Source: Janibacter anophelis NBRC 107843 (lineage in GTDB: Bacteria; Actinomycetota; Actinomycetes; Actinomycetales; Dermatophilaceae). From it: a DNA stretch of 60,441 nucleotides. The notes beneath the pieces are model-generated. The model ran no database searches. It was not told the origin of the DNA and worked only from the letters and a program-made list of their open reading frames with translations. Positions 1 to 60,441 of this stretch are shown piece after piece; position 1 is the first letter of the stretch, and each line of letters starts with the position of its first letter. The stretch is from the NCBI RefSeq assembly GCF_001570945.1, contig NZ_BCSQ01000013.1, forward strand, positions 1 to 60,441. The letters run 5' to 3'. A program made the translations under genes and the position numbers.

Positions 1-206
1 CCCGCCACACCAAGGCCGGCTTCGGCGGGCAGGCCGGTGGCCTGGTCGTCTCCGAGGCGCCGATCCACGTGAGCAACGTGGCCATCGTCGACCCCGAGGA
101 CAACAAGCCGACCCGCATCCGCACCCGCGTCGAGACCGTCGAGCGCGACGGTCGCACCAAGGCGAGCCGCACCCGCGTCGCGGGCCGCTCGGGCAAGGAC
201 CTGTGA
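1..206 (+). CDS. rplX: 50S ribosomal protein L24, C-terminal part (cut by window start)
   Basis: Only the last 67 or so codons are present, read in the frame starting at base 3 and ending in TGA at 204-206. The tail reads [20 protein letters not shown] followed by a basic stretch ending GRSGKDL, which matches the C-terminal half of bacterial L24, an assembly-initiating protein of the large subunit that binds 23S rRNA. One base separates its stop from the GTG of rplE, as expected in the spc-type ribosomal operon. The start and any upstream partner (rplN) lie outside the window. Confidence 0.9.
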
Positions 207-207
207 A

Positions 208-783
208 GTGACTGACACCATCGAGACCCCCGCCGTCGAGGCCCCGCGCCTGAAGGGCAAGTACGCCGACCAGGTCGTCCCCGCCCTGCAGGAGCAGTTC
301 GGGTACGGCAACGCGATGCAGGTTCCCCGCGTCGTCAAGGTCGTCGTCAACATGGGCGTCGGCGACGCCGCCAAGGACAGCAAGCTGATCGAGGGCGCCA
401 TCCGCGACCTGACCGCCATCACCGGTCAGAAGCCGCAGGTGACCAAGGCCCGCAAGTCCATCGCGCAGTTCAAGCTGCGCGAGGGCATGCCGATCGGTTG
501 CCACGTCACGCTGCGCGGTGCGCGCATGTGGGAGTTCCTCGACCGCCTCACCGCGGTCGCGCTGCCCCGCATCCGTGACTTCCGTGGCCTGAACCCCAAG
601 CAGTTCGACGGGAACGGCAACTACACCTTCGGTCTGACCGAGCAGTCGATGTTCCACGAGATCGACCAGGACAAGATCGATCGCGTCCGCGGCATGGACA
701 TCACCGTGGTCACGACCGCGACGAACGACGACGAGGGCCGCGCGCTGCTCAAGCAGCTCGGCTTCCCCTTCAAGGAGAACTGA
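208..783 (+). CDS. rplE: 50S ribosomal protein L5
   Basis: A 191-aa protein starting at GTG, one base after the rplX stop. L5 binds 5S rRNA and contacts the P-site tRNA in the central protuberance. The family signatures are clear: [20 protein letters not shown] near residue 45, [20 protein letters not shown] near 72, and a C-terminal [10 protein letters not shown] block. Relative to the roughly 180-aa E. coli protein it carries a short extra N-terminus ([16 protein letters not shown]), a common actinobacterial feature. It is followed one base later by rpsZ, so the genes are probably co-transcribed and translationally coupled. Confidence 0.97.
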
Positions 784-784
784 C

Positions 785-970
785 ATGGCGAAGACCGCCC
801 TGATCAACAAGGCGAACAAGAAGCCGAAGTTCAAGGTCCGCGGGTACACCCGGTGCCAGCGCTGCGGCCGGCCGCACTCGGTCTACCGCAAGTTCGGCCT
901 GTGCCGCGTGTGCCTCCGGGAGATGGCCCACCGGGGCGAGCTCCCCGGCGTGACCAAGTCCTCCTGGTAA
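785..970 (+). CDS. rpsZ: 30S ribosomal protein S14, type Z (zinc-binding)
   Basis: A 61-aa protein starting at ATG one base after rplE. It is the short zinc-ribbon form of S14: two CxxC pairs (CQRCG near residue 24 and CRVC near 40) frame the metal site. S14 sits in the head of the small subunit. Some actinobacteria also carry a zinc-free paralogue induced under zinc starvation; this copy is the zinc-dependent one in the main ribosomal cluster. The 154-base spacer to rpsH holds only a weak hairpin (982-988 pairing with 1001-1007). Confidence 0.97.
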
Positions 971-1124
971 TCCGGCACGCACGGGGCATCGTCCCCCGAG
1001 TGCCCCCCGAAGTCCCGCGTGGTTCCTTCTCCCGAAGGGCCACATCCACGAATCATCACTTCTACATCGAAGGTCGCTCCGGATCCCGGAGGGAAACCGC
1101 GATGAGAGAGGGCAGGCAGAGCCC

Positions 1125-1523
1125 ATGACCATGACCGACCCGATTGCGGACATGCTGACCCGCGTCCGGAACGCCAACTCGGCGCACCACGACGAGGTCT
1201 CCATGCCGTACTCCAAGCTCAAGTCGCACATCGCGGAGATCCTCCAGGCGGAGGGTTTCATCGCGGGGTGGGAGGTCGAGGAGGCGACCGTCGGCAAGAC
1301 GCTGACGATCAACCTCAAGTACGGCCCCAACCGTGAGCGCTCCATCGCGGGCGTGCGCCGGGTGTCCAAGCCCGGTCTGCGCGTGTACGCGAAGTCCACC
1401 AACCTGCCGAAGGTTCTCGGCGGCCTGGGCGTGGCGATCATCTCCACGTCCTCCGGCCTCCTGACCGATAAGCAGGCCGCAACCAAGGGTGTGGGTGGGG
1501 AAGTCCTCGCCTACGTCTGGTAA
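1125..1523 (+). CDS. rpsH: 30S ribosomal protein S8
   Basis: A 132-aa protein with the S8 hallmarks: [15 protein letters not shown] at the N-terminus, [13 protein letters not shown], and the closing [12 protein letters not shown] followed by [10 protein letters not shown]8 binds 16S rRNA helix 21 and in other bacteria also regulates the spc operon. Two ATGs occur six bases apart (1125 and 1131); the first is chosen, the second would remove two residues. The relatively long spacer before it may hold an internal promoter, but no convincing one is visible. Confidence 0.97.
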
Positions 1524-1535
1524 GGGGAAGCAGAC

Positions 1536-2072
1536 ATGTCGCGAATCGGACGACTCCCGGTCGCCATCCCCAGCGGTGTCGACATCGCCATCGAGGGCCA
1601 GACCGTCAAGGTCAAGGGCCCCAAGGGCGAGCTGCAGGTCATCGTGACCGAGCCGATCACGGTCTCCCAGACCGAGAACGGCGTCGAGGTCGCGCGTCCC
1701 GACGACGAGCGCGAGTCGCGCTCGCTCCACGGCCTGACCCGCAGCCTCATCAACAACATGGTCATCGGTGTCACCGAGGGCTACGAGAAGAAGCTCGAGA
1801 TCCACGGCACGGGTTACCGCGTGCAGAACAAGGGCGGTTCGCTCGAGTTCGCGCTCGGCTACAGCCACCCGATCGTCATCGAGGCCCCCGAGGGGATCAG
1901 CTTCAACGTCGAGAACCCGACCCGCTTCAGCGTCCAGGGCATCGACAAGCAGCTCGTCGGCGAGACCGCTGCCAACATCCGCAAGCTCCGCCGCCCCGAC
2001 CCGTACAAGGGCAAGGGTGTCCGGTACGAGGGCGAGCACATCCGTCGCAAGGTCGGAAAGGCTGGTAAGTAA
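1536..2072 (+). CDS. rplF: 50S ribosomal protein L6
   Basis: A 178-aa protein beginning [15 protein letters not shown], the usual L6 opening, with the two repeated L6 folds and the C-terminal signature [17 protein letters not shown]6 lies near the GTPase-associated region of the large subunit. It follows rpsH by 12 bases and precedes rplR by 3 bases, so it is within a tight operon. Length and sequence are ordinary for the family. Confidence 0.97.
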
Positions 2073-2075
2073 GCC

Positions 2076-2450
2076 ATGGCCAAGATCATCAAGCGCGCCA
2101 AGGGCAAGACCGCCGCTCGTGGCCGTCGCCACGTGCGCCTTCGCAAGAAGGTCTCCGGTACCGCTGCACGGCCGCGTCTGGTCGTCACCCGCAGCAGCCG
2201 CCACGTCTTCGTCCAGGTCGTCGACGACACGGTCGGCAAGACCGTCGCGTCCGCGTCGACCATGGAGGCCGACGTGCGTGCCCTCGAGGCCGACAAGACC
2301 GAGCGGGCCAAGAAGGTCGGCGAGCTCGTCGCCGAGCGCGCCAAGGCGAATGGAGTCGTCTCCGTGGTTTTTGATCGCGGTGGCAACCGCTACCACGGCC
2401 GCGTCGCCGCCATCGCGGACGGCGCCCGCGAAGGGGGCCTGACCCTGTGA
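2076..2450 (+). CDS. rplR: 50S ribosomal protein L18
   Basis: A 124-aa protein with a basic N-terminus ([18 protein letters not shown]), then [20 protein letters not shown] and the closing [20 protein letters not shown], the L18 signature. L18 binds 5S rRNA together with L5, which is encoded upstream in the same operon. The start ATG lies three bases after the rplF stop. Confidence 0.97.
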
Positions 2451-2484
2451 TGCAGGCCCACAACGTCGAGAAGAGGAACATCTG

Positions 2485-3150
2485 ATGCCCGGACCCCAGC
2501 GTCGAGGCGCCGGTGCCGCCGGCACCAATGAGCGCTCCAACAACGACCGTCGTGACAACCGCGGCGGTGGCCGTGACCGTCGTGACGGTGGCCGCGACCG
2601 CACCGAGAGCCAGTTCCTCGAGCGCGTCGTGACCATCAACCGTGTCGCCAAGGTCGTCAAGGGTGGTCGTCGCTTCAGCTTCACCGCCCTGGTCGTCGTC
2701 GGTGACGGTGACGGCACCGTCGGTGTCGGCTACGGCAAGGCCAAGGAGGTCCCGGCCGCGATCGCCAAGGGTGTCGAGGAGGCGAAGAAGAACTTCTTCA
2801 CCGTCCCGCGCATCCAGGGCACGATCCCGCACCCCATCCAGGGTGAGGCCGCGGCCGGTGTCGTCATGCTCCGTCCGGCCTCCCCGGGTACCGGTGTCAT
2901 CGCCGGTGGTCCGGTGCGCGCCGTGCTCGAGTGCGCCGGCATCCACGACGTGCTGTCCAAGAGCCTCGGCTCGGACAACGCGATCAACATCGTCCACGCG
3001 GCGGTCGCGGCCCTCAAGGGTCTCGAGCGCCCGGAGGCCGTCGCGGCCCGCCGCGGTCTGCCCCTGGACGAGGTCGCCCCTGCAGCCATGCTGCGTGCCC
3101 AGGCCGCTGGTCGCGCCGAGGCCGCCGAGAAGGCGAAGGCGGGTGCATGA
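2485..3150 (+). CDS. rpsE: 30S ribosomal protein S5
   Basis: A 221-aa S5, longer than the E. coli protein (167 aa) because of a Gly/Arg/Asp-rich N-terminus of about 45 residues ([16 protein letters not shown]) and a short Ala/Lys-rich tail. The core shows [20 protein letters not shown], the S5 double-stranded RNA-binding fold, and the C-terminal [11 protein letters not shown] block. S5 helps keep decoding accurate. Its stop codon overlaps the ATG of rpmD, a sign of coupled translation. Confidence 0.97.
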
Positions 3151-3332
3151 TGGCTCGTCTCAAGGTGACCCAGACCCGTTCCGAGATCGGTGGCAAGCAG
3201 AACCAGCGCGACACGCTGCGCAGCCTCGGTCTGAAGCGCATCGGCGACGTCGTCGTCAAGGAGGACCGCCCGGAGATCCGTGGCATGGTCCAGACGGTTC
3301 GCCACCTGGTGACCGTCGAGGAGGTTGACTGA
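3147..3332 (+). CDS. rpmD: 50S ribosomal protein L30
   Basis: A 61-aa protein starting [20 protein letters not shown]. The first ATG (3147) overlaps the rpsE stop as ATGA; the next codon is also ATG (3150) and would give the 60-aa form more usual in the family, so either may be used. The L30 motif [20 protein letters not shown] is intact. It precedes rplO by two bases. Confidence 0.95.
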
Positions 3333-3334
3333 TC

Positions 3335-3820
3335 ATGGCTGACTCCAAGGCCACCCCCAACGAGGAGCAGGGTTCGACCCACGCCCTCAAGGTGCACCAC
3401 CTGCGTCCGGCCCCCGGCGCCAAGACCGCGAAGACCCGTGTCGGTCGCGGTGAGGGCTCCAAGGGCAAGACCGCGGGCCGCGGTACCAAGGGCACCAAGG
3501 CTCGCTACCAGGTTCCGGAGCGCTTCGAGGGCGGTCAGACGCCGCTGCACATGCGTCTGCCCAAGCTCCGTGGCTTCAAGAACCCGTTCAAGACCGAGTA
3601 CCAGGTCGTGAACCTCGACCGCATCGCCTCCCTCTTCCCCGAGGGCGGCACCGTGGGTGTCGAGGAGCTCGTGGCGAAGGGCGCCGTCCGCGACGGCCAC
3701 CCCGTCAAGGTGCTCGGCTCCGGCGAGATCACGGTGAAGGTCGACCTCACAGTCGACGCCTTCTCCGCGAGCGCCAAGGACAAGATCGAGGCGGCCGGCG
3801 GCAGCATCACCGCTCGCTGA
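3335..3820 (+). CDS. rplO: 50S ribosomal protein L15
   Basis: A 161-aa protein with [20 protein letters not shown] near residue 35, the glycine-rich L15 signature, and a compact C-terminal domain. L15 is a late assembly protein of the large subunit. The N-terminus ([14 protein letters not shown]) is a short extension before the conserved [13 protein letters not shown]. It closes this transcriptional block: a long perfect hairpin follows, and secY starts about 200 bases further on. Confidence 0.97.
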
Positions 3821-3836
3821 CCCCCTTCGGTCACTG

Positions 3837-3872
3837 CGTCGAGGCCGCCCCGTGATCGGGGCGGCCTCGACG
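3837..3872 (+). terminator. Strong hairpin after rplO
   Basis: A perfect 15-bp inverted repeat (3837-3851 pairing with 3858-3872) closes a 6-base loop. There is no T-tract, as is common in high-GC actinobacteria. It probably ends or attenuates transcription from the ribosomal operon before secY. Confidence 0.75.
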
Positions 3873-4023
3873 CGTCTGTGGCCACGTCGTCCCACGACGG
3901 GACGCGAGTCACGTCGCGATCGCCTGCTCGCGACAGGTATCGTCGGTCAGGTTGTGCCGCCACCCGGCGGCTCCCTGCCCGCAGCTCACATCTGCATCCC
4001 GGCACCGTCCTGGAGGAACCCAC

Positions 4024-5346
4024 GTGCTCTCCGTCTTCACCCGGGCGTTCAAGACGCCCGACCTGCGGCGCAAGCTGCTCTTCACGCTGGGCATCGTCGT
4101 GCTCTTCCGCCTCGGCTCCCACGTGCCGACGCCCAACGTCGACTACTCGGCCGTGCAGGCCTGCATCGCGGGCGCCCGCCAGGACGGCGGCAACAACTTC
4201 CTCGGGATGGCCAACCTCTTCAGTGGTGGCGCGCTCCTGCAGCTGTCGATCTTCGCGCTCGGCATCATGCCGTACATCACCGCGAGCATCATCGTGCAGC
4301 TGCTCACCGTCGTCATCCCCCGCTTCGAGGCGCTGAAGAAGGAGGGGCAGACCGGTCAGGCCAAGATGACGCAGTACACGCGGTACCTGACGATCGCGCT
4401 GGCGGTCCTCCAGTCGGCCACCTTCATCACCTTCGCGCGCAACCCCGCGGCGCTGTTCAACAACGCCGAGTGCGGCCCGATCCTCTACCGCGAGTCGATG
4501 TTCGACATCGTCCTGATGGTGCTGACGATGACGGCCGGCACCGGCCTGATCATGTGGCTCGGTGAGCTCATCACCGACAAGGGCGTCGGCAACGGCATGT
4601 CCCTGCTGATCTTCACCTCGATCACCGCGACCTTCCCCGGCTCGCTCTGGGCCATCCAGCAGCGCGACGGACGCTGGGACCTCTTCCTGCTCGTCATCGC
4701 GATCGGCTTCCTCATCATCGCGGCCGTCGTCTTCGTCGAGCAGTCCCAGCGCCGCATCCCCGTGCAGTACGCCAAGCGGATGGTCGGTCGCCAGATGTAC
4801 GGCGGGACGTCCACGTACATCCCGATCAAGGTCAACATGGCCAACGTGATCCCGATCATCTTCGCCAGCTCGATGCTCGCGCTGCCGCAGATGATCGCCC
4901 AGTTCCAGACCGACCCGACGGGCAACAACCCGGGCTGGGTGGACTGGATCAACACCTACCTCGTGCGGGGTGACCACCCCATCTACATGGCGGTCTTCAC
5001 CGCGATGATCCTCTTCTTCACCTTCTTCTACGTGTCGATCACCTTCAACCCCACGGAGGTCGCGGACAACATGAAGAAGTACGGGGGATTCATCCCAGGT
5101 ATCCGAGCCGGGCGACCCACGGCCGAGTACCTCCAGTACGTGCTCACCCGCATCACCGTGCCGGGAGCCATCTACCTCGCTCTGATCTCGCTGATCCCGC
5201 TCGTCGCATTCGTGTGGATCGGCGCCAACCAGGACTTCCCCTTCGGCGGGGCGTCTATCCTCATCATGGTGGGCGTCGGTCTGGAGACGGTGAAGCAGAT
5301 CGAGTCCCAGCTCCAGCAACGCCACTACGAAGGATTCCTCCGCTGA
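4024..5346 (+). CDS. secY: Preprotein translocase subunit SecY
   Basis: A 440-aa integral membrane protein with the ten hydrophobic segments expected for SecY, the channel-forming subunit of the Sec translocon. Conserved stretches include [13 protein letters not shown] near the first segment, the [13 protein letters not shown] loop, and [20 protein letters not shown] before the last segments. The GTG start at 4024 is preceded by a good Shine-Dalgarno (GGAGG about 8 bases upstream) and gives the normal family length; a longer in-frame reading from 3952 lacks conservation. The stop overlaps adk by one base. Confidence 0.96.
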
Positions 5347-5909
5347 TGCGTCTCATCATCCTGGGCCCCCCCGGGGCCGGCAAGGGCACCCAGGCCACCC
5401 GGATCGCCGAGCACTACGGCATCCCGGCCATCTCCACGGGTGACATCTTCCGTGCCAACATCAAGAACGAGACCGAGCTCGGGCTCCAGGTCAAGGAGAT
5501 CCTCGCCTCCGGTGGTTACGTCTCCGACGACATCACCAACGCGATCGTCGAGGCCCGTCTCGCCGAGGGCGACGCCGCGCCCGGGTTCCTCCTCGACGGC
5601 TACCCGCGCACGACCGCGCAGGTGACCGCGCTCGACGCGATGCTCGCCAAGACCGACCACTCGATCGACAAGGTGCTCGAGCTCGTCGTCGACGACGAGG
5701 TCGTCGTGCAGCGCCTGCTCAAGCGCGCCGAGCTCGAGGGTCGCGTCGACGACACCGAGGAGGTCATCCGCGAGCGGATGGCCATCTACCACCGCGAGAC
5801 CAAGCCGCTGTCCGACGCTTACGAGCAGCGCGGTCTGCTCGTCAAGGTCGACGGCGAGGGCGAGGTCGACGAGGTCGCCGAGCGGATCGTCGCCGCCCTG
5901 GGCGCCTGA
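5346..5909 (+). CDS. adk: Adenylate kinase
   Basis: A 187-aa enzyme catalysing ATP + AMP = 2 ADP in the cytoplasm. The P-loop [10 protein letters not shown] lies at residues 7-16, the AMP-binding region reads ISTGDIFR, and FLLDGYPRT is the characteristic segment near residue 80. It is the short form lacking the zinc-binding LID insert, normal for actinobacteria. The ATG overlaps the secY TGA by one base (TGATG), so it is translationally coupled to secY, and map follows four bases later. Confidence 0.97.
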
Positions 5910-5913
5910 GCTC

Positions 5914-6762
5914 TTGGGACTCTTCGGTCGCGAGCGGGTCCGCCCGCGCACCCCGGATCAGCTCCGGGCGATGCGCGTGGCGGGCCTGCTCGTCGGCCGC
6001 ACCCTCGAGATGCTGCGCTGTGAGGTCCGCGCCGGCGTCACCACCGCCCAGCTCGACGCCCTCGCGGAGGACTTCATCCGCAGCGGCGGGGGAGTGCCCA
6101 ACTTCCAGCTCGTCCCCGGCTACAGCCACACCCTGTGCACCTCCGTCGGCGAGGAGATCGTCCACGGCATCCCCGGTGACCGGGTCCTGCGTGACGGCGA
6201 CCTGCTGAGCATCGACTGCGGTGCCGAGGTCGACGGGTGGAACGGCGATGCCGCCATGACCGTCGTCGTCGGCGGCGACGCCGCCGGCGAGCCTGCCGCC
6301 GTGCGGCTGTCGGAGATCACCCGCCGCTCGCTCTGGGCGGGGATCGCCGCCCTTCGTCCCGACGGGGACCTCAACGACATCGGCGGCGCGGTCGAGGACT
6401 CGATCCGAGCTGACGCCCGCACCGACGGCGTCGCTTACGGCATCGTCGAGGACTACACGGGCCACGGCATCGGCGAGCACATGCACCTGCCGCCCAACGT
6501 GCCCAACTACCGCGTCCGGGGTCGCGTGCCGCAGACGCCGGTCGGCACGACGCTGGCCATCGAGCCGATGGTCACCCTTGGCGACCAGGCCAACCACGTG
6601 CTCGACGACGACTGGACCGTCGTCACCAACGACGGCAGCCCCGCGGCCCACTGGGAGCACTCCGTCGCGATCACCGAGCACGGCGTCTGGGTCCTCACGG
6701 CCATCGACGGCGGGGAGGCGGAGCTGTCCGCCCGCGGCGCCAGCTTCGGCCCGCTGGACTGA
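5914..6762 (+). CDS. map: Methionine aminopeptidase, type I
   Basis: A 282-aa metallopeptidase removing the initiator methionine. The five metal ligands can be placed: the two Asp in SIDCGAEVDGWNGDAA, His in GHGIGEHMHLPP, Glu in LAIEPMVTLG and Glu in HWEHSVAIT; the substrate-binding His lies in EEIVHGIP. The start is TTG at 5914, giving MGLFGRERVRPRTPDQLRAM, which fits the family opening. The segment GIGEHMHLPPNVPNY departs slightly from the commoner GTEMHQ form. It closes the secY-adk-map set. Confidence 0.96.
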   Translation: MGLFGRERVRPRTPDQLRAMRVAGLLVGRTLEMLRCEVRAGVTTAQLDALAEDFIRSGGGVPNFQLVPGYSHTLCTSVGEEIVHGIPGDRVLRDGDLLSIDCGAEVDGWNGDAAMTVVVGGDAAGEPAAVRLSEITRRSLWAGIAALRPDGDLNDIGGAVEDSIRADARTDGVAYGIVEDYTGHGIGEHMHLPPNVPNYRVRGRVPQTPVGTTLAIEPMVTLGDQANHVLDDDWTVVTNDGSPAAHWEHSVAITEHGVWVLTAIDGGEAELSARGASFGPLD

Positions 6763-6768
6763 GCGGGG

Positions 6769-6866
6769 TCTCGAGGCTCGGCCGCGGACGGCCTCGCACC
6801 TCGACCAACGTTCGTTGTCTCGAGGCTCGGCCGCGGACGGCCTCGCACCTCGACCAACGTTCGTTG
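6769..6866 (+). repeat. Two perfect 49-bp tandem copies of a REP-like hairpin element
   Basis: Copies at 6769-6817 and 6818-6866 are identical, and a partial third begins at 6867. Each starts TCTCGAGGCTCGGCCGCGGA and carries CTCGCACCTCGACC near its end; the two ends are imperfect inverted repeats that can fold into a hairpin. Related elements occur at 41715-41749 and 45189-45224. It sits in the gap between map and mutA. Confidence 0.8.
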
Positions 6867-6941
6867 CCTCGAGGCCCGCCCCACGCGCTGATGTGGCGCA
6901 CGCGACGCCGGACGGCGCCTTCGGCACGGCCCGCTCCTCGG

Positions 6942-6947
6942 TAGGGT
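6942..6947 (+). promoter_or_regulatory. Possible -10 box upstream of mutA
   Basis: TAGGGT fits the actinobacterial -10 pattern TAnnnT and lies about 64 bases before the chosen mutA start. No clear -35 box is visible. The first base of an earlier in-frame ATG (6960) would lie close to the predicted transcript start. Confidence 0.35.
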
Positions 6948-7010
6948 GCGAAGTCAGTCATGCCGTCGGCCCGCGGGCCGACGTCCGGGTCGATGAGGAG
7001 CGTTACGAGG

Positions 7011-8860
7011 ATGACCCTTCCCCCTGCACAGGACGAGACGATGGGACTGGCCGCCGGCTTCGACCGGACGAGTCCCGACGAGTGGGCCCAGCTGGCCGCC
7101 GCGGTCGTCAACAAGTCCCGGCCCGAGGACCGCAAGGTCGACGCCGACGGCGCCCGTGAGGTGCTGACGAGCCACCTGCCTGGCGGCATCGACATCGACC
7201 CGATCTACTGGCCGCAGCCGGGCACCGCGCTCGGTCTGCCGGGCGCCATGCCGTTCACCCGGGGCCGCGGGCCGCGCAACCCCGACGTGCCGTGGGACGT
7301 GCGCCAGCTCCACGACGACCCCGACGCGGCCACGAGCCGCAAGGCCGTGCTCGCCGACCTCGAGCGCGGCGTCACCTCGGTCTGGCTGCACGTCGGCGCG
7401 GACGGCATCGCCGCCGGCGACGTCGCCGAGGTCCTCACCGACGTCCGGGCCGACCTCGCTCCCGTCGTCGTCAGCTCCCTCGACGACCAGGGCGCCGCCG
7501 CGGCCGCGCTCGTCGCCGCCTGGGAGGCGAAGGGGGTCGACCCCACCACCGTCAGCGGCAGCCTCGGCCACGACCCGATCGGTCAGGTCGCCGTCCGCGG
7601 TGGCACCCCCGACCTCGGACCGCTTGCCGACGCCGTCGCCACCTGCCGCGACCGGTTCACCGGCGTGCGGGCCATCACCGTCGACGCGCGGGTGCACCAC
7701 GACGCCGGGGCGAGCGACCAGGACGAGATCGCCCTGGCCCTGGCCACCGCCCTGGACTACGTGCGGCACCTGTCCGAGGCGGGCATCGAGCCGGCCGAGA
7801 CCTTCCGCCGGATCGACTTCCGCGTCGCCGCCACCGCCGACCAGTTCACGACGATCGCCAAGCTGCGCGCCCTGCGCCGCACCTGGGCCCGCGTGGGCGA
7901 GGTCCTCGAGGTCCCCGAGGCCGACCGCGGCGCGTGGATCCACGCCGTGACCTCGTGGCGCATGCAGACCCGCACCGACCCGTGGGTCAACCTGCTGCGC
8001 GACACGATCGCCTGCTTCGCTGCGGCCGCCGGTGGCGCCGACGCGATCACCGTGCTGCCCTACGACCACGCGCTCGGGCTGCCGACCGCCTTCTCCCGCA
8101 GGGTCGCCCGCAACACGCAGTCGCTGCTGTCCTCCGAGTCCAATGTCGCGCGCGTCGCCGACCCGGCGGGTGGATCCGCCTACGTCGAGACGCTCACCGA
8201 CGAGCTGGCCCGGGCCGCGTGGGCCTGGTTCGGCGAGCTCGACGCCGCCGGTGGCGCCGCCGCCGGCCTGGCCTCCGGTGCCGTCGCCGAGCGCCTCGCC
8301 GCCACGCGCGCCGAGCGCGACGCGGCGCTGGCCACCCGCGCCCTGCCCCTGACCGGCACGTCGACCTTCCCCCTGGCGGGAGAGACCCTGCTCGAGCGCA
8401 CCGCGCGCGTCGAGCTGCCCGGAGAGGGACTGCCGCGGCGTCGCGACGGTGAGGTCTTCGAGGCGCTGCGCGCGCGCACCGCCGCCGGCGACGTCTCCGT
8501 CCCGGTCCTCGCCCTCGGCCCCGCCCGCGAGCACACCGCCCGCCTGACCTTCGTCAGCAACCTCCTCGGCGTCGCCGGCATCCGGCCCGACGTCGTCGAG
8601 GTCGCCTCCGCCGACGACGTGCCCGCCACGACCGGCTCGGTCGCCGTCATCGCGTCCTCGAAGCAGGGCTACGCCGACCTCGCCGAGGCGAGCGTGTCCT
8701 CCCTTCGTGCTGCTGGTGCGGAGCGCGTCCTCGTCGCCGGCTCGGCCAAGGAGGTCGGCGACACGGCGGTCGACGGCGAGATCCGCGACGGCATGGACGT
8801 CGTCGCCTTCCTCACGGACCTCCTCGACACCCTCGGCGCCCCGCAGGCAGGAGCACAGGC

Positions 8861-8864
<4 letters not shown>
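7011..8864 (+). CDS. mutA: Methylmalonyl-CoA mutase small (beta) subunit
   Basis: A 617-aa protein homologous to the catalytic subunit encoded next (mutB). It shares the TIM-barrel part (for example [31 protein letters not shown]) but its C-terminal domain lacks the DxHxxG cobalamin-binding motif, as expected for the non-catalytic subunit. The heterodimer interconverts methylmalonyl-CoA and succinyl-CoA in propionate and odd-chain or branched-chain catabolism. Start: ATG at 7011 is chosen because conservation begins near [13 protein letters not shown]; ATGs at 6960, 6993 and 7041 are alternatives. It overlaps mutB by four bases (ATGA). Confidence 0.93.
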
Positions 8865-11063
<2,199 letters not shown>

Positions 11064-11071
<8 letters not shown>

Positions 11072-12071
11072 GTCGGTCGCCGACCTCGCCCATGGGGTGC
11101 GTGACCGCTCGCGGGCACACATCGCCCGCGCCATCACGCTCGTCGAGTCCTCGCGCCCGGACCACCGGGAGCGGGCCCGCGAGCTGCTCGCGCTGCTCGC
11201 GGCGGACACCGGCCGCGGCATGCGTGTGGGCGTCTCGGGGATCCCGGGGGCCGGCAAGTCGACCTTCATCGACGCGCTCGGCACGCGGCTCATCGAGCGG
11301 GGCCACCGGGTCGCGGTCGTCGCCGTCGACCCGAGCAGCGCGCGCACCGGCGGGTCGGTCCTGGGCGACCGCACCCGCATGGCACAGCTGACGGCGAGCG
11401 AGGACGCCTTCGTCCGGCCGTCGCCGTCGGGGGCGCACCTGGGTGGTGTCGCGCGCGCGACCCGTGAGGGGATGCTCGTGCTCGAGGCTGCCGGATTCGA
11501 CGTCGTGCTCGTCGAGACCGTCGGTGTCGGCCAGTCCGAGGTCGCGGTCGCCGAGATGGTCGACACCTTCCTCATGCTCGCGCTCGCCCGGGGCGGCGAC
11601 CAGCTGCAGGGCATCAAGCGCGGCATCCTCGAGATGGCCGACGTCATCGCGGTCAACAAGGCCGACGGTGAGCACGCCGGCGACGCCCGCGTGGCCGCCC
11701 GCGAGCTCTCCGGGGCGATGCGGCTGATGAACTCCGACCCCGACGCCCGCCGCCCCCCGGTGCTCACCTGCAGCGCGTACACCGGCGACGGGCTCGACGA
11801 CGTGTGGGACGCGGTGCTCGAGCACCGCGCGTACCTCGAGGAGCAGGGCTCGCTGCAGGCGCGCCGCGCCGAGCAGCAGCGCGAGTGGATGTGGGCGATG
11901 GTCGACGCCGAGCTGCGCGACGCCGTGCGCCGCTCACCGCGGGTGCGCGAGCTGCTCGGTGAGCTGACCCCGGGCGTGCGATCGGGTCAGGTGAGCGCCG
12001 TCGACGGTGCCGCTCGGATCATCGAGGCCTTCTCCGCGGACCTCGCCGAGGGGCCCCGCGAGTCGAGGTAG
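11064..12071 (+). CDS. meaB: Methylmalonyl-CoA mutase-associated GTPase MeaB
   Basis: A 335-aa G3E-type GTPase (MeaB/ArgK family). Walker A is GIPGAGKST near residues 58-66; [20 protein letters not shown] and [14 protein letters not shown] follow as the metal and switch regions, and NKADG gives base specificity. MeaB gates cobalamin loading and protects the mutase from inactivation. The ATG at 11064 lies inside the end of mutB. The C-terminus ends ESR, and the stop codon is part of an inverted repeat shared with the convergent neighbour. Confidence 0.95.
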
Positions 12072-12108
12072 GGCACGCCCTGCCAGAGGGTCGGGACTAC
12101 CTCGACTC
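12060..12108. terminator. Bidirectional terminator between meaB and the CPBP gene
   Basis: A perfect 12-bp inverted repeat, GAGTCGAGGTAG at 12060-12071 and its complement at 12097-12108, surrounds a 25-base loop. Each arm contains the stop codon of one convergent gene, so a transcript from either side can form the same hairpin. Confidence 0.65.
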
Positions 12109-13614
12109 AGGGTTGAGGGCCGGTCGGCCGAAGCCCTTGGGCGCCACCCCCGACCGCCGCGCGAGCCACAGCAGGATCGCCGTCATGACCGCGGTGGCGA
12201 GGACGCCCAGCCCGGCGCTGCCGGCGGTGCTCGTCGTCTCCTCCGTGACGTAGGCGTCCTGGATGCCGCCGAGCAGCGTCAGCCCGATGGTGATGACGAG
12301 GTTGTTGACGACGTGCAGCACGATCGCCGCCTCGAGACCGCCCGTGCGCCACGTGAGGTAGCAGCAGGCGATCGCCATGCCGCCCAGGTCGAGCAGGATC
12401 CACGGGTCGAGCGAGGTGTGCGCCAGGGCGAAGGTCGCCGCCGACAGCACGGTGCTCACGACGAGGGCGAGCACGGGGCGCCCGATCCACGCGCCGACGC
12501 CCTGCATGAGCCCCCCGCGGAAGGCGACCTCCTCGCCCGCCGCCTGCAGGGGAGTGGTGAGCAGGGTGATGAGCAGCAGCCACCCCCAGTGCTCGGGCCG
12601 GGCCGTCGGCTGCTCACCGGAGAGGAGCCACGCGAGGGCGAGGTAGGCGCCCCACACGAGGGTCGTGACGAGTGTCGCGCGCAGCAGCCAGCCCCACCGG
12701 ATGCGTCCGGTGACCGACCACACCTTGCCCATCGGCCGCCAGTGGCCCACGCGGGTCGCAACGAGCGTGGCCGGGATGAGCCCGGCGAGCATGAGGTTGC
12801 CGATGAGCATCGTCACCGGGTCGGTGGGGTCGATCGCGGCAGTGTCCGTGGTCTCGAGCAGCGACGGGTCGAGGACGACCCAGACGATGCTGAGGAACAT
12901 CGAGATCGCGAAGAAGGTCCCCAGCCCCGCGGCCAGGGCGAGCAGCGGCCGCCACCAGCGGTAGCGGGCAGTGCGCATCTGGTGCAGGTAGCTGCGCGGC
13001 TCGTCGTCGGCGAAGGGGGCGAAGGAGGGGCCTGCGGTGGGTGCCGCAGCCGGCTCGGGCAGATGTCGAGACGTCGCGCGACGACGGGCCGCGTCGATGA
13101 AGTCCACGAGCAGCGGGTGCAGTCCTGCGTCCGTGGCCAGTGGGTGGTCGACGAGCGCGGCGAAGGGAGAGCCCGCGGCTGTGATGACGGCGGGCATGTC
13201 GTCGCGGTGGGCCTGGGCGAACCACGCCGTGCCTACGGGGGTCACGTACTCCAGCCCGGTGCGGGCATCGGCGGCCGCACCGGGCAGCTCTCGCGGGGTG
13301 TGGCCGAGCATGGTGGCCAGTCGGCTGCCGGGCACGGCGGTGACGAAGGGGCTCCCCCCTTGACTCCCGCCCAACGGGCCCACGAAGGGGATCCCCAGGT
13401 GCAGGGCCCAGCTGATCGTGGCGTCGTGGGCCGTCGGGTCACCGCTCGCGGGCGGCGTGAGCAGCCACAGGCCGTCGAGATCGACGGTCGGTGCCGACCC
13501 GGTGGGCAATTGGTGGAGCTGCGCATCGGGCGCCAGCGCCTGCAGGGCCCGTCGCGCGTGGGCGGTGCCGGCCCAGTTCGGATCACCAACGAGGGCAAGA
13601 CGCAGGCCGGTCAT
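12097..13614 (-). CDS. CPBP (CAAX/Abi-type) intramembrane protease fused to an amidotransferase-like N-terminal domain
   Basis: A 505-aa protein of two parts. Residues about 1-200 begin LRLALVGDPNWAGTAHARRA and contain LDGLWLLTPPASGDPTAHDA and IPFVGPLGG; this resembles the CTP-synthase-related glutamine amidotransferase fold, but the position of the nucleophilic Cys reads PLGGS, so it is probably catalytically dead. Residues about 240-505 form several membrane segments with the CPBP protease motifs GEEVAFRGG (Glu near 360, Arg near 364), HTSLD (His near 397) and HVVNN (His near 433). The ATG at 13614 has a -10-like box seven bases upstream. The function of the fusion is unknown; the domain calls come from motif reading only. 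Confidence 0.8.
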   Translation of the reverse strand: MTGLRLALVGDPNWAGTAHARRALQALAPDAQLHQLPTGSAPTVDLDGLWLLTPPASGDPTAHDATISWALHLGIPFVGPLGGSQGGSPFVTAVPGSRLATMLGHTPRELPGAAADARTGLEYVTPVGTAWFAQAHRDDMPAVITAAGSPFAALVDHPLATDAGLHPLLVDFIDAARRRATSRHLPEPAAAPTAGPSFAPFADDEPRSYLHQMRTARYRWWRPLLALAAGLGTFFAISMFLSIVWVVLDPSLLETTDTAAIDPTDPVTMLIGNLMLAGLIPATLVATRVGHWRPMGKVWSVTGRIRWGWLLRATLVTTLVWGAYLALAWLLSGEQPTARPEHWGWLLLITLLTTPLQAAGEEVAFRGGLMQGVGAWIGRPVLALVVSTVLSAATFALAHTSLDPWILLDLGGMAIACCYLTWRTGGLEAAIVLHVVNNLVITIGLTLLGGIQDAYVTEETTSTAGSAGLGVLATAVMTAILLWLARRSGVAPKGFGRPALNPESR

Positions 13615-13621
13615 GGCTGCG

Positions 13622-13627
13622 ATGGTA
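13622..13627 (-). promoter_or_regulatory. -10 box of a probable leaderless transcript (CPBP gene)
   Basis: On the minus strand TACCAT lies seven bases before the ATG at 13614, so transcription should start at or next to the start codon. No Shine-Dalgarno is seen. Confidence 0.5.
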
Positions 13628-13675
13628 CGGGCCTTGCGCGACGGGGTCCGTGGGTGGGCACCACCCACGCACGTC

Positions 13676-15370
13676 TCACCCGGCCCGGTCGCCGCCTGAG
13701 CCCACGGTGGTGGGCTCGCCCTCCTCCTCCGCCACGGGCGTCGCCGCGGTGATCTCACCGCGGTCCATGGCGTCCCGGCCGGCAGCGACCGCCTCCTCGG
13801 GAACTCCCTTGACCTTCGTGACGAACTGCAGATTCTCCTTGCGCAGCGCCACGACGAAGCTGATCCCAGCGAGGAACATCAAGGTGAACATTGGCAATCC
13901 GACCACGGTGATCACCTGTTGCAGTGCGTTCAGGCCCTCGTCGCCGGCCAGGACGATGAGCAGTGCGGCGAGCACGCCCTCACTGACCCCCCAGAAGACG
14001 CGCTGACGCGTGGGGCCGGGATCGCCGTCGCCGGTGCAGAGCATGTCGACGACGAGCGATGCGGAGTCGGAGCTCGTCGCGAAGAAGATCGCGACGATGA
14101 CCACGGCGAAGCCCTGCATGAAGGTCGTCAGCGGGTAGTTCTCGAAGAAGGCGAACATCGACAGGGGGACCGACTCGGCGACCGCCGCGGAGATCGGGCC
14201 CTCTTGGCCGTCCATGCCGTCGATGCGCAAGGCGGACCAGCCGAAGGTGACGAACCAGATGATCGTGAAGATCGTTGGTGCGAAGAGCACACCGAGGACG
14301 AACTCGCGGACCGTGCGTCCCTTGGAGATGCGGGCGAGGAAGATCCCCATGAAGGGGGCCCAGCTGACCGTCCACGCCCAGTAGAAGACGGTCCAGCCGC
14401 CCTGCCAGCCCCAGCCCTCGTCCTTGGTGACATCGGCCATCGCGTCGTTCCAGAGCATCAGGCCTGGCAGCGCGGAGACGAAGTTGCCCGTCGTCTCGAA
14501 GATCTGGCGGAGGAGGAAAAGGGTCATCCCTCCGGCGAGGAAGACGAAGATCATCATCACGATCGCCATGCCGATGTTGATGTTCGACAGCAGCTTCACG
14601 CCCTTGTCCAGACCTCGGACGATCGAGGTCACCGCGACCGTCGTCAGGACGATGATGATGGCCACCTGCAGGGTCGTGTCGTTCGCCCACCCGAAGAGCT
14701 CGTTCAGACCGGCACCGATCTGGGAGGTGCCCAGACCGATGGAGACAGCGACACCGAAGAGGGTGCCGAGGATGGCGAGGATGTCGATGGCGCGACCGAT
14801 CGGTCCGTAGATGCCCTCCTTGAGGAAGGGGTAGAAGACGGAACTCACCCGGACCGGGAGCTCGTAGCGGTGGATGAAGTAGGCGAAGGCCAGGCCCGGC
14901 AGGCAGAAGATCGCCCAGGTGTGCAGGCTCAGGTGGTAGAGCGCGAAGTTCATGCCGTCGGTGGCCGCCTCGGCCGTGTACGGATCGACCCCGGCCCGCG
15001 GCGGATTGGAGAAGTGGGAGATCGGCTCCGCGACGCCCCAGAACATCAGGATGGTGCCGATGCCACCGGCGAAGAGCATGGCGAACCACGAGAGGAAGCT
15101 GTACTGCGGGGGTTCGTCCTTGCGTCCGAGCTGGACGCCCCCGTAGGGACTGAATGCCACAGCGAGAAGGATGACCAGCCAGGCGGTGACCCCGAAGATG
15201 AAGTACCAGCCGAGGTTGGTGACGATCCATTCACGGCCGGCGCCGAAGGAGCTGTTCAACTCGTCGGGGAAGAGCAGCAGGACCACGAGGAAGAGAATCA
15301 TCAACCCGGCCGAGACGAAGAAGATGGTCGGTTGGGTCCGCAGGCCCAGGCGGCGAGCCAGTGCGTCCAT
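13676..15370 (-). CDS. BCCT family transporter (betaine/choline/carnitine type)
   Basis: A 564-aa membrane protein with about 12 hydrophobic segments. The family signature is GWTVFYWAWTVSWAPFMGIF followed by LARISKGRTVREF; the glycine-rich substrate and sodium region FAGGIGTILMFWGVAEPISH is also present. BCCT proteins take up quaternary-ammonium osmolytes driven by sodium or proton gradients. The C-terminal 60 residues are hydrophilic and Glu-rich, a place where osmosensing regions occur in relatives such as BetP, though the sequence here does not prove sensing. Substrate cannot be fixed from sequence. It lies upstream of the CPBP gene on the same strand, 61 bases apart. Confidence 0.92.
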   Translation of the reverse strand: MDALARRLGLRTQPTIFFVSAGLMILFLVVLLLFPDELNSSFGAGREWIVTNLGWYFIFGVTAWLVILLAVAFSPYGGVQLGRKDEPPQYSFLSWFAMLFAGGIGTILMFWGVAEPISHFSNPPRAGVDPYTAEAATDGMNFALYHLSLHTWAIFCLPGLAFAYFIHRYELPVRVSSVFYPFLKEGIYGPIGRAIDILAILGTLFGVAVSIGLGTSQIGAGLNELFGWANDTTLQVAIIIVLTTVAVTSIVRGLDKGVKLLSNINIGMAIVMMIFVFLAGGMTLFLLRQIFETTGNFVSALPGLMLWNDAMADVTKDEGWGWQGGWTVFYWAWTVSWAPFMGIFLARISKGRTVREFVLGVLFAPTIFTIIWFVTFGWSALRIDGMDGQEGPISAAVAESVPLSMFAFFENYPLTTFMQGFAVVIVAIFFATSSDSASLVVDMLCTGDGDPGPTRQRVFWGVSEGVLAALLIVLAGDEGLNALQQVITVVGLPMFTLMFLAGISFVVALRKENLQFVTKVKGVPEEAVAAGRDAMDRGEITAATPVAEEEGEPTTVGSGGDRAG

Positions 15371-15639
15371 GTCGCTGTCCTTCCGCTCACGTCCGAGGCG
15401 GTGAGCGCCCCGGGCTGCTTCCTGTGATGTGGGTCATGCCCTGCGCTCCCGAGTGTTGCAGTCGACGGCCCGCCGTGGGGTTCCCCGACTGATCGGATTT
15501 CCCCGCACGTGCGTGTGTGCCGTAGTCTTGACTGTCGGTCACGTGTGTACTGCCTTCCCTGCATCCGGGGAGGCACGTTCGTGCGTGCCGCCCACGGTCG
15601 CTTCCACCCAGGAGGTGACCACCAACGGATTGAGAGGGT

Positions 15640-15861
15640 ATGGCCAAGAAGGACGGTGTCATCGAGGTCGAGGGCACGATCGTCGAAGCGCTCCCGAACG
15701 CAATGTTCCGGGTCGAGCTGACCAACGGTCACAAGGTTCTCGCCCACATCTCGGGCAAGATGCGGCAGCACTACATCCGGATCCTCCCCGAGGACAAGGT
15801 TGTCGTGGAGCTCAGCCCGTACGACCTGACCCGCGGCCGGATCGTCTTCCGTTACCGCTGA
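15640..15861 (+). CDS. infA: Translation initiation factor IF-1
   Basis: A 73-aa single OB-fold protein, [20 protein letters not shown] at the start and RGRIVFRYR at the end, identical in layout to IF-1 throughout actinobacteria. It binds the ribosomal A site during initiation. About 270 bases separate it from the divergent BCCT gene; this gap should contain the promoter for the infA-rpmJ-rpsM-rpsK-rpsD run. A TTGACT hexamer at 15528-15533 is a possible -35 element, but no matching -10 is convincing. Confidence 0.97.
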
Positions 15862-15966
15862 TCGAGGCGGTCGCCGCGTGCCGGCGCCCGACGAGTGAAG
15901 CACCCACAGCACGACCCGTCGCCCCGACCTGGGTGACGGGACAGATCGAGCAGATGCGAGACGGCA

Positions 15967-16080
15967 ATGAAGGTTCAGCCGAGCGTCAAGAAGATCTGCG
16001 ACAAGTGCAAGGTGATCCGCCGCAACGGTCGGGTCATGGTGATCTGCGAGAACCTGCGCCACAAGCAGCGCCAGGGCTGA
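15967..16080 (+). CDS. rpmJ: 50S ribosomal protein L36
   Basis: A 37-aa protein, [20 protein letters not shown] and then a C-terminal zinc-ribbon half with [11 protein letters not shown]. The zinc ligands are three Cys and one His (CDKC, then C and H), so this is the zinc-dependent form. It lies between infA and rpsM as in most bacteria. The following 227-base spacer to rpsM is GC-rich with several small inverted repeats but no recognisable gene. Confidence 0.95.
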
Positions 16081-16307
16081 TCGCGTCCACCAGGACCGAC
16101 TGAACGGCGAGGAACCTCGGCCTGTCGCCGGATCCTCGAGCAACGCCAACTGAAAATCACGCACCACCCGGCCCTCGCCCCCTTCGTGGAGCGAGACGTC
16201 ACCCCCGGCTCGGAGGCCGGGGACCGAGCGGCCCGCAGACCTTGCGGGGACCACCGCCGGACCGGTGGTGCACCAGACCTCCGAGAACATGAGAAGGAAG
16301 CCATCAC

Positions 16308-16679
16308 ATGGCACGACTTGTTGGAGTCGACCTGCCGCGCGAGAAGCGCGCCGAGGTCGCCCTGACCTACATCTTCGGTGTGGGACGTACGACCGCACAG
16401 CAGGCCCTCGCCGCCACCGGCGTGGACCCGAGCATCCGCGTGAAGGACCTGGACGACGACCAGCTCGTCGCCCTCCGCGACTACCTCGAGGCGAACGTCA
16501 AGCTCGAGGGTGACCTCCGTCGCGAGGTCGCTGCCGACATCCGCCGCAAGGTCGAGATCGGCACCTACGAGGGTCTGCGGCACCGCCGCGGTCTCCCGGT
16601 CCGCGGTCAGCGCACCAAGACCAACGCCCGGACCCGCAAGGGCCCGAAGCGCACCGTCGCAGGCAAGAAGAAGGCCTGA
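16308..16679 (+). CDS. rpsM: 30S ribosomal protein S13
   Basis: A 123-aa S13 starting [20 protein letters not shown]. The helix-hairpin-helix region, [20 protein letters not shown] and the basic tail [13 protein letters not shown] are typical. S13 sits in the head of the small subunit and contacts the P-site tRNA and L5. A Shine-Dalgarno-like AGAAGGAAG lies upstream of the ATG. Confidence 0.97.
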
Positions 16680-16754
16680 CACACCACGGCATCACGTGCC
16701 GGCCTCGCGCTGGCCGCGTGATCACCACACACCGAAGAACTTCGTAGGAGAAAC

Positions 16755-17153
16755 ATGCCCCCCAAGACCCGTTCCGGCGCCAAGGTGCGCCGCAAGGTCA
16801 AGAAGAACGTTGCCGTGGGCCAGGCCCACATCAAGAGCACGTTCAACAACACGATCATCTCGATCACCGACCCCACCGGTGCCGTGATCTCCTGGGCCTC
16901 CGCGGGCCAGGTCGGCTTCAAGGGGTCGCGCAAGTCCACCCCGTACGCCGCCCAGATGGCTGCCGAGGCCGCCGCCCGCCGCGCCATGGAGCACGGCATG
17001 AAGAAGGTCGACGTCTTCGTCAAGGGCCCGGGTTCCGGTCGCGAGACCGCCATCCGCTCCCTGACCGCCGCCGGCCTCGAGGTCGGCGCGATCCAGGACG
17101 TCACGCCCAGCCCGCACAACGGTGTCCGCCCGCCCAAGCGCCGTCGCGTCTGA
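16755..17153 (+). CDS. rpsK: 30S ribosomal protein S11
   Basis: A 132-aa S11 with [20 protein letters not shown] near the N-terminus and the C-terminal signature [19 protein letters not shown]11 lines the mRNA exit path on the small-subunit platform. It is preceded by GTAGGAGAA, a good ribosome binding site, and followed 30 bases later by rpsD. Confidence 0.97.
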
Positions 17154-17183
17154 GCAGCAGAGATACGGGAGATTCGATAACAC

Positions 17184-17792
17184 ATGGCTCGTTACACCGG
17201 CCCCATCACCAAGAAGTCCCGCCGCCTCAAGCTCGACCTCGTCGGCGGCGACAAGAACTTCGAGCTCCGTCCCTTCCCGCCGGGCCAGCACGGCCGCCGG
17301 CGGATCCAGGAGAAGGAGTACCTGACCCAGCTGCAGGAGAAGCAGAAGGCCCGCTTCACCTACGGCGTCATGGAGAAGCAGTTCGTCCGGTACTACAAGG
17401 AGGCGGCCAACCGCCCCGGTCAGACCGGTCACAACCTGCTGATCATCCTCGAGTCGCGCCTCGACAACGTCATCTACCGTGCCGGCCTGGCCCGCACGCG
17501 TCGTCAGGCTCGTCAGCTCGTCACGCACGGCCACTTCGAGATCAACGGCGTGCGCACCGACGTGCCCAGCGCCCGCGTCTCGCAGTACGACATCATCACC
17601 GTGCGCAAGCAGTCGGTCGAGGCCTTCCCGATCCAGCTGGCTCGTGAGACCTTCGGCGAGCGTCCGATCCCGGCGTGGCTGCACGTCGTCCCGGGCAGCC
17701 TGAAGATCCTCGTCCACCAGCTGCCGACGCGTGAGCAGATCGACACCCAGCTCACCGAGCAGCTGATCGTCGAGCTCTACTCCAAGAACTGA
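17184..17792 (+). CDS. rpsD: 30S ribosomal protein S4
   Basis: A 202-aa S4 with the S4 RNA-binding domain ESRLDNVIYRAGLARTRRQA near residue 92. The N-terminus lacks the cysteine zinc cluster, so it is the zinc-independent form normal in actinobacteria. S4 nucleates small-subunit assembly and is often an autoregulator of its operon. A 12-bp hairpin follows its stop, before rpoA. Confidence 0.97.
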   Translation: MARYTGPITKKSRRLKLDLVGGDKNFELRPFPPGQHGRRRIQEKEYLTQLQEKQKARFTYGVMEKQFVRYYKEAANRPGQTGHNLLIILESRLDNVIYRAGLARTRRQARQLVTHGHFEINGVRTDVPSARVSQYDIITVRKQSVEAFPIQLARETFGERPIPAWLHVVPGSLKILVHQLPTREQIDTQLTEQLIVELYSKN

Positions 17793-17807
17793 TCCAGTTC
17801 GACTGAG

Positions 17808-17839
17808 GGTGGCTCCCGCGGACCGATGCGGGAGCCACC
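17808..17839 (+). terminator. Hairpin between rpsD and rpoA
   Basis: A perfect 12-bp stem, GGTGGCTCCCGC at 17808-17819 pairing with 17828-17839, closes an 8-base loop. No T-tract follows. It may attenuate rather than stop read-through into rpoA, which otherwise would need its own promoter in the next 70 bases. Confidence 0.65.
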
Positions 17840-17908
17840 GTCGGGGTCACGCCCCGACACCTTCACGAGGCGTCATATAGCGGTCGCCCGTGGGAAGGAA
17901 GAATCACC

Positions 17909-18943
17909 GTGCTCATCGCACAGCGCCCGAACCTCAGCGAAGAGGTCATCGCCGACAACCGCTCGCGGTTCGTCATCGAGCCCCTCGAGCCCGGCTTCGG
18001 CTACACCATCGGCAACTCCCTGCGTCGCACCCTGCTCTCGAGCATCCCGGGCGCCTCGCTCACCTCGATCCGGATCGACGGCGTGCTCCACGAGTTCTCC
18101 ACGATCCCCGGGGTCAAGGAGGACGTCACCGAGATCATCCTCAACATCAAGTCCCTCGTCGTCTCCAGCGAGAACGACGAGCCGGTCGTGATGTACCTGC
18201 GCAAGTCGGGTGCCGGCGCGGTCACCGCCGCCGACATCAACCCCCCGGCCGGTGTCGAGGTCCACAACCCGGACCTGCACATCGCGACGCTCAACGACAA
18301 GGGCTCCATCGAGATGGAGCTGACCGTCGAGCGTGGCCGTGGCTACGTCTCCGCGCAGCAGAACAAGTCCGGTGACCAGGAGATCGGTCGCATCCCGGTC
18401 GACTCGATCTACTCGCCCGTGCTGGCCGTGACCTACAAGGTCGAGGCGACCCGTGTCGAGCAGCGCACCGACTTCGACCGCCTCGTCGTCGACGTCGAGA
18501 CCAAGAGCTCGATCGCCCCGCGCGACGCGCTGGCCTCCGCCGGCAAGACGCTCGTCGAGCTCTTCGGCCTGGCCCGTGAGCTCAACGTCGAGGCCGAGGG
18601 CATCGACATGGGCCCGTCGCCGACCGACGCCGCGATCGCTGCCGACCTGGCGCTGCCGATCGAGGACCTGGACCTGACCGTCCGCTCCTACAACTGCCTC
18701 AAGCGCGAGGGCATCCACACCGTGGGTGAGCTCGTCGGGCGCAGCGAGGCCGACCTGCTCGACATCCGCAACTTCGGTGCGAAGTCGATCGACGAGGTCA
18801 AGGCCAAGCTGCACGAGATGGACCTGGCGCTCAAGGACAGCCCGCCCGGGTTCGACCCGACCGCGATCCCCGGCTACGGCGAGGACGACTACGACGAGTC
18901 CGGCGACGAGGACGCCTCGTTCGCCGAGGACGAGCAGCTCTGA
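17909..18943 (+). CDS. rpoA: DNA-directed RNA polymerase subunit alpha
   Basis: A 344-aa alpha subunit. The N-terminal assembly domain carries [20 protein letters not shown] near residue 25, and the C-terminal DNA- and activator-binding domain contains [20 protein letters not shown] near residue 255. A linker and an acidic tail ([20 protein letters not shown]) are typical of actinobacteria. The GTG start at 17909 is preceded by GGAAGGAAG. It is followed by rplQ after 60 bases. Confidence 0.97.
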
Positions 18944-19003
18944 CCCACCGCTTCACGACCTGACCGCTGACGCGGTGAGGTCAGAACTTCCAAGGAGAAC
19001 ACC

Positions 19004-19747
19004 ATGCCCACCCCCACCAAGGGACCCCGTATCGGTGGCGGCCCGGCTCACGAGCGCCTCATCCTCGCGAACCTGGCCACCGCGCTCTTCGAGCACGACC
19101 AGATCACCACGACGCAGGCCAAGGCCAAGCGGCTGCGTCCGCTGGCCGAGCGGCTGATCACCTTCGCCAAGCGCGGTGACCTGCACGCCCGCCGCAAGGT
19201 CATGACCACGGTCACCGACAAGAGCGTCGTCCACCGTCTCTTCGTCGAGATCGCCCCCGACATGGCCGACCGCCAGGGTGGCTACACCCGGATCACCAAA
19301 ATCGCGCCGCGCAAGGGCGACAACGCCCCCATGTGCGTCATCGAGCTCGTGCGTGAGCCGGTCAACGCCAAGCCGAAGCGCGCCGTCGTCGCCGAGGCCG
19401 AGGCCGCCACCGCGCGCTCGGCCAAGGACGCCGACGCCGAGGCTCCCACCGAGTCCGAGGGCACGCTCGACGCCATCGACACCGACGAGACCACCGAGGC
19501 CACCGCTCCCGCGGCGGCCGCGGACCTGCCCGAGGGCGCCGTCGCGCCGCTCGAGGACGGTGCCGCCCCGAGCGAGGACTACACGGTCAAGGGCAACCTC
19601 GACTCGATGAAGTACCACGTCCCGGGCTCGCAGTGGTTCGACGCCACCATCGCCGAGGTCTGGTTCAAGACCGCCGACGAGGCCAAGGCGGCCGGCTTCG
19701 AGCCGGCCGGTGGCGAGGCCAAGCAGCAGGTCGAGGACGAGGCCTGA
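19004..19747 (+). CDS. rplQ: 50S ribosomal protein L17 with a long C-terminal extra domain
   Basis: The first 120 residues are a standard L17 ([20 protein letters not shown], with RVT-type basic core). The protein then continues for about 125 residues that L17 of E. coli (127 aa) lacks: an Ala/Glu-rich linker followed by a compact module reading [20 protein letters not shown] and then [20 protein letters not shown]. That module resembles the small sunset-type domain found at the ends of some secreted nucleases. The resemblance is from memory of its VKGN, YHxPGS and AxAAGF pattern and has not been searched. L17 lies near the polypeptide exit, so the extra domain would be on the ribosome surface. 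Confidence 0.93.
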
Positions 19748-19765
19748 GCCGGGTCCCTGCCTGAC

Positions 19766-19802
19766 CGAAGGCGCCGCACCCCTATCGGGTGCGGCGCCTT
19801 CG
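19766..19802 (+). terminator. Terminator hairpin after rplQ
   Basis: A perfect 16-bp stem (19766-19781 with 19787-19802) closes a 5-base loop CTATC. It ends the rpoA-rplQ transcript; truA follows with its own -10 box. Confidence 0.8.
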
Positions 19803-19837
19803 TCGTCCCCACGGGAGGGCGAAGGGGGTCCCTCACC

Positions 19838-19843
19838 TACGCT
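19838..19843 (+). promoter_or_regulatory. -10 box of a probable leaderless transcript (truA)
   Basis: TACGCT lies seven bases before the truA ATG at 19851, so the transcript should begin at or beside the start codon. No Shine-Dalgarno is present. Confidence 0.55.
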
Positions 19844-19850
19844 GGCCCGC

Positions 19851-20681
19851 ATGCGGCTGCGCCTCGACCTCGCCTATGACGGGACCGACTTCCACGGGTG
19901 GGCGGCGCAGCCCGGGCTGCGGACCGTCGAGGGAGAGCTCGCGGCCGCGGTGACGACGGTGCTGCGCCTGGACGAGCCGGCGCGGCTGACCGTCGCCGGG
20001 CGCACCGATGCAGGGGTGCACGCCGCCGGGCAGGTCGTCCACCTCGACCTCGAGCCCGAGGAGCTGGAGCGGGCCGTGGGCCACTCCGGTCGCCGCCCGG
20101 AGGAGGCGCTCGGGACGCGCCTGCGCGGGGTGCTGCCGGCCGACGTCGTCGTCCACCGCGTCACCCGGGCGCCCGAGGGATTCGACGCGCGCTTCTCGGC
20201 GCTGAGCCGGCGCTACCGCTACCTGGTCTGCGACGATCCGGCACGGCTGGACCCCCTTCGTCGTCGTGAGGTCGTGGCGTTGCGCTCGCCCCTGGACGTC
20301 GACGCGATGAATGCCGCGACGGCCCAGCTGCTCGGCCTGCGCAACTTCGCCGCCTTCTGCAAGAAGCGCGAAGGTGCCAGCACGACCCGCACCCTGCTGC
20401 GCTACGACTGGGAGCGCCGCGACGACGGGCTGCTCGAGGCGACCGTGCGCGCCGACGCGTTCTGCCACTCGATGGTGCGCGCACTCATCGGCGCGCTCGT
20501 GCCCGTGGGGGAGGGGCGACGCGGGGTCGACTTCCCCGTCGAGGTGCTCACGGGCCTGTCCCGCGACCCGCGGGTCAAGGTCATGCCCGCCCACGGGCTG
20601 TGCCTCGTCGAGGTCGAGTACCCCGCGGAGGGCGCCCTCGCGGCCCGGGCCGTCGAGGCGAGGGCCCGCCGCGAGGACTGA
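19851..20681 (+). CDS. truA: tRNA pseudouridine(38-40) synthase TruA
   Basis: A 276-aa enzyme that isomerises uridines 38-40 in the tRNA anticodon stem-loop. The opening MRLRLDLAYDGTDFHGWAAQ and the catalytic motif GRTDAGVHAAGQV (Asp near residue 52) are diagnostic, and the C-terminal half has LRNFAAFCKKREGASTTRTL and FCHSMVRALIGALV. The ATG at 19851 fits both the family start and the -10 box just upstream. The gene abuts the convergent lepB with no spacer: its stop ends at 20681 and the lepB stop begins at 20682. Confidence 0.95.
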   Translation: MRLRLDLAYDGTDFHGWAAQPGLRTVEGELAAAVTTVLRLDEPARLTVAGRTDAGVHAAGQVVHLDLEPEELERAVGHSGRRPEEALGTRLRGVLPADVVVHRVTRAPEGFDARFSALSRRYRYLVCDDPARLDPLRRREVVALRSPLDVDAMNAATAQLLGLRNFAAFCKKREGASTTRTLLRYDWERRDDGLLEATVRADAFCHSMVRALIGALVPVGEGRRGVDFPVEVLTGLSRDPRVKVMPAHGLCLVEVEYPAEGALAARAVEARARRED

Positions 20682-21371
20682 TCAGCTCCGCTCGGCCCCG
20701 CCCGGCGGCAGCGGCCACCAGCGCCAGCCGAGGGTGCCGACGACCTGGTCGGCACGCACGAACCGCACTGTGGCGCAGTCGCCCTCGACCTGACCGCGGC
20801 AGCCGGCGACCGAGTCGGAGCTGTTGGCCCGGTTGTCGCCGAGGACGAGGTAGGAGCCGTCGGGGACGGTGATCTCGGGGAAGCAGCGCTGGGACACACG
20901 CTCGTCGCACCCGTCGAAGGGCAGGTCGTTCGTGACGTACGGTTCCGCGATCGGTTCGCCGTCGACGAGGACGCGCCCCTGGTCGTCACAGCAGGTGACC
21001 GTCTCGCCGGGCAGGCCGATGACCCGTTTCACCGTGTGCGCGGTGTGGCTGGGGCCGGTGCCGAGCACGTCGCCGACGTAACGCAGGGCGTCGGTCACCG
21101 GATTGGGGTCGTCGAGACGCGCCGCCTCCCACGTGGCGCCGTGGCCGAAGACGACGACGTCGCCGCGCTCCAGCTGCTCGCCGTCGACACCGAGGACCTG
21201 CGCGAAGACCCGGTCGCCGGTCATGAGCGTCGGCTCCATCGACGCCGACGGGATGACGAAGGGGCGCACGAGCGTGTGCGTGATGACGGCGAGGACGGCG
21301 AAGGCGATGAGCACCCGCGCGACGACGCCGATCAGCCAGTGGCGCTCGTGGCGCTCTTCGGAGGAACTCAC
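20682..21371 (-). CDS. lepB: Signal peptidase I
   Basis: A 229-aa membrane-anchored serine protease that removes signal peptides. One N-terminal membrane helix (residues about 12-34) precedes the nucleophile motif PSASMEPTL (Ser44) and the general base in HTVKRVIGLPGE (Lys115); LGDNRANSSDS is the third conserved box. The GTG start at 21371 has a -10 box six bases upstream, so the message is probably leaderless. Convergent with truA without a gap. Confidence 0.95.
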   Translation of the reverse strand: MSSSEERHERHWLIGVVARVLIAFAVLAVITHTLVRPFVIPSASMEPTLMTGDRVFAQVLGVDGEQLERGDVVVFGHGATWEAARLDDPNPVTDALRYVGDVLGTGPSHTAHTVKRVIGLPGETVTCCDDQGRVLVDGEPIAEPYVTNDLPFDGCDERVSQRCFPEITVPDGSYLVLGDNRANSSDSVAGCRGQVEGDCATVRFVRADQVVGTLGWRWWPLPPGGAERS

Positions 21372-21377
21372 GGGTCC

Positions 21378-21383
21378 ACCCTA
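21378..21383 (-). promoter_or_regulatory. -10 box of a probable leaderless transcript (lepB)
   Basis: On the minus strand TAGGGT lies six bases before the lepB GTG at 21371. It falls in the 24-base gap after the ArsR-like gene. Confidence 0.5.
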
Positions 21384-21395
21384 GGTCGGTCGGGG

Positions 21396-21965
21396 TCAGG
21401 ACCGGCGGGGCAGGGGCGTGAGGGCGACGACGGCCGTCACGCGCCGCGCGCCGGGGGTGCCGGCGCCGCGCCGCCGGTAGCGCTCGAGGACGGCACCCAG
21501 CTCGGCCCGCAGCGCGCTCAGTTGGGTCTCGTCGACGAGCACCTCGCCGTCGTCGATGCCGCACTCCTCCTGCCACACGAGCGGCCAGGAGACCTGCGCG
21601 TCGATCCACGCGTGCTGGCGCTGGGCGTGGTGGTCGACGAGGTCGTGGGCGAGCCAGAGCGCGTCGGCGAGGTCCTCGGCGTCGTCGATGGCGCTCACGG
21701 CGACGGAGGTGTCGACACCGCTGCCCTCGTCCTCCTCGCTCGCGGCCCACACCCGCGAGCGCCCGTCACCGAGCCCGGTGTCCTCGACGAGACCCGCCTC
21801 CGCGAGGACCCGGGTGTGGTAGCTCGTGGCGCCGGTGTTGGTGCCCAGGGCGCGGGCGAGGTCGGCGGCCGTCGACCCGCCGTGCAGGCGCAGGTGGGCC
21901 AGGATGCGGGAGCGAAGGGGGTGGGCCAGGAGCCGCCAGGTCGCGCTGCGGGGGTCGTCGGTCAC
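21396..21965 (-). CDS. ArsR-like winged-helix transcriptional regulator
   Basis: A protein of about 189 aa with an N-terminal winged helix-turn-helix: TWRLLAHPLRSRILAHLRLH, then STAADLARALGTNTGATSYH as the recognition helix region. The C-terminal half is helical with no recognised ligand site. Start: a reading from ATG 22001 would place a perfect 10-bp inverted repeat (21974-21996) inside the coding region and has no Shine-Dalgarno; the GTG at 21965 begins exactly where conservation starts (MTDDPRSATW), so it is preferred. Target genes are unknown; lepB downstream has its own -10. Confidence 0.8.
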   Translation of the reverse strand: MTDDPRSATWRLLAHPLRSRILAHLRLHGGSTAADLARALGTNTGATSYHTRVLAEAGLVEDTGLGDGRSRVWAASEEDEGSGVDTSVAVSAIDDAEDLADALWLAHDLVDHHAQRQHAWIDAQVSWPLVWQEECGIDDGEVLVDETQLSALRAELGAVLERYRRRGAGTPGARRVTAVVALTPLPRRS

Positions 21966-21973
21966 CCGTCCAC

Positions 21974-21996
21974 GATTGCACAAGTATTGTGCAATC
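21974..21996. promoter_or_regulatory. Palindromic operator upstream of the ArsR-like gene
   Basis: GATTGCACAA, three bases, then its exact complement. It is AT-rich against a GC-rich background and lies 9 bases before the GTG at 21965, a suitable place for autoregulation by a dimeric winged-helix protein. Confidence 0.65.
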
Positions 21997-22100
21997 TCCA
22001 TGACGCGGGCGCGTGAGGCGCGCGCGACGAGGGCGAATCCCCCTTCGTATCAAGGGTTTTGGTGCTCCTCGACGGATTTCGGCGACCACCGCGACCTCCG

Positions 22101-22106
22101 TAGAAT
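22101..22106 (+). promoter_or_regulatory. -10 box for rplM-rpsI
   Basis: TAGAAT is one of the best -10 matches in the window. A clear -35 is not seen. Transcription would start near 22113, giving a leader of about 87 bases before rplM. Confidence 0.6.
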
Positions 22107-22116
22107 GGAACCCAGC

Positions 22117-22145
22117 GGCGCCGCGTCCTCGGGACGTGCGGCGCC
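22117..22145 (+). promoter_or_regulatory. Hairpin in the rplM leader
   Basis: GGCGCCGC at 22117-22124 pairs exactly with 22138-22145, and an inner GTCC/GGAC stem extends it. It starts a few bases after the predicted transcript start and could serve as a binding site for leader-mediated feedback by L13. This is inference from position only. Confidence 0.4.
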
Positions 22146-22199
22146 ACCCCTTCGCCCGGTGCAAGGGGTCAGTCATCAGACGAGCAGAAGGCACCACAC

Positions 22200-22643
22200 A
22201 TGCGTACCCACTCCACCAAGGGCGGTGACATCACCCGTCAGTGGCACATCATCGACGCCACGGACGTGGTGCTCGGCCGCCTCGCCAGCCAGACCGCCAT
22301 CCTGCTGCGCGGCAAGCACAAGACGACCTTCGCCCCCCACGTCGACACGGGCGACTTCGTCATCATCATCAACGCGGACAAGATCGCGCTGACCGGCGCC
22401 AAGGCCGAGCAGAAGCGCGCCTACCGCCACTCGGGTCACCCGGGCGGTCTGTCCTCGATGAACTACACCGAGATGCTGGAGAAGCACCCGACCCGCGCCG
22501 TGGAGAAGGCCGTCCGCGGCATGCTCCCGCGCAACACGCTCGGCCGCCAGCAGCTGTCGAAGCTCAAGGTCTACGCCGGTGCCGAGCACCCGCACGGCGC
22601 CCAGCAGCCCACCCCCTACACGATCTCGCAGGTCGCGCAGTAA
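22200..22643 (+). CDS. rplM: 50S ribosomal protein L13
   Basis: A 147-aa L13, with [20 protein letters not shown] near the start and [20 protein letters not shown] mid-protein. L13 is an early assembly protein of the large subunit. It forms the usual pair with rpsI 30 bases downstream and has its own promoter, since the preceding genes face the other way. Confidence 0.97.
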
Positions 22644-22673
22644 GCGCGCCCCAGAAGGAACTGAGGAATTACC

Positions 22674-23186
22674 GTGGCTGAGACCACCGACAACACCGAG
22701 GTCCTCGAGGCCGACGAGCCCGAGCTGACCTCCTACACCTCCGAGTCCGACGGCCCCGTCGCCGCGACCGACGAGCCCGTGCGCCGCCCCTCCGCGTCGG
22801 CCCCCGGCTCCGCGACCGGCCGCCGCAAGCAGGCCATCGCCCGCGTCCGGATCGTCCCGGGCACCGGCGAGTGGAAGGTCAACGGGCGCACGCTCGAGGA
22901 CTACTTCCCGAACAAGGTCCACCAGCAGATCGTCAACGAGCCGCTCGTCGCGCTCGAGCTCGACGGCGCCTACGACGTGCTCGTGCGCGTCCACGGCGGT
23001 GGCCCCTCCGGCCAGGCCGGTGCCGTCCGCCTCGGCGTCGCCCGCTCGCTCAACGGCGTCGACCCCGAGCTGAACCGCGCGACCCTGAAGAAGGCCGGCT
23101 ACCTCACCCGGGACGCCCGCGTCCCGGAGCGCAAGAAGGCCGGTCTCAAGAAGGCCCGCAAGGCGCCGCAGTACAGCAAGCGCTGA
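22674..23186 (+). CDS. rpsI: 30S ribosomal protein S9 with acidic N-terminal extension
   Basis: A 170-aa S9; the E. coli protein is 130 aa. The extra 40 or so residues at the N-terminus are acidic ([20 protein letters not shown]), while the conserved part starts at [20 protein letters not shown] and ends [12 protein letters not shown], the tail that reaches the P-site tRNA. The GTG at 22674 follows a weak ribosome binding site. The extension is common among actinobacterial S9 proteins. Confidence 0.96.
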
Positions 23187-23202
23187 TCCACGGATCACGT
23201 CA

Positions 23203-23241
23203 CGAAGGGCGTCGCACACCTCACGGTGGCGGCGCCCTTCG
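23203..23241 (+). terminator. Terminator hairpin after rpsI
   Basis: A 13-bp stem (23203-23215 with 23229-23241, one G-T pair) continues into an inner CACC/GGTG stem with a 4-base loop. It lies 16 bases after the rpsI stop. Confidence 0.75.
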
Positions 23242-23243
23242 TC

Positions 23244-23368
23244 GTGCCCGGACCGCGCATCCGCCCGGGGAAATGCGCGCTCAGGTGCCCGGGACCGCGC
23301 ATCCGCCCGGGGAAGTGCGCGCTCGGGTGCCCGGGACCGCGCATCCGCCCGGGGAGATGCGCGCTCAG
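23244..23368. repeat. Three tandem copies of a 41/42-bp repeat
   Basis: Copies lie at 23244-23284, 23285-23326 and 23327-23368, nearly identical. Each holds CCGCGCATCCGCCCGGGGAA and an ATGCGC/GCGCAT pair that can form a hairpin. The third copy contains the stop codon of the convergent minus-strand gene. The array directly follows the rpsI terminator. Confidence 0.8.
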
Positions 23369-24501
23369 GGACGAAGGGGGCGCCCGGCCCGCATCTCCTC
23401 GACGAGCGACCGGGTCACCTCGACGAGGTCGCCGTCGTGCTGCGCGGCGACGGCGAGCTGGCGCTGGTAGCTCGCGCCCGCGCGGATGATGTCCTCGACG
23501 GCGGCGAGCTCATCGGCGCAGCCCAGGCGCCGGGCGATCGGGGCCAGACGCTCGAGCAGGTCGTACAGCTCGTCGGTGACCAGGCGCTCACGGTTGCGCG
23601 AGTCGAGGATGATGATCGCGTCCATGCCGTAGCGGGCGGTGCGCCACTTGTTCTCCTGCACGTGCCACGGCGGGAGCGTCGGGATCGTGCCCCCGTCGGT
23701 GAGCCGGTCGTCGAGGTGGACGAGCAGGCACTGCGTGAGGGCCGTGATGGCCCCGATCTCGTGGAGCGTGGGCACGCCGTCGCAGACCCGCACCTCGAGC
23801 GTGCCGAGGTGCGGCGCGGGGCGCAGGTCCCAGCGCACCTCCTTGAGCTCGTCGATGACGCCCGTGACGAGCAGGTCGTCGACGTAGCGCTCGTACTCGC
23901 CCCAGGTGTCGAACTGGAAGGGCAGCCCCGCGGTCGGCAGCTGCTGGAAGAGCAGCGCCCGGTTGCTCGCGTAGTCGGTCGGGACGCCACCCCACCACGG
24001 GGACGACGCGGACAGCGCCTGCAGGTGCGGGGCGTACGTGAGCATGCCGCCGAGCAGGGGGAGCACCTTGTCGCGGTGGGTGACGCCGACGTGCGTGTGC
24101 ACGCCGTAGATGACCATCTGGCGGCCCCACCAGCGGGTGCGGTCGATGAGCGTGGCATAGCGCTCGCCCTCGCTGACCTGCTGGCTCTCCCAGCGGGCGA
24201 AGGGGTGCGTGCCGGCGCTCATGAGCTCCAGACCCAGGTCATCGGTCAGGGAGCGCAGCCGGTCCACGCTCGTGGACAGGTCGGCGAGGACCTCGGGGAC
24301 GTCGCGACAGACGCCCGTGACGATCTCGACGGTGTTGGTCAGCAGCTCGCGGTGCACCTTGGGTGCCAGGTGCTCCTCGGCGCGCAGCGGCTCGACGACG
24401 CTCTCGGCGAGCGGCACGAGGTCCAGGGTCTCTCGATCGACGAGCGCGATCTCCCACTCGACGCCCAGCGTGGGCCCGTCGGACGGGCAGTACTCGATCA
24501 T
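23365..24501 (-). CDS. Glutamate-cysteine ligase type 2 / carboxylate-amine ligase (YbdK family)
   Basis: A 378-aa member of the GCS2 family, ATP-dependent enzymes that join glutamate to an amine. Conserved parts are LGVEWEIALVDRETLDLVPL at the N-terminus, MVIYGVHTHVGVTHRDKVLP in the middle and NKWRTARYGMDAIIIL in the C-terminal third. Actinobacteria make mycothiol, not glutathione, so the substrate may not be cysteine; gamma-glutamyl ligase activity of unknown target is the safest statement. The ATG at 24501 follows GAGAGG and matches the family start; a longer in-frame reading to 24582 is not conserved. The 3' end runs into the tandem repeat. Confidence 0.88.
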   Translation of the reverse strand: MIEYCPSDGPTLGVEWEIALVDRETLDLVPLAESVVEPLRAEEHLAPKVHRELLTNTVEIVTGVCRDVPEVLADLSTSVDRLRSLTDDLGLELMSAGTHPFARWESQQVSEGERYATLIDRTRWWGRQMVIYGVHTHVGVTHRDKVLPLLGGMLTYAPHLQALSASSPWWGGVPTDYASNRALLFQQLPTAGLPFQFDTWGEYERYVDDLLVTGVIDELKEVRWDLRPAPHLGTLEVRVCDGVPTLHEIGAITALTQCLLVHLDDRLTDGGTIPTLPPWHVQENKWRTARYGMDAIIILDSRNRERLVTDELYDLLERLAPIARRLGCADELAAVEDIIRAGASYQRQLAVAAQHDGDLVEVTRSLVEEMRAGRPLRP

Positions 24502-24611
24502 GGTGGCCTCTCGACGCCCGGACCTGCGGTTCCCCAGCCTAACCAGCGGGTATCGTCTCTGGCGCCCGCCACCGCGCGACATGCGGCGGGTTCCCCACGG
24601 AAGGTTGCCCC

Positions 24612-25961
24612 ATGTCCCGACTCTTCGGCACCGACGGTGTCCGTGGCCTCGCCAACGGCGAGGTCATCACCGCTGACTTCGCCCTGCGCCTGTCCCAGGC
24701 GGCGGCTCGCGTCCTGCGCGATCCCGAGGGCACGGAAGGGCGGCGACCCGTCGCGGTCGTCGGTCGCGACCCGCGCGCCTCAGGTGAGTTCCTCTCCGCC
24801 GCCGTCGTGGCCGGTCTGGCCAGCAGCGGCATCGACGTGCTCGACGCGGGCGTCGTCCCGACGCCGGCGGTGGCCTTCCTCACCGCGGAGGTGCACGCGG
24901 ACTTCGGCGTCATGCTCTCGGCCTCCCACAACGCCATGCCGGACAACGGCATCAAGTTCTTCGCCACCGGCGGGCACAAGCTGCCGGACGCAGTCGAGGA
25001 CGCCATCCAGGCGGCCATGGACGAGCCGCCCGCCCGCCCGACGGGCGTCGACGTCGGTCGGGTCACGGTCATGGACGACGGCGGCACCCGCTACGTGCGC
25101 CACCTGCTCGACGCGGTCGAGCCGCAGCTCGAGGGACTGACCGTCGTCATCGACGCGGCGCACGGCGCCGCGAGCGAGGTCTCGCCCGAGGTCTTCCGCC
25201 TCGCCGGCGCCACGGTGCACGTCATCGGCGCCCGTCCGGACGGGCTGAACATCAACGACGGCGTCGGCTCGACGCACCTCGACCCGCTCAAGCAGGCCGT
25301 CGTCCAGCACGGGGCCGACCTGGGCATCGCGCACGACGGCGACGCCGACCGCTGCCTCGCGGTCGACGCCGAGGGCAACGAGATCGACGGCGACCAGATC
25401 ATGGCGATCCTCGCCCTGGCGCTCAAGGACGACGGGGCGCTCGCCCACGACACCCTCGTCGCCACCGTCATGAGCAACCTCGGCCTCATCCGCGCGATGG
25501 AGGCCGCCGGCATCACCGTCGTGCAGGCCGGAGTCGGCGACCGCTACGTCCTCGAGGAGATGCGTCGCGGTGGGTTCTCCCTCGGCGGTGAGCAGTCCGG
25601 CCACGTCATCCTCTCCGAGCACGCCACGACCGGTGACGGTGTGCTCACCGGCCTCATGCTCGCCGCCCGCGTCGCGGGGACCGGCCGGTCGATCGCCGAG
25701 CTCGGCGCCGCGATGATCCGCATGCCCCAGGTCCTCATCAACGTCAAGGGCGTGGACAAGCACCGCGTCGACGGCGACGCAGGTGTGCAGGCAGCCGTCT
25801 CCGAGGTGGAGACCCTGCTCGCGGACGAAGGACGGGTCCTCCTGCGCAAGTCCGGCACCGAGCCCGTCGTGCGGGTCATGGTCGAGGCGTCGACGCACGA
25901 GCAGGCGCAGGAGTCCGCCGAGCGGCTGTCGGTCGTCGTCCAGGAGCGCCTCGCGCTCTGA
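24612..25961 (+). CDS. glmM: Phosphoglucosamine mutase
   Basis: A 449-aa enzyme converting glucosamine-6-phosphate to glucosamine-1-phosphate for peptidoglycan precursors. The phosphoserine loop [16 protein letters not shown] lies near residue 105, the magnesium loop DGDADRC near 242, and the phosphate-binding [13 protein letters not shown] near the C-terminus. N-terminal [14 protein letters not shown] is typical. A TATCGT hexamer at 24551-24556 may be the -10 box. It is divergent from the ligase gene. Confidence 0.97.
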
Positions 25962-25986
25962 CGGTTCCCGCGCCGGGCGGTGCGCC

Positions 25987-26340
25987 TCAGACCGCCGGCG
26001 TGTCGAAGAAGGACCGCCGTGACGTCGCCCGGTCCTCCTCGTCGAGCACCCAGAAGTCGGCGAAGCCGACCCGGGCGGCGCTCCCGTCCTTGAGCGTGCC
26101 GACGAAGCGGCCGTGCACCGCCACCCGGCGCCCCTCGACGACGACCTCGTCGAGCTCGTGACGGCCGTCGGCGATGACCCGCTCGCCGCCGTAGAACTCG
26201 GCGAGCGCCGCCCTTCCCTCCATCGGGGCGTAGCCGGGTCGGTGGTAGACGGCGTCCTCGGCGAAGCAGCCGACGACGCCGTCGACGTCACCGGCGTCGA
26301 CGAGCGCGTAGTAGCGGCGCGCCGCCTGCTCCGCGCTCAC
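25987..26340 (-). CDS. SnoaL/NTF2-like fold protein
   Basis: A 117-aa protein of the NTF2-like superfamily: YYALVDAGDVDGVVGCFAED near the start and PGYAPMEGRAALAEFYGGER next, followed by beta strands VVVEGRRVAVHGRFVG. Such proteins are small isomerases, hydrolases or ligand binders; no catalytic set can be assigned here. Its ATG overlaps the stop of the amino acid dehydrogenase gene by four bases, so the two are translationally coupled, which suggests a linked but unknown role. Confidence 0.75.
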   Translation of the reverse strand: MSAEQAARRYYALVDAGDVDGVVGCFAEDAVYHRPGYAPMEGRAALAEFYGGERVIADGRHELDEVVVEGRRVAVHGRFVGTLKDGSAARVGFADFWVLDEEDRATSRRSFFDTPAV

Positions 26341-27419
26341 GCGACGATCTCGCGGCCGAGCGCCGCTGAGGCGCGCTGCAGGGCCGCCGCGACCGGCGTG
26401 ATGCCCTGGGCCTCACCGGTCTCGAGCAGCCCGGTGACGCGCTCGCCTATGCGGTCGATCGCGGCCAGGGTCTCCTGCTCGCTCCAGCCGCTGACGCCGC
26501 CGTGCACCTGGACGACGCCGCCGGCGTTGGCGACGAAGTCCGGCACGTAGGTGATGCCGGCCGCGCGCAGGGCTTCGGCGCACCCGGGCTCGTCGAGGGT
26601 GTCGTTGGCCGCGCCGGCGATGATCCGTGCCGGGATCCGCTCGAGGGTGTCCCGGGTGACGACGCGGGCGACCGCGCACGGGGAGAAGACATCGGCGTCG
26701 TGGAAGGGTGCCGCGTCGGCGGCGACCGTCGCGCCACCGAGCTCGCGGGCCAGCTCCTCCGCCCGGGCCGTGTCGACGTCGGCGACCGTCAGTCGCGCGC
26801 CGTCGGCGTGGGCGAGCCGGGCGACCTCGGCGCCGACGCTGCCGACGCCCTGGACGACGACGTGCAGCCCGGACAGGCCGGCTGCGCCGTGGTGGTGGAC
26901 CGCGGCGGCGCGCATCGCGGCGTGCACCCCGCGGGCGGTGAAGGGGGAGGGGCTGACCTCGTCGCAGAACGCGCGGGCGCCGCCGTCGTCGCGGATGGTC
27001 TGCATGTCCTCGAGGAGGGTGCCCATGTCGACACCGGGCACGTAGGTGCCGGCGGTGCGGGCGATCATCTCGCCGAAGCGCGCGAAGAGGGCGCGGCGCT
27101 CCGTCGAGCCCGGGGCGGGGGCGGCGCCCTCGAGCATGACGACGGACTTGGCTCCGCCGTAGGGCAGCTCGGCCAGCGCGTGCTTGAGGGTCATCGCGGC
27201 GGCGAGGCGCTGCGCCTCGCGCGCGGCGGCCTCGGTGGAGGGGTAGGCGCGGTAGCGCACTCCGCCGAAGCCGGGGCCGAGGGTCGTGTCGTCGATCGCG
27301 ATGACGGCGCGCAGGCCGACGCGGTCGTCGCGGCAGGTGATCGTCTGCTCGCTCGCCCAGGGTTCGGCGATGAGCTCGGACGTCGGGGTGGGGGTCGTGA
27401 CGGTGGTCATGCTCCCCAT
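26337..27419 (-). CDS. Glu/Leu/Phe/Val dehydrogenase (leucine/valine dehydrogenase type)
   Basis: A 360-aa NAD-dependent amino acid dehydrogenase. The substrate-binding segment GPGFGGVRYRAYPSTEAAAR and the catalytic-lysine region TLKHALAELPYGGAKSVVML are clear, followed by a Rossmann domain (VVQGVGSVGAEVARLAHADG). The length and lack of a long N-terminal helical domain suit the leucine/valine dehydrogenase branch, which deaminates branched-chain amino acids to keto acids and could supply propionyl units to mutAB. Start: ATG at 27419 or 27410; both are near a weak GGGGAG. Confidence 0.88.
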   Translation of the reverse strand: MGSMTTVTTPTPTSELIAEPWASEQTITCRDDRVGLRAVIAIDDTTLGPGFGGVRYRAYPSTEAAAREAQRLAAAMTLKHALAELPYGGAKSVVMLEGAAPAPGSTERRALFARFGEMIARTAGTYVPGVDMGTLLEDMQTIRDDGGARAFCDEVSPSPFTARGVHAAMRAAAVHHHGAAGLSGLHVVVQGVGSVGAEVARLAHADGARLTVADVDTARAEELARELGGATVAADAAPFHDADVFSPCAVARVVTRDTLERIPARIIAGAANDTLDEPGCAEALRAAGITYVPDFVANAGGVVQVHGGVSGWSEQETLAAIDRIGERVTGLLETGEAQGITPVAAALQRASAALGREIVA

Positions 27420-27473
27420 GGTGACAGGGGTCGTGTGACCCCCGTCACCCGGGGCCGGGCGTCGGTCGCCGGC

Positions 27474-27989
27474 TCAGAAGTGCTGCTGCAGCAGGCCCGT
27501 GTCGACGTCGTAGACGAAGCCACCGACCTTGGCGCGCTCGCCGATGAGCGGGTGGGTGCGCACGGCCGCGACGTCCTGGCGCAGCGCGTCGATCTGGTCG
27601 TGGACGACGTGGAATCCCTGCCACGAGGCGTCCTGGCCGGCGGAGGCGCCGACCTTCGCGCGGAGCTCGTCCTCGGAGGCGCTGCCCATCGCGCAGCGCG
27701 TGTGCGGGACGACGAGGATGCGCTCGACCTTGAGCAGGTGCACGCCGAGGACGAGCGCCTCGAGCGCGGCCGCGGTGACGCGCCCACCCGGGTTGCGGAA
27801 GATCTTGGCGTCTCCGGGCACCAGGCCGAGCATGCCGAGCGGGTCGATCCGGCTGTCCATGCAGGTGACGATGGCGACGCCGGCGTGCGCGATGCCGTCG
27901 AACCCGCTGAGCGCGAAGCTCTCCGAGAAGGTCTGGTTGGCGGCGATCAGGTCCGCGAAGTCTTCGGGGGCCGAGGGGGATGCGGGCAT
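27474..27989 (-). CDS. Beta-class carbonic anhydrase
   Basis: A 171-aa zinc enzyme interconverting CO2 and bicarbonate. The ligands are Cys43 and the Asp45-Arg47 dyad in VTCMDSRID and His96/Cys99 in VPHTRCAMG. The compact length, with no N-terminal transit segment, matches cytoplasmic beta-CAs of actinobacteria. The ATG at 27989 is preceded by AAAGGAA at a normal distance, and conservation begins there; longer in-frame readings upstream are unconserved. Divergent from the ABC transporter operon. Confidence 0.93.
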   Translation of the reverse strand: MPASPSAPEDFADLIAANQTFSESFALSGFDGIAHAGVAIVTCMDSRIDPLGMLGLVPGDAKIFRNPGGRVTAAALEALVLGVHLLKVERILVVPHTRCAMGSASEDELRAKVGASAGQDASWQGFHVVHDQIDALRQDVAAVRTHPLIGERAKVGGFVYDVDTGLLQQHF

Positions 27990-28199
27990 CAAGGTTCCTT
28001 TCGCAAGTGGTCCTTGCAATGTAGACCCGGCGGCGCGACCCCCTTCGTCGGCCCGGGTGAGCGGTCCGTCACGAAACCATCGCGGAGGTGAATTCGCCAC
28101 GTCATAAACGTGGCACACACCACATCCGGGGTGTAGACAGATCCATGGGAGGCGACGTCGGCGACCCGCGGACGTCGCGTCCCGGACGAAGGGAGCGAC

Positions 28200-29510
28200 G
28201 TGGTGACACGACGACGAGGGCGGTTGGCCTTCCTGCTGGCCGCGGCCACGGCCGCGAGCCTGGGTCTGGCGGCCTGCGGTGACGACGGCTCGAGCGGTGG
28301 CTCGACCCACCTGACCTGGTACATCAACCCCGACGGCGGTGGCTCCGACCCGGCCGGTGGCGGACAGGCGCAGCTGGCCAAGGAGTGCTCCGACGCCTCC
28401 GGCGGCACGTACACGATCGGCATCCAGCTGCTGCCCAACAGCGCGAGCGACCAGCGCCAGCAGCTCCTGCGGCGCCTGGCCTCGCAGGACAAGGGCGTCG
28501 ACATCATGTCGATCGACCCGGTCTTCGTCGCGGAGTTCGCCGAGGCCGAGTTCCTCGCTCCCGTGCCCGAGGACAAGAAGGCGGAGTTCACCGACGACGT
28601 CGTGGACCCGGCCGTCACCAACGCGACGTGGAAGGACGAGCTGTACGCCGCTCCCTTCTGGGCCAACACGCAGCTGCTCTGGTACCGCAAGAGCGTCGCC
28701 AAGGAGGCCGGGCTCGACATGACCAAGCCGGTCACCTGGGATCAAGTCATCGAGGCGGCCAAGACCACCGACACCGACATCGGCGTCCAGGCCTCCCGCT
28801 ACGAGGGCTACATGGTGTGGATCAACGCGCTCGTCGAGGGCGGCGGCGACCACATCGTCGAGAACCCCGGCGCCGACGGCAAGGAGCTGCAGTTCGGCCT
28901 CGACTCCGAGGGCGGCAAGAAGGCAGCGGAGATCATCCAGTCCGTCTCCTCGGAGGGCGTCGCCGGCCCGGCGATGGGCTCGACCGACGAGACGACGACG
29001 CTCGACATGTTCCAGACGGAGCGGGCCGGCTTCATGGTCAACTGGCCCTACGTCTACGCGGCGCTCTCCGGCGCCGAGGTCGAGTGGATCGACGACCTCG
29101 CGTGGGCGCGCTACCCGCAGACGACCGAGGGCACCGAGTCCAAGCCGCCGCTCGGTGGCATCGAGATGGGCGTGGCCGCCTCCTCCGACAACCAGGAGGC
29201 CGCCTGGGAGGCGGTCAGCTGCCTGACCTCGCAGGAGAGCCAGAAGGCCTACATGCTCGGCACCGGCAACCCCGCCGCGCGCAAGGCCGTCTACGACGAC
29301 CCGGAGATCAAGAAGGACTTCCCGATGGCCTCCCTGATCCGCGAGTCCCTGGACGCCAGCGGCCCCCGGCCGCTCACGCAGTACTACGGCGACGTCTCGA
29401 GCGGCATCCAGCGCGAGTACAGCCCGCCCGGGTCCGTCGACCCGTCGACCACGCCGCAGCAGACGACGTCCCTGCTGCAGGACGTGCTGAAGGGAGATGC
29501 GTTGCTGTGA
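28200..29510 (+). CDS. Sugar ABC transporter substrate-binding lipoprotein (LpqY-like)
   Basis: A 436-aa secreted lipoprotein. The N-terminus has TRRRGRLAFLLAAATAASLG followed by LAAC, with the lipid-carrying Cys at residue 26. The mature part is a type-1 extracellular solute-binding fold (TWYINPDGGGSDPAGGGQAQ, FWANTQLLWYRKSVAKEAGL). Binding protein, two permeases and ATPase follow in the order of the mycobacterial trehalose importer LpqY-SugABC, so a disaccharide such as trehalose or maltose is a fair guess, not a proof. Start is GTG 28200 or the next codon, GTG 28203, after GAAGGGAG. Confidence 0.88.
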   Translation: MVTRRRGRLAFLLAAATAASLGLAACGDDGSSGGSTHLTWYINPDGGGSDPAGGGQAQLAKECSDASGGTYTIGIQLLPNSASDQRQQLLRRLASQDKGVDIMSIDPVFVAEFAEAEFLAPVPEDKKAEFTDDVVDPAVTNATWKDELYAAPFWANTQLLWYRKSVAKEAGLDMTKPVTWDQVIEAAKTTDTDIGVQASRYEGYMVWINALVEGGGDHIVENPGADGKELQFGLDSEGGKKAAEIIQSVSSEGVAGPAMGSTDETTTLDMFQTERAGFMVNWPYVYAALSGAEVEWIDDLAWARYPQTTEGTESKPPLGGIEMGVAASSDNQEAAWEAVSCLTSQESQKAYMLGTGNPAARKAVYDDPEIKKDFPMASLIRESLDASGPRPLTQYYGDVSSGIQREYSPPGSVDPSTTPQQTTSLLQDVLKGDALL

Positions 29511-30457
29511 GCACCGTGACCGAGCCTGCGCGCACCGACCCGCCGACGAAGGGGGCGAAGCCGCGCCTGTCCGACCGGTCCCGGGCCGAGCAGCGCCTGG
29601 GCTGGAAGCTGGCGATGCCCGCCTTCGTCGTCATGCTGCTCGTCACCGCGTACCCGATCCTGCAGGCGGTGTGGAACAGCTTCTTCGCCTACCGGCTCAC
29701 CGACCCGGAGAACCGGGAGTTCGTCGGGCTGAACAACTACGTCGTCTCGTTGAGCGACGGGGTCTTCTGGGACGCGATGAAGGCGACGGTCCTCATCACC
29801 GTCATCACCGTGATCGTCGAGCTGATCCTCGGCTTCATCATCGCCCTGGTGATGCACCGGATCGTGCTGCCCCGGCGCACGCTGCGCACGGTGGTGCTCA
29901 TCCCGTACTCGATCATCACCGTCGTCTCCGGTTTCACCTGGCTGTTCATGTACCAGACCGACACCGGCTTCGTGAACCGCTGGACCAACTGGATCCCGGG
30001 GGTCGCCGACAACTACGACTGGTTCGGCAGCTTCTGGCCCTCGATCTTCGTCATCTGCCTCTCGGAGATCTGGAAGACGACCCCCTTCATGTCGTTGCTC
30101 CTGCTCGCCGGCCTGGCGCAGGTGGACACGTCGATGGAGGAGGCGGCCAAGGTCGACGGTGCGTCGTGGACGCAGGTGCTGTTCAAGGTGATCCTGCCGA
30201 ACATGAAGGCCGCGATCATGGTCGCGGTGCTCTTCCGCACCCTCGACGCCTTCCGCATCTTCGACAACATCTTCATCATGACCGGAGGCGCCAACGGGAC
30301 GAACTCCCTCTCCGGCTTGATCTATCGCCAGACGATCGACCGCACGGAGATCGGGCTCGGGTCGGCGCTGTCGGTGATCCTCTTCGTCTGCGTGCTGATC
30401 ATCGCGGCGGTGTTCGTCCGAGGATTCAAGGTCGACCTGACCCAGGGGAGGAGCTGA
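29507..30457 (+). CDS. Sugar ABC transporter permease (SugA/MalF-like)
   Basis: A 316-aa membrane protein with six hydrophobic segments. The ATPase-docking EAA loop reads EEAAKVDGASWTQVLFKVIL, followed by LPNMKAA. The GTG start at 29507 overlaps the stop of the lipoprotein gene (GTGA). The hydrophilic N-terminus of about 38 residues before the first membrane segment is usual for MalF-type permeases. One base separates its stop from the next permease. Confidence 0.93.
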   Translation: MSTVTEPARTDPPTKGAKPRLSDRSRAEQRLGWKLAMPAFVVMLLVTAYPILQAVWNSFFAYRLTDPENREFVGLNNYVVSLSDGVFWDAMKATVLITVITVIVELILGFIIALVMHRIVLPRRTLRTVVLIPYSIITVVSGFTWLFMYQTDTGFVNRWTNWIPGVADNYDWFGSFWPSIFVICLSEIWKTTPFMSLLLLAGLAQVDTSMEEAAKVDGASWTQVLFKVILPNMKAAIMVAVLFRTLDAFRIFDNIFIMTGGANGTNSLSGLIYRQTIDRTEIGLGSALSVILFVCVLIIAAVFVRGFKVDLTQGRS

Positions 30458-30458
30458 C

Positions 30459-31316
30459 ATGGCCAAGGAATCCGCCAAGGGCACCGGGCTGTGGACCGCG
30501 CTCGCGGTCCCGATCATGATCTGGACCGTGCTGCCGCTGTTGTGGATGCTCTCGCTCTCGCTCAAGAGCGCGGACACCCTCGCCGACCCGGACTCGGCCT
30601 ACTTCGGCAACTTCTGGCCCAAGGACCCGACGCTGGAGAACTACAAGCTGATCTTCACCGGCGGCGCGAGCGATCTCTTCATGCCGGCCCTGCGCAACTC
30701 GCTGATCGTCTGCCTGCTCGCGACCCTCATCTCGGTCGTGCTCGCGATGTTCTGCGCGTACGCGATCTCCCGGCTGGAGTTCAAGGGCAAGAAGATGATC
30801 CTCACGACGGCGCTGGCCGTCAGCTTCTTCCCCGTCGTCGCGATGGTGACGCCGCTGTTCGACGTGTGGAGCCGGGTCGGTCTCTTCGACACGATCCCCG
30901 GCCTGATCATCCCCTACCTCGCCCTGACGCTGCCGCTGTCGATCTGGACGATGTCGGCCTTCTTCCAGCAGATCCCGTGGGAGATGGAGCAGGCGGCCCA
31001 GGTCGACGGGGCGAGCAGCTGGCAGGCCTTCCGCAAGGTGATCATCCCGCTCGCCGCACCCGGCGTCTTCACCACGGCGATCATCACCTTCTTCACCGCG
31101 TGGAACGACTTCGTCTTCGCGATCTCGCTGACCTCCGACCAGGCCCGCACGGTCCCCGCCGCGCTCGCCTTCTTCACCGGGGCCAGCCAGTTCGAGCAGC
31201 CGACCGGCGCGATCATGGCGGCCTCGGTCGTCGTCACCATCCCCGTCGTCATCCTCGTGCTGATCTTCCAGCGCCGGATCGTCGCCGGCCTGACCTCGGG
31301 CGCCGTCAAGGGCTGA
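30459..31316 (+). CDS. Sugar ABC transporter permease (SugB/MalG-like)
   Basis: A 285-aa permease with six membrane segments and the EAA loop EQAAQVDGASSWQAFRKVII near residue 178. It pairs with the preceding permease to form the membrane channel. The C-terminus VAGLTSGAVKG is the typical MalG-family ending. The ATPase gene begins 31 bases later. Confidence 0.93.
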   Translation: MAKESAKGTGLWTALAVPIMIWTVLPLLWMLSLSLKSADTLADPDSAYFGNFWPKDPTLENYKLIFTGGASDLFMPALRNSLIVCLLATLISVVLAMFCAYAISRLEFKGKKMILTTALAVSFFPVVAMVTPLFDVWSRVGLFDTIPGLIIPYLALTLPLSIWTMSAFFQQIPWEMEQAAQVDGASSWQAFRKVIIPLAAPGVFTTAIITFFTAWNDFVFAISLTSDQARTVPAALAFFTGASQFEQPTGAIMAASVVVTIPVVILVLIFQRRIVAGLTSGAVKG

Positions 31317-31347
31317 CCCCCGCCTCACGAGAACTGGAGTACATCCC

Positions 31348-32601
31348 ATGGCCGAGATCACCCTCAACAACATCGTCAAGCAGTACGGCGACGGCTTCCC
31401 GGCGGTCAACGACGTCAGCCTGGACATCAAGGACGGCGAGTTCATGATCTTCGTCGGCCCCTCCGGCTGCGGGAAGTCGACGCTGCTGCGCATGGTCGTC
31501 GGGCTCGAGGACATCACGAGCGGCGAGCTGCTCATCGACGGCAAGCGGGTCAACGACCTCTCGCCGAAGGACCGCAACCTGTCGATGGTCTTCCAGAACT
31601 ACGCCCTCTACCCGCACCTGACGGTCTTCGAGAACATCGCCTTCCCCCTTCGCCTGGCCAAGGGCCAGCACACCAACGCCGAGATCGACGAAAAGGTGCG
31701 CATGGCCAGCTCGATGCTCGAGCTCGACGAGCACCTCGAGCGCAAGCCGGCGAACCTCTCCGGTGGCCAGCGTCAGCGCGTGGCGATGGGGCGGGCGATC
31801 GTGCGCGACGCCGACGCCTTCCTCTTCGACGAGCCGCTGTCCAACCTCGACGCCAAGCTGCGCGGACAGATGCGCACCGAGATCGCCCGGATGCAGCGCC
31901 GCATGGGCACGACGACGATCTACGTCACGCACGACCAGACCGAGGCGCTGACGCTCGGTGACCGCGTCTCGGTGCTCAAGAAGGGCGTGCTGCAGCAGTG
32001 CGCCAGCCCGCGCGAGCTCTACGACCAGCCGGTGAACCTCTTCGTCGCCGGGTTCATCGGGACACCGCCGATGAACTTCCTGCCGGCGGAGGTGAAGGGG
32101 GACCAGCTCGAGCTGCCGTTCTGCAGTGCCCCGCTGCCCGCGGCCGTCCGCGAGCGGGCCGGAGGCAAGGAGCTGCTCATCGTCGGCATCCGGCCCGAGC
32201 ACATCAAGGACGCCGATCTCGGCGACGTGCCCAACGGCGGGGTGAGTTTCAGCGCGCCGGTCGACCAGACGGAGTGGCTCGGCAACGAGCAGTACGCGTA
32301 CGTGCCGTTCGGCGTCGAGGGCGACGTCAAGGACAAGCTCGACGAGCTCGACAAGGAGCTCGACGGCGAGGGAATGCGCACCCAGATGGTCATCAACCTC
32401 GACCCGCGCTCGCGGGTGCGCGAGGGGGACGACGGCAACTTCGTCTTCGACCCGGCGCTCATGCACGTCTTCGACCCGGAGACGGGCGACTGCCTGACGC
32501 GCGACGACGACAAGGCCGCCGAGATCGCCAGGCAGTCCGAGGAGGACCGGCAGCGGGCCCTGGAGCGGGCCCGCTCGCGCGAGGCCCAGCAGCCCGCCTA
32601 G
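31348..32601 (+). CDS. Sugar ABC transporter ATP-binding protein (SugC/MsmX/UgpC type)
   Basis: A 417-aa ATPase. Walker A is GPSGCGKST near residue 39, the signature motif LSGGQRQRVAMGRAIVRDAD near 137, Walker B LFDEPLSNLDAKLR and the switch THDQTEALTLGD. After residue 240 comes the regulatory OB-like domain of the MalK subfamily. The last 30 residues form an unusual charged helix (EIARQSEEDRQRALERARSR). It completes the four-gene importer, so this system carries its own ATPase. Confidence 0.94.
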   Translation: MAEITLNNIVKQYGDGFPAVNDVSLDIKDGEFMIFVGPSGCGKSTLLRMVVGLEDITSGELLIDGKRVNDLSPKDRNLSMVFQNYALYPHLTVFENIAFPLRLAKGQHTNAEIDEKVRMASSMLELDEHLERKPANLSGGQRQRVAMGRAIVRDADAFLFDEPLSNLDAKLRGQMRTEIARMQRRMGTTTIYVTHDQTEALTLGDRVSVLKKGVLQQCASPRELYDQPVNLFVAGFIGTPPMNFLPAEVKGDQLELPFCSAPLPAAVRERAGGKELLIVGIRPEHIKDADLGDVPNGGVSFSAPVDQTEWLGNEQYAYVPFGVEGDVKDKLDELDKELDGEGMRTQMVINLDPRSRVREGDDGNFVFDPALMHVFDPETGDCLTRDDDKAAEIARQSEEDRQRALERARSREAQQPA

Positions 32602-32651
32602 CGTCACCGGCCCGGCGGCTGGGCATCTCACCCCGGCCGCTGGGCCTCCGG

Positions 32652-33623
32652 TCACCGCCCCGGGCGGCTGGGCAACCCGAGCTCGGCGCGGGTCGGTGGC
32701 TGCGCGCCGGCCCGGGAGACGGTGTGGGCCGAGGCCGCGAGACCGCGCTCGACGGCCTCGGACAGCACCTGTCCGCGGGCGCCGTGCAGGCGTGACTTGG
32801 CATCCGCGCCGCCGAGCAGGCCGGCGTCGAGCAACCCGGAGAGCAGACCTGACATGAAGGCGTCGCCCGCGCCGACGGTGTCGACGACCTCGACCCGGTG
32901 CGCGCGCAGGGTCGTGCGCCGCCCGGACGGCAGCAGCACCAGCGCGCCGCGGGCGCCGAGGGTGCACACCGCCAACACCGGCCCGGCGTCGCACCAGGCC
33001 CTCAGGTGGTCGGCGATCTCGTTGTCGTCGAGTGATCGCCCGGCGAGCCACTGCAGGTCCTCGTCGCTCGCCTTGACGACGTCGGACACCGCGATGCGCC
33101 GCGCGACCTCGTCGCGGGCCAGCTCCTGGTCCGGGAAGAGGTCCGGGCGGATGTTGGGGTCGTAGGAGACGGTACGGGTCCGGGCGGCGCCGGCCATCGC
33201 CGAGAGCACGTCGACCCCGCCCGGGGGCTTGAGGGCGCCGATCGACCCGGTGTGCAGGTGGCCCGTGGTCTCCGGCAGGGGCGGCAGGCGCCAGTCGAGG
33301 TCGAAGGAGTAGGTGGCGGCACCGGTCTCGTCGAGGGTGGCGGTCGCCGTCGAGGTGTCGACGGCGGTGTCGCTGCCGGGGGCGAGGACGACACCCGCCT
33401 CCGTGAGGTGCTCACCGATGACGGCCCCGTGGGCGTCCCGGGCCAGGTGCGTCGCCAGGCTGACGGGGTGGCCGAGCCGGGCCAGCCCGACGGCGACGTT
33501 GAGCGGGCTGCCGCCCACGTGCTCCTCGCGGCTGCCGTCCGGTCGGACGACGACGTCGACGAGTGACTCGCCGACGACGAGCGTCGGGGCGGGTGTGGGC
33601 TGACGACGCCGCAGGCCGACCAT
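32652..33623 (-). CDS. PfkB-family carbohydrate kinase (fructokinase-like)
   Basis: A 323-aa ribokinase-family sugar kinase. The first signature is GGSPLNVAVGLARLGHPVSL near residue 38; the second, DTVGAGDAFMSGLLSG near 250, holds the catalytic Asp and anion hole. The opening LVVGESLVDVVVRPDGSREE is typical of fructokinases. Its ATG lies three bases after the glpX stop, so the two are co-transcribed. Together with the neighbouring sugar importer this suggests uptake and phosphorylation of a sugar. Exact substrate is uncertain. Confidence 0.88.
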   Translation of the reverse strand: MVGLRRRQPTPAPTLVVGESLVDVVVRPDGSREEHVGGSPLNVAVGLARLGHPVSLATHLARDAHGAVIGEHLTEAGVVLAPGSDTAVDTSTATATLDETGAATYSFDLDWRLPPLPETTGHLHTGSIGALKPPGGVDVLSAMAGAARTRTVSYDPNIRPDLFPDQELARDEVARRIAVSDVVKASDEDLQWLAGRSLDDNEIADHLRAWCDAGPVLAVCTLGARGALVLLPSGRRTTLRAHRVEVVDTVGAGDAFMSGLLSGLLDAGLLGGADAKSRLHGARGQVLSEAVERGLAASAHTVSRAGAQPPTRAELGLPSRPGR

Positions 33624-33626
33624 CGG

Positions 33627-34643
33627 TCAGGCGGTCGGCTGCGGGGAGAGGCGCTGGACCTTGGTGAGGTTGTGGTGGGCCTCCACGACGCGGATCGTGC
33701 CGGACTTGCTGCGCATGACGAGCGACTCGGTCGTCGCGCCGCCGGCGCGGTAGCGCACGCCGCGCAGCAGCTCACCGTCGGTGATGCCGGTCGCCACGAA
33801 GTAGCAGTTGTCGGTCGCGACGAGGTCGTCGGTCGTGAGGACCCGGTCGAGGTCGTGGCCCGCGTCGAGGGCGTGCTGGCGCTCCTCGTCGTCGCGAGGC
33901 CACAGGCGGCCCTGGATGACACCACCGAGGCACTTGATGGCGCAGGCGGTGATGATGCCCTCGGGGGTGCCGCCGATGCCGAGGAGCAGGTCGATGCCGG
34001 TGCCGGGCCGGGCGGCCATGATGGCGCCGGCGACGTCGCCGTCGGAGATGAAGCGGATGCGCGCCCCGGCTGCCCGGACCTGCTCGGCGAGGTCGTTGTG
34101 GCGCGGGCGGTCGAGCATGATGACGGTGACGTCCTCGGGCTGCTCGTTCTTCGCCTTGGCGATGCGCTTGATGTTCTCCGCCACGGGCAGGCGGATGTCG
34201 ACGACGTCGGCCGCCTCGGGCCCGGTGACGAGCTTGTCCATGTAGAAGACGGCGCTCGGGTCGTACATCGAGCCGCGGTCCGCGACGGCGAGGACGGAGA
34301 CCGCGTTGGTCATCCCCTTCGCCGTGAGGGTGGTGCCGTCGATCGGGTCGACCGCGACGTCGCAGGCGGGGCCCTCGCCGTCGCCGACCTCCTCGCCGTT
34401 GAAGAGCATGGGGGCCTCGTCCTTCTCCCCCTCACCGATGATGACGGTGCCGCTCATGCGCACGCTGGAGATCATCGAGCGCATCGCGTCGACGGCTGCA
34501 CCGTCCGCGGTGTTCTTGTCGCCTCGTCCCACCCAGCGTCCGCCGGCCAGCGCGGCGGCCTCGGTCACCCGCACCAGCTCCATCGCGAGGTTGCGGTCGG
34601 GGTGCATGACCCCGGCGCTCGGGGTGGGCTGGGACTGGCTCAT
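33627..34643 (-). CDS. glpX: Fructose-1,6-bisphosphatase class II
   Basis: A 338-aa class II FBPase, the main gluconeogenic FBPase of actinobacteria. The metal and substrate motifs are [33 protein letters not shown] and [20 protein letters not shown]; the C-terminal part has [29 protein letters not shown] ribosome binding site precedes the ATG. It faces away from the DUF4245 gene 82 bases off, a neighbourhood that is widespread in actinobacteria. Confidence 0.97.
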
Positions 34644-34725
34644 GGCTCTCCTCGGGTGGCGGCGTGGTGCTCGTCGCGCCAGAGCCTATCTGTCGCACCC
34701 ATCGGCGCGTGCGACCATGTGCTCC

Positions 34726-35400
34726 ATGAGTTCCACCCCCGGCGACCCTGCCGAGACCGCCCCCAGCACCGCCCCGCACCGCGAGCCGACGCCCGCCGAG
34801 CTGGCGGCGCAGCAGGGTGTGCCGGCGCGCGGGGCGAGCCACTACGGCAAGGGCACCGTGGCCAACATGGCCCGCTCGATGGCCGTCATCCTGGCCATCA
34901 CCCTCGGTCTGTTCTTCATGACCGGCCGGCCCAACAGCACCACGCCCGAGTCGATCGACGTCGCCGGCACCGCCGAGTTCCGCGCTCAGCAGGCCGGTCA
35001 GCCCTTCGCCTACCCGGAGGAGCTGCCCGAGGGCTGGGCGGCGACCAATGTGCGCTACGTGCGCTCCAAGGGTGACGTCATGGTGTGGAACGCCGGCTAC
35101 ACCACCCCCGACGGCGAGTACGTCTCGGTGCAGCAGGCGGTCGACCCGGGTCAGGGCTGGGTCAACACCCAGACCAACAACGGCGCGCGCGTCGGCACCC
35201 TCACCACCGACGACGGCCGGGTCTGGGCCAAGCGCGACCGAGAGGGCAAGGTGCAGCGCAGCCTCGTCAACTCCCCGGACGACGCGAGCGAGCTGACCAC
35301 GCTCGTCACGGGCACCGGCTCGTGGGAGCAGCTCGAGCTCTTCGCCGAGCGGCTCGTGCCGGCGAAGGTCACTCCCGGGGCCACGAGCCCCACGAGCTGA
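34726..35400 (+). CDS. DUF4245 membrane-anchored protein
   Basis: A 224-aa protein with a Pro/Ala-rich cytoplasmic N-terminus, one membrane segment (MARSMAVILAITLGLFFMTG near residue 45) and an external domain of about 150 residues beginning TPESIDVAGTAEFRAQQAGQ. The family (DUF4245) is conserved beside glpX in actinobacteria and its function is not known. ATG 34726 is used; ATG 34717 would add three residues. No Shine-Dalgarno precedes either. Confidence 0.82.
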   Translation: MSSTPGDPAETAPSTAPHREPTPAELAAQQGVPARGASHYGKGTVANMARSMAVILAITLGLFFMTGRPNSTTPESIDVAGTAEFRAQQAGQPFAYPEELPEGWAATNVRYVRSKGDVMVWNAGYTTPDGEYVSVQQAVDPGQGWVNTQTNNGARVGTLTTDDGRVWAKRDREGKVQRSLVNSPDDASELTTLVTGTGSWEQLELFAERLVPAKVTPGATSPTS

Positions 35401-35436
35401 GGCGGTCGCTCGCAGCGGGTCGTCCTGGAGCGGGTC

Positions 35437-35826
35437 TCACCCGGGGCGGACCACGCCGGCGATCAGCTCGCCGAGGGCGGGGTGCGCCAGTCGGAGCCCG
35501 GGCACCTCGTCGGCGCCGAACCAGCCGATCGCGTCGTGCTCGTCGGGCTCGAGGTTGGCGGGCGTGCCCTCCCACGCCTCCACGACGAAGGCGTGCAGCT
35601 CCAGGTCCTCCATCGTCACCGGCAGGTCGACCGGTCGGGCCCGGGTGACGACGACGCCGATCTCCTCGCGGCACTCCCGCACGAGCGCCTCCATCGGGGT
35701 CTCGCCCGGCTCGATGTGACCACCGACCGCGTCCCAGCAGTCGGGGTAGTGGCGCCGCTGCGGGTGGCGGTGACCCAGCAGGACCAGCCCGTCCGCGACG
35801 AGCAGTCCCGCGGCGACGCGGTGCAC
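35437..35826 (-). CDS. NUDIX hydrolase
   Basis: A 129-aa pyrophosphohydrolase. The NUDIX box is intact: GHIEPGETPMEALVRECREE followed by IGV, with the Glu residues that bind magnesium. The start is GTG at 35826 and the protein is essentially the NUDIX fold alone. Substrate, probably a nucleoside diphosphate derivative, cannot be told. It sits 10 bases downstream of xseB on the same strand. Confidence 0.87.
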   Translation of the reverse strand: MHRVAAGLLVADGLVLLGHRHPQRRHYPDCWDAVGGHIEPGETPMEALVRECREEIGVVVTRARPVDLPVTMEDLELHAFVVEAWEGTPANLEPDEHDAIGWFGADEVPGLRLAHPALGELIAGVVRPG

Positions 35827-35836
35827 CGGCGCGGCC

Positions 35837-36109
35837 TCAGTCGTCGGTCGGCTGGGTGCCGGACGAGCTGCCGGACGAAGGGGGCGTCGCCACCTCGGGC
35901 GCCAGGCTCGCCTCGGCCTTGTCGAGCCACGCCTCGCAGTGCGCGGCCAGCGCCTCGCCGCGCTGCCACAACCGCATCGACTCCTCGAGGCCGGCCTGGC
36001 CCCCTTCGAGCCGGGCGACGAGCTCGATCAGCTCCTGCCGCGCCTCCTCGTAGCTGAGGTCGGCGACGTCGGTCTGCTCCTGCTCGGTCTGCTGCGGGTC
36101 GGTGGCCAT
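35837..36109 (-). CDS. xseB: Exodeoxyribonuclease VII small subunit
   Basis: A 90-aa protein of the XseB family: LSYEEARQELIELVARLEGG followed by LEESMRLWQRGEALAAHCEA, a coiled helical hairpin that binds XseA. With XseA it degrades single-stranded DNA. ATG 36109 is chosen over GTG 36118 because a TAGGGT -10 box lies seven bases before it. In most bacteria xseB follows xseA directly; here 173 bases with a large inverted repeat separate them. Confidence 0.92.
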   Translation of the reverse strand: MATDPQQTEQEQTDVADLSYEEARQELIELVARLEGGQAGLEESMRLWQRGEALAAHCEAWLDKAEASLAPEVATPPSSGSSSGTQPTDD

Positions 36110-36116
36110 GGGGACC

Positions 36117-36122
36117 ACCCTA
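36117..36122 (-). promoter_or_regulatory. -10 box of a probable leaderless transcript (xseB)
   Basis: On the minus strand TAGGGT lies seven bases before the xseB ATG at 36109, giving xseB its own promoter apart from xseA. Confidence 0.5.
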
Positions 36123-36151
36123 TGCGCGGGGTCCGGCGTCGGTCCCGGCTC

Positions 36152-36263
36152 GTGACCCGCGGGTACGACGACATGCCGGCGGGACCTGCGGTGGCCGAAC
36201 CCCGAGATCTCGGGGTTCGTGCGTGCTTCTGCTCCTGTAGTGCACGTCGTACCCGCGAGTAAC
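36152..36263. repeat. 112-bp inverted-repeat element between xseB and xseA
   Basis: The ends are inverted copies: CGCGGGTACGACG at 36158-36170 and its exact complement at 36245-36257, extending to 17 of 19 matching bases. Inside, 36196-36219 is a perfect 24-base palindrome (CGAACCCCGAGA and its complement). It could be a small mobile palindromic element or a terminator for xseA. No coding capacity is seen. Confidence 0.7.
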
Positions 36264-36282
36264 CACCGGCGACGACGACCGC

Positions 36283-37515
36283 TCAGGAGCCGGCGACCCG
36301 GACGGCGAAGTCCCCGTCCGCGACCGTCACCCGCAGCAGGTCGTCGACGGCGAGCTCCTCGCGGGAGGCGACGACCTCCCCTTCGGGCCGTTGGACGATC
36401 GCGTAGCCGCGCTCGAGGGTCGAGGCGGGGGAGAGCACGCGGGCCTGGGCCCGGAGGTGACCGATGCGGTCGCGCTCGCGGTGCAGGCGCGCCTCGACCC
36501 GCCCGTGGGCGCGGTGGCGCAGCGCGCCGACGACCTCGCGCTGCGCGCGGACGAAGGCGGTGCGGTCGGTGAGCACGGGACGGCTCGTCAGGTGGACCAG
36601 GCCCCGGCGCTCGCGCTCGACGAGCCCGGTCAGCGCGGCCCGGGCCCGCTCGCGCGCGTCGACGACGCCGGCGCGCTCGGCCGCGGCGTCGGGGCAGATG
36701 AGCTTGGCGGCGTCGGTGGGGGTCGAGGCCCGCACGTCGGCGACGAGGTCGAGCAGCGGGGTGTCGACGTCGTGTCCGATGGCGCTGACGACAGGGGTGC
36801 GCGCATCGGCGACCGCTCGGACCATCGTCTCGTTGCTGAAGGGCAGCAGGTCCTCCACTGACCCACCACCACGGCTGACGACGATGACGTCGACGTCGTC
36901 CATCGCGTCGAGCTCGGCGATGGCCGCGACGACCTCGGTCACCGCGGTCGGGCCCTGCACCGCGACCTGCTTGACGGCGAAGGGGAGGCCCGGCCAGCGG
37001 CGGCGCGCATTTTCCACCACGTCGCGCTCGGCCGCACTCGCCCGGCCGCAGACCAGCCCGACCCGGCGGGGGAGGAAGGGGAGGGGGCGCTTGCGCGAGG
37101 CGTCGAAGAGCCCCTCGGAGCGCAGGTGCTGCTTGAGGTACTCGATGCGGGCCAGCAGCTCACCGACGCCGACGGGCCGGATCTGGCGCACGTCCATCGA
37201 CAGCGACCCGCGCTGGGTCCAGTAGTTCGGCTTGGCCTGGACGACGACGCGCGCGCCCTCGCCGAGCGGGGCCGGCATGGCATCGAGCGCGGTCGTGCGC
37301 ACCATGCACGACAGGGACATGTCCACGTCCGGGTCGCGCAGGGTCAGCCACGCGGTGCGTGAGCCGGGGCGGCGGGTCAGCTGCACGACCTGCCCCTCGA
37401 CCCAGGTCACCGACATCTTGTCGACGTACTCGGCGATCTTCATGCTGAGCAGCCGCACCGGCCACGGCTGCTCGGCCGTGGTGTCGGCGGCCTTGTCGGG
37501 CAGGGGCGCGGTCAT
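36283..37515 (-). CDS. xseA: Exodeoxyribonuclease VII large subunit
   Basis: A 410-aa nuclease subunit. An N-terminal OB domain ([20 protein letters not shown]) precedes the catalytic region with [40 protein letters not shown] and [20 protein letters not shown], then a long basic helical region and [13 protein letters not shown] near the C-terminus. ATG 37515 is used; a -10 box lies seven bases upstream, and an earlier ATG at 37539 would add an unconserved MARPTLGR. Divergent from ispH, which also seems leaderless. Confidence 0.95.
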
Positions 37516-37522
37516 GCGGCCC

Positions 37523-37528
37523 AGCGTA
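37523..37528 (-). promoter_or_regulatory. -10 box of a probable leaderless transcript (xseA)
   Basis: On the minus strand TACGCT lies seven bases before the xseA ATG at 37515, the same hexamer and spacing seen at truA and the VOC gene. Confidence 0.55.
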
Positions 37529-37570
37529 GGCCGGGCCACGGACGGTCAGGGGGTGTTCAGGCCCCTCGCC

Positions 37571-37576
37571 TACGAT
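37571..37576 (+). promoter_or_regulatory. -10 box of a probable leaderless transcript (ispH)
   Basis: TACGAT lies six bases before the ispH ATG at 37583. It forms a divergent pair with the xseA promoter 42 bases away. Confidence 0.55.
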
Positions 37577-37582
37577 GGGGCC

Positions 37583-38635
37583 ATGACCACCAGCGCCACC
37601 CCGTCCACCGCACCCGACGCCCCCGAGGGCGCCAAGCGCGTCCTGCTCGCGGCACCCCGCGGCTACTGCGCCGGGGTGGACCGCGCCGTCGTCACCGTCG
37701 AAAAGGCCTTGGAGCTCTATGGGCCCCCCGTGTACGTCCGCAAGGAGATCGTGCACAACAAGCATGTCGTCACGACGCTGGAGAAGCGCGGCGCGATCTT
37801 CGTCGAGGAGACCGACGAGGTGCCCGAGGGCGCAACCGTCGTCTTCTCCGCGCACGGCGTCGCCCCCGTCGTGCACGAGGAGGCCAAGGCCCTCAGCCTC
37901 AAGACGATCGATGCGACCTGCCCGCTCGTCACCAAGGTGCACCGCGAGGCCGTTCGCTTCGCCGACGACGACTACGACATCCTGCTCATCGGCCACGACG
38001 GCCACGAGGAGGTCATCGGCACCTCCGGTGAGGCGCCCGAGCACATCACCCTCGTCGAGGGGCCCGACGACGTCGCCAACGTCGAGGTCCGCGACCCCGA
38101 CAAGGTCGTCTGGCTCTCCCAGACCACGCTCTCCGTCGACGAGACGATGGAGACGGTGCGGCGGCTGCGGGAGAAGTTCCCCAAGCTGCAGGACCCGCCG
38201 TCGGACGACATCTGCTACGCGACGCAGAACCGGCAGCTGGCCGTCAAGCAGATGGCCAAGGACTGCGACCTGATGATCGTCGTCGGCTCGCGCAACTCCT
38301 CCAACTCGGTGCGCCTGGTCGAGGTCGCGATCGAGCACGGCTCCCGCGACGGGCATCTCGTCGACTACGCCGAGGAGATCGACGAGGCCTGGCTCGACGG
38401 GGTGCGCACGGTCGGCGTGACCTCCGGCGCCTCGGTGCCCGAGATCCTCGTGCGCGGTGTCCTCGACTTCCTTGCCGAGCGTGGCTACGGGGAGCCGCAG
38501 CCGATCGTGGCGGCCGAGGAGTCGCTCCTCTTCGCCCTGCCCAAGGAGCTGCGCAAGGACCTCAAGGCCGCCGGCCTGAGTGACCAGATGAAGCACGATG
38601 CCGGCGCCCTCGGTGACGCCGGTCAGCTGCACTGA
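37583..38635 (+). CDS. ispH: 4-hydroxy-3-methylbut-2-enyl diphosphate reductase
   Basis: A 350-aa iron-sulphur enzyme of the last step of the MEP isoprenoid pathway, making IPP and DMAPP. Three cluster cysteines are visible: [20 protein letters not shown] (near residue 30), [14 protein letters not shown] and [10 protein letters not shown]. The substrate-binding His residues lie in [16 protein letters not shown] and [10 protein letters not shown], and [14 protein letters not shown] closes the core. The ATG at 37583 agrees with the -10 box six bases upstream. Confidence 0.97.
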
Positions 38636-38644
38636 GGTCAGCTC

Positions 38645-38896
38645 CTACCCGTCGACGACCCGGTACTCGCCCGCGCGGGCGAGGGCCTCGTCGATCAGCT
38701 CGGGCGTGGGCTGCACGTCGTCGCGGTGCTTGACCCACAGGCGGGTGTGCTCTCCGGGGATGATCTCGAAGGTCGCCTGGCCGAGGCCGTGTTGCGCGAA
38801 GATGTCGTAGAGGGCCTGCAGGGCCGCCTTGGTGTCGTCGTCGGCGTGGACGCCCTCGACGAGGAAGCGGGTGGTGACGATCCTCGCCACGGGCAT
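38645..38896 (-). CDS. Small unknown protein coupled to the b561-molybdopterin fusion
   Basis: An 83-aa protein, MPVARIVTTRFLVEGVHADD onward, with DDTKAALQALYDIFAQHGLG and EIIPGEHTRLWVKH. A beta-alpha-beta-beta pattern is likely and there is no membrane segment, signal or cysteine. I do not recognise the family. Its ATG overlaps the stop of the upstream fusion gene by one base (TGATG), so it is probably translated with it and may serve that enzyme, for example in assembly or electron transfer; this is inference from position. Confidence 0.7.
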   Translation of the reverse strand: MPVARIVTTRFLVEGVHADDDTKAALQALYDIFAQHGLGQATFEIIPGEHTRLWVKHRDDVQPTPELIDEALARAGEYRVVDG

Positions 38897-40428
38897 CAGA
38901 TCCTTCCGTTGAACGCCTGCAGGGCGGAGTCCTCTCGCGTCCCGCCACGACCATCACCGTAGTCGGCGTAGTCGTGGATCCACATGATCCGGCTGACCCA
39001 CTTGACGTGCTTGTACCCGTGGTTGGACTCGACGCGCAGCCGCGCCGGCGCACCCAGGTGCTCGTCGACCGGGTGGCCGTTGCGCTCGTAGGCGAGGATC
39101 GACTCCTCCTCCGCCATCGTCTCGAGGTCGATGACCGCGTAGAAGGGCTCGCGGGGTCGGTTGTCGTACATCTTCTGGGCCAGCCCGTAGGACTCGGCCA
39201 TGAGGTACCTGGCGCCCGCCGGTCGGGGGCCGAGCACGTCCATGAGATCGGTGAGGCGCACGCCGGTCCACCGGGACGTGGCCGACCAGCCCTGCATGCA
39301 CGTGTGGGTGGCGACGTAGGAGTGTCGTGGCAGCGCCCGCAGATCCTCCAGGGTCAGGTGCTGCTCGACGTCGTTGATGTCGTCGCGCACGGTGATCGTG
39401 AGCCCCTGCCAGTCGTTGTCCCTGGCCTGGACCCACAGCTGTGACTCGTCCTCGGTGGGCGGCAGACCGTTGGTCCAGTGGAACCGGGAGATGTCCCGGT
39501 CGGTGTAGGCCTTCTTCTTCGCGCCCAGCGGACGCATCCGGTCGAGGAAGATCGTGCGGCCGACCTCGGTGACCGCGGTGGTCAGTCGCTGGGCTCGCGC
39601 GCGGTCGGCCAAGGACCAGTAGGACAGGGCGATCCAGAAGACGACCACCGCGACGATCGTCGCCACCATGATGACGAGGGCCTGGGCCGCTCGCGCAGTC
39701 GTCACCTCACCCCCACCGAAGACCATGTGGATGACGTTGTGGTCGCGGTGGACGAGGAGGACGAGCGAGACGTGCATGACGATGAAGCCGGAGAAGATCA
39801 CCAGGCCGATGAAGTGCAGTGACCGGGCGCCCTGGTGGCCACCGAGCGCCTTGACGAACCACGGGAAGCGTGAGCGGACGGCCGGCGACATCGCCACGCC
39901 GGTGAGCATCTGGAAGGGCGCCAGCACGAAGATGACGAAGGTGTAGCCCAGCATCTGCAGCGAGTCGTAGGGCGTGAAGTGGCTGATGTCGGGGGTCTCG
40001 AGGCTGAGGTACATCAGGAGCGAGTCCCACGCCTGCGGGAAGACCTCCCACGAGGTCGGCACGATCCGGCGCCACAGCCCGGTGGCGAAGAGCAGGGCCG
40101 CGTAGACGATGCCGTTGAGCACCCAGAACATGACGGACAGTCCGTGCCAGTGGCGGCCGAGGCCGATGTTCTCCCGACCGGGGAGGGAGAGCAGCGGCGA
40201 GACGGACCTCTCATCCATGAGCGAGGTGTAGACGCCCTCCTCCTTCGGCAGCTCACGCCGGGTGAACTTCAGCCACTCCGTCCCCGGCGCGCAGTCGTTG
40301 CGCCACCACAGGCGTGGCAGCGAGGACAGCATCTCGATGCCCGATCGGATGAGCATGCCCATGAGGACGAAGTTGAGCAGGTGCTGCGCGCGCAGCCACA
40401 ACGGGAAGTCGGATCCGGCGAGGTCCAT
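38896..40428 (-). CDS. Cytochrome b561-type membrane domain fused to a YedY/sulfite-oxidase-type molybdopterin domain
   Basis: A 510-aa fusion. Residues about 1-290 hold five or so membrane helices with several His (FPLWLRAQHLLNFVLMGMLI, GRHWHGLSVMFWV, RSLHFIGLVIFSGFIVMHVS) suited to binding two b haems. Residues about 320-510 form a molybdopterin domain with the cofactor cysteine in ATHTCMQGWSATSRWTGV and the substrate pocket SYGLAQKMYDN. This resembles YedY and YedZ (MsrP/MsrQ) joined in reverse order. No Tat signal is present, so which side of the membrane the cofactor domain faces is unclear. It lies 18 bases after the RpiB-like gene. Confidence 0.85.
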   Translation of the reverse strand: MDLAGSDFPLWLRAQHLLNFVLMGMLIRSGIEMLSSLPRLWWRNDCAPGTEWLKFTRRELPKEEGVYTSLMDERSVSPLLSLPGRENIGLGRHWHGLSVMFWVLNGIVYAALLFATGLWRRIVPTSWEVFPQAWDSLLMYLSLETPDISHFTPYDSLQMLGYTFVIFVLAPFQMLTGVAMSPAVRSRFPWFVKALGGHQGARSLHFIGLVIFSGFIVMHVSLVLLVHRDHNVIHMVFGGGEVTTARAAQALVIMVATIVAVVVFWIALSYWSLADRARAQRLTTAVTEVGRTIFLDRMRPLGAKKKAYTDRDISRFHWTNGLPPTEDESQLWVQARDNDWQGLTITVRDDINDVEQHLTLEDLRALPRHSYVATHTCMQGWSATSRWTGVRLTDLMDVLGPRPAGARYLMAESYGLAQKMYDNRPREPFYAVIDLETMAEEESILAYERNGHPVDEHLGAPARLRVESNHGYKHVKWVSRIMWIHDYADYGDGRGGTREDSALQAFNGRI

Positions 40429-40446
40429 CGTCTGCCTCCTGGGTGC

Positions 40447-40908
40447 TCAGTGCCGCGGGTCGGGGTGGTGCTGTGCCTCGAAGTCGCCGATCTCGGCCAG
40501 CTTGGGGCCGTAGGAGCCGGCGGGGTCGTGGCGCAGGTCGAGCCAGATGTCGACCAGTGCGCGGGCGTGCACCGGGGCGATGACGTTCTGCCCCATGCAC
40601 AGGATCTGGGCGTCGTAGTTCTCCACGGACCCGCGCACGGTGATCAGGTCGTGGGCGGTGGCGGCTCGGGCGCCGACCACCTTGCCGGCCGCGATCGCGG
40701 TCCCGATGCCGGTGCCGCAGACGAGGATCGCGCGGTCGCAGTCCCCGGCGACGACCGCCTGCGCGGCCTCGAGGGACACCCGGGGATAGGTGATGTCCGG
40801 TCTCGACAGGTCGACCACGTCGCTGACGCGGGGATCCGCCTCGAGGAAGTCCTTGATCTCGTCCTTCAGCGCGGCCCCGTTGCCCGGGGCGCCGACGACG
40901 ATGCGCAT
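40447..40908 (-). CDS. RpiB/LacA/LacB-family sugar-phosphate isomerase
   Basis: A 153-aa isomerase of the RpiB fold. MRIVVGAPGNGAALKDEIKD at the start and AILVCGTGIGTAIAAGKVVG mid-protein give the phosphate loop and the catalytic Cys (CGTGIG). The family interconverts aldose and ketose phosphates such as ribose-5-P/ribulose-5-P, or the four-carbon sugars of erythritol catabolism. It heads a three-gene operon with a redox enzyme, an unusual partner. A Shine-Dalgarno-like AAGGGA lies upstream. Confidence 0.86.
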   Translation of the reverse strand: MRIVVGAPGNGAALKDEIKDFLEADPRVSDVVDLSRPDITYPRVSLEAAQAVVAGDCDRAILVCGTGIGTAIAAGKVVGARAATAHDLITVRGSVENYDAQILCMGQNVIAPVHARALVDIWLDLRHDPAGSYGPKLAEIGDFEAQHHPDPRH

Positions 40909-40931
40909 GGTCAGCCATCCCTTCTGCGACT

Positions 40932-40949
40932 ACTACGTCACGTCGTAGT
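40932..40949. promoter_or_regulatory. Palindromic operator candidate upstream of the RpiB-like gene
   Basis: ACTACG, six bases, then CGTAGT, in an AT-richer patch between the RpiB-like gene and the IclR gene. It lies 24 bases before the RpiB-like ATG. The regulator is unknown. Confidence 0.4.
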
Positions 40950-40972
40950 TTGGCAGAGAGTGACGGTCGGGG

Positions 40973-41713
40973 CTAGAGGCGCGCGCTGATCCGCTGGGCC
41001 GTCTCCCGGGCGCTCGAGGCGAGGGCGGCGGCACCCCCTTCGTCCACGTCTGCGGTGCGATAGGTGAGGGCGACCGCGGCCACGGGGTGGCCGTCGCGGT
41101 CCAGGACCGCCGAGGCGACGGAGGACAGGTCGGGCGTGACGCTCCCTTCCTCCCGCGCGTGGCCGCGGGCCCGGACGTCGACGAGCTGGCGGCGCAGGGC
41201 AGAAGGCGTCGCGGGCCCGCCGTCGACCAGGACCGCGGCCGAGGGGTAGAGGGCGGTCACCTGGCGGCGGGGGAGCGCCGCGAGCAGGGCCAGGCCGCTC
41301 GCGGTGAGCGTCGCCGGCAGGCGCACCCCGACGTCCGTGACGAGCGAAGGGCGGCCCGCCGCACGTTCTTCGATGACGTAGAGGACGTCGCGGCCCGTGA
41401 GCACGGCGAGGTGGGCGTTGTGCGTCGTGGCGTCGACGAGCCGCTCGACGAGCGGTCGGGAGAGCCGGACCAGGGGGTCCTGTCGCTGGTAGCCGGCACC
41501 GAGCTCGTGCACGGCCGCCCCGATGCCGTAGGTGCGCTCCTCCTCGTAGTGCACGACGAAGCCGTGCTCCACGAGGACCCTGAGCAGGTGGTAGGTGCTG
41601 CTGCGGGGCAGTTCGAGCGCCCGCGCCAGGTGGGCCGCGGGGATGGGTTCGGCGCGGCCGGCGAGGTGGGTCAGGGCGCGCAGCGCGTGGCCGGCGGCGG
41701 TGGCGTTGGGCAC
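40973..41713 (-). CDS. IclR-family transcriptional regulator (probable hut regulator)
   Basis: A 246-aa protein. The N-terminal winged helix reads IPAAHLARALELPRSSTYHL, followed by LRVLVEHGFV; the C-terminal GAF-like effector domain includes NAHLAVLTGRDVLYVIEERA and PATLTASGLALLAALP, typical of IclR. Start is GTG at 41713. It is divergent from hutHUGI, with a palindrome between them, so control of histidine use is likely. Whether it represses or activates, and the effector (perhaps urocanate), is not shown. Confidence 0.9.
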   Translation of the reverse strand: MPNATAAGHALRALTHLAGRAEPIPAAHLARALELPRSSTYHLLRVLVEHGFVVHYEEERTYGIGAAVHELGAGYQRQDPLVRLSRPLVERLVDATTHNAHLAVLTGRDVLYVIEERAAGRPSLVTDVGVRLPATLTASGLALLAALPRRQVTALYPSAAVLVDGGPATPSALRRQLVDVRARGHAREEGSVTPDLSSVASAVLDRDGHPVAAVALTYRTADVDEGGAAALASSARETAQRISARL

Positions 41714-41714
41714 G

Positions 41715-41749
41715 GGTCTCCAGGCTCCTTCGTCGCACCTCGACCAGCG
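41715..41749 (+). repeat. Diverged copy of the REP-like element
   Basis: GGTCTCCAGGCTCC and then GTCGCACCTCGACCAGCG follow the pattern of the 49-bp elements at 6769-6866 with several changes. It lies between the start of the IclR gene and the hut operator. Confidence 0.55.
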
Positions 41750-41752
41750 AGA

Positions 41753-41770
41753 TGTCTTGTATCCAAGACA
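41753..41770. promoter_or_regulatory. Operator candidate between the IclR gene and hutH
   Basis: TGTCTTG, four bases TATC, then CAAGACA: a perfect 7-bp inverted repeat. It is centred in the divergent gap, 40 bases upstream of the IclR start and 46 before hutH, as expected for a dimeric regulator controlling both directions. Confidence 0.65.
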
Positions 41771-41815
41771 CTATCGGCTCCGCCCGGCTCCCGGGGAGGG
41801 GCGAAGGGGGGTTGC

Positions 41816-43381
41816 ATGGGCCTCATGCCCACCGACACCACCACCGTCGTCCTCGGCGACCGGCCCCTCACCATCGACGAGGTCGTCGCCGTCGCCCGTC
41901 ACCACGCCCCCGTCACGATCAGTGACGCCGCGTGGGAGCGCGTCCGGGAGTCGCGCACCGTCATCGAGGGGTTGGCGGAGGACACCGTCGCCCACTACGG
42001 CGTCTCGACCGGGTTCGGCGCGCTCGCCACGACCCACATCCCGCACGAGAAGCGCACGCGGCTGCAGCGTTCCCTCGTGCGCAGCCACGCCGCCGGGGCC
42101 GGCGCCGAGGTCGAGGAGGAGGTCGTCCGTGCGCTGATGCTGCTGCGCGTGCAGACCCTCGCGACGGGACGCACCGGTATTCGCGAGGAGACGCTGCGCC
42201 TCTACCTCGCACTCCTGCAGCACGGCATCACCCCCGTCGTCCACGAGTACGGCTCGCTCGGGTGCTCCGGGGACCTGTCGCCCCTCAGCCACTGCGCCCT
42301 GACGCTCATGGGCGAGGGACGCGTGCGCGTCGCCGGCGGCGACGAGGTCGACGCCGCGGCCGCGCTCGCCGGAGCCGGCCTGTCGCCCGTGGAGCTGCAT
42401 GAGAAGGAGGGCCTGGCCCTCATCAACGGCACCGACGGCATGCTCGGCATGCTCTGCCTCGCCGTCCACGACCTGCGGCACCTGCTCGTCGCGGCCGACA
42501 TCGCCAACGCCATGAGCGTCGAGGGCCTGCTCGGCACCGACGACGTCTTCGCCGCCGACCTGCAGGCACTGCGTCCCCAGCCCGGCCAGGCGCTCGCCGC
42601 CGCCAACATGCGAGCGGTCCTCACGGACAGCCCGATCCGCGACAGCCACCGCGACCCGCAGGCCTGCACCCGCGTCCAGGACGCCTACTCCCTGCGCTGT
42701 GCCCCGCAGGTGCACGGCGGCGCCCGCGACACCGTCGAGCACGCCGCGACGATCGCCGGCCACGAGCTCGCCTCGGCCATCGACAACCCCGTCGTCACCT
42801 TCGACGGCCGGGTCGAGTCCAACGGCAACTTCCACGGGGCGCCCGTCGCCTACGTCCTCGACTTCCTCGCGATCGTCGCGGCCGACGTCGCGAGCATGAG
42901 CGAGCGGCGCACCGACCGTTTCCTCGACGTCAAGCGCAGCAATGGCCTCCCTCCCTTCCTCGCCGACGACCCGGGGACCGACTCCGGGCTGATGATCGCC
43001 CAGTACACCGCCGCCGGGATGGTCTCGGAGATGAAGCGCCTGGCGACCCCCGCCAGCGTCGACTCCATCCCGAGCAGTGCGATGCAGGAGGACCACGTCT
43101 CGATGGGCTGGGGCGCCGCGCGCAAGCTACGCCGCAGCGTCGACGCGCTCGGCCGCGTCATCGCCATCGAGCTGCACACCGCAGCTCGGGGGATCGCGCT
43201 GCGGGCCCCCCTTCGTCCGGCTCCGGCCACCGCCGCGGTCATCGAGGCCCTGGCCGCCCACGGCGAGACCGGCCCCGGGCCGGACCGCTTCACCTCGCCC
43301 GACCTGACCGCTGCCCACCTGGCCGTCGTCGACGGCTCCGTCCGCACTGCGGCGGAGTCGGTGACGGGCCCCCTGAACTGA
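41816..43381 (+). CDS. hutH: Histidine ammonia-lyase
   Basis: A 521-aa enzyme that deaminates histidine to urocanate. The electrophilic MIO cofactor forms from the tripeptide in [20 protein letters not shown] (Cys-Ser-Gly near residues 150-152, where Ala-Ser-Gly is commoner). Other signatures are [20 protein letters not shown] and [20 protein letters not shown]. Starts at ATG 41816 or 41825 are possible; GAAGGGGG just upstream serves as ribosome binding site. First gene of hutHUGI. Confidence 0.95.
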
Positions 43382-43415
43382 CCCATCCCAGCCGACACAA
43401 GGAAGTGTGATCTCC

Positions 43416-45101
43416 ATGGACGGAGCCCGTCCCGTGCGTGCCGCCCGCGGCACCGAGCTGACCGCCCGCAGTTGGCAGACCGAAGCGCCGCTGCGCATGC
43501 TGATGAACAACCTCGACCCCGAGGTCGCCGAGCGCCCGGACGACCTCGTCGTCTACGGCGGCACCGGCCGCGCCGCGCGGTCGTGGGAGGCCTTCGACGC
43601 GATCGTCGAGACCCTCACCGACCTCGCCGACGACGAGACCCTCCTCGTGCAGTCCGGCAAGCCGGTCGGCGTGCTGCGCACCAACCCGTGGGCGCCCCGC
43701 GTGCTCCTGGCCAACTCCAACCTCGTGGGTGACTGGGCGACGTGGCCGCAGTTCCGCAAGCTCGAGGCCGAGGGCCTGATGATGTACGGCCAGATGACAG
43801 CCGGCTCGTGGATCTACATCGCGACCCAGGGCATCCTCCAGGGCACCTACGAGACCTTCGCCGCGGTCGCCCGCAAACGCTTCGGCGGGACCCTCGCCGG
43901 CACCCTGACCCTCACCGGTGGGTGCGGCGGCATGGGCGGCGCGCAGCCGCTCGCCGTGACGCTCAACGGCGGCGCCTGCCTCATCGTCGACGTCGACGAG
44001 TCGCGCCTCAAGCGGCGCCAGTCCAAGCGCTACCTCGACGAGGTGGAGACCGATCTCGACGTCGCCCTGGCCAAGGTCATGGAGGCGAAGGGGGACAAGC
44101 GCGCCCTGTCCGTCGGGCTCGTCGGCAACGCCGCCGAGATCTTCCCCGAGATCCTGCGCCGCCACCGCGCCGGTGAGGTCGAGGTCGACGTCGTCACCGA
44201 CCAGACGAGCGCGCACGACCCGCTGAGCTATCTCCCCGCGGAGGTCGCGTTGGACGACTGGCAGCGCGAGGCCGAGGGCGACCCCGAGGGCTTCACCAAG
44301 AAGTCGCGTGAGTCGATGGCCGCCCAGGTCCAGGCGATGGTCGAGTTCCAGGACGAGGGCGCCGAGGTCTTCGACTACGGCAACAGCATCCGCGACGAGG
44401 CCCGGCACGCCGGGTACACGCGGGCCTTCGAGTTCCCGGGCTTCGTCCCGGCGTACATCCGCCCGCTCTTCTGCGAGGGTCTCGGTCCCTTCCGCTGGGT
44501 GGCGCTGTCCGGTGACCCGGAGGACATCAAGGTCACCGACGAGGCGCTCAAGGAGCTCTTCCCGGACAACGAGCACCTGCACCGCTGGCTCGACGCCGCG
44601 GGTGAGCTCGTGGAGTTCGAGGGGCTGCCGGCGCGCATCTGCTGGCTCGGGTACGGCGAGCGGCACAAGGCCGGGCTGCTGTTCAACGAGCTCGTGCGCG
44701 ACGGCAAGGTCAAGGCCCCGATCGTCATCGGTCGCGACCACCTCGACTCCGGCTCCGTCGCCTCGCCCTACCGCGAGACCGAGTCGATGCTCGACGGCTC
44801 GGACGCGATCGCCGACTGGCCGCTGCTCAACGCGCTGACCGCCACGAGCTCCGGCGCGACCTGGGTCTCGATCCACCACGGCGGAGGCGTCGGCATCGGC
44901 CGCTCGATCCACGCCGGCCAGGTCGGCGTCGCCGACGGCACCGAGCTCGCCGCGCAGAAGCTGGACCGTCTGCTGACCAATGACCCCGGCATGGGCGTCC
45001 TGCGGCACGTCGACGCGGGCTACTCGCGCGCGGCGGAGGTCGCGCAGGAGCGTGGGGTCAGGGTGCCCATGGAGCCGACGATCCGCGACGGTCAGGAGTG
45101 A
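43416..45101 (+). CDS. hutU: Urocanate hydratase
   Basis: A 561-aa NAD-dependent hydratase converting urocanate to imidazolonepropionate. NMNN-type opening [20 protein letters not shown], the NAD-binding [36 protein letters not shown] with conserved Asp and His, and ISIHHGGG-type [20 protein letters not shown] near the C-terminus are all present. ATG 43416 is used because the AAGGAAG lies at a good distance; GTG 43407 would be too close. Its stop overlaps hutG. Confidence 0.95.
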
Positions 45102-46063
45102 GCGTGGGCGCCCCCTTCGAGTGGACGGGCCGGACCGATGGCGACGGGCCCGAGCACCGGCGGTTCTGGAATGCCGTGGTGGAGCCCGGGTCTCGAGGCT
45201 CGTCCCTCGCACCTCGACCCGCGGAGGGGCGGGCGCCCGACGCGGCGCTCATCGGCTTCGCCAGTGACGAAGGGGTGCGCCGCAACAAGGGGCGGGTCGG
45301 CGCGGCCGAGGGGCCGCGTGCCCTGCGCTCCGCGCTCGGCTCGCTCGCCGTCCACGACGAGCTCGTGGTCGTCGACCACGGGGACGTCGTCGTCGACGAC
45401 GGTGACCTCGAAGGGGGTCACCGTCGTCTCGGCGAGGCCATCCGCGCGGCACGGCAGGACGCGCCGCTGAGCGTCGTGCTCGGCGGCGGTCACGAGACCG
45501 CCTACGGCAGCCACCTCGGGCTGGGGATGCGACCGCGACTGGGTGTGCTCAACCTCGACGCGCACTTCGACCTGCGGGAGGCGGACGTGCCGACGTCGGG
45601 CACGCCCTTCCTGCAGATCGCGCGGGACCGACAGGCCGCGGGGGAGGAGATGCACTACGCCGTCGTCGGCATCAGCCGCACGAGCAACACCGGGGTGCTC
45701 TTCGAGACCGCCGAGTCGATCGGTGCCACGTGGCTGCTCGATGACGACGCGCAGGAGGTCGCGCCGGCGGTGGAGTTCGTGGCGGGATTCCTCGCGGACC
45801 TCGACGAGGTGTACCTGACGATCGACCTCGACGTCCTGCCGGCCGGCGCCGCGCCCGGCGTGAGCGCGCCTGCGGCACTGGGGGTTCCCCCCTTCGTCGT
45901 CCAGGCGGTGTGCGAAGCGGTCGTCGACTCGGGCAAGCTCGTCCACCTCGACGTCACCGAGCTCAACCCCGGGCTCGACGTCGACCAGCGCACGGCCAAG
46001 CTGGCCGCGCGACTCATCCACCGCGTCATCACCCGCGAGACCGCACGGAGGAGGACCTCATGA
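45098..46063 (+). CDS. hutG: Formimidoylglutamase
   Basis: A 321-aa arginase-fold enzyme hydrolysing N-formimidoyl-L-glutamate to glutamate and formamide. Binuclear manganese ligands can be placed in [14 protein letters not shown] (His), [11 protein letters not shown] (Asp, His, Asp) and [14 protein letters not shown] (Asp, Asp). GTG 45098 overlaps the hutU stop (GTGA). Oddly, the linker around residues 31-43 ([14 protein letters not shown]) is encoded by a copy of the REP-like repeat, in frame, between the N-terminal strand and [17 protein letters not shown]. Confidence 0.92.
45189..45224 (+). repeat. REP-like element inside the hutG coding region
   Basis: GGTCTCGAGGCTCG followed by CTCGCACCTCGACC, a shortened copy of the unit at 6769-6866. 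It is read through in frame and gives [10 protein letters not shown] in a surface linker of HutG. Confidence 0.7.
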
Positions 46064-47220
46064 GCACTCTCGTCACCGGCATCGGTGAGCTCGTCACCTG
46101 CGACGGCACGGGCGAAGGGGGCATCGGCACCCGCGTCGACCATGCGCTCGTCGTCGAGGACGGACGGATCGCATGGGTCGGACCCGCCTCGTCGGCGCCG
46201 GCCGCTGACTCCGTGATCGACGTCGAAGGGCGTTGTGTCACACCGGGGTTCGTCGACAGTCACGCGCACCTGGTCTTCGCGGGGGACCGATCGGCGGAGT
46301 TCGCCGCTCGCATGGCCGGGCAGTCCTATGACGGCGGTGGGATCGGTGTCTCGGTCGACGCCACCCGTGCCGCCGACGACGCCACGCTGCGTGCAGCCCT
46401 GGCCGCCCGTGTCGCCGAGATGCGCGCGCAGGGGACGACGACGGTCGAGGTGAAGTCCGGCTACGGGCTCACGGTCGCCGATGAGGAGCGCGCGCTGCAG
46501 CTGGCCGCGGAGGTCACCGACGAGGTGACCTACCTCGGCGCGCACGTCGTGCCCGCCGAGATGCGCGAGGACCGTGCCGGCTACGTCGACCTCGTCGCCG
46601 GCGAGATGCTCGCCGCGTGCGCCCCGCACGCTCGGTGGATCGACGTCTTCTGCGAGCCGGCGTCGCCGCACGCCTTCACCGGCGACGAGTCTCGCGTCGT
46701 CCTCGAGGCCGGGAGGGAGGCCGGGCTGGAGCTGCGCGTCCACGGCAACCAGCTCGACCACGGCCCGGGCGTCCAACTCGCCTGCGAGCTCGGTGCGGCC
46801 AGTGTCGACCACTGCACCTATCTCTCGGGTGCCGACGTCGACGCGCTGGTCGATGCGGCCGCGACGACGAGCGCGACGCTGCTGCCCGGCGTGGAGTTCT
46901 CGACGCGCTCGCCGTGGCCCGACGCCCGGGCGCTGCTCGACGCCGGGGTGTCCGTGGCACTGGCCACCGACTGCAATCCCGGCACCTGCTACTCGAGCTC
47001 GATGCCCTTCGTCATCGCGCTGGCCGTGCGCGAGATGGGGATGACGCCGAGCGAAGCCGTCGTCGCCGCCACCCGCGGTGGCGCCCGCGCGCTGCGCCGC
47101 GACGACATCGGGCGCATCGAGGTCGGCGCTCGCGCGGATCTTGCCGTGCTGGATGCGCCCAACCACCTGCACCTGAGCTACCGGGCCGGCGTGCCGATCG
47201 CCCGGACGCTGGAGGTCTGA
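46060..47220 (+). CDS. hutI: Imidazolonepropionase
   Basis: A 386-aa amidohydrolase opening the imidazolone ring to give N-formimidoyl-glutamate. Metal ligands: [13 protein letters not shown] (His near 68 and 70), HGNQLDHG (His) and [12 protein letters not shown] (Asp). [20 protein letters not shown] is the substrate-binding segment of HutI. ATG 46060 overlaps the hutG stop by four bases. With hutH, hutU and hutG the histidine-to-glutamate route is complete. Confidence 0.95.
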
Positions 47221-47267
47221 GGGAGTCGTCAAGGGCGGCGATCACTTCAGGGCCGACGCCGACTCCC
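47221..47267 (+). terminator. Possible terminator after hutI
   Basis: GGGAGTCG at 47221-47228 pairs exactly with 47260-47267, with a further weak inner stem. It begins right after the hutI stop, ending the hut operon before the convergent DinB gene. Confidence 0.45.
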
Positions 47268-47311
47268 GTGCAGTGGTCACTCCCGCGGGGCCGCTCGCTG
47301 CCAGCGTGCGC

Positions 47312-47875
47312 TCACTCCCAGGGCGTCGTCCACTCGTCCGGCGGGTCCTCGCCGGTGCGCCCGTCGACCGACTCGCGCAGCAGGTCAGAGTGGCCGGTGT
47401 GGCGGCCGTACTCCTCGAGCAGGTCGAGCAGGAGTCGGCGCAGGTTGGCCGTGCCCCGGTCGGGGTCCTCGAGGTTGACCGGCTGGTCCAGGCCACCTGC
47501 GGCGATGGCCTCACCGATGCGGGTGCGCGCTCGGGTCACGGCGTCGTCGTAGCGGGCGTAGATCTGCGCCGGGGTCTCGGTGGGTGCGAAGATCCGGTCC
47601 CACTGCTCCGGGTCGCGCGGGTCGCCCCAGTGCTCGGGCAGCTCGGTGCCGTCGAGCGAGTGCGTCGAGGTGAGGTCCTCGATGAAGGCGAGGTGGTTGA
47701 GCAGGCCACCGAGCGAGAGCTCGGAGAAGCCGATGCGGTGGGACAGGCCGGCCTCATCGAGGTCGTCAGCCTTCCACCGCAGGGTCGCGCGCTGCCGGTC
47801 GATGGCGGCCACGAGCTGCTCGGCGTCGGTGCCGTTGATGGGCGGCTCCCACGAGGGGAGTGGCTGCTGGGTCAC
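47312..47875 (-). CDS. DinB/DUF664-family protein (mycothiol-dependent type)
   Basis: A 187-aa four-helix protein of the DinB superfamily, with LVAAIDRQRATLRWKADDLD, then SELSLGGLLNHLAFIEDLTS (metal His in LLNHL) and LEEYGRHTGHSDLLRESVDG, whose two His complete the usual three-His site. Actinobacterial members are often thiol S-transferases using mycothiol; the substrate here is unknown. GTG 47875 overlaps the rmuC stop by four bases, so the genes are coupled. Confidence 0.82.
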   Translation of the reverse strand: MTQQPLPSWEPPINGTDAEQLVAAIDRQRATLRWKADDLDEAGLSHRIGFSELSLGGLLNHLAFIEDLTSTHSLDGTELPEHWGDPRDPEQWDRIFAPTETPAQIYARYDDAVTRARTRIGEAIAAGGLDQPVNLEDPDRGTANLRRLLLDLLEEYGRHTGHSDLLRESVDGRTGEDPPDEWTTPWE

Positions 47876-49161
47876 GAGGCCTCCTCACGTGCCGTGCTGG
47901 TGTTGTCACCCTCCCACCGGCGGCGCTCGCTGTCGACGTCGATCTCCGGACGGGCCTGTGGCTCTGCCACCGCATCGAGCATCTGTGAGGTGTCGAGCAT
48001 CTGCGACGTGTCGAGCGCCGCGGGCGTCGGCTCGGGTGCGTCCAGCAACTCGGGTGCGTCCAGCAACTCGGGTGCGGTGAGCGGCCGTGGCGCGACCGTC
48101 ACCGGTTCGACGTCGTCGATCTCGTCGGTCGCCAGTCCGAGCTCCTGCATGCGACGGGCGCTCACGAGCACGCGGCTCTCGAGCGAGCCGACGAGCCGGT
48201 TGTAGTCCTCGACCGATCGCTGCAGCGACCGGCCCATCCGCGACGCGTGCTCACCGAGCGTGCCGAGTCGCGCGTAGAGCTCGCGACCGATCGTCAACAG
48301 CTCGCGGGCCTCGCTCGTCACGGTGTCCTGCTGCCACGCGAAGGCGACCGTCCGCAGCAGCGCCAGCAGCGTGCCGGGGGAGGCGAGCACGACCTTGCTC
48401 GCCATGGCCTCCTCGTGCAGCCCGGGCACCCGGGCGAGGGCGGCGGCGAGGGTGGCGTCCGACGGGACGAAGCAGACGACCATCTCCGGCGACGGGTCGA
48501 AGGCGGTCCAGTACGCCTTGTCCGCGAGGGTGTCGACGTGCGAGCGCAGGGAGGCCGCATGTCCCTCGAGCAGTCGGTCGTGCTCCTCCGGCTCGATGTC
48601 CTCGGCCTGGGCCTGCAGCCAGTGCGACATCGGCGCCTTGGCATCGATCACCAAGTGCTTGCCACCGGGCAGCCGCACCACGACGTCGGGCCGCACGTCC
48701 CGGCCGGCGGAGGTCACCCCTTTCGCCTGCTCGTCGAAGTCGGTGCGTGCCAACATCCCCGAGACCTCGAGCACCCGGCGCAGCTGCACCTCGCCCCAGG
48801 CGCCGCGCACCGAAGAGATGCGCAGCGACGAGGCGAGCGAGGATGCCTCGTGCCCGACGCGGGTCGTCGTCTGCTCCACGCGACCGAGGGCCTCACGGAC
48901 CGTGGCGAACTGGTCGACCCGGTCCCGCTCGAGCTGCTCGACCTTGAGCGAGATGCGCCGCAAGGTCTCGCCGAGGGGGAGGAGCGCCGCTGCCGTGCGG
49001 TCGTCCTCGTCCGCCGCGACCTCGTGGTCGGACAGCCGCTCGCGCAACCCGTCGCGCTCGGCGGTCACCGCGGCCGTCGTGGCGCGCGCGGCGAGCCAGG
49101 CCAGCAGTCCGCCGAGGGCGGCGCCGACCAGCAGTCCGATGATCAGGCTCGTCGTGTCCAT
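47872..49161 (-). CDS. rmuC: DNA recombination protein RmuC
   Basis: A 429-aa protein. An N-terminal membrane helix (TSLIIGLLVGAALGGLLAWL) is followed by a coiled coil and the RmuC nuclease-like domain: SVRGAWGEVQLRRVLEVSGM, PDVVVRLPGGKHLVIDAKAP and EMVVCFVPSDATLAAALARV. RmuC limits inversion and recombination events in E. coli. The Pro/Glu-rich tail contains two sets of 6-residue repeats made by 18-bp DNA repeats. ATG 49161 begins the membrane helix; upstream in-frame sequence is unconserved. Confidence 0.92.
   Translation of the reverse strand: MDTTSLIIGLLVGAALGGLLAWLAARATTAAVTAERDGLRERLSDHEVAADEDDRTAAALLPLGETLRRISLKVEQLERDRVDQFATVREALGRVEQTTTRVGHEASSLASSLRISSVRGAWGEVQLRRVLEVSGMLARTDFDEQAKGVTSAGRDVRPDVVVRLPGGKHLVIDAKAPMSHWLQAQAEDIEPEEHDRLLEGHAASLRSHVDTLADKAYWTAFDPSPEMVVCFVPSDATLAAALARVPGLHEEAMASKVVLASPGTLLALLRTVAFAWQQDTVTSEARELLTIGRELYARLGTLGEHASRMGRSLQRSVEDYNRLVGSLESRVLVSARRMQELGLATDEIDDVEPVTVAPRPLTAPELLDAPELLDAPEPTPAALDTSQMLDTSQMLDAVAEPQARPEIDVDSERRRWEGDNTSTAREEAS
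47976..48076. repeat. Two 18-bp tandem repeats inside rmuC
   Basis: Units at 47976-47993 and 47994-48011, and units at 48031-48048, 48049-48066 with a partial third. They encode DTSQML and PELLDA-type hexapeptides in the C-terminal tail of RmuC and keep the frame. Confidence 0.75.
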
Positions 49162-49216
49162 GGCTCCAGCCAAGCAGTGACCTCCGACAACGATGGGGAT
49201 GTGATGGCCGTGCGGG

Positions 49217-51202
49217 TCAGAAGGGGAAGGGGCCGATGAAGCGGACCAGCCCGTTGGTCCCCGCCCACGGGGACGAAGGGAGTCGGATGCCCGACCTGAT
49301 CTCGTCTGCCGCAGACACCGGCGCCGGCTCGGGTTCGTTGGTCCCTGTGGGTGGGGACGAAGGGGGCTGGCCGGGCTCGTTGGTCCCCGTGGGTGGGGAC
49401 GAAGCCTTGGTCTCCTCGACCGCGCCACCCTCGGTGACGTCGTCGGCGTCCACCGCGTGCACCGGGAAGGTGAAGGCCACCGTGCCACCGGGGGTGACCC
49501 ATTCGGTCGAGCCATCGCCGTTGAGGCGGTGGGTCCAGCGGGCGGAGTGCTTGACCAGGTGGTGGTGCCGGCACAGGGCCGACAGGTTGCCCGGGGTCGT
49601 CTCACCCGCGGGCCACGGGGTGGCGTGGTCGACGTCGGCCTGCCAGCCCAGCCGGGTCGAGTGCACCGGACGCTCGCACCCCCACATCCGGCAGGTCCCG
49701 TCGCGGGTGGCGACGAACTCGCGCTGCGCCTTGGGGATGGCGTACCGGTCGGTGGAGGTCTCGAGCAGGGTGCCGGTGCGAGCGTCGAGGAGGGCCCGGC
49801 CGATGCGGACGTCGAGCCGGCCGAGGATGGCGGCCACCGCGTCCGGCGGCACGTAACCGACGCCGGGGATCGTCGTGCCGGAGACCCACCGGTCCTGCTG
49901 GGCGCCGTCACCCGCTGCGCCGCGGGCGGCCGCAACGCGCACTTCGGTGGTGACGTCGGGGAACCACTCCTCGGTCAGGACATCCACGGCGTCGGCGCCC
50001 GAACCGGTGACGATGCGCACCGACTCCGTCGTGGCCTGCCCGTAGGTGGTCCCGTCCTCGGGCAGGCCCACGAGCGGGTCCGCCAGTGCCTCGTGGCACC
50101 CACCGCACTCTTGCCGGTCCGGGGCGAAGGTCAATCTTGAGGCGGCAGAGGCCAGGACCGGGATGCCGAGCCGGACCTGCGCCTCGAGCTCGACGCCACA
50201 CAGGACGAGGTCGGCCAGTCCGAGGGCCCGTGCACGACCGACCGGCATGGTCGGATCGTCCTTGCGCCGCAGCACGCCGGCCTGGTCGACCGCGGCCTGG
50301 ATCGCCGCGCCCATCTCCGTCGGGAGGGTGGCCGTCAGACAGGTCGTCCCGATCGGACCGGGATCGGTGCGCACGTCGAGACGCGTGGCCCGGTTGGCCT
50401 CCGCTCGAGCCTGCATGAGCTCCGGGTCGAGTCGGGAGATGAGGCGCCGGCAGGTCTTGGCGACCTCGTGCGGCTCCATCCCACAGATGCGGATGGAGCC
50501 CGGCTCGCCGCGGCGGGCGCCGAGGAGGTGGTCGACGATCGCCCGCGTCGTGTCGGAGTCGGTGTCGCGGGTGTGCTTGTCGAGCTGCTCCATGGCCCGA
50601 CGGCTCACCCGACCGGCCGCCATGAGCTCCGCGACATCGGCGAGGTCGGTGGCGGCCCGCGCCGCCAGCCGGCAGCGCTTGTCCGCCTCGCTCGGACCGA
50701 TGCCGACTGTCAGCGCCAGTGCGTCCGGGGCCATCTGGGCCACCTGGTCGACGGCGAGACGCACCTCGCGGTGGATGCCGTCGGAGCCGCGCCGCTCCCC
50801 GTGCCGGTTGAGCTCGGCGACGAGCGTCAGCTCCATCGCGTCGATCGCGCGCCGGGCCGCCTCGGTGGCCCGCAGCCGCGCCTCGAGCTCGGGATCATCG
50901 ACCGGCGCCGTCGAGTCCCGGCACCGCTCCCGCACGCGGCCCACCAGGTCGAGTGCCCCGGTCAGCGCCGCGACCGGGTCCCGGACGTCGTCCGGTCCGG
51001 GATCCGCGGAACCCCACCCGGGATCCGCGCCGCCCGACCTGGGATCCGCGCCGTCCGGTCCGGGATCCGCGGGACCCCACCCGGGACCTGCGCCACCCGT
51101 CTCGATCGTCCCCTGCTCTGCCAGTCCTTCGATGACCTCCACGTCATCCCCCTTCGTCCTCGTCGACGACCCATGTCCCATGCTCTCGTCGAGCACCGAC
51201 AA
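49217..51202 (-). CDS. DUF222 and HNH-endonuclease domain protein (13E12 type) with repeat-rich ends
   Basis: A 661-aa protein of the actinobacterial DUF222/HNH family. The DUF222 part runs from about residue 80 (LEARLRATEAARRAIDAMEL) to 480. The HNH motif near residue 540 is QADVDHATPWPAGETTPGNL followed by SALCRHHHLVKH, with CRMWGCERP before it as a possible zinc site. Both ends are low-complexity: the N-terminus has ADPG-type heptads from a 21-bp repeat, the C-terminus SSPPTGTNEP units from a 42-bp repeat. Starts at TTG 51202, GTG 51196 or ATG 51181 are possible. Its role is unsettled; families like this occur in multiple copies per genome. Confidence 0.87.
   Translation of the reverse strand: MSVLDESMGHGSSTRTKGDDVEVIEGLAEQGTIETGGAGPGWGPADPGPDGADPRSGGADPGWGSADPGPDDVRDPVAALTGALDLVGRVRERCRDSTAPVDDPELEARLRATEAARRAIDAMELTLVAELNRHGERRGSDGIHREVRLAVDQVAQMAPDALALTVGIGPSEADKRCRLAARAATDLADVAELMAAGRVSRRAMEQLDKHTRDTDSDTTRAIVDHLLGARRGEPGSIRICGMEPHEVAKTCRRLISRLDPELMQARAEANRATRLDVRTDPGPIGTTCLTATLPTEMGAAIQAAVDQAGVLRRKDDPTMPVGRARALGLADLVLCGVELEAQVRLGIPVLASAASRLTFAPDRQECGGCHEALADPLVGLPEDGTTYGQATTESVRIVTGSGADAVDVLTEEWFPDVTTEVRVAAARGAAGDGAQQDRWVSGTTIPGVGYVPPDAVAAILGRLDVRIGRALLDARTGTLLETSTDRYAIPKAQREFVATRDGTCRMWGCERPVHSTRLGWQADVDHATPWPAGETTPGNLSALCRHHHLVKHSARWTHRLNGDGSTEWVTPGGTVAFTFPVHAVDADDVTEGGAVEETKASSPPTGTNEPGQPPSSPPTGTNEPEPAPVSAADEIRSGIRLPSSPWAGTNGLVRFIGPFPF
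49253..49405. repeat. 42-bp-periodic repeats in the 3' end of the HNH gene
   Basis: Three copies of GTTGGTCCCCGTGGGTGGGG-like sequence start at 49253, 49337 and 49379, that is 84 and 42 bases apart. Each contains a GTCCCC/GGGGAC hairpin and ends in GACGAAG. They encode SSPPTGTNEP units. Confidence 0.75.
50997..51092. repeat. Five 21-bp repeats in the 5' end of the HNH gene
   Basis: GGGATCCGCG recurs at 50999, 51020, 51041 and 51062, with GGGACCTGCG at 51083, exactly 21 bases apart. The repeat adds seven residues per unit and preserves the frame. Confidence 0.8.
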
Positions 51203-51250
51203 CGGTCCGCGGGTGTTGACGCTGATCGGTCAGGGCCGGATCGTGGGGGC

Positions 51251-51801
51251 ATGAGCGACACCCAGCGCGCTGAGGTCCTCGTCGACGAGAGCGGACGCGA
51301 TCCACGCTCGCCGCAGGACCTCGCGTGGGACGAGCGCACGATGCTCACCGTATTCCTGCAGCGGCAGCGCGAGACCCTGGAGGCCAAGTGCGCCGGGCTC
51401 ACCCCGGAGCAGCTGGCCCAGCGCGCCGTCCCGCCGTCGACGATCTCCCTGCTGGGACTCGTGCGGCACATGGCCCGCGTCGAGCGCGGCTGGTTCAGGC
51501 AGTGCGTCGAAGGGGAGGACGTCGCGACCCTCTTCCGCGGCCCGGGCAACATGGACGGGGAGTGGGACGACGCGGTCGGGACCCGGGAGTGCGTCGACGA
51601 GGCCTTCGCGGCCTGGCGTGCCGAGTGCGGCTCGTCCGACCGGATCATCGCGGCACGGGGCTCGACGAGATCTTTGTCGGCCACGGCGGATGTCTGTGAA
51701 ACATGCGGTCCCTGCTGGGGCACATGGTCGAGGAGTACGCCCGGCACCTCGGTCACGCGGACCTGCTGCGGGAGCGGATCGACGGCCGCCTCGGCGAGTA
51801 G
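51251..51801 (+). pseudogene. Broken DinB/DUF664 gene
   Basis: ATG 51251 begins MSDTQRAEVLVDESGRDPRS and continues with a good DUF664 protein (SLLGLVRHMARVERGWFRQC, metal His in RHM) up to about 51655. The frame then changes: LDEIFVGHGG is read one frame over, followed by a stop at 51697, and the family C-terminus [20 protein letters not shown] with [12 protein letters not shown] continues to the TAG at 51799-51801. At least two disruptions are needed to rejoin the parts, so decay is more likely than a single reading error. It is divergent from the HNH gene. Confidence 0.8.
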
Positions 51802-51807
51802 CGCCGG

Positions 51808-51813
51808 TAGCCT
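51808..51813 (+). promoter_or_regulatory. -10 box of a probable leaderless transcript (NUDIX gene)
   Basis: TAGCCT lies seven bases before the ATG at 51821, just after the end of the broken DinB gene. Confidence 0.45.
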
Positions 51814-51820
51814 CGGGACC

Positions 51821-52381
51821 ATGACGAGCGACGAGCCCACGGAGGAGCAGGTCAAGGCCTCGGCGACTCGCCCCAACCTCGCGACCGAGGCCGGTCGCCT
51901 CGCCTTCATCAAGGTGCTCAACGCGCGCCTGCCCAAGAAGCGCCTCATCGCCCAGGGCGTGCTGCGCACCGACGGCGACCGGATCGCGCTGTGCGAGCTG
52001 ACCTACAAGCAGGACTGGGACCTGCCCGGCGGCATCGTCGACCCGGGCGAGTCCCCTGCGACCTGCGTGGTCCGTGAGGTCAAGGAGGAGCTCGGTCTCG
52101 ACGTCACCGTGCGCGGTCTGCTCGCCGTCAACTGGCTGCCGCCCTACCGCGGCTGGGACGACGCCCTGCTGTGCCTCTTCGACCTCGGTCATGTGCCGGA
52201 GGACTTCCTCGACGCCGCGAGCCTCCAGCCCCGAGAGATCAGGGCCGTGCACTGGGCCGATGCGGCGACGCTCGCCGAGCGGGTCGCGCCCTACACCTCC
52301 CGCATGGTCGCGGAGGTCGCGATGGGCACGGCTGACAGCACGGCCTACCTGGAGAACTCCGGCCCCCGGGACGACACGTGA
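51821..52381 (+). CDS. NUDIX hydrolase
   Basis: A 186-aa NUDIX protein with the box GGIVDPGESPATCVVREVKE followed by ELGL. An N-terminal stretch of about 40 residues (RLAFIKVLNARLPKKRLIAQ) precedes the fold. The overall layout resembles NUDIX proteins acting on nucleotide sugars or related diphosphates, but no substrate can be fixed. ATG 51821 agrees with the -10 box seven bases upstream. Its end overlaps the next gene by four bases. Confidence 0.85.
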   Translation: MTSDEPTEEQVKASATRPNLATEAGRLAFIKVLNARLPKKRLIAQGVLRTDGDRIALCELTYKQDWDLPGGIVDPGESPATCVVREVKEELGLDVTVRGLLAVNWLPPYRGWDDALLCLFDLGHVPEDFLDAASLQPREIRAVHWADAATLAERVAPYTSRMVAEVAMGTADSTAYLENSGPRDDT

Positions 52382-52668
52382 GCGACCCCCTCGACGATCT
52401 CCGCCTGCCCCGCAAGGCGCCCGCGCGTCCGCCCCTGTGGTCGATGTGGGGTCGCGAGACCGTCAAGGACCTGACGCTGCTCCTCGCCGCGATGCCCGTG
52501 CTCGCCACCCTCCTGCTGGTGCCCGTGATCGCCACGTCCGGCGGCTCTTGGCCGCGTCTGATCGGCCTGCTCGCCCTCTTCGTCGCGATCTGGTGGACGT
52601 TGCGGGTCCTGCTCCGCCGGTGGGTGGCGGCGGGGGACCGGGCCGGGGACCCCCCTTCGCCCGGTTAG
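52378..52668 (+). CDS. Small membrane protein, unknown
   Basis: A 96-aa protein with two membrane segments (LTLLLAAMPVLATLLLVPVI and LIGLLALFVAIWWTLRVLL) after a basic N-terminus DDLRLPRKAPARPPLWSMWG. GTG 52378 overlaps the NUDIX stop (GTGA). I do not recognise the family. The ychF -10 box lies in its last codons. Confidence 0.7.
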   Translation: MSDPLDDLRLPRKAPARPPLWSMWGRETVKDLTLLLAAMPVLATLLLVPVIATSGGSWPRLIGLLALFVAIWWTLRVLLRRWVAAGDRAGDPPSPG

Positions 52669-52671
52669 ACT
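52666..52671 (+). promoter_or_regulatory. -10 box for ychF
   Basis: TAGACT lies nine bases before the GTG at 52681, implying a leader of only two or three bases or none. Confidence 0.5.
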
Positions 52672-52680
52672 CCTGTCCCC

Positions 52681-53766
52681 GTGGCACTCTCCATCGGAAT
52701 CGTCGGGCTCCCCAACGTCGGCAAGTCGACGATGTTCAACGCCCTGACCAAGAACAACGTCCTCGCCGCGAACTATCCCTTCGCGACCATCGAGCCGAAT
52801 GTCGGCGTCGTCCCGCTGCCGGACGCGCGACTGCAGCGGCTCGCCGAGATCTTCGGGAGCGAGAAGATCCTGCCCGCGACGGTCTCCTTCGTCGACATCG
52901 CCGGCATCGTCCGCGGTGCGAGCGAAGGGGAGGGGCTGGGCAACAAGTTCCTCGCCAACATCCGCGAGTCCGACGCGATCTGCCAGGTGGTGCGTGCCTT
53001 CGTCGACGACGACGTGACGCACGTCGACGGCAAGATCGACCCCGCCTCCGACATGGAGACGATCAACACCGAGCTCGTCCTGGCCGACCTGCAGACGCTC
53101 GAGACCGCCATCCCGCGGATCGAGAAGGAGGTCAAGGGCAAGAAGACCGACAAGGACGTCCTCGACACCGCCCTCGCCGCGCGCTCCGTCCTCGAGGCCG
53201 GCGACACGCTCTTCGCGAAGGGGGGCGCCGCCGGTGTCGACATGGAGATCGCCCGTCAGCTCGGGCTGCTGACGACCAAGCCCTTCCTCTACGTCTTCAA
53301 CGTCGACGAGGACCAGCTGACCGACACCGACTTCCAGGAGCGGATGCAGGCGCTCGTCGAGCCGGCCGAGGCGATCTTCCTCAACGCCAAGCTCGAGTCC
53401 GAGGTCGCCGAGCTCGACGACGAGGACGCCCGGGAGCTCCTCGAGGGCGTCGGCATCGACGAGCCGGGCCTGGACCAGCTGGCGCGCAAGGGATTCAACA
53501 CCCTCGGCCTGCAGACCTACCTGACCGCCGGCCCCAAGGAGTCGCGCGCGTGGACGATCCACCGCGGCGACACCGCGCCCAAGGCGGCGGGCGTCATCCA
53601 CACCGACTTCGAGCGCGGCTTCATCAAGGCCGAGGTCGTCTCCTTCGAGGACCTGGACACGCTCGGCTCGATGGCCGAGGCGAAGGCCGCCGGCAAGGTG
53701 CGCATGGAGGGCAAGGACTACGTCATGGCTGATGGTGACGTGGTGGAGTTCCGGTTCAACGTGTGA
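52681..53766 (+). CDS. ychF: Redox-regulated ATPase YchF (Obg-like)
   Basis: A 361-aa P-loop protein of the Obg family that prefers ATP. GLPNVGKSTMFNALTKNNVL is the P-loop (near residue 8), SFVDIAGIVRGASEGEGLGN the switch region, and the C-terminal TGS domain contains GLQTYLTAGPKESRAW and GVIHTDFERGFIKAEVVSFE. YchF binds ribosomes and is linked to stress responses. GTG 52681 matches the family start. The C-terminus ADGDVVEFRFNV is intact, and its last 25 bases are repeated twice downstream. Confidence 0.96.
   Translation: MALSIGIVGLPNVGKSTMFNALTKNNVLAANYPFATIEPNVGVVPLPDARLQRLAEIFGSEKILPATVSFVDIAGIVRGASEGEGLGNKFLANIRESDAICQVVRAFVDDDVTHVDGKIDPASDMETINTELVLADLQTLETAIPRIEKEVKGKKTDKDVLDTALAARSVLEAGDTLFAKGGAAGVDMEIARQLGLLTTKPFLYVFNVDEDQLTDTDFQERMQALVEPAEAIFLNAKLESEVAELDDEDARELLEGVGIDEPGLDQLARKGFNTLGLQTYLTAGPKESRAWTIHRGDTAPKAAGVIHTDFERGFIKAEVVSFEDLDTLGSMAEAKAAGKVRMEGKDYVMADGDVVEFRFNV
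53742..53766 (+). repeat. ychF 3'-end repeat, copy 1 (possible attachment site)
   Basis: The last 25 bases of ychF, beginning GGTGGAGTTCCGGTTCAACG and ending in TGA. Copies 2 and 3 lie at 56886 and 57428. Copies 1 and 3 agree for the first 23 bases; copies 2 and 3 end in TAG. Confidence 0.75.
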
Positions 53767-53767
53767 T

Positions 53768-53830
53768 CTGCAGAGTCTGTGCGCGTCGCCCCGGTCGTCG
53801 ATGACGGCCGGGGCGACGCTGTCTCTGCAG
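53768..53830 (+). terminator. Terminator hairpin after ychF
   Basis: A 12-bp perfect stem (53783-53794 with 53808-53819) extended inward by CGTC/GACG. Outside it CTGCAGAG at 53768-53775 is mirrored by 53823-53830, giving a two-part inverted repeat one base after the ychF stop. Confidence 0.75.
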
Positions 53831-53862
53831 TCGTGCCGCCGAGCGGCCGCAGGTGATGGTGA

Positions 53863-54495
53863 TCAGAGGCCGAGCATGTGTGCGACGGCCGAGGCCGGCG
53901 AGGTGAGCACCGGCACCGCCAGGTCGGTGAGCAGCGGCTCGGCGTCCGCCATGCTCGCCTGCGCGAGGACGATGACGTCCGTGCGGCAGGCCAGTGCCCG
54001 TGCCGTCGCGGCGATCTCGACGAGGTACCCGTCATGGTCGCCGCGTTCGAAGCTGTCCCACGCTCTGTCCGCGATGACGATCGATTCCTCGATTCGGCGG
54101 TGTGCAGTCGTCGCCGCGTCGTGCAGCAGAGCGCGGGTCGGCGCAATGGTCGATTCGAGCGCTACGACGACTCCGATTCTCGGGCCGAGCTCGATTGCGC
54201 GAACGGCCATGGGGCGATCGACGCGGAAGACGGGAACATCGAACGCCGCCCGCTCTGCGACGTCGCCGATCGTCGAGCACGTGCAGCAGATGATCTCTGC
54301 GCCTTCGTCACGCAGAGCTGCGAGGTGTTCCTCGACGCGAGTTCGGACGGCTCGTGGCCCCTGTGCGCGGGCATCACGGAGGAGCGCTTCTTCGACGATG
54401 TGTCGTGGGTCGGCGTCCGCGTCTCCGAGGGTGACGAGGCGGTCGAACACGGGGACATGCACGGGCGACGTGTGCAGGAATCCGAGACGGTGCAT
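53863..54495 (-). CDS. Asp/Glu-racemase-like protein
   Basis: A 210-aa protein with the aspartate/glutamate racemase fold: AEIICCTCSTIGDVAE carries the first active-site Cys region, followed by VPVFRVDRPMAVRAI and RIGVVVALESTIAPTRALLH. Where the second catalytic Cys would be it reads VLAQASMADA, so racemase activity in the classical two-base sense is doubtful. It lies just beyond the ychF terminator, facing ychF, inside the region bounded by the ychF-end repeats. GC content looks lower than in ychF but higher than in the KAP gene. Confidence 0.75.
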   Translation of the reverse strand: MHRLGFLHTSPVHVPVFDRLVTLGDADADPRHIVEEALLRDARAQGPRAVRTRVEEHLAALRDEGAEIICCTCSTIGDVAERAAFDVPVFRVDRPMAVRAIELGPRIGVVVALESTIAPTRALLHDAATTAHRRIEESIVIADRAWDSFERGDHDGYLVEIAATARALACRTDVIVLAQASMADAEPLLTDLAVPVLTSPASAVAHMLGL

Positions 54496-54736
54496 GATCC
54501 GTATCGTGTCAGAGGAGGAGCGTTTCGATCTGTCAGCAGAGCTGTTCTCGGCCGAGCAGCCCGCCAGGGGAAGTGCGATACGTGCGGCCGGATGTTGAGT
54601 GGATGCGTGATGTCTCTTCGTGCCTGAACGCGGTGGAATTTAGGCTAATGTCTAACTATCGCCCAACCTGACTTCTGTTTCGATAGCTTGGGCTAACAGT
54701 CAGAGAAAGACTGATTCCATCGGTGTGTGGTGTTGT
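54496..54736. other. AT-rich gap between the KAP gene and the racemase-like gene
   Basis: The 241 bases contain no convincing gene. A markedly AT-rich stretch around 54640-54710 (TTTAGGCTAATGTCTAACTA) is the likely promoter area for the racemase-like gene. CTATCG and CGATAG, and GCCCAA and TTGGGC, form short inverted pairs there that could be operator sites. Confidence 0.4.
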
Positions 54737-56814
54737 CTAGAAGCTCTCCGGCCGCCAGCCCGATAGGTATTTGTCAGCGAGTTGAAGAATATTGTCGTCA
54801 CCCAGGTTCTTGCGCACATTCCTCACGACCTCTTCGACTGCAACTTCAGATTCGAATAGCCCGACGAGAAGCTCCCAGGCGAGACGATCTTCAGATCTGA
54901 CCTGTCGAGAGCCCATCGATTGTGATCGTGCAGTGGACTTAAGTGAGTGCAGTATCGCTCGCAGCAGAACAGGATCGTCACTCGACGTCAGAGGTGCTTC
55001 GCCTGTTGCTGTATGGACGGCATCGTAGATGCGCCAGGCGTCCCACTCGCGCCACGGCTCGGTTGGAGGGATTCGCTGGAGTCGTGCAACAAACTCCGCA
55101 TGGATCCGCGCTGCGAACGCTTCACTGACGAGTTTGTGCCCCGCGCCTTCGCGATAGCCCACGCTGTGGATGAAATTGAGCTGGGATGAGTACGTTTCGA
55201 TGCCGTCGAGGATTTGTGAGACTATGGCTTCTCGCTCTGCCTCATCCGCCACGCGGCGGAGGAGTCGAAGGACAACGCGGCCAACGGAGATCTCGCGGCG
55301 TCCGATGTCGAAGAAGCCTCGCTCCTTCTTTTCGGGAATGGCGTCGATGAGGTTCAAAAGAGTGATTGATCCCGGGATGACCATCTCGGTCGTGAATTTT
55401 GCTTCGTATGAGGTGAGCCCTTCGAGGACGGTTTCGAGCTGCTCAGGGTCCAACGCGGCCAGGTATCCCTTGAGCGCTACCCCGTCGTTGAGAAACTTAA
55501 AGGCCTGCTCGGAGCTTCGGAACGCGACGAGTTCGTCTGGCGCAACCCGATCGAAATAGAGGTTGAGAAAGTCGATGTGAGCCATCCGATGTGCGGTTCG
55601 CCAGACGCTCAGCCAGTCAGACCCATAGTGATTGTTCTCGATGTATTGCAGCGCAGCCGGGAATACATGATTAAAGAGCGCCCGAATCACGTCGTCGTCA
55701 TCGGGGAACTTAGCGAGCAGTGCAGTAATGGTCTTCTGGGCTCGTTCGTCCTTGCGTCCCATGACCTCGCGTGCGCTCGTGAGCTCATTTCGAAGCTTCG
55801 ATAGCTGTTGGACGAGTTCAGGGCGGAAGACGCGAAGTGCCTCCATTGCGAGAAGATCGACCAGATCGACTTCATCGCCGAGACTCTTAATCGTCGACCT
55901 GGCGGAGATCGCGTAGCGCGTGACATCGCGCATGTTCGAGAACAGGGGATCGATCACTTCCCAGTAGATGTCAATCCATCGGCTGTTATCGAGGGTGGCG
56001 TTCGCGACGGGGGTGAGGATGCGATCTAGTTCTTCGACAACCTGGGACCGCAGCAGCTTCTCCAGCGCATGCGGAACATCGAAGCTCAACTGGACAATTT
56101 TCTCGAGGTACGCCCGCCCGGGGATTCCGTCTTCGGTGAGGGCCTGCTCCACGCGTTCTCTATCAAAGGCCAACACGTAAATTATATTTGGGAAGCTCGC
56201 CGTCAGGCGGACGAGTTTGAAGATCTCGCGGATCTCGAGAGTGGTGAGACGGTCGATGTCGTCGATGACGACCACGATAGGTCGCGCGAGTGAGACGAGC
56301 TCCTTCGTGATCTCCTCCCGCACCTTCTTCGCGCTGTGCTCTGCGTCCGTTGTTGCAGCAAGTCCGCCGAGTGCAGCTACGGCGACTTCGCCTACGGCCG
56401 CTGCGCCCGGAAGCGGAACGAGCTGAGACACAGGTTTGAGGATGTTGGCGTACTGAGCGAGCCAGTCCGCAGTCTTCCCGAAGCGACTCTTGCTGTGAAC
56501 GTTGAGCTCCGCTGCGATCTCAGTGAAGAAGAAGTTGACGAGCTGGTTCGAGCCGGAGAACATCCAAGGGTTGAAGTCGACGACAGTAAGCGCGGGCGCG
56601 GCCGCAAACTTTTCACGCATCAGGTTGATGAATGAGCGCTTTCCGTGCCCCCAAGGCCCCAATATGCCCACGACGAGTCCCTGGCTGGCGTTGAGTTCCC
56701 GGATCGACTCCGCGAAGTCGTGCGCGACCGGTGCACGCCCGAGGTTATCTTCGCCGGAGGAGGTGATCGGCGCGTCGATCGAGGTCTCTCTTGGGGGCGA
56801 TCGACGCTGTTCAT
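54737..56814 (-). CDS. KAP-family P-loop NTPase, apparently frameshifted near its start
   Basis: A large NTPase, continuous for 644 codons from 56671 down to 54737. Its frame is open further upstream and encodes conserved KAP sequence (SIDAPITSSGEDNLGRAPVA), but no ATG, GTG or TTG begins that frame. An ATG at 56814 lies in another frame; one extra base in the run of five G at 56793-56797 would join them as MNSVDRPPRETSIDAP. Walker A reads GPWGHGKRSF, with Arg where Ser/Thr normally binds magnesium; Walker B is IVVVIDDIDRL. KAP NTPases include the F-plasmid phage-exclusion protein PifA. The gene is clearly AT-richer than its surroundings, a sign of transfer. Confidence 0.75.
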
Positions 56815-56885
56815 AGCGATCATCAACCCCTGGCCGCGTGGGCGGTGAAGGCGATGCCAGGTGATGGCTGTCTGTACCGGAGCTC

Positions 56886-56910
56886 GGTGGAGTTCCGCTT
56901 CAACGTGTAG
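56886..56910 (+). repeat. ychF 3'-end repeat, copy 2
   Basis: GGTGGAGTTCCGCTTCAACG and five more bases ending in TAG: one internal mismatch to copy 1 plus the changed stop. It lies just upstream of the KAP gene and still spells VEFRFNV and a stop on the plus strand, with no ychF body before it. Confidence 0.75.
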
Positions 56911-56933
56911 CGGAAGCTCCGGGCAGTTTTCGT

Positions 56934-57377
56934 TCAGGCCACCCGCGGGTAGTCGATCGTCAGCAGACTGTCGTCGCGGATGTCGCGGAGCACGTCCTCG
57001 GTGAGATCTCCCACTCGGACACCTCGAGCGTGGGAGGGCACGACATCGTCGTCCTCAGGGCTCCACGCGCGGAGCACAGCGACGCGCGAGACGTTCGAGA
57101 CGTGGTCCGGCATGTCGCGCAACCACCCGAGCCACACGTCGGCTTCGATCTCACCGTGGACCGGCGCGTCGCTGCGACGCCCGATGAGACTGTCGCAGTC
57201 ACACATCCCGCTGGTCAGAGTGAACACCACGGACGAGCCTCGGACTCGACGCGAGGCTATGCGCATGGTGGTCTGCACGGGCGGCATGCCCAGCCTGTCC
57301 TCAGTGAATCGCTGGAATTCCGAAGTGAAGGCTGCGGCGTTGATCGCCCACAGATTGGTGGCGCACATGCTCTCCAT
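56934..57377 (-). CDS. Unknown 147-aa protein between ychF-end repeats 2 and 3
   Basis: Starts MESMCATNLWAINAAAFTSE (ATG 57377, with GGAAAG just before; ATG 57368 is an alternative) and ends LLTIDYPRVA. A central segment SSVVFTLTSGMCDCDSLIGR holds a CxC pair, and VWLGWLRDMPDHVSNVSRVA looks helical. No signal or membrane segment. I do not recognise the family. It is the only gene in the second interval bounded by the ychF-end repeats. The frame is open further upstream into the neighbouring broken gene, so a more distal start cannot be excluded, but conservation-like composition starts here. Confidence 0.65.
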   Translation of the reverse strand: MESMCATNLWAINAAAFTSEFQRFTEDRLGMPPVQTTMRIASRRVRGSSVVFTLTSGMCDCDSLIGRRSDAPVHGEIEADVWLGWLRDMPDHVSNVSRVAVLRAWSPEDDDVVPSHARGVRVGDLTEDVLRDIRDDSLLTIDYPRVA

Positions 57378-57427
57378 CTTTCCGCGTTCGACCGCCACCG
57401 TGCACACCGCTAACGGTGACGTAACCC

Positions 57428-57452
57428 GGTGGAGTTCCGGTTCAACGTGTAG
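57428..57452 (+). repeat. ychF 3'-end repeat, copy 3
   Basis: Identical to copy 1 for the first 23 bases and ending in TAG. GGTGACGT occurs shortly upstream in both copy 1 and copy 3, with five extra bases in copy 3, hinting that the shared ancestry extends a little beyond the 25 bases. Confidence 0.75.
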
Positions 57453-57502
57453 TTCTGGACCTGGGCGCCCTCGTGCGGGACCTCGTGCTCTGAGGGGGGG
57501 GG

Positions 57503-58044
57503 CTACCGGAGGACTTCGGTAGCGCAGGTGGGTCTCGCTCGCGTAGGCGGAGCTCTCCAGGCGTTCGAGCTCGATGCGCTGCCCCAGGCCCGCGAACAGC
57601 GAGATCCCGTCGCCGAGCAGCACGGGTGCGACGTGGAGGTGGAGCTCGTCGACGAGCCCGAGCCGCAGGCACTGCCGCGAGATGCTCCCGCCGAGCAGAC
57701 TGACCCACCCGTCGCCGGCGGATCGTGCGGCCAGCTCGACCGCTTCGGAGATGTCGTCGACCACGAAGGTGTACGTGGTGCCGTCGCGCTCGATCGGCTC
57801 ATGGGCCTCGTGGGTCATGAGGTAGACCGGCACCTTCAGCATGCCCCCGTAGGGGAGCTCGTCATCCTCGATCGTCTGGAACCGGTTCGCACCTCCGACG
57901 ACGGCGCCAATCCGACCCATGACCCGTTACGACGACGTCGTCCTCGGGAGCAGAGGGCCTGCCGAACATCCAGTCGACGCCGCCGTCCGGGTCTGCCAGG
58001 AACCCGTCGAGGGGGACGGTTGCGTGGACGATTACTGTGGCCAT
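57503..58044 (-). pseudogene. Frameshifted RibD/dihydrofolate-reductase-like gene
   Basis: The N-terminus MATVIVHATVPLDGFLADPD with GGVDWMFGRPSAPEDDVVV is read in one frame from ATG 58044. Near 57920 the family sequence moves to another frame (MGRIGAVVGGANRFQTIEDD, VSLLGGSISRQCLRLGLVDE). At the end, LRYR is followed by an extra A before what would be VLR and the TAG at 57503-57505. Two frameshifts break one gene of the RibD C-terminal/DHFR superfamily. A run of nine G (57494-57502) lies right after it. It may be decay or consensus error; both junctions should be re-read. Confidence 0.75.
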
Positions 58045-58114
58045 CGGGTGCTCCCTGTTGGTAGAGGTACGTGCTGCGACGTCGGCGCGGCGATCTCCTG
58101 GATGGGGCAGAGCC

Positions 58115-58324
58115 TCAGCCCTCGTGTCGGAAGCCCAGCTTGATCGTCACCTGCCAGTCCGCGACCTTGTTGTCCTTGACGTGCCCGCGGACCGACTGCA
58201 CCTCGAACCAGTCGAGATGGCGCAGGGTCTGCGAGGCCTCGGCGATCGCGTTGTCCACCGCCGCCTCGACGCCATCCGGCGAGGTCCCGACGATCTCGGT
58301 GATGTTGTAGGTCCTGTTCGCCAT
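58115..58324 (-). CDS. Dodecin
   Basis: A 69-aa flavin-binding storage protein that assembles as a dodecamer. MANRTYNITEIVGTSPDGVE and the central LDWFEVQSVRGHVKDNKVAD, with the Trp that stacks on flavin, are diagnostic. ATG 58324 follows GGAGG. A -10-like TAGCGT (58368-58373, minus strand) lies about 44 bases upstream. Confidence 0.92.
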   Translation of the reverse strand: MANRTYNITEIVGTSPDGVEAAVDNAIAEASQTLRHLDWFEVQSVRGHVKDNKVADWQVTIKLGFRHEG

Positions 58325-58482
58325 GACTGCCTCCGGGATCGGTCCGGCCTCGTTGCCGGATCTCACCACGCTAGTGGAGGTTGCGCCCGCGGTCACGGTC
58401 ACCGACCCGCCGCGAGCGCTCTGCGCTCAAGCCCACGGCGTGGAGGTCGTGCTGAGAGGCGACCTGCCCGATCGAGGGTGAG

Positions 58483-58845
58483 TCAGGCCTGGTGGGTCAC
58501 GACGACCTCGGGGAGGTGTCCGTGCAGTCGCATGAAGTGCGCGATCAGCTCCGCCTCGGTGACGACCTCACCACGGTGGAGCCGCTTCAGGTACGGCACG
58601 AGCCACGTGCCCTCGGCCTTGGCGATGTGCCGGTCCCAGCTCCCGTCAAGCGCCTCCGCGACGCTGAAGTACCCACCGTGGTGACCGAAGTGGTCCCCCT
58701 CGCTGAACCCCACTCCCGCCGGCAGCGGCTCCACGCTGAGGTCGACGTCGTAGGGGAAGACGTAGGGCTCGCCCTCGTGCACCACGAGCCGGTTCGAGGC
58801 GAGGCGGAGGTGGCGACGGTGGCCCGAAGCGGGCTCCGTGCTCAA
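58483..58845 (-). CDS. Unknown 120-aa protein coupled to the VOC gene
   Basis: Starts at TTG 58845, overlapping the VOC stop (TTGA), and reads STEPASGHRRHLRLASNRLV, VHEGEPYVFPYDVDLSVEPL and EGDHFGHHGGYFSVAEAL. His-rich GDHFGHHGG may bind metal. No signal or membrane segment. Not recognised. The overlap suggests joint expression with the VOC protein. Confidence 0.68.
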   Translation of the reverse strand: MSTEPASGHRRHLRLASNRLVVHEGEPYVFPYDVDLSVEPLPAGVGFSEGDHFGHHGGYFSVAEALDGSWDRHIAKAEGTWLVPYLKRLHRGEVVTEAELIAHFMRLHGHLPEVVVTHQA

Positions 58846-59282
58846 CCCGACAGCTCCTCGGCCAACCCGATGAGGATGCCCTCCGGCCCACGGATGTAGC
58901 AGAGCCGGTACATGTCCTCGAAGCGCGCCACCTCCGTGCTCACGAGCTCGGCGCCCTTGTCCTGCAACCGCTCCAGCGTCGCGTCGAGGTCGTCGACAGC
59001 AAACATCACCCGCAGGTAGCCCAGGGCGTTGACCGGCGCTGTGCGATGGTCGGCGACGACGTCGGGCTCGATGAACCGGGACAGCTCGAGCTTCCCGTGA
59101 CCATCGGGCGTGCGCATCATCGCGATCTCGACGCGCTGGTCTCCCAGCCCGGTGACGCGACCTGCCCACTCGCCGGAGACCTCCCCTGCGCCCTCCAGCT
59201 CGAGCCCGAGCTCGCGGAAGAACTCGACCGTCGTGCCCAGGTCCTCGACGACGATCCCGACGTTGTCCATCCTCAGGGTCAT
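58842..59282 (-). CDS. VOC (glyoxalase/bleomycin-resistance fold) protein
   Basis: A 146-aa vicinal-oxygen-chelate protein with two beta-alpha-beta-beta-beta units: MDNVGIVVEDLGTTVEFFRE at the start and LRVMFAVDDLDATLERLQDK in the second half, then RGPEGILIGLAEELSG. The family covers lyases, dioxygenases and antibiotic-binding proteins; the function here is open. ATG 59282 has a -10 box six bases upstream. Confidence 0.87.
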   Translation of the reverse strand: MTLRMDNVGIVVEDLGTTVEFFRELGLELEGAGEVSGEWAGRVTGLGDQRVEIAMMRTPDGHGKLELSRFIEPDVVADHRTAPVNALGYLRVMFAVDDLDATLERLQDKGAELVSTEVARFEDMYRLCYIRGPEGILIGLAEELSG

Positions 59283-59288
59283 GCCCCC

Positions 59289-59294
59289 AGCGTA
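59289..59294 (-). promoter_or_regulatory. -10 box of a probable leaderless transcript (VOC gene)
   Basis: On the minus strand TACGCT lies six bases before the ATG at 59282. Confidence 0.5.
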
Positions 59295-59356
59295 GGGACG
59301 GCTGCCGGCAGCTGTCAGGCGACGACCTCGCCCTGCCGCGGGGCAGTCCGGCCCGG

Positions 59357-60409
59357 TCAGCCCGGCGGAGCGAGCCGCCGGTGCTGCGCCTGCCGCTGCT
59401 GCGCGATCCACCGGTGGTTGGCGATGGCCTCCTCGAATCGCGCCCGCAGGCTCGCGGCCCCGGGTTCGTCGGCGAGGGCGAGGTGGCGGCGTCCGAAGGG
59501 CGACTCGTCGGTCCACGGACGACTCTCGTCGATCTGTCGGGCCAGGAGGGTGAGGTACTCCCGGCCACCGGTGCGGTAGCCCTCCACCTCGGAGGCCTCC
59601 AGCCGGATGAGGCACGAGCCGTCGACCATCGGACCCCGGCTGTAGCGGGACTGCAGGTACCAGCCGCTCTCGTGCTCGGCGAGGAACCACGACCCCGGGT
59701 GGTGGTCGACGTACCGCATCGCGTCCGCGGCCGCTGCGATGCGCGCGGCATCGCCCCACTGCTCGACCGGTGGGATCGCCTCGAGGGGACGGCGCATGGC
59801 CGCGTCGAAGGTCAGGTGGACACAGGTGGGCGGTGCGTCGCGGTACAAGGTCAGGCACGTGGTGCGGCGACAGGAGGTGCACTCCAGGTGGCTCTCGACC
59901 CGCTCCATGAGACCCGACGAGTGCAAGAGGCGCAGGTCCGCGAGAGGGACGACCGAGCGACCCTCGCGCAGCAGCTGCGCGTCCCGGGCCGCCGTCAGAG
60001 CATCGACCGTCGCGTCGACGTCCACGCCGTCCACGCCGTCCACGCCGTCCGCGCGGACGAGCAGGTCCCCGCACGTGCCGCAGAAGTCGTCGTCCGGTTG
60101 GCACGCGCGACCGGGTTCGGCCAGCGTGACGGCGAGCTCGACGAGGTGCCCGGGTTCGCTCCAACGCCCCTCGAACCGGCAGCGCACGAACCTCTCCTCG
60201 CGCGCGAAGTACGCGTACGGGCCGCCGAAGCGGGGCCGCGCGTGGACCCCCTTCGCGATCTCGTCGAGCGTCGCGTCGTCGCTCGTGCCCGGGAGCCAGG
60301 CACGCAGGTCCACGCCACGAGGAGCGAAGGGGGTGGGTCGCGTGTGCAGGATGACCGACGCCACCGTGGCGTCCCGCAGGAAGACCTCGGCGCCGGAGGC
60401 GAAGCGCAA
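59357..60409 (-). CDS. Unknown 350-aa protein with cysteine clusters
   Basis: Read from TTG 60409 (MRFASGAEVFLRDATVASVI); the frame stays open to the window edge, so the true start may lie outside. Two Cys-rich spots suggest zinc binding: CQPDDDFCGTCGDL near residue 103 and ECTSCRRTTC near 175. A 9-bp repeat (three units at 60020-60046) encodes GVDGVDGVD between them. The C-terminal half has GSWFLAEHESGWYLQSRYSR and AIANHRWIAQQRQAQHRR. Not recognised; no signal or membrane segment. Confidence 0.68.
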   Translation of the reverse strand: MRFASGAEVFLRDATVASVILHTRPTPFAPRGVDLRAWLPGTSDDATLDEIAKGVHARPRFGGPYAYFAREERFVRCRFEGRWSEPGHLVELAVTLAEPGRACQPDDDFCGTCGDLLVRADGVDGVDGVDVDATVDALTAARDAQLLREGRSVVPLADLRLLHSSGLMERVESHLECTSCRRTTCLTLYRDAPPTCVHLTFDAAMRRPLEAIPPVEQWGDAARIAAAADAMRYVDHHPGSWFLAEHESGWYLQSRYSRGPMVDGSCLIRLEASEVEGYRTGGREYLTLLARQIDESRPWTDESPFGRRHLALADEPGAASLRARFEEAIANHRWIAQQRQAQHRRLAPPG

Positions 60410-60441
60410 CCGGCGCGCGGTGTGGGCCGGCTCGCCGACGA

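Follow-up and report, generated by a model that had tools for sequence, protein, structure and literature searches.

We find that the 3′ end of ychF in Janibacter anophelis NBRC 107843 is followed by a tandem stack of small gene cassettes bounded by copies of the ychF end. The window, that is, the whole stretch of DNA analysed, covers 60,441 nucleotides of contig NZ_BCSQ01000013.1. The same type of stack recurs at ychF across many actinobacteria, with the likely enzyme in some of the genomes. Our reading, to which we give a probability of about 0.7, is that single-gene cassettes have accreted into an array at the ychF 3′ end through the action of ychF-specific large serine recombinases.

A sequence-only reading of the window had reported three copies of the last 25 bases of ychF. 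All three were confirmed at their positions when we checked the sequence and searched all 3.3 Mb of the genome (Table 1). Allowing up to 3 mismatches, the genome held three matches, all on the + strand and all at this locus, and the reversed pattern gave 0 matches in the same search. Thus, the repeats are not scattered through the genome. The ychF end of copy 2 (56886-56910) has one internal change and that of copy 3 (57428-57452) is identical over its first 23 bases. The earlier reading was right to place gene cassettes between the repeats, but it counted two and there are three. It had overlooked a decayed copy, whose ychF-like end at 54635 (GGTGGAATTTAGGCTAATGTCTAAC) sits between the racemase and KAP genes.

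Table 1. Features of the ychF 3′-end array, in positions of the window.
Feature	Position	Strand	Details
ychF, target gene	52681..53766	+	PF06071 match 9.5e-39, the sole one in the genome
Copy 1, present ychF 3′ end (B-B′, attB-like)	53742..53766	+	GGTGGAGTTCCGGTTCAACGTGTGA
Cassette 1 gene, Asp/Glu/hydantoin racemase-like	53863..54495	-	PF01177 1.9e-10
Copy 1b, decayed cassette-end site	54607..54656	+	P half 54607-54631, then GGT, then GGAATTTAGGC...; 34.8 bits (matrix trained on other genomes); P-half score 19.0
Cassette 2 gene, KAP-family P-loop NTPase, PifA-like	54737..56671	-	PF07693 1.4e-44; PADLOC PifA 2.9e-63
Copy 2	56861..56910	+	P half GTGATGGCTGTCTGTACCGGAGCTC, then GGT, ychF end with TAG stop; score 39.8; P-half score 20.3
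Cassette 3 gene, 147-aa protein	56934..57377	-	No Pfam match (E 0.01), no PADLOC match (E 0.001)
Copy 3, last array site found	57403..57452	+	P half, then GGT, ychF end with TAG stop; score 27.0; P-half score 7.4

Site to site, the three cassettes measure 890, 2254 and 542 bp and hold one gene each. The KAP NTPase gene has a GC content of 57.4%, against 70.1% for the window, and its frame extends to about 56899 without an ATG, GTG or TTG start. Between the repeats we saw no integrase-like gene: the genes there encode the racemase-like, KAP NTPase and 147-aa proteins, in agreement with the sequence-only reading.

Comparison with relatives bore out the proposal of an integration hotspot. The closest relative (G004) is without the first two cassettes, and the ancestral junction is exact to the base, an empty site for these two cassettes. 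A homologue of cassette 3 stands directly behind ychF in G004 (92% over 487 bp). The G004 ychF end has the sequence of copy 2 and differs from copy 1, and the G and TGA stop of copy 1 were probably brought by an incoming cassette. Relatives do not share fixed contents: at the same point behind ychF, their inserts are different, or none was found. With the repeats confined to one locus and the contents varying, neither outcome that the sequence-only reading had named as fatal to a hotspot has come about. Beyond these relatives, too, unrelated cassettes are widely found stacked in tandem.

Each cassette end consists of a conserved half-site of about 26 nt joined to the ychF end, the last 20 bp or so of ychF forming the B′ half of the attachment site. 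In its degenerate 20-base form, the signature of the half-site occurs in 80/396 genomes of the order, and its reversed control in 0/396. The figure of 80 is a lower bound, because the signature misses our own genome, whose sites are variant. When the array loci of 20 of the 80 genomes were opened, ychF lay upstream in 19 (14 + 5), and the remaining locus begins at a contig edge. Above 22 bits, the cassette-end matrix found 122 forward and 0 reverse sites, training sites included, in 72 selected loci (849,666 bases). All sites have one polarity, their median spacing is 1.2 kb, and the longest stacks reach nine cassettes. Among viral contigs, one site-bearing contig (L089) was viewed for its site alone. 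It is next to inconceivable that the repeats arose by chance or that the ychF end was duplicated locally. Such an origin would account for the repeat itself and nothing further; 3/3 matches fall at one locus with 0 in the reversed control, the left half is conserved outside the ychF-derived part, and the recurrence of the signature across families, with its control at 0, refutes it.

Whole cassettes are common to different genera and families, and their place in the array varies from genome to genome. The second cassette in G012 matches the third of the opened part in G155 (1975 bp, 94%), G155 and G463 have a cassette in common (1133 bp, 99%), and so do G058 and G419 (1791 bp, 97%). One whole cassette is 99% identical in two families, its ends matching.

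The cassette half-site is also present in elements that re-code the end of ychF, part of them recombinase-bearing. Reverse-complemented, the right halves of junctions with a re-coded ychF fitted the matrix of cassette left halves in this mirror test, at exactly the mirrored position. All 17 re-coded junctions, scored at offset 0, gave a mean of 13.3, and 16/17 exceeded the 99.9% null level, as did 1/41 of the FRF-type ychF ends, whose mean was -9.9. The test fails in VEFRFA/VEFRFS-type cassettes, whose outer P′ motif is shifted (12 sites, mean -8.9). Scored on their left P halves, recombinase or re-coded elements fall below cassettes (about 20-28). Five of them exceed the 99.9% null level of 2.1 (G023 11.9, G189 7.7, G143 5.1, G083 3.6 and G396 3.0), and two lie under it (G150 -2.1 and G030 -4.4).

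The enzyme is likely one of a clade of large serine recombinases found at ychF. The candidate has a Resolvase catalytic domain followed by a Recombinase domain, the architecture of large serine recombinases. The G143 protein matches PF00239 (3.3e-32) and PF07508 (1.4e-21), both domains are present in G310 and G317, and solved chains matching the candidate include the TP901-1 integrase (1.5e-11). Of the order-level matches, the best ten, a pair of them in the query, are all at a re-coded ychF or a displaced ychF end; they stand 0.1-15 kb from the re-coded ychF and, once, 46 bp from the displaced end. None of the 12 lower matches examined had ychF nearby. The view covered about 9 kb per side and, for nine of them, a further 20 kb each way; one was extended by 20 kb in a single direction, and the other two are on contigs of about 26-27 kb. 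Either ychF or a VEFRFNV end lay in the fetched stretch of 54/80 named relatives of the recombinase, and all 54 fall in one clade of 67. Near-identical recombinases occur across genera. Among 32 array, altered-end or comparison genomes, four carry a PF07508 recombinase at ychF; 12, our own included, have none anywhere (E 1e-8).

Other origins for the enzyme and the sites were set aside. None of the phage relatives of the recombinase reaches 60% identity, and in the four phages opened the 3 kb or so around the integrase held no ychF-like attP. For a plasmid origin, the best identity among the matches listed was 36.8%. In G028, three overlapping ORFs near ychF looked tyrosine-recombinase-like by eye, and one was motif-flagged; we set them aside because they seemingly lie inside a methyltransferase-like gene and have no similar protein among 1844 ORFs from 51 loci. 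A Xer/dif reading was set aside by eye. By eye, too, the AGAGGTT...AACCTCT order of the sites is opposite to the RYYYAAC...GTTRRRY of integron attC.

We propose that the ychF end serves as attB, with GT as the putative central dinucleotide (GTG[GT]GGAGTTCC). An autonomous element with an attP of P-P′ would integrate there and generate attL and attR. In the attL, made up of ychF plus P′, the C-terminus of YchF would change, for instance to VEFRSGLTSGGKK; the attR would be P plus the displaced VEFRFNV end. Every stacked cassette likewise ends in a P-B′ site, and therefore a recombinase element at ychF could excise alone or with downstream cassettes. The excised element could carry one or more of these into another cell. 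An element leaving alone would leave the cassettes behind an intact ychF end, open to the next arrival. Comparative sequence data show the target, the exact junction, the conserved half-sites, the polarity, the sharing of whole cassettes and the recombinase clade at the site; we infer from them catalysis, the central dinucleotide and cis-excision with a directionality factor. As in cis-mobilisable elements, recombinase-less DNA is flanked by attachment sites that belong to an autonomous family. Several results weigh against the model: just four of the 32 genomes carry a recombinase at ychF and none was found in our own, the left P halves of recombinase or re-coded elements fit less well, the mirror test fails in one type of cassette, and most cassettes have a hybrid P-B′ site and no full P-P′ attP, so the canonical attP x attB reaction cannot insert them singly.

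An integron-like exchange, in which single P-B′ circles enter the ychF attB one by one through the same serine recombinase or another, is a less probable route. Whole cassettes at differing array positions, the single polarity of all matrix sites, P-B′ ends that would remake attB upon each insertion and the lack of a serine recombinase at ychF in most array genomes examined would all suit it. However, the route would need a non-canonical attB x attR reaction, which textbook serine integrases are not known to perform, or an unknown recombinase encoded elsewhere. No tyrosine integrase (PF00589, E 1e-6), and thus no integron integrase, was matched near ychF in 10/10 array genomes. The 25 commonest Pfam families of the cassette ORFs include no recombinase (66 rarer families lie outside that list), and cis-excision with a neighbouring element could explain the same pattern.

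More doubtful still, the stacks could be relics of old insertions, spread by homologous recombination through ychF and its flanks, with no present site-specific movement. Site 1b and the second site of G004 are both decayed, the KAP gene is without a normal start codon, and no recombinase was found in the own genome. Against this, the 99% identical cassette in two families and the near-identical recombinases point to recent movement elsewhere. The relic reading may be true of this particular genome. A recombinase is encoded by other elements at ychF and not by the own array, which is not an autonomous cassette. The sequence-only reading had implied a recombinase acting in trans, or lost. Consistent with that, no ychF-type large serine recombinase was found in the own genome, and for this reason the stack is probably immobile now; the implied enzyme can be narrowed to, most likely, a ychF-specific large serine recombinase.

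We also checked the cargo of 103 cassettes. A codon model gave 56 ORFs, the longest ORF was added where there was none, and 122 ORFs were scanned, some of which are probably not genes. They include HigA-type antitoxins (10/122), nucleotidyltransferase-domain proteins (5/122), acetyltransferases (4/122), HepT-like proteins (3/122) and a few defence-like genes.

Integron cassettes are small, often single-gene units stacked in one polarity, with a conserved end site and toxin-antitoxin and adaptive cargo. The ychF stacks resemble them in their small, often single-gene units, polarity, conserved cassette-end site and toxin-antitoxin and adaptive cargo. Unlike integrons, they grow on a housekeeping gene, have no tyrosine integrase near the arrays of the 10 genomes and have sites that by eye resemble serine-integrase half-sites and not folded attC sites. 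Tentatively, and at less than even odds, ychF may anchor a widespread actinobacterial integron-like cassette system run by large serine recombinases, in which cassettes would cross families as exact units and re-code or restore the YchF end. A good part of the single genes would then be toxin-antitoxin or defence-like.

The ychF stacks share with SCC elements and ssrA islands their position at a conserved gene's 3′ end, which is restored or replaced upon insertion. Dehalococcoides ssrA islands lie in tandem behind the conserved gene, with direct repeats of its 3′ end as their boundaries and a conserved motif immediately before every repeat; 16/31 carry a CcrB-like serine recombinase module, and the authors suggest that the other 15 might be cis-mobilisable (PMC3146451). 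The ychF stacks share the tandem order, the 3′-end repeats, the upstream motif and a serine recombinase in some. The ssrA target is an RNA gene in one genus, whereas ychF is a protein gene targeted across actinobacteria; the vcr islands of Dehalococcoides measure about 12 kb (PMC3146451), against the median site spacing of 1.2 kb at ychF. Unlike the ssrA islands described there, autonomous ychF elements re-code the YchF C-terminus. In SCC/ECC, large serine recombinases insert beside rlmH, direct repeats carry imperfect inverted repeats, and an element remnant was present in the recipient strain (PMC6222049). Large serine recombinases, insertion at a conserved gene and direct repeats are common to both; the ychF system differs from the SCC/ECC described there in target, phylum, much smaller units and one recombinase gene seen instead of a ccrAB pair. 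Pneumococcal prophages and satellites share the ychF neighbourhood, but the Streptococcus site described lies upstream of ychF and not in its 3′ end (PMC6375853, PMC8637289, PMC10383233). It was the sole ychF insertion site found in the open-licence literature searched, where we recognised no description of insertion at the 3′ end. On the best reading, the ychF array would be in principle like SCC and the ssrA islands, but with single-gene units at a new target.

Actinobacteria would thus stockpile single accessory genes at one fixed address that is easy to find, the ychF 3′ end, and the half-site motif would let cassettes be listed by script. Because the cargo includes antitoxins and defence-like genes, these cassettes would be a place to seek new defence and toxin-antitoxin systems. 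The system would link tiny integron-like cassettes to SCC-type serine-recombinase islands, and the ychF 3′ end would be a candidate integration site for actinobacterial genetics. It also raises the question of why YchF, a conserved GTPase, would tolerate the re-coding of its C-terminus by mobile DNA.

Our leading model for this locus is an accretion array of single-gene cassettes behind ychF, which ychF-specific large serine recombinases would have made. The sequence-only reading had reported three copies of the 25-bp ychF end, and the window sequence confirms them all. Searching the whole Janibacter anophelis NBRC 107843 genome with up to three mismatches, we found exactly three copies, all on the + strand and within the window, and no match to the reversed pattern. 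The genome-wide scatter of repeats that would speak against an integration hotspot is thus not seen. The YchF C-terminal domain has one match in this genome. As described earlier, a racemase-like gene, a KAP NTPase gene and an unknown 147-aa gene separate the copies, but the count of two cassettes had to be revised, as the matrix of cassette ends described below found an extra site (copy 1b) between the racemase and KAP genes. The KAP gene has a GC content of 57.4%, against 70.1% for the window, and matches PifA in PADLOC (2.9e-63). Decay of the gene may be under way, since its frame continues upstream across an apparent conserved N-terminal part without ATG, GTG or TTG, and GPWGHGKRS stands in place of its Walker A motif.

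Positions of the ychF-end repeats and of features beside them
Feature	Stretch	Position	Strand	Remark
Copy 1	window	53742-53766	+	
Copy 1b	window	54635		decayed cassette-end site
Copy 2	window	56886-56910	+	
Copy 3	window	57428-57452	+	
Start-less part of KAP frame	window	56672-56899		
Long ORF	window	56934-57920		reads through copy 3
RibD_C/dihydrofolate-reductase-like gene	window	57494-58044		3' of copy 3; broken across reading frames
Nine-G run	window	57494-57502		in region of the split gene
Three overlapping ORFs near ychF	G028 (L049)	+1237..6349		tyrosine-recombinase-like by eye
Insert of 8.6 kb	G006 (L033)	ychF end and +8550..8634		2144-aa ORF

An empty site, predicted by the hotspot idea, was found in G004 (G-numbers denote the other genomes compared, L-numbers their opened loci), the closest relative by YchF (97%). 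Its ychF continues directly into DNA matching what lies behind copy 2 in the window (92% over 487 bp). The ychF end of G004, GGTGGAGTTCCGCTTCAACGTGTAG, is the same as copy 2 and unlike copy 1, as expected if the first two window cassettes came by site-specific recombination; the old end would have been pushed out to copy 2, with the insert supplying a new one. The third cassette is still present in G004, where its right-hand site, ~515 bp past ychF, has decayed. In G009, ychF leads into the downstream DNA found in G004 from +658 onward (92%), so G009 is without the third cassette as well; from the decayed site to the resumed match, G004 has an additional ~110 bp.

Performing a YchF search in 58 relatives, we obtained full-length matches in 54; G015, G045, G047 and G051 gave other GTPases only. 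Among the 20 first-opened relatives, three (G006, G012 and G011) carry additional 25-bp ends farther downstream, all pointing the same way; in another three (G001, G023 and G028) the YchF C-terminus is altered. The G006 insert is bounded by an 85-bp ychF-end copy, against 25 bp in the cassettes. A family pattern search covered 186 genomes, with a match in 141, and its comparison with YchF positions known in 179 indicated further cases; later loci were fetched on its basis and form a non-random sample, not one for a family-wide frequency.

The extra ychF-end copies have a left flank in common that is not of ychF origin. We compared 30 cassette end flanks and built a consensus, CAGAGGTTGGTATGTGCCGGAACGCGGT|GGAGTTCC, and a matrix from the 28 outside the window. 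This matrix gives 34.8 bits at copy 1b, 39.8 at copy 2 and 27.0 at copy 3. In 72 loci picked for ychF or for sites (849,666 bases), 122 sites exceed 22 bits on the ychF strand, a count that takes in the sites used for training and one or more sites counted twice (G143, two overlapping loci); the opposite strand has none. The median spacing is 1,183 bp (110 intervals). The left half (P), carried by the cassette, measures ~26 nt, and the right half (B'), resembling ychF, ~20 nt; serine-integrase attP and attB have halves of similar length. Several cassettes (L090, L091, L094, L096) open immediately past the stop with GTTCCGGTTCAACCTCTG, the inverted left-end motif, or a near variant; others open with CGTTATTGACG, followed in some by a HigA-like frame. 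One cassette-type site in G113 (L058) lies 80 kb upstream of ychF, away from any array seen.

At the order level, a degenerate 20-base signature (zero mismatches) was found in 80 of 396 genomes and 22 of 109 genera; it was not found in our own genome, and the reversed signature gave 0/396. Opening 20 of the 80, we found ychF upstream of the array on the same stretch in 14 and on an adjoining stretch in five more (the ychF of G286 being cut at the stretch end); the last array, in G506, begins at a contig edge. The biggest stack seen, in G474, has nine sites behind ychF in less than 8 kb.

To link recombinase elements with cassettes, the right half of re-coded ychF junctions (altered YchF C-terminus) was reverse-complemented, at the exact mirror about a proposed central GT, and scored with the left-half matrix, whose training set consisted of cassette left ends alone. 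As a null, 99,961 random positions put the 99.9% level at 2.1. Re-coded junctions averaged 13.3 (16/17 above 2.1), and FRF-type ychF ends -9.9 (1/41 above); two loci had no scorable core. Given the mirror fit and the half-lengths, the cassette ends appear to be attR-type P-B' sites belonging to a ychF-linked serine recombinase family. Left halves of recombinase or re-coded elements fitted the cassette matrix more poorly, five of the seven listed exceeding 2.1 (G150 and G030 fell below); the far end of G028 scores 22.5 and may be part of another cassette. The VEFRFA/VEFRFS cassettes have a right half with a displaced outer motif, and the mirror test failed on their 12 sites (mean -8.9).

No tyrosine integrase was found near ychF in any of 10 genomes searched (E 1e-6). 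PF07508 (E 1e-8) matched in 20 of 32 genomes, and in four (G023, G030, G143, G189) the match lies in the ychF element, so candidate integrases adjoining ychF, which the sequence-only reading had in view, do occur. In our own genome, no ychF-type serine recombinase was found at E 1e-8 or 1e-20. The tyrosine-recombinase-like ORFs of G028 are apparently inserted in a methyltransferase-like gene.

Searching the 396 order genomes with an alignment of the four recombinases found in ychF elements, we obtained matches in 130. Ten scored at least 460 bits, two being query members. Nine of them (G030, G143, G317, G310, G384, G488, G431, G462, G278) share a contig with a ychF whose C-terminus is altered, at a distance of 0.1-15 kb; the remaining one, in G396, begins only 46 bp away from a displaced VEFRFNV end, at a contig edge. 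Twelve lower matches (G461 and 11 others) had no ychF within the first 19-20 kb, and for ten of these, extending the stretch by another 20 kb on one side or both still gave none; a partial lower match, in G286, does adjoin ychF. With a ten-row alignment, 80 relatives from named genomes were fetched, whose stretches held ychF in 38, a VEFRFNV end (own or displaced) in 23, and at least one of them in 54. We built a quick tree with 92 rows, in which a single branch of 67 (SH-aLRT 100) contains all 54 labelled rows and 13 unlabelled; the other 25 rows have none. The label requires 10 changes, against 29.4 when shuffled (0/500 shuffles as low). Near-identical ychF-type recombinases with the YchF end VEFRFNVT occur in Corynebacterium, Actinotignum, Varibaculum and Arcanobacterium (L174, L176, L177, L178, L180, L181, L183, L184, L185), probably as a recent cross-genus element.

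The Dehalococcoides ssrA islands (PMC3146451) and SCC/ECC (PMC6222049) share the outline of the proposed workings; the size of the units, the target, the phylum and the re-coding of a C-terminus set them apart. The pneumococcal insertions (PMC6375853, PMC8637289, PMC10383233) lie upstream of ychF, whereas those here lie at its 3' end. A term search of the main text of a survey of actinobacterial ICEs did not return ychF.

We compared 105 cassettes, bounded by sites that score above 22 bits and lie no more than 8 kb from each other. In 93 between-genome pairs, half or more of the shorter member is shared; many of these pairs represent one recurrent ~600-bp cassette, apparently the HigA-type module. 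Examples shared end to end are a cassette of 1,975 bp, which ranks second in G012 and third in what was opened of G155 (94%; two genera, one family); one of 1,133 bp, in G155 and G463 of a different family (99%), both examples calling for caution as G155 is rated 74% complete with 4% contamination; and one of 1,791 bp, in G058 (rated 100% complete, 1% contamination) and G419 of a different family (97%). Cargo was scanned in 122 automatically chosen ORFs, some surely non-genes, with counts drawn from the 25 commonest families per library: HigA antitoxin (10), HTH_3 (9), NTP_transf_2 (5), short-chain dehydrogenases (5), GNAT acetyltransferases (4), HepT-like (3), GmrSD_N (2) and SspE (2).

Canonical serine integrases recombine attP and attB; for attL and attR they need a directionality factor. 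Within a stack, an element at ychF (attL) would face multiple attR sites. Excision using a distal attR would carry off neighbouring cassettes with the element, and excision using the nearest would leave them behind an intact ychF end. We infer that this choice among attR sites would account for sites of hybrid make-up, for YchF ends that are restored, for the single polarity of the arrays, and for cassettes that move without each encoding a recombinase.
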